From a virus, in the IMG/VR virus record IMGVR_UViG_3300042731_008603, positions 1 through 26,280 of that record: a DNA stretch of 26,280 nucleotides; one strand, written 5' to 3'. A program made the translations under genes and the position numbers. The first letter of the stretch is position 1. The number at the start of each line of letters is the position of its first letter. Shown piece by piece: positions 1-26,280 of this stretch. The notes under the pieces were generated by a model, which saw only the letters and a list, made by a program, of their open reading frames with translations, ran no database searches and was not told the origin of the DNA.

Positions 1-2
1 AA

Positions 3-650
3 ACTACTTCCACTTCTTGGAACACTACTAGAACTACATTAACAACATTTAGTACTAGTAAATCTACAACCACTACTTTTAGTACAAGTGTTAGTACTAG
101 TAAATCAACAACTACAAGTTGGAATACTACTAGAACAACTTCTACAAGTTGGAATACTACTCGTAGTACAACTACTACATTTAATACAAGCCAAAGTACT
201 ACAACAACATTTAGTACTAGTCAAAGTACAACCACTACATTCAATACATCTTGGAGTACTAGTAAAACTACTACTACTACATTTAATACAACTCGTAGTA
301 CAACAACTACATTTAGTACAAGTCAGAATACAACAACAACATTTAGTACTAGTTCTAGTACAACCACAACGTTTAATACAACTTGGTCAACAACTCGTAG
401 TACAACAACTACCTTTAATACTACTAGATCTACTACAACTAGTTGGACTACTAGTCAAAGTACAACAACAACTTTTTCAACAAGTGCTAATACAACTACA
501 ACGTTTAATACAACTTGGTCTACTAGTAGATCAACAACTACAACATTTAATACAAGTAAATCAACTACAACATCATGGACTACTAGTGCATCAACAGTAA
601 CAACATGGACTACTACTTGGACTACAACTCGTAGTACCACAACAACTTTC
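3..650 (+). repeat. Degenerate 30-bp tandem coding repeat
   Basis: Units of about 30 bp encode the Thr/Ser-rich decapeptide, with 12-bp insertions at some joints giving 42-bp units. Copies differ mainly at third codon positions and at the tenth residue (Q, R, W, K, A or S). Synonymous ACT/ACA drift indicates old repeats held at the protein level rather than a recent expansion. The periodicity also keeps other frames open, so long ORFs in those frames here are artefacts. Confidence 0.8.
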
Positions 651-857
651 TCTACTCAAACATATACGGGTACAGGAAGGTCTACTGATAAAACAACAAA
701 TACCTCAGTAGCAAGAGGATGGTATTCTACTATAGTTGATAGACATGTTAAAAATACTTCTAAATCTAAAGTAGGAAAAGTACAATATGTTAAAAATAAT
801 AGTAAAAGTAAATGGAGTAGAGGAGAATGGAATAGATATAAAAATAGAGGAAAGTAA
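3..857 (+). CDS. Thr/Ser-rich repeat protein, 5' truncated (probable fibre or surface protein)
   Basis: The frame is open from the left edge to TAA at 855-857, so the start lies outside the window. About the first 215 visible residues are a low-complexity array of a roughly 10-residue unit resembling STTTTFNTSx, with F sometimes W and N sometimes S or T. Four-residue inserts (STSK, STTR, STSR, TTTR) follow some units. The array then gives way to about 65 basic residues rich in K, R, W and N with almost no repeat character. Similar Thr-rich repeats are familiar from tail-fibre-like proteins of marine phages. The alternating TxT spacing would suit a beta-solenoid or trimeric fibre shaft, but this is inference. 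No catalytic motif is visible. The next genes encode glycosyltransferases, so the dense Ser/Thr could be an O-glycosylation target. A shell protein or secreted adhesin is also possible. The frame call is firm and the function is not. Confidence 0.75.
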   Translation, partial: TTSTSWNTTRTTLTTFSTSKSTTTTFSTSVSTSKSTTTSWNTTRTTSTSWNTTRSTTTTFNTSQSTTTTFSTSQSTTTTFNTSWSTSKTTTTTFNTTRSTTTTFSTSQNTTTTFSTSSSTTTTFNTTWSTTRSTTTTFNTTRSTTTSWTTSQSTTTTFSTSANTTTTFNTTWSTSRSTTTTFNTSKSTTTSWTTSASTVTTWTTTWTTTRSTTTTFSTQTYTGTGRSTDKTTNTSVARGWYSTIVDRHVKNTSKSKVGKVQYVKNNSKSKWSRGEWNRYKNRGK

Positions 858-889
858 TTTGGTTTTTTAAAAGGTTATTATTATATTGG
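858..889 (+). promoter_or_regulatory. Class I (Bacteroidota-type) promoter for the glycan island
   Basis: TTTG at 858-861, exactly 20 nt, then TATATTGG at 882-889, 25 nt before the ATG at 915. This fits the Bacteroidota sigma consensus (TTTG near -33, TAnnTTTG near -7) and has the same geometry as the sites at 8901, 21526 and 23002. It is the least perfect of the four at the -7 box. Confidence 0.5.
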
Positions 890-914
890 TTAATACTAAA
901 AAGTTATTTTATAT

Positions 915-1838
915 ATGGAAATGTTCAATAAAAAGGTTCTTGAAGAAAGAATTGGTTCATTAAAGAAAAACACAAATCTTAGAGATTTAGAAGATGTTGA
1001 AGGGTATGTAATTCGTAAATGTAAAGAATTAGATATCGAACATAGTTATGATGTATTAGCAGAAGAAATGCCCTATTTTAAAACAATGGGTTATACAGAA
1101 CATGCTGGAAATTTTTATTTACAACCCCTAAACTTAAAATTAAGATTAGAATCTATTACAGATGCATGGTATGATCAAACTGATTATCCTATTATTGACT
1201 TCGCTTCTCATATGGCTAAAAGAGTAGAAGAAAAAACAGCTAATAAATACCAAAGTAGAGAACAAGATTTTGAACAATACAGAGATGTAGAAAATATAGT
1301 AGTACTCCCAGGATCTAATAAATTAAAAGGTAATACTTGTTTAAATAAATTAAGATATCTAAAAAAGAAATATAGTGATAATCTTTATTTTAAACCTCAT
1401 CCTATTACAACTCATGCTGTTGTTGGGGAATTAAAAGATTTATTAGGAGCAGATGCTGTACTTCCTAGAGATATTGATTTATATCATTTTTTAAATAAAG
1501 CTAAAAAAGTGTATTCAACTCACTGGAGTGAATCAGTAATTAATGCTATTGCATTAGGTAAACCGGTTGAAGCAGTAGATGTTTATAATGATATTGCCCA
1601 ATCATCCTTTTATGCTTTAAACACACAAGCTTTTGCTCATCAACATCATGGAAAAGAATGGATAAATAAAACTTTTTCTAATCCAAAATCAGGTGTAATT
1701 AATCCTTACATTGATAAAAATTGGAAAGATAAAGTAGATGATTATTTTGCATATATTTGTGAAAAAAGAGATTATTATAAACATTGGTTTATTGATCAAA
1801 AATTAAAAGAAGAGTTAAAAAAGAAAAACATGATCTAA
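915..1838 (+). CDS. GT-B glycosyltransferase, capsule-polysaccharide (KpsS/KpsC)-like
   Basis: A 307-aa protein. The C-terminal half looks like the nucleotide-sugar-binding half of a GT-B enzyme: a KPHP motif at residues 160-163 after a beta strand, then a stretch at about 200-218 where Ser and Glu precede a helix ending in LGKPV. KPHP followed by a helix and GKPV is typical of capsule synthesis and CDP-glycerol or sialyl-type transferases. The N-terminal half is poorly conserved, as usual for acceptor domains. There is no signal peptide or membrane segment, so the product is probably cytosolic. It starts the glycan island after a class I promoter and abuts the next gene, whose ATG directly follows its TAA. 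An alternative start lies two codons in. Donor and acceptor cannot be told from the sequence. Confidence 0.55.
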   Translation: MEMFNKKVLEERIGSLKKNTNLRDLEDVEGYVIRKCKELDIEHSYDVLAEEMPYFKTMGYTEHAGNFYLQPLNLKLRLESITDAWYDQTDYPIIDFASHMAKRVEEKTANKYQSREQDFEQYRDVENIVVLPGSNKLKGNTCLNKLRYLKKKYSDNLYFKPHPITTHAVVGELKDLLGADAVLPRDIDLYHFLNKAKKVYSTHWSESVINAIALGKPVEAVDVYNDIAQSSFYALNTQAFAHQHHGKEWINKTFSNPKSGVINPYIDKNWKDKVDDYFAYICEKRDYYKHWFIDQKLKEELKKKNMI

Positions 1839-2873
1839 ATGAAGTTATGTTTAATTACCAATTATGTTAATAAAGGGTATATTGAAGAAACTTTAATTTT
1901 AAACCAATTAATTGATACTTTAGAATTACTCCCCGAGGATGTTATTGAATTTAAAAATGAAAATCAAGTATATTCTTTAAATCAATATTATACTCATGCT
2001 TTAGTATTACTAAATTCCGAAATTACAAGCTATCAATATATAGTAAATTTCCTTTCTGAATTAACAATTCCTAAAATTTTTATTGTAGATACAATTCCTG
2101 AAGTTGAAAAAGACTTAAATACTGAATTTGTAAAAAATTTCTCAATTGAAAAAGACTATGTCTATTCTACTTTAAAAACTAATGAATGGAATGAATTATA
2201 TTCCCTATCAGATGGGTTCATATTTTATAATGAAAAAGATAAACATTTATTTAATGAAAAATATATTTCAAATAAAGTTGTATCTTGTGTAATACCTCCT
2301 TCATTAGGTAAAAAAGAATTTGTAAAATTAAATGAACAAAATATTATAAAAACTAATAATATAGGTTATAATGGAACTCCTTCATATTCTAAAGGAATTT
2401 TTCATCTAGAATTTTATTCAAAATATTTAAATAATTTTAATTTTTCTTTATATGGTTCCCATGGAAAAAACCCAGTAAAAAACGAAAACATAGTTAATTA
2501 TTTAACTGAAAAATATCCAAATATAAATTTCTATGGTAAATTAAAAGATTATAATAAATTTTATTTAAATAACTACATATATTATGATTGTTCTTTATAT
2601 AATTCTTTTAGTTATTTTATGTATTTAAGTTTAATTAATGGTGTTGTTCCCATAATTAGTAAAAATACTTCATCATCTGAATATCTTAGTGATTATCCCT
2701 TTTCTATAGAATATGCTAATATTGAATCTTTTAATAATATATTTAACCAAATAAATAACATCTCAGTTTCAGAATTAAGAAGTATATTATTTAAAACCGT
2801 AGAAGATATATCTTGGATAAATAATTCTAATTGTAAAAATTTATATAAAGAATTTATAACAAATCATTTATAA
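1839..2873 (+). CDS. GT-B glycosyltransferase, GT4-like
   Basis: A 344-aa protein with the outline of a group 1 (GT4-like) glycosyltransferase. Residues 1-160 hold alternating beta/alpha elements. At 175-187 the IGYNGTPSYSKG segment resembles the linker and first strand of the donor domain. NFYGKL at about 230-235 fits the strand before the nucleotide-binding loop. LYNSFSYFMYLSLINGVVPI at about 253-272 matches the conserved region where the family usually has E-x7-E; the first Glu appears to be replaced. It is exceptionally Asn/Ile/Tyr rich, reflecting AT bias. The downstream gene begins inside its stop codon (TAATG), suggesting coupled translation. It probably acts with its neighbours on one glycan. 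Specificity is unknown. Confidence 0.55.
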   Translation: MKLCLITNYVNKGYIEETLILNQLIDTLELLPEDVIEFKNENQVYSLNQYYTHALVLLNSEITSYQYIVNFLSELTIPKIFIVDTIPEVEKDLNTEFVKNFSIEKDYVYSTLKTNEWNELYSLSDGFIFYNEKDKHLFNEKYISNKVVSCVIPPSLGKKEFVKLNEQNIIKTNNIGYNGTPSYSKGIFHLEFYSKYLNNFNFSLYGSHGKNPVKNENIVNYLTEKYPNINFYGKLKDYNKFYLNNYIYYDCSLYNSFSYFMYLSLINGVVPIISKNTSSSEYLSDYPFSIEYANIESFNNIFNQINNISVSELRSILFKTVEDISWINNSNCKNLYKEFITNHL

Positions 2874-4222
2874 TGAATAATAAACATTCTACATTAGGAT
2901 TTGACAAAATTTATGTTATTAATTTAAAACGTAGATTAGATAGAAGGACTGCTTTAGAAAAAAAATATCCTTATTTAGATTTTACATTTATTGAAGCAAT
3001 AGATGGTAAACAATTAAAAATTCAAGATTTAATATATAATAGAGAATTAAATAAATCATTTTTTGATCCTCATGGAATGGTCACAATGGGGGTTTTTGCC
3101 TGTGCTTTATCACATAAAAAAGCTTGGGATCAAGCATTACAAGATGAAGTTGAAAATGCTTTATTTTTAGAAGATGATGTATTCCTATATAATAAATGTG
3201 TTGAAGAAAATCAATATACTGATGAATACCAAGATATATTAAATGAAATTCAATCTTATGATTGGGATTTACTACATTTGGGTAAAAAGAAATCCCAAAT
3301 TTTTGGAATGAATATAGGTAAGTATTTAACAGTTCCTAAATTTAATAATAATTACGAAGGTGCCCATGCTTATGTAGCTACTAAAGACATGATAAAAACC
3401 CTTTCAGATAATTATCTTCCTATTAAATATGCCGCTGATGTTTATTTAGAACAATATGTAAAAACCCATAAAGTTTTTACTTTAAGAAACAGTTTAATAC
3501 AACAAGTAAATGATTTAGTAGAATCCCAAAATGCCGATTCCGATACTTATTATAATGACTATAGAAAAAGTGATGGAGACGTAGCTATATCTTTTGATGA
3601 AGAAGGAAAAGTATACAATCATGAATTAGTTAAATATTTAAAACACCCTAAAGATTTATTAGATAGATATGTTGAATTAGTATTTGATTTACCTAAATTT
3701 GGAATTCAAAAATTTAACCCAGGGGGTTCTAAATTTAATAATAATTTTTTTGGTATAAGTGATTTATTAAGTTTTGTTACAACAAAATTAAATGAGGAAG
3801 AAAAACATAAAATGTTAGAAATAAACCCTCATACAGGAGAAAATACTTTTTTCTTTGGATGTAGTAATATTTTCTCATATATTTACTGTATACAAAAATT
3901 ACAAGGAGAAGATATATTTAATATAAATAATAATCTAACTTGGAAAGATATCTCTTCAGCTTTTAATAATAATACTTATTTTTTTAAAAATAAAATAGGA
4001 ATAATAAAAGATAATATAAAAAATCAAAATTTATCATTTGTGTATTACAATTTAAGAAATCGTGATCTAGCTAATTTAAAATCAAATTTAATGTTATATT
4101 CTACTAATACTAAATTAATAGGTGGTTCTAATTATAGTATAGGAAAAGAAATAATTAATGATGTATTTAACGGTAAAGACATTAAAACATTTAAAGATGA
4201 TAGCTGGATTATAGAAATATAA
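2873..4222 (+). CDS. GT25 glycosyltransferase fused to a degenerate methyltransferase-like domain
   Basis: A 449-aa protein. Residues 11-215 are a GT25 (LPS biosynthesis/procollagen galactosyltransferase type) domain: DKIYVINLKRRLDRR at 11-25, the AIDGK strand at 42-46, a Cys-Ala-LSHKKAW region at 76-85, and the metal-binding acidic LEDDV at 99-103. Residues 281-449 align by eye along their whole length with the methyltransferase encoded at 4868: FNP, FFG, KMLEI, GE-TF, S-IF--I-CI, LIGG--Y and a final DDSW or DESW. In this copy the SAM loop reads EINPHTGE instead of EIGSYKGE. The IDASHDYED strand became YNLRNRDLA and GGHDY became GGSNY, so acidic and histidine residues expected to bind SAM or metal are lost. 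The domain is probably catalytically dead and may now serve structure or acceptor binding. It starts with TAATG coupling to the previous gene. Confidence 0.7.
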   Translation: MNNKHSTLGFDKIYVINLKRRLDRRTALEKKYPYLDFTFIEAIDGKQLKIQDLIYNRELNKSFFDPHGMVTMGVFACALSHKKAWDQALQDEVENALFLEDDVFLYNKCVEENQYTDEYQDILNEIQSYDWDLLHLGKKKSQIFGMNIGKYLTVPKFNNNYEGAHAYVATKDMIKTLSDNYLPIKYAADVYLEQYVKTHKVFTLRNSLIQQVNDLVESQNADSDTYYNDYRKSDGDVAISFDEEGKVYNHELVKYLKHPKDLLDRYVELVFDLPKFGIQKFNPGGSKFNNNFFGISDLLSFVTTKLNEEEKHKMLEINPHTGENTFFFGCSNIFSYIYCIQKLQGEDIFNINNNLTWKDISSAFNNNTYFFKNKIGIIKDNIKNQNLSFVYYNLRNRDLANLKSNLMLYSTNTKLIGGSNYSIGKEIINDVFNGKDIKTFKDDSWIIEI

Positions 4223-4224
4223 TT

Positions 4225-4890
4225 ATGTTGCAAAAATTTAAAGAACAAGGTTTTATACACTTAGAAAATGTAATAGATAGTAAATTACTAGAATACACTA
4301 GGGATTTGGCTATTAAAATGAAATATAAATATATGAATTCTACTGGCAAACCCAGGGATTGGGGTACAGGCAAATTTTGGGAAGGTTTTGAAATGGCTAG
4401 TAAATTAGATTCTAAATTATTTAAATCATATACTTCTAAAATAATGTATGATTTATCTTCAACATTATTAGAAACTGATAAACCCTATCTTTTTAATGAT
4501 CAAGTAGTTGTAAAACTCCCAGGAACAAAATTTAAATTTGAACCACATTATGATAATCAGTATGGTCCCGATCCTAAAGCAGCAGAAAGGGGAGATTTTA
4601 AAACTGTAAATATATCTTGGATTTTAAATGATATGCCTTCTAAAACAGGTCCTTTAATTTGTTTAAATAAAAAAACAGATAAATGGGAAGAAATTATAGC
4701 TAAAGCAGGTGATATTGTAGCTATTGAAGGAAATACATTACATGGTTCTAGAAAAAATACATCACAAAGTGTTAGAGGGTTATATGCTTGTGTTTATTCA
4801 ACACACCCAATAGGAAATTACCATAATAATCCTACTTACCCTTATCCTAATTTTAAAGGTTTTTATAATGAAATATTCCCATCGATTTAA
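4225..4890 (+). CDS. Fe(II)/2-oxoglutarate-dependent oxygenase, PhyH family
   Basis: A 221-aa protein of the phytanoyl-CoA dioxygenase-like family, which hydroxylates small molecules or sugar and amino-acid groups using Fe(II) and 2-oxoglutarate. The N-terminal FKEQGFIHLENVID is the usual family opening. The metal triad is visible as H108-x-D110 (PHYDNQYG) and H173 (NTLHGSRKN), followed by R184, the expected 2-oxoglutarate ligand. The spacing and the double-stranded beta-helix pattern (GPLICL, GDIVAIEG) are intact, so the enzyme should be active. It lies 2 nt after the GT25 fusion gene and overlaps the next methyltransferase by 23 nt, between the two copies of the methyltransferase domain. 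It probably modifies the same glycan or its precursor; a protein target is also possible. Confidence 0.8.
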   Translation: MLQKFKEQGFIHLENVIDSKLLEYTRDLAIKMKYKYMNSTGKPRDWGTGKFWEGFEMASKLDSKLFKSYTSKIMYDLSSTLLETDKPYLFNDQVVVKLPGTKFKFEPHYDNQYGPDPKAAERGDFKTVNISWILNDMPSKTGPLICLNKKTDKWEEIIAKAGDIVAIEGNTLHGSRKNTSQSVRGLYACVYSTHPIGNYHNNPTYPYPNFKGFYNEIFPSI

Positions 4891-5440
4891 TCCAAAACCT
4901 GAATGGAATGCCAATCCTAACTTAAACCGATATTTTTTTGGTTTATTAAAAATGTTATTTGATTTATTTTTACTTTTAAAAGATATAAAAAACCCTAAAA
5001 TGTTAGAAATAGGATCTTATAAAGGAGAATCTACATTTATGTTTGCAGCTTCTGGGATTTTTAAGGAAATACATTGTATAGATCCTTATAAAGGAAAAGA
5101 GGAAGCAAAAGGAATTTTTAAAGAAGATTGGGATGAAGTAAAAAAAGAATTTATATTAAATACAAGACAATTTGATAATATAACTTTGCATAAAGATTAT
5201 AGTTATAATATTGTTGATAAATTTAAAGATGGGTACTTTGATTTTATTTATATAGATGCTTCTCATGACTATGAAGATGTAAAAAAAGATTTAGAATTAT
5301 ATTTTCCAAAAACTAAATACCTTATAGGAGGACATGATTATCAAAAAGAATGGCCCGGGGTTATGAAGGCAGTAAATGAAAAATTTGGAAGTGTCCATAA
5401 AGAATATGAAGATGAAAGTTGGTTAGTGTTAATTAAATAA
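4868..5440 (+). CDS. Class I SAM-dependent methyltransferase (Methyltransf_24-like)
   Basis: A 190-aa Rossmann methyltransferase. Motif I is KMLEIGSYKGEST at 44-56, followed by the acidic end of strand 2 (HCIDPY, 69-73). Motif IV is FIYIDASHDYEDV at 126-138, and the later strand ends GGHDY at 154-158. The ASHDYEDV signature is typical of the Methyltransf_24 group, which often methylates sugars or O-linked groups beside glycosyltransferases. All expected residues are present, unlike the paralogous C-terminal domain of the GT25 protein at 2873. The start overlaps the oxygenase gene by 23 nt. The end is followed by a class II late-like promoter, so the island's first operon probably ends here. 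Confidence 0.75.
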   Translation: MKYSHRFNPKPEWNANPNLNRYFFGLLKMLFDLFLLLKDIKNPKMLEIGSYKGESTFMFAASGIFKEIHCIDPYKGKEEAKGIFKEDWDEVKKEFILNTRQFDNITLHKDYSYNIVDKFKDGYFDFIYIDASHDYEDVKKDLELYFPKTKYLIGGHDYQKEWPGVMKAVNEKFGSVHKEYEDESWLVLIK

Positions 5441-5448
5441 AAAAATTA

Positions 5449-5464
5449 TATATTTATAATAAAA
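5449..5464 (+). promoter_or_regulatory. Class II late-like promoter
   Basis: TATATTTATAATAAAA at 5449-5464. TATTTATA starts 21 nt before the ATG at 5472. There is no TTTG box at the class I distance. The TATAATAA core resembles the T4 late promoter TATAAATA, and the same string recurs at similar spacing upstream of 9248, 13236, 14303 and 24302. Confidence 0.55.
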
Positions 5465-5471
5465 TTAAATA

Positions 5472-5789
5472 ATGGAACATATTTGGAAAATTTCAAACCT
5501 AGGTAGAACTATTAGTAACGGAGTAGTTAACAAAGTAGAATTTGGACTATACTCATCAGTTGGTACTGATCCTAAATTTGAAACTAGAAAATTAGGAGAA
5601 ATTGAAATTACAGGTTCAGTTAGTGATCCGGGATTTGTAGCTTTTGCTGATCTTACTGAAGAAATCGTTTTAGGTTGGGTTAATGATAATATTGATGAAA
5701 CTGCTTGGGAAGTTGAAACATCATCATCATTAGCCGAAATGGAATCAAATTACTCAGCTCCTACTCACGAAGCGGGATTACCTTGGTAA
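5472..5789 (+). CDS. Small conserved phage protein, probably structural
   Basis: A 105-aa acidic protein that I recognise only as a type seen in many tailed phages. It has an N-terminal W-x-I-x2-L followed by GVVNKVEFGL, a central IEITGS strand, a segment with FADLTEEIVLGWV near residues 58-70, and a C-terminal G-L-P-W tail. Beta-rich composition without catalytic motifs suggests a small virion or tail-accessory component. Its own class II late-like promoter 21 nt upstream supports late expression. It interrupts the glycan island and is separated from flanking genes by short AT-rich gaps. Function is not established. Confidence 0.6.
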   Translation: MEHIWKISNLGRTISNGVVNKVEFGLYSSVGTDPKFETRKLGEIEITGSVSDPGFVAFADLTEEIVLGWVNDNIDETAWEVETSSSLAEMESNYSAPTHEAGLPW

Positions 5790-5807
5790 TTTAATTAAAA
5801 AATAGTT

Positions 5808-6680
5808 ATGAACATAATATTTCAAGTAGATGGGGGGCTTGGAAAAAGCATTGCCTCCACAGCTGTAATCTCAGCAATAAAAAAAAGATATAAAACTGCT
5901 AAAATTATAGTAGTAACAGCTTTTCCCGATGTATTTTTAAATAATCCAAAAGTAGATAAAACTTATTTATCTAATCAAGTAAATGGTCTTTATGAAAGAT
6001 ATATTAAAAATCAAGATGCTAAGGTATTTGCTTTCGAACCCTATAGTCATAATAATTTTTTAACTGAACAAGAATCGTTATTAGAAACTTGGTGTAGATT
6101 ATGTGGGGTACAATATAAAGGAGAATCTCCAGAATTTTATTTAACACAAGCGGAAATAGATTATTTTACTCCTTATTACCAACCTGAAAAACCAATATTT
6201 GTAGTTCATCCTCATGGAGGACCTGAGGGTCAAGGCTATCAATATTCTTGGACTAGAGATATTCCATCTTCAACTATGGTTGATATTATTAATCATTATA
6301 AAAATGATTATACTATAATTCAAATAAGAAGAAAAGATCAACCCCAATATGAAAATACCTTATCAGCTTTAGATGGGTATAGAAGTATAGCTATAATGTT
6401 AATGTTATCTAAAAAAAGATTATTAATAGATTCTTTTGCTCAACATTTAGCTGCATCTTTAAAATTACCTTCTGTAGTGTGTTGGGTAACTACTAATCCT
6501 AAAATATTTGGTTATCAATCCCATACTAATATTTTAGCTAATTCTTTTACCAAAGAACCTAAATTAGACCAAGCAGTATACCAACCTTTTAATTTGTATC
6601 AAGACATACACACTTTGCCTTATAACAATATAAATGAAATATTTGATTCTAGCAAAATTATTGAGGCGCTAGGAAATTAA
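5808..6680 (+). CDS. GT9-like (heptosyltransferase-type) glycosyltransferase
   Basis: A 290-aa GT-B protein resembling the ADP-heptose:LPS heptosyltransferase family (GT9). The N-terminus holds a glycine loop, GGLGKSI at 9-15, followed by a helix and the strand IIVVTAFP, typical of the acceptor-domain opening. Residues 131-137 (FVVHPHG) mark the start of the donor domain. DSFAQHLAASLKLPSVV at about 208-224 corresponds to the GT9 segment in which an Asp or Ser and a His contact the donor sugar, followed by W and TTNP. It is shorter than cellular heptosyltransferases (about 320-350 aa). It lies 18 nt after the small structural-like gene and no separate promoter was seen. It probably acts with the glycosyltransferases at 915-4222. 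Confidence 0.65.
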   Translation: MNIIFQVDGGLGKSIASTAVISAIKKRYKTAKIIVVTAFPDVFLNNPKVDKTYLSNQVNGLYERYIKNQDAKVFAFEPYSHNNFLTEQESLLETWCRLCGVQYKGESPEFYLTQAEIDYFTPYYQPEKPIFVVHPHGGPEGQGYQYSWTRDIPSSTMVDIINHYKNDYTIIQIRRKDQPQYENTLSALDGYRSIAIMLMLSKKRLLIDSFAQHLAASLKLPSVVCWVTTNPKIFGYQSHTNILANSFTKEPKLDQAVYQPFNLYQDIHTLPYNNINEIFDSSKIIEALGN

Positions 6681-6695
6681 TATTTATTATTAAAT
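6681..6695 (+). promoter_or_regulatory. Variant class II promoter (weak)
   Basis: TATTTATTATTAAA begins at 6681, 22 nt before the ATG at 6703. It has two T substitutions relative to the other class II sites. Position and spacing fit the class, but AT richness makes chance matches likely. Confidence 0.3.
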
Positions 6696-6702
6696 TTTAT
6701 AT

Positions 6703-7185
6703 ATGAGTTGGACCTATAAGACACATAAAATAGGAGACATCACTCAATTTCCAGAAAATACATTTGGTTTTGTTTACATAGTTACCCATGCCCCTTCAGG
6801 TAAAGCCTACATTGGAAAAAAAGTATTGTTCCATAATAAAAAACAAAAAATTGGAAAACGAGAATTAGAAAAACTATCAGGAGTAGTAGGACGTCGTCCT
6901 GCTTATAAATTAGTAGTTAAAGAATCTGATTGGCTTAATTATTATGGGTCTCAAAAAGAGATTAAACAATTATTACTTGAAGGTAAAAAAGATGAATTCC
7001 AACGTACCATTTTAAAAATGTGTCCTGATAAAAAATCATTAACTTATTTTGAAGTGAAATACCAAATGATATATCAGGTATTAGAAAAACCAGATGAATT
7101 TTTCAATGATAATATTTTAGGTAAATTTTATACAAGAGATTTATCGAATATTGAATTTGAAGATTTTGTGGAGGAGCATAAATAG
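6703..7185 (+). CDS. GIY-YIG-type nuclease-like protein
   Basis: A 160-aa protein with a GIY-YIG nuclease core: F23-V24-Y25, exactly 10 residues, then Y36-I37-G38, followed by the basic KKVLF strand. A conserved-looking SDWLNYYGS block sits at 75-83. A helix with E117 (LTYFEVKYQ) is the likely metal-binding glutamate. The first motif is FVY rather than GIY, a common variation. I recognise this arrangement from T4-like marine phages, where it is annotated as a Seg-like or hypothetical nuclease. There is no separate DNA-binding domain, so it may be a DNA-processing nuclease rather than a homing enzyme. It lies directly upstream of primase and the RecB-type nuclease, consistent with DNA metabolism. 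Confidence 0.65.
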   Translation: MSWTYKTHKIGDITQFPENTFGFVYIVTHAPSGKAYIGKKVLFHNKKQKIGKRELEKLSGVVGRRPAYKLVVKESDWLNYYGSQKEIKQLLLEGKKDEFQRTILKMCPDKKSLTYFEVKYQMIYQVLEKPDEFFNDNILGKFYTRDLSNIEFEDFVEEHK

Positions 7186-7203
7186 TTTTATATATTACCA
7201 TTT

Positions 7204-8133
7204 ATGGTAAATCAATTATTAGTTACATTAGTTAATTCTGTATTAGGTTCTGGCAAACCCACTGCTAGAAATAATTATGCATACCATTGTCCTTTTTGTA
7301 ACCACCATAAACCTAAATTAGAGGTTAATTTAACAGAAAATAGAGAAGGAAAAAATCCTTGGCATTGTTGGGCTTGTGATGTTAGAGGAACTACTATATA
7401 TAACTTATTTAAACAACTTAAAGTAGAAGCAGGGAAGTATACTGAATTAAAATCATTAGTTAAAACTTCTAAATCAATAAAAGAAACACAAGTTGTTAAC
7501 AGTGTAGTATTACCTAATGAATATATAAGCCTATCTACTGGTAATTTAAGCGATATTTCTGCTAAACACGCACTCGCCTACTTAAAAAGGAGAAATATAA
7601 GTAAATACGATGTAATTAAATATAATATAGGTTATTGTAAAAATGGTTTATATGCTAATATGATTATTATTCCAACTTATGATAAAGATGGTAGATTAAA
7701 TTATTTTACAGCTCGTTCATTTGAAAAAGAACCTTATATCAAATATAGAAATCCTTCAGCAAGTAGAGATATAATTCCAAATGAACATTTAATTAATTGG
7801 AATATACCAATTGTAATATGTGAAGGATTATTTGATGCTATTGCTATTAAACGAAATGCAATACCATTATTAGGAAAAAATATTCAAAGTAGCTTAATGA
7901 AAAAAATAGTTACTTCTGTAGTAGATAAAATTTATATAGCATTAGATAGGGATGCTATGAAACAAGCTTTACGTTTCTGTGAAAATTTAATGGCAGAAGG
8001 TAAAGAAGTCTATCTTGTTGATTTACAAGATAAGGATCCAAGTGAAATGGGTTTCAAGAATTTCACTAAATTAATTCAAAACACAGTTCCATTAACCTAC
8101 TATAATTTAATGGAAAGAAAACTAGCTTTATGA
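7204..8133 (+). CDS. DNA primase (zinc-binding plus Toprim)
   Basis: A 309-aa protein that should synthesise RNA primers for lagging-strand replication. A zinc-binding domain is formed by C29-x2-C32 and C55-x2-C58, the CHC2-like arrangement of phage primases. The Toprim domain follows: CEG with E207, then ALDRD with D248 and D250, the expected metal ligands. The length matches T4-like primases, which are shorter than DnaG and lack a helicase-binding C-terminus. It overlaps the next nuclease gene by ATGA, so both are probably coupled. The start is the first ATG after the upstream gene; a TTTG box 35 nt upstream was considered and rejected as a promoter. Confidence 0.88.
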   Translation: MVNQLLVTLVNSVLGSGKPTARNNYAYHCPFCNHHKPKLEVNLTENREGKNPWHCWACDVRGTTIYNLFKQLKVEAGKYTELKSLVKTSKSIKETQVVNSVVLPNEYISLSTGNLSDISAKHALAYLKRRNISKYDVIKYNIGYCKNGLYANMIIIPTYDKDGRLNYFTARSFEKEPYIKYRNPSASRDIIPNEHLINWNIPIVICEGLFDAIAIKRNAIPLLGKNIQSSLMKKIVTSVVDKIYIALDRDAMKQALRFCENLMAEGKEVYLVDLQDKDPSEMGFKNFTKLIQNTVPLTYYNLMERKLAL

Positions 8134-8897
8134 TCAAAAAATCATATGATAGAATATTAGAGATCTCAGATGATCACAAACAAATTACACTACCTGATTC
8201 ACGTTATTATAGACGTAATGGAGAATATTATCCCTCTGTAACTTATGTTTTAAATTCTTATCCTAAGGGTAAACATTTTCAAGATTGGCTTAAAAAAGTA
8301 GGATATAGTGCAGATTGGATTGTTAAAAAAGCATCTGAAGAAGGTACAGCAGTACATGAATTAATAGAGGAATACTTTGAAGGTAAAGAAATGAACTTCT
8401 TAAATGAGTATGGTAATCCTAAAATGAATCCTGAAATATGGAAAATGTTTTTAAGATTTGTTGATTTTTGGGAAACATATAAACCAACATTAGTTGAAAC
8501 AGAAACTCACCTATTCTCAGATGGATTAAAAGTAGCAGGTACCGTAGATTGTATTTGTGAAATTGATGGTGAATTATGGGTTATTGATTTTAAAACATCA
8601 AATCACTTACAAACTACATATGATTTACAAGGTGCTGTTTATGCTAAGTGTTATGAAGAATGTTTTGGTAAAAAAGTAGATAGAATAGGTGTATTATGGT
8701 TAAAATCTAAATCTAGAGGAGTTGATAAATCTGGTGCTAGATTAAAAGGTAAAAATTGGGAAATATATGAATCACCTAGAACCCAAGAAGAAAACTTAGA
8801 AATATTTGGATCAGTTAAAAAATTATTTGATTTAGAAAACCCAAAACATAAACCAGCTACTACTTCTTTTCAAACTACTGTTAAGAGAACCGTGTAA
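8130..8897 (+). CDS. RecB/Cas4-type PD-(D/E)XK exonuclease
   Basis: A 255-aa nuclease. The RecB-family motifs occur in order: the helix GTAVHELIEEY at 72-82 with H76 and E77, GTVD ending at D140, VIDFKTS at 151-157 (D153, K155), and QGAVYAKCY with the Q167-x3-Y171 motif typical of RecB, AddB and Cas4 nucleases. These residues bind two metals and cleave DNA, usually as an exonuclease in phage recombination or in recycling host DNA. No iron-sulphur cysteine cluster is evident, separating it from Cas4. It overlaps primase by 4 nt and is followed by a class I promoter, so it ends that operon. All catalytic positions are intact. Confidence 0.85.
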   Translation: MIKKSYDRILEISDDHKQITLPDSRYYRRNGEYYPSVTYVLNSYPKGKHFQDWLKKVGYSADWIVKKASEEGTAVHELIEEYFEGKEMNFLNEYGNPKMNPEIWKMFLRFVDFWETYKPTLVETETHLFSDGLKVAGTVDCICEIDGELWVIDFKTSNHLQTTYDLQGAVYAKCYEECFGKKVDRIGVLWLKSKSRGVDKSGARLKGKNWEIYESPRTQEENLEIFGSVKKLFDLENPKHKPATTSFQTTVKRTV

Positions 8898-8900
8898 AAA

Positions 8901-8932
8901 TTTGGTTACCTGAAATAATCTTCGTATATTTA
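8901..8932 (+). promoter_or_regulatory. Class I (Bacteroidota-type) promoter
   Basis: TTTG at 8901-8904, 20 nt, then TATATTTA at 8925-8932 preceded by TTCG. It lies 26 nt before the ATG at 8959. It matches the Bacteroidota consensus in 7 of 8 positions at the -7 box and shares the (T)CGTATATT string with the sites at 21526 and 23002. Confidence 0.7.
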
Positions 8933-8958
8933 CAAAGTAAATAATAATAATAAAGGTT

Positions 8959-9225
8959 ATGTCAATAAGTAAAAAAATCAAAGAATTAAAAAAAGAAGGA
9001 GATAAATTTATTTTTACCTATAATGGTAAAGATTATGAATTCTATTTACACTCAGTTTCAGAAAATTATGGGCCCAGTTTTTCAATTCATGAAGCTAATA
9101 GTTTTATGGGTAGATCAATGAATGTTGATAAAGTTACTAAACAATATATTACATTATATGATTATAATTTATTTTCAATTAGATCAACATATAAAATCCC
9201 AATTAATAAGATAGAAATGTGTTAA
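8959..9225 (+). CDS. Small protein of unknown function
   Basis: An 88-aa protein I do not recognise. It opens with a lysine-rich helix (SKKIKELKKEGDKF), then short beta-prone segments (FIFTYNGKDYEFYL, YITLYDYNLFSI), suggesting a small alpha/beta or beta-barrel domain. There is no signal peptide, metal motif or membrane segment. It stands alone between a class I promoter and a class II promoter, so it is probably an early single-gene transcript. Early, small and isolated is a common profile for host-takeover or antidefence proteins, but nothing in the sequence shows that role. Confidence 0.6.
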   Translation: MSISKKIKELKKEGDKFIFTYNGKDYEFYLHSVSENYGPSFSIHEANSFMGRSMNVDKVTKQYITLYDYNLFSIRSTYKIPINKIEMC

Positions 9226-9238
9226 TATTTATAATAAA
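9225..9238 (+). promoter_or_regulatory. Class II late-like promoter
   Basis: ATATTTATAATAAA at 9225-9238. The TATTTATA part begins 22 nt before the ATG at 9248. It overlaps the end of the preceding gene and has no class I -33 box. Confidence 0.55.
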
Positions 9239-9247
9239 CTTATTTTT

Positions 9248-10045
9248 ATGATTAAACTTTACGACTTACTTAAGGAAAATGTTCAAAACCCTAAAGCTAT
9301 TATATTAGCAGGGGCACCTGGGGCTGGCAAAGGGTATGTTTTAAGTGGTTTAGACTTAGGTAATTTAAAAATAATGAATATTGATAATATTTTTATTGAT
9401 AAACTTAAACAAGCTAATGTTAGTTTAGATTTAAAAAATGCCACACCTGAAGAAAGAAGTGAACAAGCTAAGGCAATGGCTGCAGCTAATAAAGAATTTA
9501 AAGGTGAATTGCAAAATATAATTACTGGTAAAGAATCATTTGTTTTAGATGGTACCGCTGCTTCAGTTAAACAAACAGTAACTTTAAAAGATCAATTAGA
9601 AGAAGCAGGATATGAAATATTAATGCTTTATGTTTATACTGATTTAGAAAGATCACTTAAACAAAACCAAGATAGATTTGAAAAATCAAATGGTGAAGAT
9701 AGAAGTTTAGCACCTGCTATTGTAATGCGTACTTGGTTATCAGTAACTAAAAATTGGGCACCATATAAAGAAATGTTTGGTAATAATTTTATTTCTGTAG
9801 CTAATACATTAGAAGATGAAAAGTTAAAAGATGTGGAGGATGTAATTAAAAAATATTTAGACCCATTCAAACCCACAGGAACTAAACCTAAATCGGCATC
9901 TCAACAAGCTAGAAGTGATAAACAAAAAGCTGAAACAAATACCCAAATACAAGCTTTATTAAGTGATGATGGAGCTAAAGAAATTATAGATGGTTCTGTA
10001 TCTAAAGAAGAAGCACAATCTAAAATTAAACAATTTTTATCTTAA
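9248..10045 (+). CDS. P-loop kinase (zeta-toxin/polynucleotide-kinase-like) with possible capsid-targeting N-terminus
   Basis: A 265-aa protein. Residues 1-10 (MIKLYDLLKE) form a short amphipathic segment ending in L-K-E, like the targeting peptides of T4 internal head proteins. A P-loop kinase domain follows: AGAPGAGKG at 21-29, a DNIF strand at about 46-49, and VLDGTAAS near 98-105 as a Walker-B-like strand. RSLKQNQDRF fits a lid with arginines. This is the fold of zeta toxins, polynucleotide kinases and small-molecule kinases; substrate is not readable. Residues 205-265 are a charged tail (KPTGTKPKSASQQARSDKQK and following) suited to binding DNA or head proteins. It sits after a class II promoter and is coupled by TAATG to the multi-domain gene at 10045. 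Confidence 0.65.
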   Translation: MIKLYDLLKENVQNPKAIILAGAPGAGKGYVLSGLDLGNLKIMNIDNIFIDKLKQANVSLDLKNATPEERSEQAKAMAAANKEFKGELQNIITGKESFVLDGTAASVKQTVTLKDQLEEAGYEILMLYVYTDLERSLKQNQDRFEKSNGEDRSLAPAIVMRTWLSVTKNWAPYKEMFGNNFISVANTLEDEKLKDVEDVIKKYLDPFKPTGTKPKSASQQARSDKQKAETNTQIQALLSDDGAKEIIDGSVSKEEAQSKIKQFLS

Positions 10046-12636
10046 TGAGTTTAGTAAATGAATTAATAAAAGGGTTATTACCTGAAGAAGAAAACAAACA
10101 AACCACAGCAGTGTATGCTGGAGGGTTTAAACCTCCTACTTCTGGTCACTTTGAAGTAGTTAAAGAAGCCCTTAAGGAAAACCCGGAAATAGATGAATTT
10201 ATTATTTTTGTAGGTAACAAAGAAAGAAATGGTATTACCCAAGCAGAATCAGTTTTAATTTGGGAAATTTATAATGATTATCTTCCACTTAAAGTTAAAA
10301 TAGTACCTACTTCTAAACCCCCAATTCAAGCTGTTTATAATTTCTCTAAGGATCACCCCACAAGAGAAGTATTATGGGTTATAGGTGCTAGAGAAGGTAA
10401 TGAAGAAGATTTTAAAGATATTACTTCAAGAACCAAGTCAATTTCAAATTACCCAAATTTAGAATTACGTACTATTATTACAGCAGGAGGAGTATCGGGT
10501 ACTGCTGCTAGAAACGCGGCTCAAGTATCATTTGAAAAATTTAAAAAATTTGCTCCTGATGTTTTATCTAATGATGAAAAATATGAAGTATATGAATTAG
10601 TATCTGGTAAAGTAGCTGAAAATAAAAGTTTTTCACAAATGAATAAAATAGACCAAATAAAATCCGAACTTAAATATTTTACTGAAACTAATTTAGTTTT
10701 AGATTTTAGTACTAAAGACCCATTTAAAGATAAAGTAGTAGTTTACCCTGATTTTCAAGGTGTGGATGTAGACGAAGATATTATAGGTACAGAAAAAATT
10801 TTAAATGTAACTGACTGTATAGGAAATGAACCTTATAAAGATTATAAATATTTTACAACTACTAAAAAGGAATATGTAGAAAAAATGATAAAAAATGCTT
10901 CTGGAGATGGCTGGAAAAGTTTTGATCCTATAGTAGTAGTTCCTCATCCTATTTTAAATGGTAAATACTCAGTTATAGATGGTAACCATAGATTAGGAGC
11001 ATTTGTTATTGGAAATCTTCCAAAAATAAATACAAAAATATTATCTGAAGATCAAATACTTTTAGCAGTCCCAGGAACAAAATGGGATGAAAATACCCTT
11101 CCTAAAACTATACCTTTAAAAGATTCAAAAGGTAAAGTTAATCTTAAAAAATATTTTGCTACTCAACCATTAAAAGTACCAACTAATATAAATGAAGATT
11201 TCCCATTAATAGTTTTACATGGAGATAAGATAGATACAACATTTAAATTTAATCAGGATTTAATTGAATCAACTTCTCCAACTCCTATTTTAGTAAATAA
11301 TATCAATTTACATAAAACAACAAAATTTGATGATGATAAAATTAAATCACTAAAATCTTCTATATCTAATAAAGAATCTATTCCCCCAATTATAGTTAGG
11401 GAACATAATAATCAATATCAAATATTAGATGGTCATCATAGATACGTAAGTTATAAAGAATTAGATAAAAAATATATTGATGCTGTTGTACTTACCCAAA
11501 ACCAAGTAATTGAAATATCTTCATCTGAAGAATTGGATTTAATATATGAAAAAATATTTAGTAAATATCCAGATTTTAGAAAATTTAATTACAGCCCTTA
11601 TATAGCTTCTCTTACTCAACATATGATAGATAAAGGAATGAAATTAGAACCTCTTCCTCAAATTCAAATGGTACATGATGATATTGAAAATGGAGAAGAT
11701 ATTTTTGGTAAAACAGCTTATTATGCTCCTCAAACTAATATAATAGTTCTTTTCACTTATGGTAGGCATCCTAAAGATATTTTACGATCTTATGCCCATG
11801 AATTAGTTCATGTTCATCAAAATATGGAAGATAGATTAGAAACTATTAATACTACAGATGTTAATCAAGACGACCATTTAGAACAGTTAGAAAGAGAGGC
11901 ATATGAAACAGGTAATATAATGTTTAGAAGTTGGACTGATTCTATTACTGGGAATAAATTAAATGAAGAAATAAAAATAGATGAAAGTCTTCCCCCTATA
12001 AATAGGTTATATAAAGATTTAGAAAAAATTAAACATAACTTTTTTAGTACTATTTTAACTGAAGGGAAAAAGAAAAATAAGGATCCATTTGGACTTATGG
12101 CTTATGCTCATGAATTAGGTCGTTTAAGAGAAGAAGAAAGTGAATATAAAGTTTATCTTGATATGGATGGAGTATTAGCTGATTTTGATAAACGATTTAA
12201 AGATCTATCAGGTATAGGCCCTAGTGAATTTGAATCTAAATATGGTAAAAATAAATTCTGGGATTTTATAGATGAAGAACATAAAGTTAGTTTTTGGGTT
12301 GGAATTGAACCCATGCCAGGGGCAGCTGATTTAGTAAATGCTGTTAAAGATTATAATTATGAATTACTAACCTCACCTTCAGTTAAAAAACAATCTTATT
12401 TAGGTAAAATACTTTGGGTAAGGAATCATACAGGAGATATATTCCCATCAAAACCCCGTATTAATTTTAAAAAGGCAAAGGAAAAACATGAAATTAAATC
12501 TCAATTATCTAAAACTGATATTTTAATTGATGATAGAGAAGATACTATTGGAAGATGGAATGCAGCTGGAGGTACAGGTATAGTGTATAAAAATATAAGT
12601 CAGGTATTAAATGATTTGGCTAAATTAGGTTTATGA
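10045..12636 (+). CDS. Five-domain fusion: nucleotidyltransferase, two ParB-like domains, zincin, HAD phosphatase
   Basis: An 863-aa protein. The N-terminus (MSLVNELIKGLLPE) resembles a capsid-targeting peptide. Residues 22-165 are a cytidylyltransferase/NMNAT-like domain with AGGFKPPTSGHF (T32-x-G-H35) and SGTAAR at 151-156. Residues 290-335 are ParB/sulfiredoxin-like (VIDGNHRLGA, 310-319). A second ParB-like unit occupies 423-485 (ILDGHHRYVSY, 460-470). Residues 545-635 hold a zincin metalloprotease core, HELVH at 585-589, with a Glu-rich helix at about 612-621 that could supply the third zinc ligand. After an ILTE|G site at 670-674, residues 702-863 form a HAD 5'(3')-nucleotidase-like domain with LDMDGVLADFD at 705-715, LLTSPS at 774-779 and DDRED at 829-833. 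All active-site motifs look intact. It may be a polyprotein cut by the prohead protease. Confidence 0.8.
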   Translation: MSLVNELIKGLLPEEENKQTTAVYAGGFKPPTSGHFEVVKEALKENPEIDEFIIFVGNKERNGITQAESVLIWEIYNDYLPLKVKIVPTSKPPIQAVYNFSKDHPTREVLWVIGAREGNEEDFKDITSRTKSISNYPNLELRTIITAGGVSGTAARNAAQVSFEKFKKFAPDVLSNDEKYEVYELVSGKVAENKSFSQMNKIDQIKSELKYFTETNLVLDFSTKDPFKDKVVVYPDFQGVDVDEDIIGTEKILNVTDCIGNEPYKDYKYFTTTKKEYVEKMIKNASGDGWKSFDPIVVVPHPILNGKYSVIDGNHRLGAFVIGNLPKINTKILSEDQILLAVPGTKWDENTLPKTIPLKDSKGKVNLKKYFATQPLKVPTNINEDFPLIVLHGDKIDTTFKFNQDLIESTSPTPILVNNINLHKTTKFDDDKIKSLKSSISNKESIPPIIVREHNNQYQILDGHHRYVSYKELDKKYIDAVVLTQNQVIEISSSEELDLIYEKIFSKYPDFRKFNYSPYIASLTQHMIDKGMKLEPLPQIQMVHDDIENGEDIFGKTAYYAPQTNIIVLFTYGRHPKDILRSYAHELVHVHQNMEDRLETINTTDVNQDDHLEQLEREAYETGNIMFRSWTDSITGNKLNEEIKIDESLPPINRLYKDLEKIKHNFFSTILTEGKKKNKDPFGLMAYAHELGRLREEESEYKVYLDMDGVLADFDKRFKDLSGIGPSEFESKYGKNKFWDFIDEEHKVSFWVGIEPMPGAADLVNAVKDYNYELLTSPSVKKQSYLGKILWVRNHTGDIFPSKPRINFKKAKEKHEIKSQLSKTDILIDDREDTIGRWNAAGGTGIVYKNISQVLNDLAKLGL

Positions 12637-13205
12637 AAGACAACATTTTAAAAAAAGATTTCCAACAACGTGATGTAGAACGAATTAGAAATCTTGTAAA
12701 AGGTAAATATGGTGAAAAAACACGTTCTAGTGTTGGATTTACTAAAGCAGAAGAATTCCATAAAGAAGGAGATATTTGGGAAGCTGATGGTCGTACTTGG
12801 ACTATTAAAGATGGCATAAAACAAAACATTACTAAGTTAGACAAAGCTAAAAAGGCCCATGTAATGCCTTTACTTTGTCCTAAATGTAAAAAAGTAATGA
12901 AAAATCGTAATGATAAGCCATTTTACACTATACATAAAATGTGTTTTAATTGTGTTATTGATTTTGAACATGAGCTTAGAAAAACTGGAAAATGGGAAGA
13001 GTATGAGCGTAGCATTAAAAATAATGAAATTGATAATAAAATAAAAGATTTTAAAGCTTGGGCAAAAGAAAAATCAAATGAATCTACTCAATCCTTTATT
13101 TCAGAAGACGGAGATGTTGAAAAGTGGAGAGGAAAACATAATAAAGAAGAAATTAAAAAATCTACTAAAGAAGTTGTAGAATATTTAGAATCACTTAAAC
13201 AGTAA
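12633..13205 (+). CDS. Zinc-ribbon protein conserved in T4-like marine phages
   Basis: A 190-aa protein. The sequence EGDIWEADGRTWTIKDGIKQ at about 45-64, then a four-Cys zinc ribbon (C82-x2-C85 and C104-x2-C107), is a family I recognise from T4-like phages with no assigned function. The N-terminus is basic and helical. The C-terminus is a charged helix, with FISEDGDVEKWRG near 155-167. The ribbon suggests nucleic-acid binding or a role in late transcription, but this is inference. It overlaps the preceding gene by ATGA, so it is cotranscribed with the multi-domain gene, and it is followed by a class II promoter. Confidence 0.65.
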   Translation: MKDNILKKDFQQRDVERIRNLVKGKYGEKTRSSVGFTKAEEFHKEGDIWEADGRTWTIKDGIKQNITKLDKAKKAHVMPLLCPKCKKVMKNRNDKPFYTIHKMCFNCVIDFEHELRKTGKWEEYERSIKNNEIDNKIKDFKAWAKEKSNESTQSFISEDGDVEKWRGKHNKEEIKKSTKEVVEYLESLKQ

Positions 13206-13210
13206 AAATT

Positions 13211-13226
13211 ATATATTTATAATAAA
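13211..13226 (+). promoter_or_regulatory. Class II late-like promoter
   Basis: ATATATTTATAATAAA at 13211-13226, beginning just after the upstream stop codon. TATTTATA starts 22 nt before the ATG at 13236. It is nearly identical to the site at 5449. Confidence 0.6.
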
Positions 13227-13235
13227 CATATTATT

Positions 13236-13637
13236 ATGAGCAATTTTGATGTACACAATTGGAACAAAAAACGTTACTTAGATGAAGTAGACGGAAGAAT
13301 GGGTCCAAAACAAGCAACTATGAAACTAGACCAATTAACTTTTAATGTAGTAAAGTCTATGTTTGGTAAAATTCCTATGTTTGGCTTAAATTTTCCTAAC
13401 CCAGATGATTCCTATAGAAGTGTTCAAAGTGGAAATGACCTTGAAAATTGGAAAGAAGGTATTAAAGATAAATATGGAAATGTAACTATTAAAATTGATG
13501 TTGAAGCAGCATCACCCTGGGAAAGAATTCAAATTCTAGATGATAAATTTAGAGATGATAAAGATTCTTATATTAAAGCCAAAGGAGCTGCTCTAGATAG
13601 TTGGAGAAAATCTCCAGGTTACTTTCCAGGAGACTAA
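13236..13637 (+). CDS. Unknown protein under a late-like promoter
   Basis: A 133-aa protein I do not recognise. It opens with MSNFDVHNWNKKRYLDE, which again ends in L-D-E followed by V. A middle segment is rich in Pro, Gly and Phe (SMFGKIPMFGLNFPNP), followed by a strand TIKIDVEAASPWERI and a charged C-terminal helix. It is soluble, with no signal peptide and no metal motif. Its late-like promoter 22 nt upstream and its position among putative head proteins suggest a virion component. The lipoprotein gene begins 4 nt downstream, so the two are probably cotranscribed. Confidence 0.55.
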   Translation: MSNFDVHNWNKKRYLDEVDGRMGPKQATMKLDQLTFNVVKSMFGKIPMFGLNFPNPDDSYRSVQSGNDLENWKEGIKDKYGNVTIKIDVEAASPWERIQILDDKFRDDKDSYIKAKGAALDSWRKSPGYFPGD

Positions 13638-13641
13638 AAAT

Positions 13642-14277
13642 ATGAGATATATAATAACATTACTGTTAGCATTAAGTCTAACAAGTTGTGGTGTTTACCA
13701 GGTTAGCACTACTCCTAAAGTTAAAATTACTAAAGTATTAACTATTACTGCAACAGGTGATACTTTAGCTGTTCCTATTAAACAATTCCAAAAATATAAT
13801 TATAATACTGTATTTGATAATTATAGATTTAATTCTAATTTAAATTGGGGATATTGGAATTATCCTTATTATGGGTATGGATGGAATAGTTTATATAGAC
13901 CAAATTCATGGTATTATAGAGATTTTTACTATAAACCACCAGTATATAATTACAGTTTAGAATTACCTATTAAACCTCAAAAACCTAGAGTTTATGTTAA
14001 TGGTAGAAGAGGAAGTAATAATATTATTGTAACCCCTAATGGAGTAAGAAATAATAATAATTCTAATAATAATGTAAATAACAATATAAACATAAACCCT
14101 CCTAGAGGTAATAATAATAATAGAATTTACTTAAGACAACCAAATAATAATAATATAAATACACGTCCTTCAATTAGTAGACCTAATATCTCAAAAGGTA
14201 GTAATTTTACCCCACCTCCTACTAGTAATAATTCCACATCTAGTTCAGGAAGAGGTAACATTAACAGAAGGAACTAA
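13642..14277 (+). CDS. Phage-encoded lipoprotein, Tyr/Asn-rich
   Basis: A 211-aa protein with a clear lipoprotein signal peptide: positive N-terminus (MRY), hydrophobic ITLLLALSL, and lipobox L-T-S-C with Cys16. The lipid-anchored mature protein would reach the inner or outer membrane. The acidic surface-export signal found after the Cys in many Bacteroidota surface lipoproteins is absent, so a periplasm-facing location is more likely. Residues 65-115 are rich in Tyr, Trp, Asn and Pro. From about 130 the chain is Asn-rich (encoded by AAT runs prone to slippage) and ends basic. No enzyme motif is visible. In phages such lipoproteins can block superinfection or serve in lysis as outer spanins. 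Either role is inference. Confidence 0.7.
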   Translation: MRYIITLLLALSLTSCGVYQVSTTPKVKITKVLTITATGDTLAVPIKQFQKYNYNTVFDNYRFNSNLNWGYWNYPYYGYGWNSLYRPNSWYYRDFYYKPPVYNYSLELPIKPQKPRVYVNGRRGSNNIIVTPNGVRNNNNSNNNVNNNININPPRGNNNNRIYLRQPNNNNINTRPSISRPNISKGSNFTPPPTSNNSTSSSGRGNINRRN

Positions 14278-14291
14278 TATTTATAAATAAA
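14277..14291 (+). promoter_or_regulatory. Class II late-like promoter with a perfect TATAAATA core
   Basis: ATATTTATAAATAAA spans 14277-14291 and contains TATAAATA, the exact T4 late-promoter core, at 14282-14289. TATTTATA starts 25 nt before the ATG at 14303. Confidence 0.6.
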
Positions 14292-14302
14292 AATATACTA
14301 TA

Positions 14303-14983
14303 ATGAGCGATTTTAATTATCAAGAATATTTAAAGAATAATCCTTTACTTCAAAAAGAAGTTGAAGAGAATAAATTAATCACTGAATCTCAGGAAGTTGA
14401 TGAAAATTTAGCTGAAGATAAAATAAATGAAAACCGTCCACATCCAACAGAAGTCTTTTCTGATGAAGAATTAGATTATATTGGGGATATGCTAGTAGCA
14501 ATGTACGAAAAATTGGGACTAGGTGCAGGAGGAGGAGAAACTGATGTGGTAAAAGCAAATGCCCTAATGGATAGAATTGAAGGATTTTTTGAAACATTAA
14601 ATGAAGAAAAAGTTACTGAAGAAGTAACTGAAGAAGAAATTCAAGAAGAAGTTCCTTCATCTAAAATGAAAGTGTCTGAACTTAAAGCTAAAATTAAAGA
14701 AGATATTATTTCATTACTTAATGAAGATGAAGATGAAATCGATGATGCAGCTGATGAGATTGAACCAGATGATGCTGAGGTAGAAGTAGAAGATGAAGTT
14801 GAAGCTGATGTTGAAGCCCCTGCTCCTTCTGCTCCTGCAGGTTTATCCTCAGATGAACAAGACATTCAGAATAGCTTAAAAGTAGCTTATGATAAAGCTG
14901 TAGCTATTGGAGATGAAAAATTAGCCGACCAAATCGGTAACTCAATTACTTTCTTTACAAGATCACACGTAGTAGAAAGATAA
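14303..14983 (+). CDS. Acidic prohead-core-like protein with L-x-E sites
   Basis: A 226-aa, strongly acidic, mostly helical protein. Candidate prohead-protease sites are KLITE|S at 24-29 and a full amphipathic block, [17 protein letters not shown], at 125-141. Residues 142-172 are an Asp/Glu tract, then a short Ala/Pro linker (APAPSAPAG), and a C-terminal domain of about 45 residues ([11 protein letters not shown] onward) ending HVVER. Composition and layout recall T4 scaffold and core proteins (gp22, gp67), which are processed during head maturation. I cannot match it to a named family. It follows a class II promoter with a perfect TATAAATA core, and the large modular gene starts 1 nt after its stop. 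Confidence 0.6.
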
Positions 14984-14984
14984 G

Positions 14985-17729
14985 ATGTTAAACGAGCGCA
15001 AACTCACCGAAAACGAACTAGAGCAAAGAAAAATCGCTCTAAAAGGTTTGTTAAAGAACAAACAAGCTCTAGTTAAAAAATACGGTGGGGATGCTGAAAA
15101 GGTTATGTATGGAATTGCCACTAAACAGGCCAAGAAAAAAGTTGAAAAAATGAACTTAGAAAATCTTAAATCAATGATTAAAGATGCTCTTACTGTTAAA
15201 GAGGCATCTCCTTTTGTCTTAGCTGCTGACGCTGCTAGAGATGCAGGTAAAAAAGAATTTGAATTCCCAAAAGGCAGTGGTAAAATGCACCCTGTTAAAA
15301 TTAAACAAGATATTAAAACCGAAAATCTCATTAAAGAATTCCTACAGGAGCCCTTAAAATCAAGAAATGAAGCATTGTGGGATAAATTAGTTCCAAGTAG
15401 TGGACCTTCTAAATCTGTTGAAGGTGAAATGCTTAGAGCTATGAATAGATTAGTTTATAGATGGTACAATGATGGTGATAGATTTTGGGAAGGATATGGA
15501 ACTGAAACCGCAGGACCTGCTCATTCATTTTTAGTTAATTCATCTCAAATAAATAGAGAAGAACAAAGAAAATTAGAAGCATTATTTGATGCAGTAGTAG
15601 GTGAATACAGAGATGAAGTATATGAAAAAATGCTTGATGAAGTTGCTGAATTAGTACTTAGTTATATTGAAGGTATTCCTGAAGATCAATATGATGAATT
15701 AGGAAGAGAAATGTTTGATTTTGATTCTGAATATGAAGATGAAGAAGAAGATGATTATGATGAAGAAGATGATTTCTATGATTCATATGATGAAGATGAA
15801 GATGAAGATTACATGCAAGAAGATCTAGATGTAGGACATCAAGATAATGAACCTCGTATGCTTAAAAAAGATTTATATAGAATAGCTAAATACGCAGCTG
15901 AACTATATAAAATGATGGATAATTATGATGACCAAGGAGAAGTAGATTTTCCACATTGGTGGCAAGGTAAAATTATCAAAGCAAGAGATTATATAGTTAA
16001 AGCTAAGCATTATTTAGATGGCGAAGAAAAGGTAGATAAAATTGATGCTATGCTAAATGAAGTAAATTATAGTGCTCATACTGAACCTAAACATTTTGAT
16101 ATTTGCCCAGGTGCTGAAGCTTTAAGAAAAGAATTATTAGATAGTGGTAAAACAGCTGAAGAATTAGGTGAATGGACTTATAGACATGATCAATTATTCA
16201 AATTAGAAAAAGATGTTCTTAATTCTAAAAAAGCAGATGATAAACATATTAAAGCAGCAGAAGGATTACGATCTGTAATTATTAATTTATCTAGAGATTT
16301 AGGTATTGATGCTGATAAAGTACATTATTTAAAAGGCCATGTTGATAAAATAAAAGATGTTGCCTCTGGAGTAAATGAAGAAATGGATCCTACAGAAATG
16401 AAACCTGCTACTTACGCTGGTAGAGCTGTAGTAGTTCATATGCATGGACCTGAAACAGAATGGAAAGTTGAGTTTGTTGATAGTGGAAAAATGGTAGATT
16501 ATGCTGATGCAATTTCTAATCTAAAATTTGATGATGATACTACTCCTACAGACTACATGCAACGAAGAAGAGCTGAGAAAGATTACTTAGACGAAGCTAA
16601 TACTCCTCGCTACCCCGAAGGTGAACTTTCAATTAAAGATAAGATTAAAGCAATAGTGCCTCTTTGGAAACAATGGTCATCTGCCTCTGGTAGAGATGCT
16701 GATGCAATCAAAGACAAAATTAGCCGTTATACTACTTATGATAATGAAAGTGGTGGAGGAAGCTATGTTTTCGATATTTTAGATAATGCTCAATCTATAG
16801 AAGATGTTGCCAAAATTATTATGAAAAACGAAAAAGGCGACACAACTTCCCAACAACAATATTCAGTAGAACTTTTACCACCAGTAGTGTATTTCAATGT
16901 TGAATCAGGAGAATTATCTGATGACAAAAATGAATGGTATACTGATGCTGAACTTAAAGCAGGAGCTGATCAAACATCTTATACAAAAGGTACAGAGCTT
17001 AATAATGTAGTATTTGACGGAGATTATAGTCAAGCATTAGATTTTGCTAAACGCTATCCTAATTTAATTAAAGTTGTTAAAAGTTCTTTAAACGAGGCAA
17101 TGGATGGTAAGGAATTACTTATTTACTTTAAAGAAGAATATATTTTAGACAATCATTTTCACAGCGATAATAGTTATATAGTTAAAAGAGAACCATCTGG
17201 TAAGGATCAATATGTAATATTTGATTATGATGATGATACCAATAAATTCTCAATTAGACAAATGGGTGGTTACCAAATTGATCAAAAAGAGGCTATTAAA
17301 GCAGGGATGAAAGAAACAAGCAGATTAGCTAGAGCAGGAATGGATGCTTATATGGTAGATGGTAATTATTCACCCACTCCTATTTCAGCTAAAGGATTAA
17401 AAGACGCAGTTGATCATGTAATGGGTGGTTTAAGTAGAGAAGCAGATGCTCAACAATCTTTTTATGCTAAAAGAGGACCAACATCAGGTACTATAGATGA
17501 AGAAAAAATTGAAGTAGATGCTGATACAAAATTTGAGTTACCTTTAAAACACCTTATCCAAAAACACGTTAAAGAGGTAATGAAAGAAAAACTTACCAAA
17601 AGATCATCAGTAGAAAAACATATTGAAGACTTTAAAGATTCAGATGCACCTCAATTTAAAGGTAAATCTCAAGAAAAAAGACGTAAAATGGCTGTAGCAG
17701 CTTATTTATCTAAACAAAATGAAAAATAA
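14985..17729 (+). CDS. Large modular protein with repeated L-x-E sites (putative internal head polyprotein)
   Basis: A 914-aa protein built of segments separated by L-x-E or V-x-E sites that end amphipathic helices: VKE73|A, LQE122|P, LNE359|V, LDE537|A, LNE704|A. Residues 247-280 are a nearly pure Asp/Glu tract. Residues 290-350 ([20 protein letters not shown], then [14 protein letters not shown]) and the C-terminal tail ([24 protein letters not shown], split by the family into a basic motif) are patterns I recognise from virion-associated proteins of marine T4-like phages. Residues 366-455 form a helical unit with [11 protein letters not shown]. No enzyme motif was found. The sites would let a T4 gp21-like protease release five or six pieces. 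It starts 1 nt after the core-like gene and is coupled downstream by TAATG. Confidence 0.65.
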
Positions 17730-18169
17730 TGACAGCTTCGGAATTAAAAGAGAAAATAAAATTACTTGCTAAACAAGTATACAAAGATAAAATTAAAGGA
17801 GATGATGCTGCTGTAGCATATGATGAATTAGTTAAATTCCCTGAACTTAAAGCAGTTATCATAGATTTACTTACTGTTGATTTTGACAAATTTCTTGAAT
17901 CAGTAGATTGGGTAGCTCCTCGTCCTTCAACTTTTAGAATTAATTTATTAAATGGGCAAAATTTTGTTCTTATATTTGATCCTAGAAGTTGGATTGCTCA
18001 AGTATCAGGTAAAAAATATTATTTATTAAATTTAGATGAAGAAGAAATGGCTGCCAAAGCTATTTCTCGTATATTAACCTATGGTCCTGCAAGTGGAGCA
18101 TCAGTTGAAGGTGAAAATGAAATGGTAGAACCAGATACAGATGATGAAGAAGTACCAGCAGAAGCTTAA
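17729..18169 (+). CDS. Unknown protein of the head-protein block
   Basis: A 146-aa protein not assigned to a family. Residues 1-60 are helical (SELKEKIKLLAKQVYKDKIK, then ELVKFPELKAVIIDLL). Residues 65-105 contain beta strands with FRINLLNGQNFVLIFD and AQVSGKKYYLLNL. The C-terminus is acidic and disordered (EMVEPDTDDEEVPAEA). The first helix resembles the amphipathic opening of the putative capsid-targeted proteins but lacks the terminal L-x-E. It starts inside the stop of the 914-aa gene (TAATG) and ends 5 nt before the next gene, so it is translated as part of the same block. It is probably a virion or assembly protein. Confidence 0.55.
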   Translation: MTASELKEKIKLLAKQVYKDKIKGDDAAVAYDELVKFPELKAVIIDLLTVDFDKFLESVDWVAPRPSTFRINLLNGQNFVLIFDPRSWIAQVSGKKYYLLNLDEEEMAAKAISRILTYGPASGASVEGENEMVEPDTDDEEVPAEA

Positions 18170-18174
18170 AATAA

Positions 18175-18843
18175 ATGGCAGATATTAAAACATATGGAGA
18201 TTTAAAAAAAACCATCCAGTACATTAAAGGAGCAAAAAAGGGTGGTGAAATTAATGATGCTGTAGTTAATGCCATTATAGGTAACATCCCGGGAATGGGA
18301 GTAGCTAAAAGTGTATATGATGTATTGCAAGTTGCTTTTAGAAAACCAGATGAAAAAAAAAGTCAAACTTGGTTAGATAAATTAGATATTGATGATGATG
18401 TAGAAGCAATAGTAGATGATAGTGTAGAAAATACTTTTTTAAAAGATTTAGCTGCTACATTTGAAAATGAACCTGATGATAAAGAATTAGAAGATGATTT
18501 TAATATGAATCAAAGGTTAGTAGATTTTTTAAAAGATAAACACAACAATAGAACTGTTACAGGAATACAAGAAAATATTAATATGAAAACAAGATTTCAA
18601 CAATTAGCAGGTATTATAGAACAAGAACAACAAGGAGGAGAAGGTGAAGTAGCTAGTTCTGTTAGAATTATAGATAAAGATTTAGATGATCAAAAATCTA
18701 ATTTTAAAATGATTAATACTAGAGATAAAATGGGTCAACTTTTAGATGCTATGGTAGATAATATCAAACAAGTTAATCCTGATTTTGTTGAATCATCTCA
18801 ATTTTCACAAGCTGTTATTGCATTTTACAATAAGTATAAATAA
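18175..18843 (+). CDS. Conserved phage protein, probably virion-associated
   Basis: A 222-aa protein. Residues 1-45 contain a helix and a Gly-rich hydrophobic stretch (NAIIGNIPGMGVAKSVYDVL) that may touch a membrane or pack as a helical hairpin. Residues 58-125 (TWLDKLDIDDDVEAIVDD, then ENTFLKDLA, and later FLKDKHNNRTVTG) match a pattern I know from other phages without known function. A second segment follows, NMKTRFQQLAGIIEQEQQ at about 136-153, which resembles the internal site-bearing helices of cyanophage core proteins. The C-terminal 65 residues are a separate small helical unit. TAATG couples it to the nuclease-like gene downstream. Confidence 0.55.
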   Translation: MADIKTYGDLKKTIQYIKGAKKGGEINDAVVNAIIGNIPGMGVAKSVYDVLQVAFRKPDEKKSQTWLDKLDIDDDVEAIVDDSVENTFLKDLAATFENEPDDKELEDDFNMNQRLVDFLKDKHNNRTVTGIQENINMKTRFQQLAGIIEQEQQGGEGEVASSVRIIDKDLDDQKSNFKMINTRDKMGQLLDAMVDNIKQVNPDFVESSQFSQAVIAFYNKYK

Positions 18844-19910
18844 TGGATGTATTTGATAAAATATTAAAAGAACATAGTTGGAAATTCCCAAAAGGATATC
18901 CTGATATGGATAATAAAGAAGATAGAACTCTTCTTGAAAATATTATCAATAGTTATCTAACTGAAGCTGAAGAAGATGTTGAAATAGCTGATGATAAAGA
19001 AGTTTTAGATATTAAACAAGAAAAAAAAGATGATCCTCAAGGTGGGTCTCAAGTTTATAATGATACTATAAGAAATGCCTTATATGGAAGTGATTGGGAA
19101 GGTAAACCAATCCCCAGACCTAAGAAAAAATATCCTTACCAACAAAATACATTCTCAGTTAGTGTAGCTTCAGAAGACCAGGAAATGTTTGATAAATTAT
19201 ATCCTGTTAAACCACCTAAAGTAGGTGAACCTATTGGAAGTGCTGGTTCATTAGGAGTAGGAAATGGAGAAATTGCCTTATACTGGTTATACCATTTTTC
19301 AGATAGTGCAAATGTAAAAGAAGGTAGAGATGGTGATGATCCAGATTTATTTTTTGATGATCAAGGAGTAGAGGTTAAATCTTGGAAATCTCATAAAGGA
19401 AAACATGGTTTAGGTAGATTTGGAGATGATAAAGAAAATTTATCTTTACTTGCTGTTATTTTTGGATTTAATGCTTTAGCTACTGTATTTGGAGATGGGG
19501 AAGAAGTTTCTAATACAGTTAATCCAACTAATTTTAAAGGAAGTGAGCTTATAGAAGCAATGGCTAAAGTAAAAGAATTTAAAAGCATAATTGATAATAG
19601 TACTGAATTAGTTAATAATTATCCTTTATTTAAAAGCATTAAAGATAATGCTGATAGAGTTTATAGACAATTATCAATAGGTGATGATGAAGATCCTAGA
19701 GGTATGGCAATGTCAATGGCTATTAAATTATTAGAACCAAAATTAACTAGAAAACCTGGGGATGGAAATCACTTAGTAAATGTTAAATCAGATGGTAATA
19801 TGAAATTCTTCCAAATAGACTTTAGTAAATTAGAAAGTGATGAATTATTAAATGACTTTGTAGTTAAACAAAGTGCAATTGTAATAGACTTTGATAAAAT
19901 TTGGGGATAA
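18843..19910 (+). CDS. PD-(D/E)XK-like nuclease with L-x-E N-terminal sites
   Basis: A 355-aa protein. The N-terminus carries two candidate protease sites: FDKILKE|H at 4-10 and a longer amphipathic helix ending YLTE|A at 38-42. An acidic linker follows. The predicted catalytic core begins at about 135: a Gly-rich turn and helix GNGEIALYWLY with E143, then GDDPDLF with D168, and GVEVKSWK with E177-V-K179. The order helix-Glu, P-D, E-x-K is the PD-(D/E)XK restriction-endonuclease fold signature. Residues 190-355 are an alpha/beta tail without further motifs. Target DNA is unknown. If the N-terminal sites are used, the nuclease would be matured and carried inside the head, as a candidate weapon against host DNA. 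The nuclease call rests on motifs only. Confidence 0.6.
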   Translation: MDVFDKILKEHSWKFPKGYPDMDNKEDRTLLENIINSYLTEAEEDVEIADDKEVLDIKQEKKDDPQGGSQVYNDTIRNALYGSDWEGKPIPRPKKKYPYQQNTFSVSVASEDQEMFDKLYPVKPPKVGEPIGSAGSLGVGNGEIALYWLYHFSDSANVKEGRDGDDPDLFFDDQGVEVKSWKSHKGKHGLGRFGDDKENLSLLAVIFGFNALATVFGDGEEVSNTVNPTNFKGSELIEAMAKVKEFKSIIDNSTELVNNYPLFKSIKDNADRVYRQLSIGDDEDPRGMAMSMAIKLLEPKLTRKPGDGNHLVNVKSDGNMKFFQIDFSKLESDELLNDFVVKQSAIVIDFDKIWG

Positions 19911-20503
19911 TGAGCTGTAATTGTGAAAATAAAATAACGGGACCTTTGTTAACAGAAAGTAAAGTAAAATCTTTATTATCTGAAGGTCTACAATATCATA
20001 TAGATAATGAACTTCCTTTATTTGAAACAGTATATCGTATTGGTTCAGACAAACATTTATCCTTAATTAAAGAAGCTAGAAAATTATATTCTAGAAATGT
20101 AATTAATTTGTGTGAAGAAGATGAAGGTTTAATTAAAACCCATTTAGGTGAATTTGGAGTATATGAAGGTGAAAGTGTACCTTTAGATTTACCTATGTTA
20201 GATGAAAAGAAAAAAGCTAAGAAAAAGAAAAAAGATCCACCACTAGGTAAACCTAAAAGAGGTGGTTCTAAAGCATATTATGTTTATGTAAGGGATCCTA
20301 AAACTAAAAGAATTAAAAAAGTATCATTTGGTTCAGGCGGATTAAGAGCAAAAATTCGAAATTCTAAAGCAAGAAATGCTTTTGCTAAAAGACATAGATG
20401 TAAAGAAAAAAATGATAGAACTAAACCATCTTACTGGTCTTGTAGACTACCAAGATATGCTAGTGCATTAGGTTTAGGAGCAAATATGAATACCTTCTGG
20501 TAA
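19910..20503 (+). CDS. Two-part virion-type protein: core-like module plus basic Cys/Trp module
   Basis: The ATG at 19910 is chosen because it makes the TAATG stop-start overlap seen at neighbouring junctions; an in-frame ATG lies 9 nt upstream. This gives 197 aa. LLTE|S at 13-17 and LLSE|G at 22-26 are candidate protease sites. Residues 27-95 (NELPLFETVYRIGSDKH, then GEFGVYEGESVPLDLPML) are a family I recognise from T4-like phages. MLDE at 96-99 separates this from a Lys-rich linker (KKKAKKKKKD). The C-terminal module has YYVYVRDPKTKRIKKVSFG and an RNAFAKRHRC, YWSCRLPRY pattern, common in marine phages. It is strongly basic with paired Cys, so it plausibly binds DNA, perhaps condensing it in the head. 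Function is inferred. Confidence 0.65.
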   Translation: MSCNCENKITGPLLTESKVKSLLSEGLQYHIDNELPLFETVYRIGSDKHLSLIKEARKLYSRNVINLCEEDEGLIKTHLGEFGVYEGESVPLDLPMLDEKKKAKKKKKDPPLGKPKRGGSKAYYVYVRDPKTKRIKKVSFGSGGLRAKIRNSKARNAFAKRHRCKEKNDRTKPSYWSCRLPRYASALGLGANMNTFW

Positions 20504-20919
20504 TGGAAAGAGTTAGAGAAGCAATACATAACGTTTTAAATGAAAAAAAGAAAAAACGAGATAGATGTCTTCGTATTGCTGACCGCAAATTTAAAAAACC
20601 ATCAGCTTATAAATCAGGAGCTGTAGTCAGATGTCGTAAAGGAGACATTTGGAAAGGAGTAAAAGAACACGTTCAAACTTTAAGTGAAAAAGAAAAAGAA
20701 TCTTTACACAAATGGTTTAAACGTTCTGGTCCTTCAGGTAAAGAAGGTGGTTGGGTTGATTGTAATACAGGTAGAAAAGATTCTAAAACAGGTAAAATGA
20801 AATATAAAGCCTGCGGTAGAAAAAAAGGAGAAAAAAGAGCAAAATACCCATCTTGTAGACCTACACCTTCAAAATGTAAGGATAAAGGAAAAGGTAAATC
20901 ATGGGGGAAAACAAAATAA
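20503..20919 (+). CDS. Basic Cys-rich protein of the WVDCNTGRK family
   Basis: A 138-aa, very Lys/Arg-rich protein. MERVREAIHNVLNE at 1-14 is an amphipathic helix ending in L-N-E, again like a capsid-targeting peptide. Residues 20-48 contain RIADRKFKKPSAYKSGAVVR and GDIWKGV. The C-terminal 70 residues have the recurrent pattern HKWF, GGWVDCNTGRK, ACGRKKGEKR, YPSCRPTPSKC, GKGKSWGKT, known from marine phages and, as I recall, from algal giant viruses (possibly DUF5872). The regularly spaced Cys and basic residues suggest DNA or RNA binding, possibly zinc dependent. TAATG coupling to the preceding gene with the same character suggests the pair works together. The next gene starts 19 nt inside it. 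Confidence 0.65.
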   Translation: MERVREAIHNVLNEKKKKRDRCLRIADRKFKKPSAYKSGAVVRCRKGDIWKGVKEHVQTLSEKEKESLHKWFKRSGPSGKEGGWVDCNTGRKDSKTGKMKYKACGRKKGEKRAKYPSCRPTPSKCKDKGKGKSWGKTK

Positions 20920-21167
20920 ATCCTTATCTTGATAAGGGTAATATAAGAACATTTTCTAAAGATGTTGATCCAATGGAATTGGTTTGGCATCAAGATGATG
21001 AAGATAGAACAATAGAAATTCTTGAAGGCGAAGGATGGTGTATCCAACGAGATAATATGTTACCTCGAGCAATGAAAGAAGGTGAAACAATATTTATAAC
21101 TAAAGGTGAAATTCACCGTGTATTAAAAGGTACAACTGATCTAAAAATTAGAATAAATGAAATGTAA
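20901..21167 (+). CDS. Small cupin-fold protein
   Basis: An 88-aa protein with the two-part cupin pattern: WHQDDEDRTIEILEGEGW at about 29-46, with H30 and acidic residues, and GETIFITKGEIHRV at about 61-74, with H73. The usual first motif G(X)5HXH(X)3-4E is only partly kept, so metal binding is possible but not certain. Short cupins of this kind occur in T4-like marine phages without known substrate. Sugar-nucleotide isomerase-like or binding roles are typical of the fold. It overlaps the preceding gene by 19 nt. The metallothionein-like peptide starts 11 nt before its end in another frame. Confidence 0.65.
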   Translation: MGENKINPYLDKGNIRTFSKDVDPMELVWHQDDEDRTIEILEGEGWCIQRDNMLPRAMKEGETIFITKGEIHRVLKGTTDLKIRINEM

Positions 21168-21222
21168 TTGTAAAGTATGTAATTGCGGAACATCATGTGA
21201 TTGTACATGCTGTAATTGCTAA
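21157..21222 (+). CDS. Metallothionein-like Cys-rich micropeptide
   Basis: A 21-codon ORF, ATG at 21157 and TAA at 21220-21222, too short for usual gene callers. Nine of 21 residues are Cys (positions 3, 5, 8, 10, 14, 16, 18, 19, 21), giving five C-x-C motifs and one CC. The rest are only M, K, N, V, G, T, S and D, with no aromatic residue. Such a composition does not arise by chance from this AT-rich DNA and is typical of metallothioneins, which bind Zn, Cd or Cu(I) through clustered thiolates. Nine Cys would suit a cluster of about three metals. The start overlaps the cupin gene by 11 nt, consistent with translational coupling. The next gene starts 12 nt after the stop. Possible roles are metal supply to virion zinc proteins, metal or redox protection, or host interference. 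Confidence 0.6.
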   Translation: MKCNCKVCNCGTSCDCTCCNC

Positions 21223-21234
21223 AAATATTTAATT

Positions 21235-21447
21235 ATGGCGTTTGAAATTAGCCCAATATTAGATGCTCATGGGAATGGTAAAGCATTTTTTGAATATTAT
21301 TCTGATCTATTTATTGGATTAACAGAATCAGAAATAGTAGCTCAAAGTAAATTAGCAGCTAATAGATTATTAGATAAAGAAATGATTTCCAAAGATAACT
21401 GGGATATGTTTAGAGAAGGCATTATCGTTAAGTGGATGGAAAGTTAA
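21235..21447 (+). CDS. Small unknown protein
   Basis: A 70-aa protein I do not recognise. It looks fully helical after a short N-terminal segment (MAFEISPILDAHGNGKAFFEYYSD), with a charged amphipathic middle (ESEIVAQSKLAANRLLDKEM) and a C-terminal NWDMFREGIIVKWM. No signal peptide or metal motif is visible. It lies 12 nt after the metallothionein-like peptide and is the last gene before the terminator at 21515, so it closes the transcript that began upstream of the head-protein block. Confidence 0.55.
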   Translation: MAFEISPILDAHGNGKAFFEYYSDLFIGLTESEIVAQSKLAANRLLDKEMISKDNWDMFREGIIVKWMES

Positions 21448-21461
21448 AATAAAAATTTATA

Positions 21462-21482
21462 GGATAGATTCATAGCCTATCC
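21462..21482 (+). other. Small hairpin upstream of terminator
   Basis: GGATAG at 21462-21467 can pair with CTATCC at 21477-21482 across a 9-nt loop. It is followed by a 30-nt purine-rich run before the terminator. It could be a 3'-UTR stability element or part of a small RNA. The evidence is base-pairing only. Confidence 0.3.
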
Positions 21483-21514
21483 GCTCGAAAGAGAAAGAAA
21501 AGAATAAAGAGATC

Positions 21515-21547
21515 TGTGGCCTCCGTTTGGAGGCCACATTTTAGTTT
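21515..21547 (+). terminator. Rho-independent terminator
   Basis: A perfect 10-bp GC-rich stem: TGTGGCCTCC at 21515-21524 pairs with GGAGGCCACA at 21529-21538 around a GTTT loop, followed by TTTTAGTTT. It is the most GC-rich segment nearby and the only clear intrinsic terminator in the window. The TTTG box of the next class I promoter overlaps its loop and descending arm. Confidence 0.8.
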
Positions 21548-21557
21548 CGTATATTAA
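21526..21557 (+). promoter_or_regulatory. Class I promoter overlapping the terminator
   Basis: TTTG at 21526-21529 inside the terminator hairpin, 20 nt, then TATATTAA at 21550-21557 preceded by TTCG. It ends 22 nt before the ATG at 21580. Geometry and the TTCGTATATT string match the site at 8901. Confidence 0.65.
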
Positions 21558-21579
21558 TGTGTTAAAAATAAAAGTATAG

Positions 21580-21735
21580 ATGAATATAGATAAAGAATTC
21601 TACTTAGTAAGAAAAAGTGAAGGTAATTCATTTCAAAGATTAATGATGTTTTTTTTAGAACAAAACAAAAAACATGGTGCTAGTTTTGGAGTAGCAGGAA
21701 TGTATAATACACTAAATAGATTTTATGGCGAGTAA
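21580..21735 (+). CDS. 51-aa protein of unknown function
   Basis: A short ORF not caught by a longer-length cut-off: ATG at 21580, TAA at 21733-21735. It begins MNIDKEFYLVRKSEG and continues as a helix (FQRLMMFFLEQNKKHG), ending GMYNTLNRFYGE. It is placed 22 nt after a strong class I promoter and overlaps the start of the FAD-dependent dehydrogenase by 11 nt, so it is very likely translated and coupled to it. No family was recognised. It may be a small partner of the dehydrogenase or an early host-interaction protein. Confidence 0.6.
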   Translation: MNIDKEFYLVRKSEGNSFQRLMMFFLEQNKKHGASFGVAGMYNTLNRFYGE

Positions 21736-23059
21736 AAACGTAGTAATTGTAGGAGCAGGAGTAGCAGGTGTAAATGCCGCTACTAAATTAATAGATAATA
21801 ACTTTGATGGTAAAATTACTATCATTGATATGGGTAAAGACCCATATAGAAGACCTTATGAAGAAGTAATGACGGGATTCCTCGGTGCAGGGGGCTGGAG
21901 CGATGGTAAACTAACCTACCACACTGCTATTGGTGGTCATCTTTCTAAGTATACGGGTGATGAAAAAGCAATGGAGTTGATGGATCAGGTGATTGAAAAT
22001 TTCAAACGATTCCACCCTAAACCAGAAGAAGTGCAATGCTCTAACCCTGTAGCTGAGCCCGATTTTATTAAACCATATTTTGGATTACGTTTATTCCCAG
22101 TATGGCACGTTGGTACAGATTATTTACATGAAATAGGTAAAAATTGGTATGACTTTTTAGTTGATAATGGTGTTAATTTTAGATGGGAAGAAAAAGTAAT
22201 AGATATTGATTTTGATAAACAAGAAGTTTATACAGATAATTATACAATGCTTTATGATACACTTATTTTTGGTGTAGGTAAATCAGGTATTGATTTTGGG
22301 AAGCAATTAGCTGAAAAATATGATTTGCCTACTGAACCCAAACCAGTCCAAATTGGGGTTAGATTTGAAGCACCCCAAAAACATTTCCAAAAATTAATTG
22401 ATGTTTCTTATGATTTTAAATTATATAGAAAATATGAAGATAAAGGAGTATCGCTCAGGAGTTTCTGTACTAATAACAATGCTGCCTACGTTGCAGTTGA
22501 GGAAACTTATGGCGACCACAGTTATAATGGACACGCTAAAAAAGATGAGTCGTTCCGAAATGATATGACTAATTTTGGTATTCTAATGGAAGTTAGAGGT
22601 ATTGAAAAACCATTTGATTGGTCTAGAGAAGTAGTAAATAAACTACAGAAAAATGGTACTGGTTTATATTATAGTCCAAGTAGAGAACCATCTACAACAT
22701 CTGAAGGTATAGATGTATCAGCAGTTAAAGTAGATACACTACATGAAATATCTAAAGCAATGCAACCATATTTTGGTTATGTTTATGATTTTATTGAGGA
22801 TATGAAAAAAGTATTCCCTACACTTAAAGATGATTGGGGTATTTATGTTCCTGAAGTAAAGTATCTTTCACCTGAACCATTAGTTAATTATGATAATTTA
22901 TCTTTAACTAAATTTCCAAATGTTCATTTTGTAGGTGATGCTTTAAGTGCTAGAGGTATTACAGTATCAGGATCCCAAGGTACACTTGTTGCCGAGAAAA
23001 TTTTGGAGAACAGTAAAAAAAGTCGTATATTTAACCAAACTAAATTAGAAAAAGTATGA
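21725..23059 (+). CDS. FAD-dependent dehydrogenase (COG2509-like)
   Basis: A 444-aa flavoprotein. The N-terminal Rossmann dinucleotide fold is clear: VVIVGAGVAGVNAATKL with G10-x-G12-x2-G15, and an acidic end of strand 2 (IIDMG). GAGGWSDGKL near residues 55-64 is characteristic of the uncharacterised FAD-dependent dehydrogenases of COG2509. TLIFGVGKSGIDF at about 180-192 fits a second nucleotide-contacting turn, and the C-terminal FVGDALSARGITVSGSQGT binds the FAD ribityl end. The fold is complete. Substrate is unknown, but the family may act on unsaturated or cyclic small molecules. Such a metabolic enzyme is unusual in a phage. It is read from the class I promoter at 21526 with the 51-aa protein and overlaps the next gene by ATGA. 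Confidence 0.8.
   Translation: MASKNVVIVGAGVAGVNAATKLIDNNFDGKITIIDMGKDPYRRPYEEVMTGFLGAGGWSDGKLTYHTAIGGHLSKYTGDEKAMELMDQVIENFKRFHPKPEEVQCSNPVAEPDFIKPYFGLRLFPVWHVGTDYLHEIGKNWYDFLVDNGVNFRWEEKVIDIDFDKQEVYTDNYTMLYDTLIFGVGKSGIDFGKQLAEKYDLPTEPKPVQIGVRFEAPQKHFQKLIDVSYDFKLYRKYEDKGVSLRSFCTNNNAAYVAVEETYGDHSYNGHAKKDESFRNDMTNFGILMEVRGIEKPFDWSREVVNKLQKNGTGLYYSPSREPSTTSEGIDVSAVKVDTLHEISKAMQPYFGYVYDFIEDMKKVFPTLKDDWGIYVPEVKYLSPEPLVNYDNLSLTKFPNVHFVGDALSARGITVSGSQGTLVAEKILENSKKSRIFNQTKLEKV
23002..23033 (+). promoter_or_regulatory. Class I promoter inside the dehydrogenase gene
   Basis: TTTG at 23002-23005, 20 nt, then TATATTTA at 23026-23033 preceded by TCG. It ends 22 nt before the ATG at 23056. It lies in the last codons of the upstream gene yet has the same spacing and CGTATATTTA string as 8901, giving the downstream genes their own transcript. 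Confidence 0.6.
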
Positions 23060-23322
23060 GTATAGAATCAGGTCAAAAATTCCCACAATCAAGAAGATTA
23101 AAAAAAGCAGATGGAACTGTTGCTTATGTATGGGATGGAAAATTACATAATTGGGAAGGTCCAGCTTTAATTCCAGAAGGAAATGAAAGAAAAGCTGAAT
23201 ATTATCTTTATGGAATTCAAAAAACAAAAGAAGATTGGAGTGAATTAAGAAGACAAAGAGAAGGTGTTCCTTTTTATAAAAACCAATCAATGAAAAATAA
23301 GTTATCTGACTACAGAAATTAA
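23056..23322 (+). CDS. Small phage protein with G-P-A motif
   Basis: An 88-aa protein. The core AYVWDGKLHNWEGPALIPEG, then KAEYYLYGIQKTKEDW, resembles a short repeat family in T4-like phages in which a W-x-G-x2-H, G-P-A and Y-Y-x-G pattern recurs, somewhat like MORN or toxin-repeat units. Only one repeat is present. The C-terminus is a charged helix. It has no signal peptide and no catalytic motif. It follows a class I promoter, overlaps the dehydrogenase gene by ATGA, and couples by TAATG to the nucleotidyltransferase. Its function is unknown. Confidence 0.6.
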   Translation: MSIESGQKFPQSRRLKKADGTVAYVWDGKLHNWEGPALIPEGNERKAEYYLYGIQKTKEDWSELRRQREGVPFYKNQSMKNKLSDYRN

Positions 23323-23744
23323 TGAAAAGAAAAGCGGTTATAGTATCTGGTTATTTTAATCCAATTCATGTTGGTCATTTAGAATTATTTGAAAATGCTT
23401 CTAATGAGGGTGACTTTTTAATTGTTATAGTTAATTCTGATTTACAAAGAGAATTAAAAGGATCTAAAGAATTTATGCCTGAAAATGAAAGATTAAAAAT
23501 AGTCCAATCAATTAAAGGTGTAGGTTTAGCTTTACTTTCTATAGATAAAGATTCTACCCAAAACGAAACTTTAAAACATCTATATGATCAGTATGGAGGT
23601 TATTGGGATCTAACATTTGCTAATGGTGGAGATCAAACTAATGAAAGTATTCCAGAAAGCGTGACTTGTAATAAATTAGGTATTAAATTGGTAGATGGAA
23701 TGGGTGATAAAATCCAATCTAGTAGTTGGTTATTAAAAAAATAA
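23322..23744 (+). CDS. Cytidylyltransferase-like nucleotidyltransferase
   Basis: A 140-aa enzyme of the HxGH nucleotidyltransferase superfamily. VSGYFNPIHVGHLELF carries H16-V-G-H19. FLIVIVNSDLQRELKG fits the second strand and the loop that holds the phosphates, and the PENERLKIV stretch is typical of glycerol-3-phosphate cytidylyltransferase (TagD), RfaE and FAD synthetase types. The usual ISSTxxR near the end is replaced by KIQSSSWLLKK, so triphosphate contacts may differ. The length fits TagD-like enzymes. It transfers CMP or AMP to a phosphorylated substrate. The kinase at 23746 follows after 1 nt, so the two probably act in sequence, like the two halves of NadR. Confidence 0.75.
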   Translation: MKRKAVIVSGYFNPIHVGHLELFENASNEGDFLIVIVNSDLQRELKGSKEFMPENERLKIVQSIKGVGLALLSIDKDSTQNETLKHLYDQYGGYWDLTFANGGDQTNESIPESVTCNKLGIKLVDGMGDKIQSSSWLLKK

Positions 23745-23745
23745 T

Positions 23746-24276
23746 ATGAAAATAGGTTTGTGTGGTACAATGAGTGTAGGTAAAACTACATTAGTTAATG
23801 CTTTAAAAGAAACAGAGCAATTTAAGGATTATATGTTTAGAACAGAGCGTTCTAAGTTTTTAATGGAGCAAGGTATTCCACTTAATACTGATTCTACATT
23901 GAAAGGTCAAACTGTATTTTTAGCAGAACGTTGTGCTGAGTTAATTCAACCTGATATTATTACAGATAGAACAGTATTTGATGTTATTGCTTTTACTTTA
24001 AATGCTAAATCAATTCATCATAGTGATAAAGAATCATTTGAAAATTATGCAAAAGAATTTATTAGAGAATATGATCACATTTTTTATATTTCTCCTCATG
24101 GGCTTGCTATTGAAGATAATGGTGTAAGAGAAACTGATGAACATTATAGAGATATAATTGATTTTACTATTACTACTTTAATTAAAAGATATAGCCATTT
24201 ATGTAATAATATTAATCAAATATCTGGATCTACAGATGAACGTATTCAACAAATATTGAATATTACTGGCCTCTAA
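23746..24276 (+). CDS. NadR-kinase-like P-loop ATPase
   Basis: A 176-aa P-loop protein. The Walker A is GTMSVGKTT at 7-15. A strand ending TDRTVFDVIAF near 73-83 provides the DR pair typical of nucleoside-kinase-like enzymes, and DNGVRETDEHYR at 124-135 corresponds to the D-G-x-R lid in the NadR ribosylnicotinamide kinase (AAA_28) group. The domain is complete in itself. Likely reaction: phosphorylation of a nucleoside such as nicotinamide riboside, though deoxynucleoside kinase is possible. With the adjacent nucleotidyltransferase it recreates NadR in two genes, suggesting NAD salvage during infection. It ends before the class II promoter at 24277. Confidence 0.7.
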   Translation: MKIGLCGTMSVGKTTLVNALKETEQFKDYMFRTERSKFLMEQGIPLNTDSTLKGQTVFLAERCAELIQPDIITDRTVFDVIAFTLNAKSIHHSDKESFENYAKEFIREYDHIFYISPHGLAIEDNGVRETDEHYRDIIDFTITTLIKRYSHLCNNINQISGSTDERIQQILNITGL

Positions 24277-24292
24277 CATATTTATAATAAAA
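24277..24292 (+). promoter_or_regulatory. Class II late-like promoter
   Basis: CATATTTATAATAAAA at 24277-24292. TATTTATA begins 23 nt before the ATG at 24302. It is the start of the transcript toward the scaffold-like protein, lysis genes and terminase. Confidence 0.6.
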
Positions 24293-24301
24293 CCTATTAT
24301 A

Positions 24302-24817
24302 ATGAAAAAATCAGAATTAACTACTTTTATTAAAGAAGAAATTTTAAGCACTTTAAATGAAAGTCCTTCATCTGAAGAAGTAAGAATGGCTAAACAAGCT
24401 GTAAGCAGATTCATGAAATACAGAAATGTAGGACAGGATGAAGCTATTCGTGATTTAAAAAATGCTTTAGATGTTTTAAAATCATCAATGGAAGAAGCTA
24501 CAATTGAAACCCCTTTTGAAAAATTACCCCAAGTAAAAAAACAGGCAGATAAAGATGATATAATTAAAGTTACAGAAGAAGATGAGGATGCACCTGCTGG
24601 AGATGCTGAAATAGAAAAAAAGGCTTCTAAACAAGATCAAATAATAAATAATTATAAAAGGTTACAAAAAGATTTAAAAAAACATCTTGAAATGTATAAA
24701 GATGCTGAAGGAGATTCAGCTAAAAAAGCGGCACTACAGATGATGAAAAAAATATCTCAGAGTGCAGAATATTTAGATGCTAAAGCTAAATATGAGAAGT
24801 TAAAACAAGTTAAATAA
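24302..24817 (+). CDS. Prohead-core/scaffold-like protein with N-terminal L-N-E site
   Basis: A 171-aa, highly charged helical protein. MKKSELTTFIKEEILSTLNE|S at 1-21 is the clearest example in the window of the amphipathic peptide ending in L-N-E. The rest is a long helix-forming chain (RFMKYRNVGQDEAIRDLKNA and onward), an acidic linker at about 95-105 (TEEDEDAPAG) and a Lys-rich C-terminal coil. No fold or enzyme motif is visible. The profile fits a prohead core or internal protein processed by a gp21-like protease. It follows a class II promoter and lies 6 nt before the first spanin-like gene. Confidence 0.6.
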   Translation: MKKSELTTFIKEEILSTLNESPSSEEVRMAKQAVSRFMKYRNVGQDEAIRDLKNALDVLKSSMEEATIETPFEKLPQVKKQADKDDIIKVTEEDEDAPAGDAEIEKKASKQDQIINNYKRLQKDLKKHLEMYKDAEGDSAKKAALQMMKKISQSAEYLDAKAKYEKLKQVK

Positions 24818-24823
24818 TAAGTT

Positions 24824-25198
24824 ATGTTTAAATGGTTAAAGAAAAATTATCCATTATTCGTTATAATAGGAGCATGCATTTTAGTCTATCATTTCTTTGG
24901 TGAAAGAGAAGACTATGTAAATGAATATAATGCTAAAATAGAAGCATTAGAGGCAAAAGTAGATTCTCTCCACAGTGAAAATGATGAATTAGTAAATGAA
25001 TCTAAGCTACTAGAAGTTAAAATAGCCGAATATGATGCTAAAATTAATAAACTTAACGTAAGAATAAATGTTATCAAAAATGAAACAAAGCAAAAAGTTG
25101 ATGCTGTTGATTTCTTTGGTGATGATGAGCTTGAACGTTTTTTCGCAGAACGCTACAGACACATCCTCGAAGGACAGCACCAAGATTCAATTAACTAA
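24824..25198 (+). CDS. Candidate inner-membrane spanin (Rz-like)
   Basis: A 124-aa protein with a single N-terminal membrane anchor at about residues 9-26 (YPLFVIIGACILVYHFFG), preceded by positive residues (MFKWLKKN). The rest would sit in the periplasm and is a coiled coil from about 33 to 90 with heptads of Ile, Leu and Val (KIEALEAKVDSLHSENDELV). The C-terminus (FFGDDELERFFAERYRH) is charged. N-terminal anchor plus periplasmic coil is the layout of an i-spanin, which joins the inner and outer membranes at lysis. Its 3' part is overlapped by 131 nt in another frame by the next secreted protein, as in Rz/Rz1. The region of overlap is less AT-rich than its surroundings, consistent with two-frame constraint. 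Confidence 0.55.
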   Translation: MFKWLKKNYPLFVIIGACILVYHFFGEREDYVNEYNAKIEALEAKVDSLHSENDELVNESKLLEVKIAEYDAKINKLNVRINVIKNETKQKVDAVDFFGDDELERFFAERYRHILEGQHQDSIN

Positions 25199-25508
25199 AC
25201 CTGTTGCAAAATTGGTAATTAAAGATCTTATCCAATTTGATGGGCTAGGGTCTGAAATGGAAACAATGCAACTGGTTTTGACTGAAACTAATAATAAATT
25301 ATTATCACAAACTGATTTAGTTACAAATTTAAGACGGCAGATTAATAACTATGAAGGTATTATTAATCAACAAGCTAATCAAGTAGCTTTATCTAAAGAA
25401 TTAACTGCAAGATTAGAAGCTGATTTAAAAAAGCAAAAATTAAAAAATAAATTAACTATGGGTGCAGGTATAGTAGGTGTGGTAGCTGCAGTATTATTAG
25501 TAAAGTAA
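25068..25508 (+). CDS. Secreted partner with C-terminal membrane segment (candidate spanin)
   Basis: A 146-aa protein starting inside the preceding gene. The start may also be the fifth codon, at 25080 (MKQSKKLMLL). A signal peptide is clear: basic KQSKK, hydrophobic LMLLISLVMMSLNVFS, and a Q just after the likely cut, the FSQ ending common in Bacteroidota. The mature chain is a coiled-coil stretch (about 70-125), then a C-terminal transmembrane helix, MGAGIVGVVAAVLL, and a final K. There is no lipobox, so it is not a classical lipid-anchored outer spanin. Overlap, order, coil and membrane segments suggest a lysis partner of the upstream gene. A holin-like or antiholin role is the main alternative. 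Terminase begins directly after its stop. Confidence 0.55.
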   Translation: MLSKMKQSKKLMLLISLVMMSLNVFSQNATDTSSKDSTKIQLTKPVAKLVIKDLIQFDGLGSEMETMQLVLTETNNKLLSQTDLVTNLRRQINNYEGIINQQANQVALSKELTARLEADLKKQKLKNKLTMGAGIVGVVAAVLLVK

Positions 25509-26280
25509 ATGTCCGAAATAAAAAAAGTAATACGTCAGGAATATCTTAGATGCGCTAAAGACCCAGTTCACTTTATGCGTAAATATTGTTATATCCAACA
25601 CCCACAAAGAGGACGTATTCAATTTAATCTTTATCCATTCCAAGAAAAAGTATTAACATTAATGAGAGATAATCCCTATTCGATTATCTTAAAATCTAGA
25701 CAGTTAGGTATTTCTACTTTAACTGCTGGTTATTCTTTATGGTTAATGTTATTTGCTAAGGATAAAAACATTCTTTGTATTGCTACAAAACAAGAAACAG
25801 CAAAAAACATGGTTACAAAGGTAAAATTTATGTATGAAAATTTACCTTCATGGTTAAAAGTAGATGCAGACGAAAATAACAAATTAACTTTAAGATTAAG
25901 AAATGGATCCCAAATTAAAGCCACTTCAGCAAGTTCAGATGCAGGTAGATCAGAAGCAGTATCTTTACTATTAATTGATGAGGCAGCTTTTATTGATAAT
26001 ATTGGAGAGATTTGGGCCTCAGCCCAACAAACATTAGCAACTGGTGGGGGGTGTATTGCATTATCTACTCCTTATGGTACTGGTAATTGGTTTCATCAAA
26101 CATGGGCAAGAGCAGAAGCAGCAGAAAATGAATTTTTACCTATTAAATTACCTTGGTATGTTCACCCAGAACGAGACCAAGCATGGAGGGATAGGCAAGA
26201 TGAATTATTGGGTGATCCTAGAATGGCAGCTCAGGAATGTGATTGTGATTTTAGTACTTCTGGTGATATAGTATTTTATC
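25509..26280 (+). CDS. Terminase large subunit, gp17-like (3' end outside window)
   Basis: ATG at 25509 directly after the previous TAA, open to the window edge (257 residues seen; T4 gp17 has about 610). The ATPase that packages DNA is well shown: the adenine-binding FQEKVL helix near 45-50, a Walker A of the terminase type, KSRQLGIST at about 62-70, the coupling strand CIATKQETAKNM, and Walker B LLLIDEAAF at about 153-161, with the catalytic Glu. A T-P-Y-G-T-G motif III, as in LSTPYGTG, follows near 186-193. The nuclease domain would be beyond the right edge. T4-like terminases act with a small subunit, portal and prohead. It lies downstream of the spanin-like pair and the scaffold-like gene. 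Confidence 0.93.
   Translation, partial: MSEIKKVIRQEYLRCAKDPVHFMRKYCYIQHPQRGRIQFNLYPFQEKVLTLMRDNPYSIILKSRQLGISTLTAGYSLWLMLFAKDKNILCIATKQETAKNMVTKVKFMYENLPSWLKVDADENNKLTLRLRNGSQIKATSASSDAGRSEAVSLLLIDEAAFIDNIGEIWASAQQTLATGGGCIALSTPYGTGNWFHQTWARAEAAENEFLPIKLPWYVHPERDQAWRDRQDELLGDPRMAAQECDCDFSTSGDIVFY

What the first reader, a model, noticed from the sequence alone, without database searches (positions are those of the whole stretch)
21157..21222. Overlooked metallothionein-like 21-residue peptide
Seen: nine Cys in 21 residues, five C-x-C and one CC, in a frame with proper start and stop, overlapping the cupin gene by 11 nt. Random AT-rich DNA would not encode this. Known: short Cys-rich chains with C-x-C repeats bind d10 metals. 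Inference: a phage metallothionein, perhaps loading zinc into the many zinc-type phage proteins here, or buffering metal or oxidants. At this size it is below most gene callers and may be widespread yet unannotated.
Basis: partly seen in the sequence, partly recalled or inferred. Interest (0 to 1): 0.8.

Follow-up and report, generated by a model that had tools for sequence, protein, structure and literature searches.

The report
Tiny metallothionein-like peptide of marine phages
Relatives of phage T4 that probably infect marine flavobacteria carry an overlooked 20-23-residue gene, almost half cysteine and almost invariant at those cysteines, that looks like a minimal metal-binding (metallothionein-like) peptide, shorter than the 26-residue fungal forms once held to be the shortest.

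Summary
The ORF at 21157-21222 is real: MKCNCKVCNCGTSCDCTCCNC, nine Cys in 21 residues, overlapping a cupin-like gene by 11 nt. It belongs to an unannotated family, consensus M(K)C-N-C-K/Q-x-C-x-C-G-x-S-C-x-C-x-C-C-N/D-C-stop. I found 129 distinct cores in 154 genomic contexts, nearly all IMG/VR contigs; 13 of 16 records tested hold a T4 gp23 capsid gene, and three copies lie in flavobacterial genomes. Two scans that left half of the Cys unconstrained still found them: 269 of 270 and 287 of 288 free Cys positions are Cys. Non-Cys codons evolve more freely (pN/pS 0.56). Start sites have the A(-3), A(-6), A(-12/-13) context of highly translated Flavobacterium genes, stronger than that of ordinary phage genes. 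The peptide occurs at several genomic sites as a small accessory gene, so tight coupling to the cupin or FAD dehydrogenase, or a Cys-attenuator role, is unlikely. No Pfam, PHROG, NCBIfam or PDB match reached significance. Best reading: a phage-encoded minimal metallothionein-like thiolate peptide that buffers d10 metal, or acts as a thiol buffer, during infection. Metal binding and function are inferred.

The parts
21157..21222 (+). 21-residue metallothionein-like peptide gene (MKCNCKVCNCGTSCDCTCCNC)
   Evidence: translation; family in 154 contexts; Cys conservation in scans with half of the Cys left free
20901..21167 (+). upstream cupin-like protein, overlaps the peptide gene by 11 nt; marks one of the sites where the peptide occurs
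   Evidence: Pfam Cupin_2 E 0.005, below the gathering score; 104 relatives in IMG/VR, best 80 kept
21143..21156 (+). A-rich start-site context: A at -10 to -14; -3 is T and -6 is G here, where the stretch also encodes the cupin C terminus
   Evidence: read; family-wide start context compared with PMC6847099
21235..21447 (+). 70-aa ORF between the peptide and the terminator element, no family match
21462..21482 (+). conserved hairpin GGATAG-ATTCATAGC-CTATCC near the end of the operon, a neighbour and not part of the peptide
   Evidence: covarying stems around an invariant loop
21515..21546 (+). terminator-like hairpin TGTGGCCTCC-GTTT-GGAGGCCACA followed by a T-rich stretch
   Evidence: sequence, conserved in relatives
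21725..23059 (+). FAD/NAD oxidoreductase downstream; its family is found in 63 of 154 peptide contexts, not exclusive to peptide carriers
   Evidence: Pfam Pyr_redox_2 E 7.8e-9; neighbourhood clustering

Best explanation
The ORF encodes a minimal metallothionein-like peptide of T4-type phages that probably infect marine Bacteroidota. Shown: a large family with invariant spacing C-x-C-x2-C-x-C-x3-C-x-C-x-CC-x-C and the stop directly after the last Cys, strong selection on Cys, small polar residues between them, no aromatic residues, and a strong Bacteroidota-type start context. Inferred: it is made in quantity in the reducing cytosol, where its nine thiolates wrap a small d10-metal cluster (by analogy M(II)3Cys9 or a Cu(I) cluster) and so buffer or sequester zinc, copper or cadmium, and possibly oxidants, during infection. 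Which metal, and what the phage gains, is open; freeing or capturing metal as host proteins are degraded and phage metalloproteins are made is a plausible but untested benefit.
For: Scan with the first half fixed and the second half free: 53 of 54 distinct peptides keep all five free Cys; reverse scan: 71 of 72 keep all four. Non-Cys pN/pS 0.56; Ser13 is encoded by both TCN and AGY codons. Core composition: 47% Cys, the rest mostly N, S, K, T, D, G, E; no F, W or Y. Start context: A(-3) 85%, A(-6) 74%, A(-12) 85%, A(-13) 82%, against 58, 53, 60, 63% for genes of at least 120 aa and 36, 39, 41, 35% for random ATGs; these are the positions shown to raise translation in Flavobacterium johnsoniae (PMC6847099). 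Cys pattern close to fungal Cu-metallothioneins, 26 aa with [CXC]-X5-[CXC]-X3-[CXC]-X2-C (PMC4755600): phage C8-C10-x3-C14-C16-x2-C19 reproduces the last five Cys of it. The only profile hit of a family member was plant Metallothio_2, not significant (E 2.4). Zn3Cys9 is a common metallothionein cluster (PMC10612145). Carriers: gp23 in 13 of 16 records, nearest isolates Flavobacterium phage immuto.
Against: No metal binding, expression or phenotype has been measured. No metal transporter, sensor or metal-responsive gene was seen among the recurrent neighbours that could be annotated, and most of those neighbours lack a functional assignment. The peptide is accessory: absent from about 70% of relatives with the same cupin-to-element site and from the five related isolate or metagenome phage records searched. 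Matching nine-Cys spacing among members is partly imposed by the search patterns, although the two half-free scans remove most of that bias.
Confidence: 0.68

Rival explanations
1. A thiol/redox buffer or a disulfide-forming peptide, rather than a metal buffer: the nine Cys scavenge oxidants or serve as electron donor or acceptor for the FAD oxidoreductase often encoded downstream.
For: 63 of 154 contexts have a Pyr_redox_2-type FAD protein downstream, median +184 nt. Metallothioneins in general are also credited with protection against reactive species (PMC10612145).
Against: 91 contexts lack that enzyme in the fetched flank, and a terminator-like element lies between the two in the window and its relatives. 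C-x-C and CC arrangements with no aromatic residues are typical of metal-thiolate clusters.
Confidence: 0.15
2. A small Cys4-type metal site (zinc or iron-sulphur) peptide that binds and modulates one specific host protein, such as RNA polymerase or a sensor.
For: Phage genes for host takeover are often tiny (general knowledge); Gly11 and Ser13 are conserved besides the Cys.
Against: All nine Cys are conserved rather than four, and the peptide has almost no hydrophobic or aromatic surface for a specific interface.
Confidence: 0.1
3. A cysteine-sensing leader peptide (attenuator) controlling the downstream gene through the terminator hairpin.
For: Cys-rich short ORF with the conserved hairpin element starting 11-21 nt after the stop in 46 of the 62 contexts that hold it.
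Against: Exact Cys spacing, Gly and Ser are kept, which attenuation does not need; in the window a 70-aa ORF lies between them; 92 contexts lack the element within 2.5 kb, and in many the next gene starts a few nt after the stop with no hairpin; the element also follows operons without the peptide, in about 50 of 73 loci.
Confidence: 0.03
4. Precursor of a Cys-modified peptide (RiPP/SCIFF-like) or a chance ORF.
For: Short and Cys-rich.
Against: No radical-SAM or lanthionine enzyme among the window genes and recurrent neighbours scanned; no leader plus core layout; chance is excluded by conservation.
Confidence: 0.04

Closest known systems
Fungal copper metallothioneins (Family 8: Neurospora crassa, Agaricus bisporus)
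   Same: Single short domain, C-x-C-rich, small spacers; the stretch C-x-C-x3-C-x-C-x2-C is identical in spacing (PMC4755600).
   Different: 26 residues and 7 Cys with X5 between the first two C-x-C pairs; the phage peptide has 20-23 residues and 9 Cys with X2 there, a CC, and ends on Cys. No sequence homology shown.
Bacterial metallothioneins (SmtA/BmtA, Pfam prokaryotic metallothionein)
   Same: Prokaryotic Cys-rich metal-buffering proteins (general knowledge).
   Different: Known bacterial forms are larger, with His ligands and a zinc-finger-like fold (general knowledge); no Pfam hit for the phage peptide.
Plant type 2 metallothionein (PF01439), C-terminal Cys domain
   Same: C-x-C-x3-C-x-C-x2-C-x-C spacing can be laid over phage Cys 8-21; the one profile hit found (E 2.4, not significant).
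   Different: Eukaryotic, two Cys domains with a long spacer (general knowledge); the resemblance is probably convergent.
Metallothionein domains with a Zn3Cys9 cluster (vertebrate beta-domain, plant Ec-1 betaE)
   Same: Nine Cys, the number that holds three divalent metals (PMC10612145).
   Different: Different spacing and one part of a larger protein; stoichiometry of the phage peptide unmeasured.

Membership tests
Metallothioneins (broad, functional class) | Small, very Cys-rich with C-x-C/CC motifs and few or no aromatic residues | tested here: met
   20-23 residues for nearly all members, 47% Cys in the 19-aa core, no F/W/Y in 129 cores
Metallothioneins (broad, functional class) | Cys conserved by selection | tested here: met
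   269/270 and 287/288 free Cys positions kept
Metallothioneins (broad, functional class) | Binds d10 metal ions as thiolate clusters | not testable with these tools
   needs mass spectrometry or spectroscopy
Prokaryotic metallothionein (Pfam model; SmtA/BmtA) | Profile match | tested here: not met
   no hit for any of five members at E up to 10 (HMMER filters may drop very weak matches)
Fungal Family 8 metallothionein | X2-[CXC]-X5-[CXC]-X3-[CXC]-X2-C-X3, 7 Cys | tested here: not met
   phage spacing is CXC-X2-CXC-X3-CXC-X-CC-X-C; only the last five Cys agree
Cys attenuator leader peptide | Fixed short distance to a terminator/antiterminator of the regulated gene | tested here: not met
   92 of 154 contexts lack the element within 2.5 kb; 245 nt and another ORF intervene in the window
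SCIFF/RiPP precursor | Adjacent maturase (radical SAM or similar) | tested here: inconclusive
   none among the window genes and recurrent neighbours scanned with Pfam; not every context scanned

The most novel reading that the evidence does not exclude
T4-like phages of marine Bacteroidota carry, as a mobile accessory gene, a very highly translated 20-23-residue metallothionein, the smallest known, shared with the chromosomes of a few marine flavobacteria, which manipulates the metal budget of infected cells and is missed by annotation pipelines.
Probability: 0.5. Interest if true: 0.75.

Novelty: new variant of a known kind. Interest (0 to 1): 0.62.

Why it matters
If it binds metal, it shows that phages manage the trace-metal chemistry of their hosts with a gene of only about 65 nt, sets a new lower size limit for metallothioneins, and gives a peptide that is easy to synthesise and test. 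It also shows that annotation size cut-offs hide conserved phage functions: neither PHROGs, Pfam nor NCBIfam has a model that matches it.

Tried and rejected
tblastn of the peptide against isolate phages gave nothing, but BLAST masks such low-complexity sequence, so this is not evidence of absence; direct pattern scans of five related records were used instead and were empty. The first pattern scans without a stop codon returned mostly low-complexity Cys runs; requiring a stop and at most 10 Cys cleaned this. PDB searches with the peptide and with a 28-sequence profile found nothing. Structure prediction was not possible (minimum 30 residues). Rfam had no significant match for the neighbouring RNA element. 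Literature searches for phage metallothioneins found no report, within an open-access library only. Cys attenuation, chance ORF and RiPP precursor were considered and disfavoured. The FAD dehydrogenase as obligate partner was rejected because the peptide is found in other contexts too. The start of each member was taken as the nearest upstream ATG; some members could start a few codons earlier.

Full report
Observation. The ORF 21157-21222 reads MKCNCKVCNCGTSCDCTCCNC with ATG and TAA in place, nine Cys, five C-x-C and one CC, and overlaps the cupin-like ORF 20901-21167 by 11 nt. The window is a 26,280-base virus record. In 60 dinucleotide shuffles no stop-free 21-residue stretch exceeded six Cys. 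An antisense frame near 335-380 is also Cys-rich because the DNA there is repetitive, so conservation, not composition, decides.

Relatives. Of 80 IMG/VR loci fetched by the cupin protein alone, about a quarter carry the same peptide directly or a little further downstream: MKCNCKICGCGVSCNCTCCHC, MKCNCKTCGCGISCECTCCNC, MCNCQECKCGTSCGCTCCNC and others. After cleaning there are 144 distinct core DNAs, 129 distinct cores and 154 distinct contexts. Consensus M(K)CNC(K/Q)xC(N/K)CGTSC(D/E)C(T/S)CC(N/D)C, stop directly after the last Cys. Rare variants: C to H at one position (L421, L441), C to Y (L481, L483), one residue shorter (L005), and longer forms with an N-terminal extension (L151, L395).

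Is Cys conserved, without circularity? Two scans left half of the molecule free. With the first half fixed (102 stretches, complete scan), 53 of 54 distinct peptides have all five free Cys. With the second half fixed, 71 of 72 have all four. Between nearest-neighbour pairs non-Cys codons show pN/pS 0.56; Cys codons differ between TGT and TGC in 127 of 972 comparisons (in that set Cys is imposed by the pattern). Ser13 uses both TCN and AGY codons. So it is protein-coding, with strong constraint on Cys and looser constraint between them.

Is it translated? Upstream of the 139 distinct start contexts A is enriched at -3 (85%), -6 (74%) and -11 to -14 (69-85%), above ordinary genes of at least 120 aa in the same contigs (53-65%) and random ATGs (35-42%); Shine-Dalgarno-like motifs are nearly absent (1%). 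Positions -3, -6, -12 and -13 are those where A raises translation in Flavobacterium johnsoniae (PMC6847099). This supports a Bacteroidota host and efficient translation, but it is indirect. In the window itself -10 to -14 are A, while -3 and -6 are T and G, in sequence that also encodes the cupin C terminus.

Who carries it? A T4 gp23 major capsid gene is present in 13 of 16 carrier or window records tested (the 26-kb window fragment and the records of L408 and L409 had none). The nearest isolates by capsid protein are Flavobacterium phages immuto (56% identity) and Microcystis phage Mel-JY01 (50%). The peptide is absent from the immuto, Melnitz, pT24, Mel-JY01 and LR756508 records. In bacteria it is rare: 395 Bacteroidota genomes drawn across the phylum gave only the centre genome G009 itself, but three small-genome relatives carry it (a Cryomorphaceae MAG, L316; G009, L502; G167, L504). 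The G009 copy lies about 680 nt upstream of a gene that reads as EF-Tu, and the L316 copy is near a tRNA-Arg. These are probably chromosomal, though assembly or binning errors cannot be excluded. The reversed control pattern gave no match.

Where does it sit? At least three recurrent settings: (a) upstream of an FAD/NAD oxidoreductase, a nucleotide kinase-like gene and often the terminase (window type, 63 contexts); (b) near a GIY-YIG endonuclease, a primase and a PD-(D/E)XK nuclease, genes that in the window lie at 6703-8897 without the peptide; (c) beside a third, unannotated set of genes. In setting (a) it is usually the last gene before a conserved hairpin/terminator element, whose loop starts 11-21 nt after the peptide stop in 46 of 62 contexts with the element; relatives without the peptide have cupin or other genes directly before the same element. 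It is therefore an accessory gene gained or lost at several sites, and its function should not depend on a particular neighbour.

What is it? No significant family or PDB match. Composition, size, spacing and absence of aromatic residues fit the broad metallothionein class. It is shorter and denser in Cys than the 26-residue, 7-Cys fungal forms once regarded as the shortest, and shares with them C-x-C-x3-C-x-C-x2-C (PMC4755600). Nine Cys is the number in the common Zn3Cys9 cluster (PMC10612145). I therefore propose a metal-thiolate buffer peptide; metal identity and benefit are inferred. Membership in the named metallothionein families considered was tested by profile or pattern and not met, so it is filed as a new metallothionein-like variant by likeness, not by descent.

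Limits. IMG/VR scans were capped at 119 rows, so counts are lower bounds; many contigs are fragments; isolation sources were not available to me, so 'marine' rests on the nearest isolates and the small-genome flavobacterial relatives. The literature library is open access only.

Noticed in passing
21455-21560 (+): Conserved noncoding element: 5-6 bp hairpin with clear compensatory changes (AGACTG/CAGTCG, GGATAG/CTATCC, AGTCCG/CGGACG, AGTTCG/CGAACG, AGCTCG/CGAGCG, AACCCG/CGGGTG) around an invariant 9-nt loop ATTCATAGC, then an AU-rich linker, a terminator hairpin starting CTGTGGC, and CGTATATT. 107 distinct copies in the fetched contigs; no significant Rfam match. Could be a phage small RNA or operon-end element.
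   Followed up: partly
Loci downstream of the cupin homologue, e.g. L002, L004, L006, L016, L023, L045: Between cupin and the hairpin element lie many different genes that share an N-terminal tag (MDNFDLRKYLAEGKL, MKELYRFRQFLTEG; 59 of 72 distinct N-termini contain a hydrophobic-x-E motif). This resembles the capsid-targeting sequence of T4 internal proteins (PMC3012670) and suggests a variable cassette of packaged, injected proteins.
   Followed up: partly
L045 around 3146: A copy of the ATTCATAGC hairpin without the terminator sits directly upstream of a tagged cassette gene, so the hairpin is not only a terminator part.
   Followed up: no
L505 (G562:C1:150626-152065): The gp23 match contains one in-frame TAA, possibly an intron or a frameshift.
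   Followed up: no
L013 and L029, after or near the cupin: Another small Cys-containing ORF family at the same site (MKEKICNLICKITFNKVCIGWCDNKCCS), unrelated in spacing.
   Followed up: no
20503-20919 (+): DUF5872 protein rich in Lys and Cys; the only part of the peptide neighbourhood with DNA similarity to isolate phages (immuto, 77% identity over 9% of the query).
   Followed up: no
1-700: Highly repetitive coding region whose other frames give long artefactual ORFs, including Cys-rich ones.
   Followed up: partly
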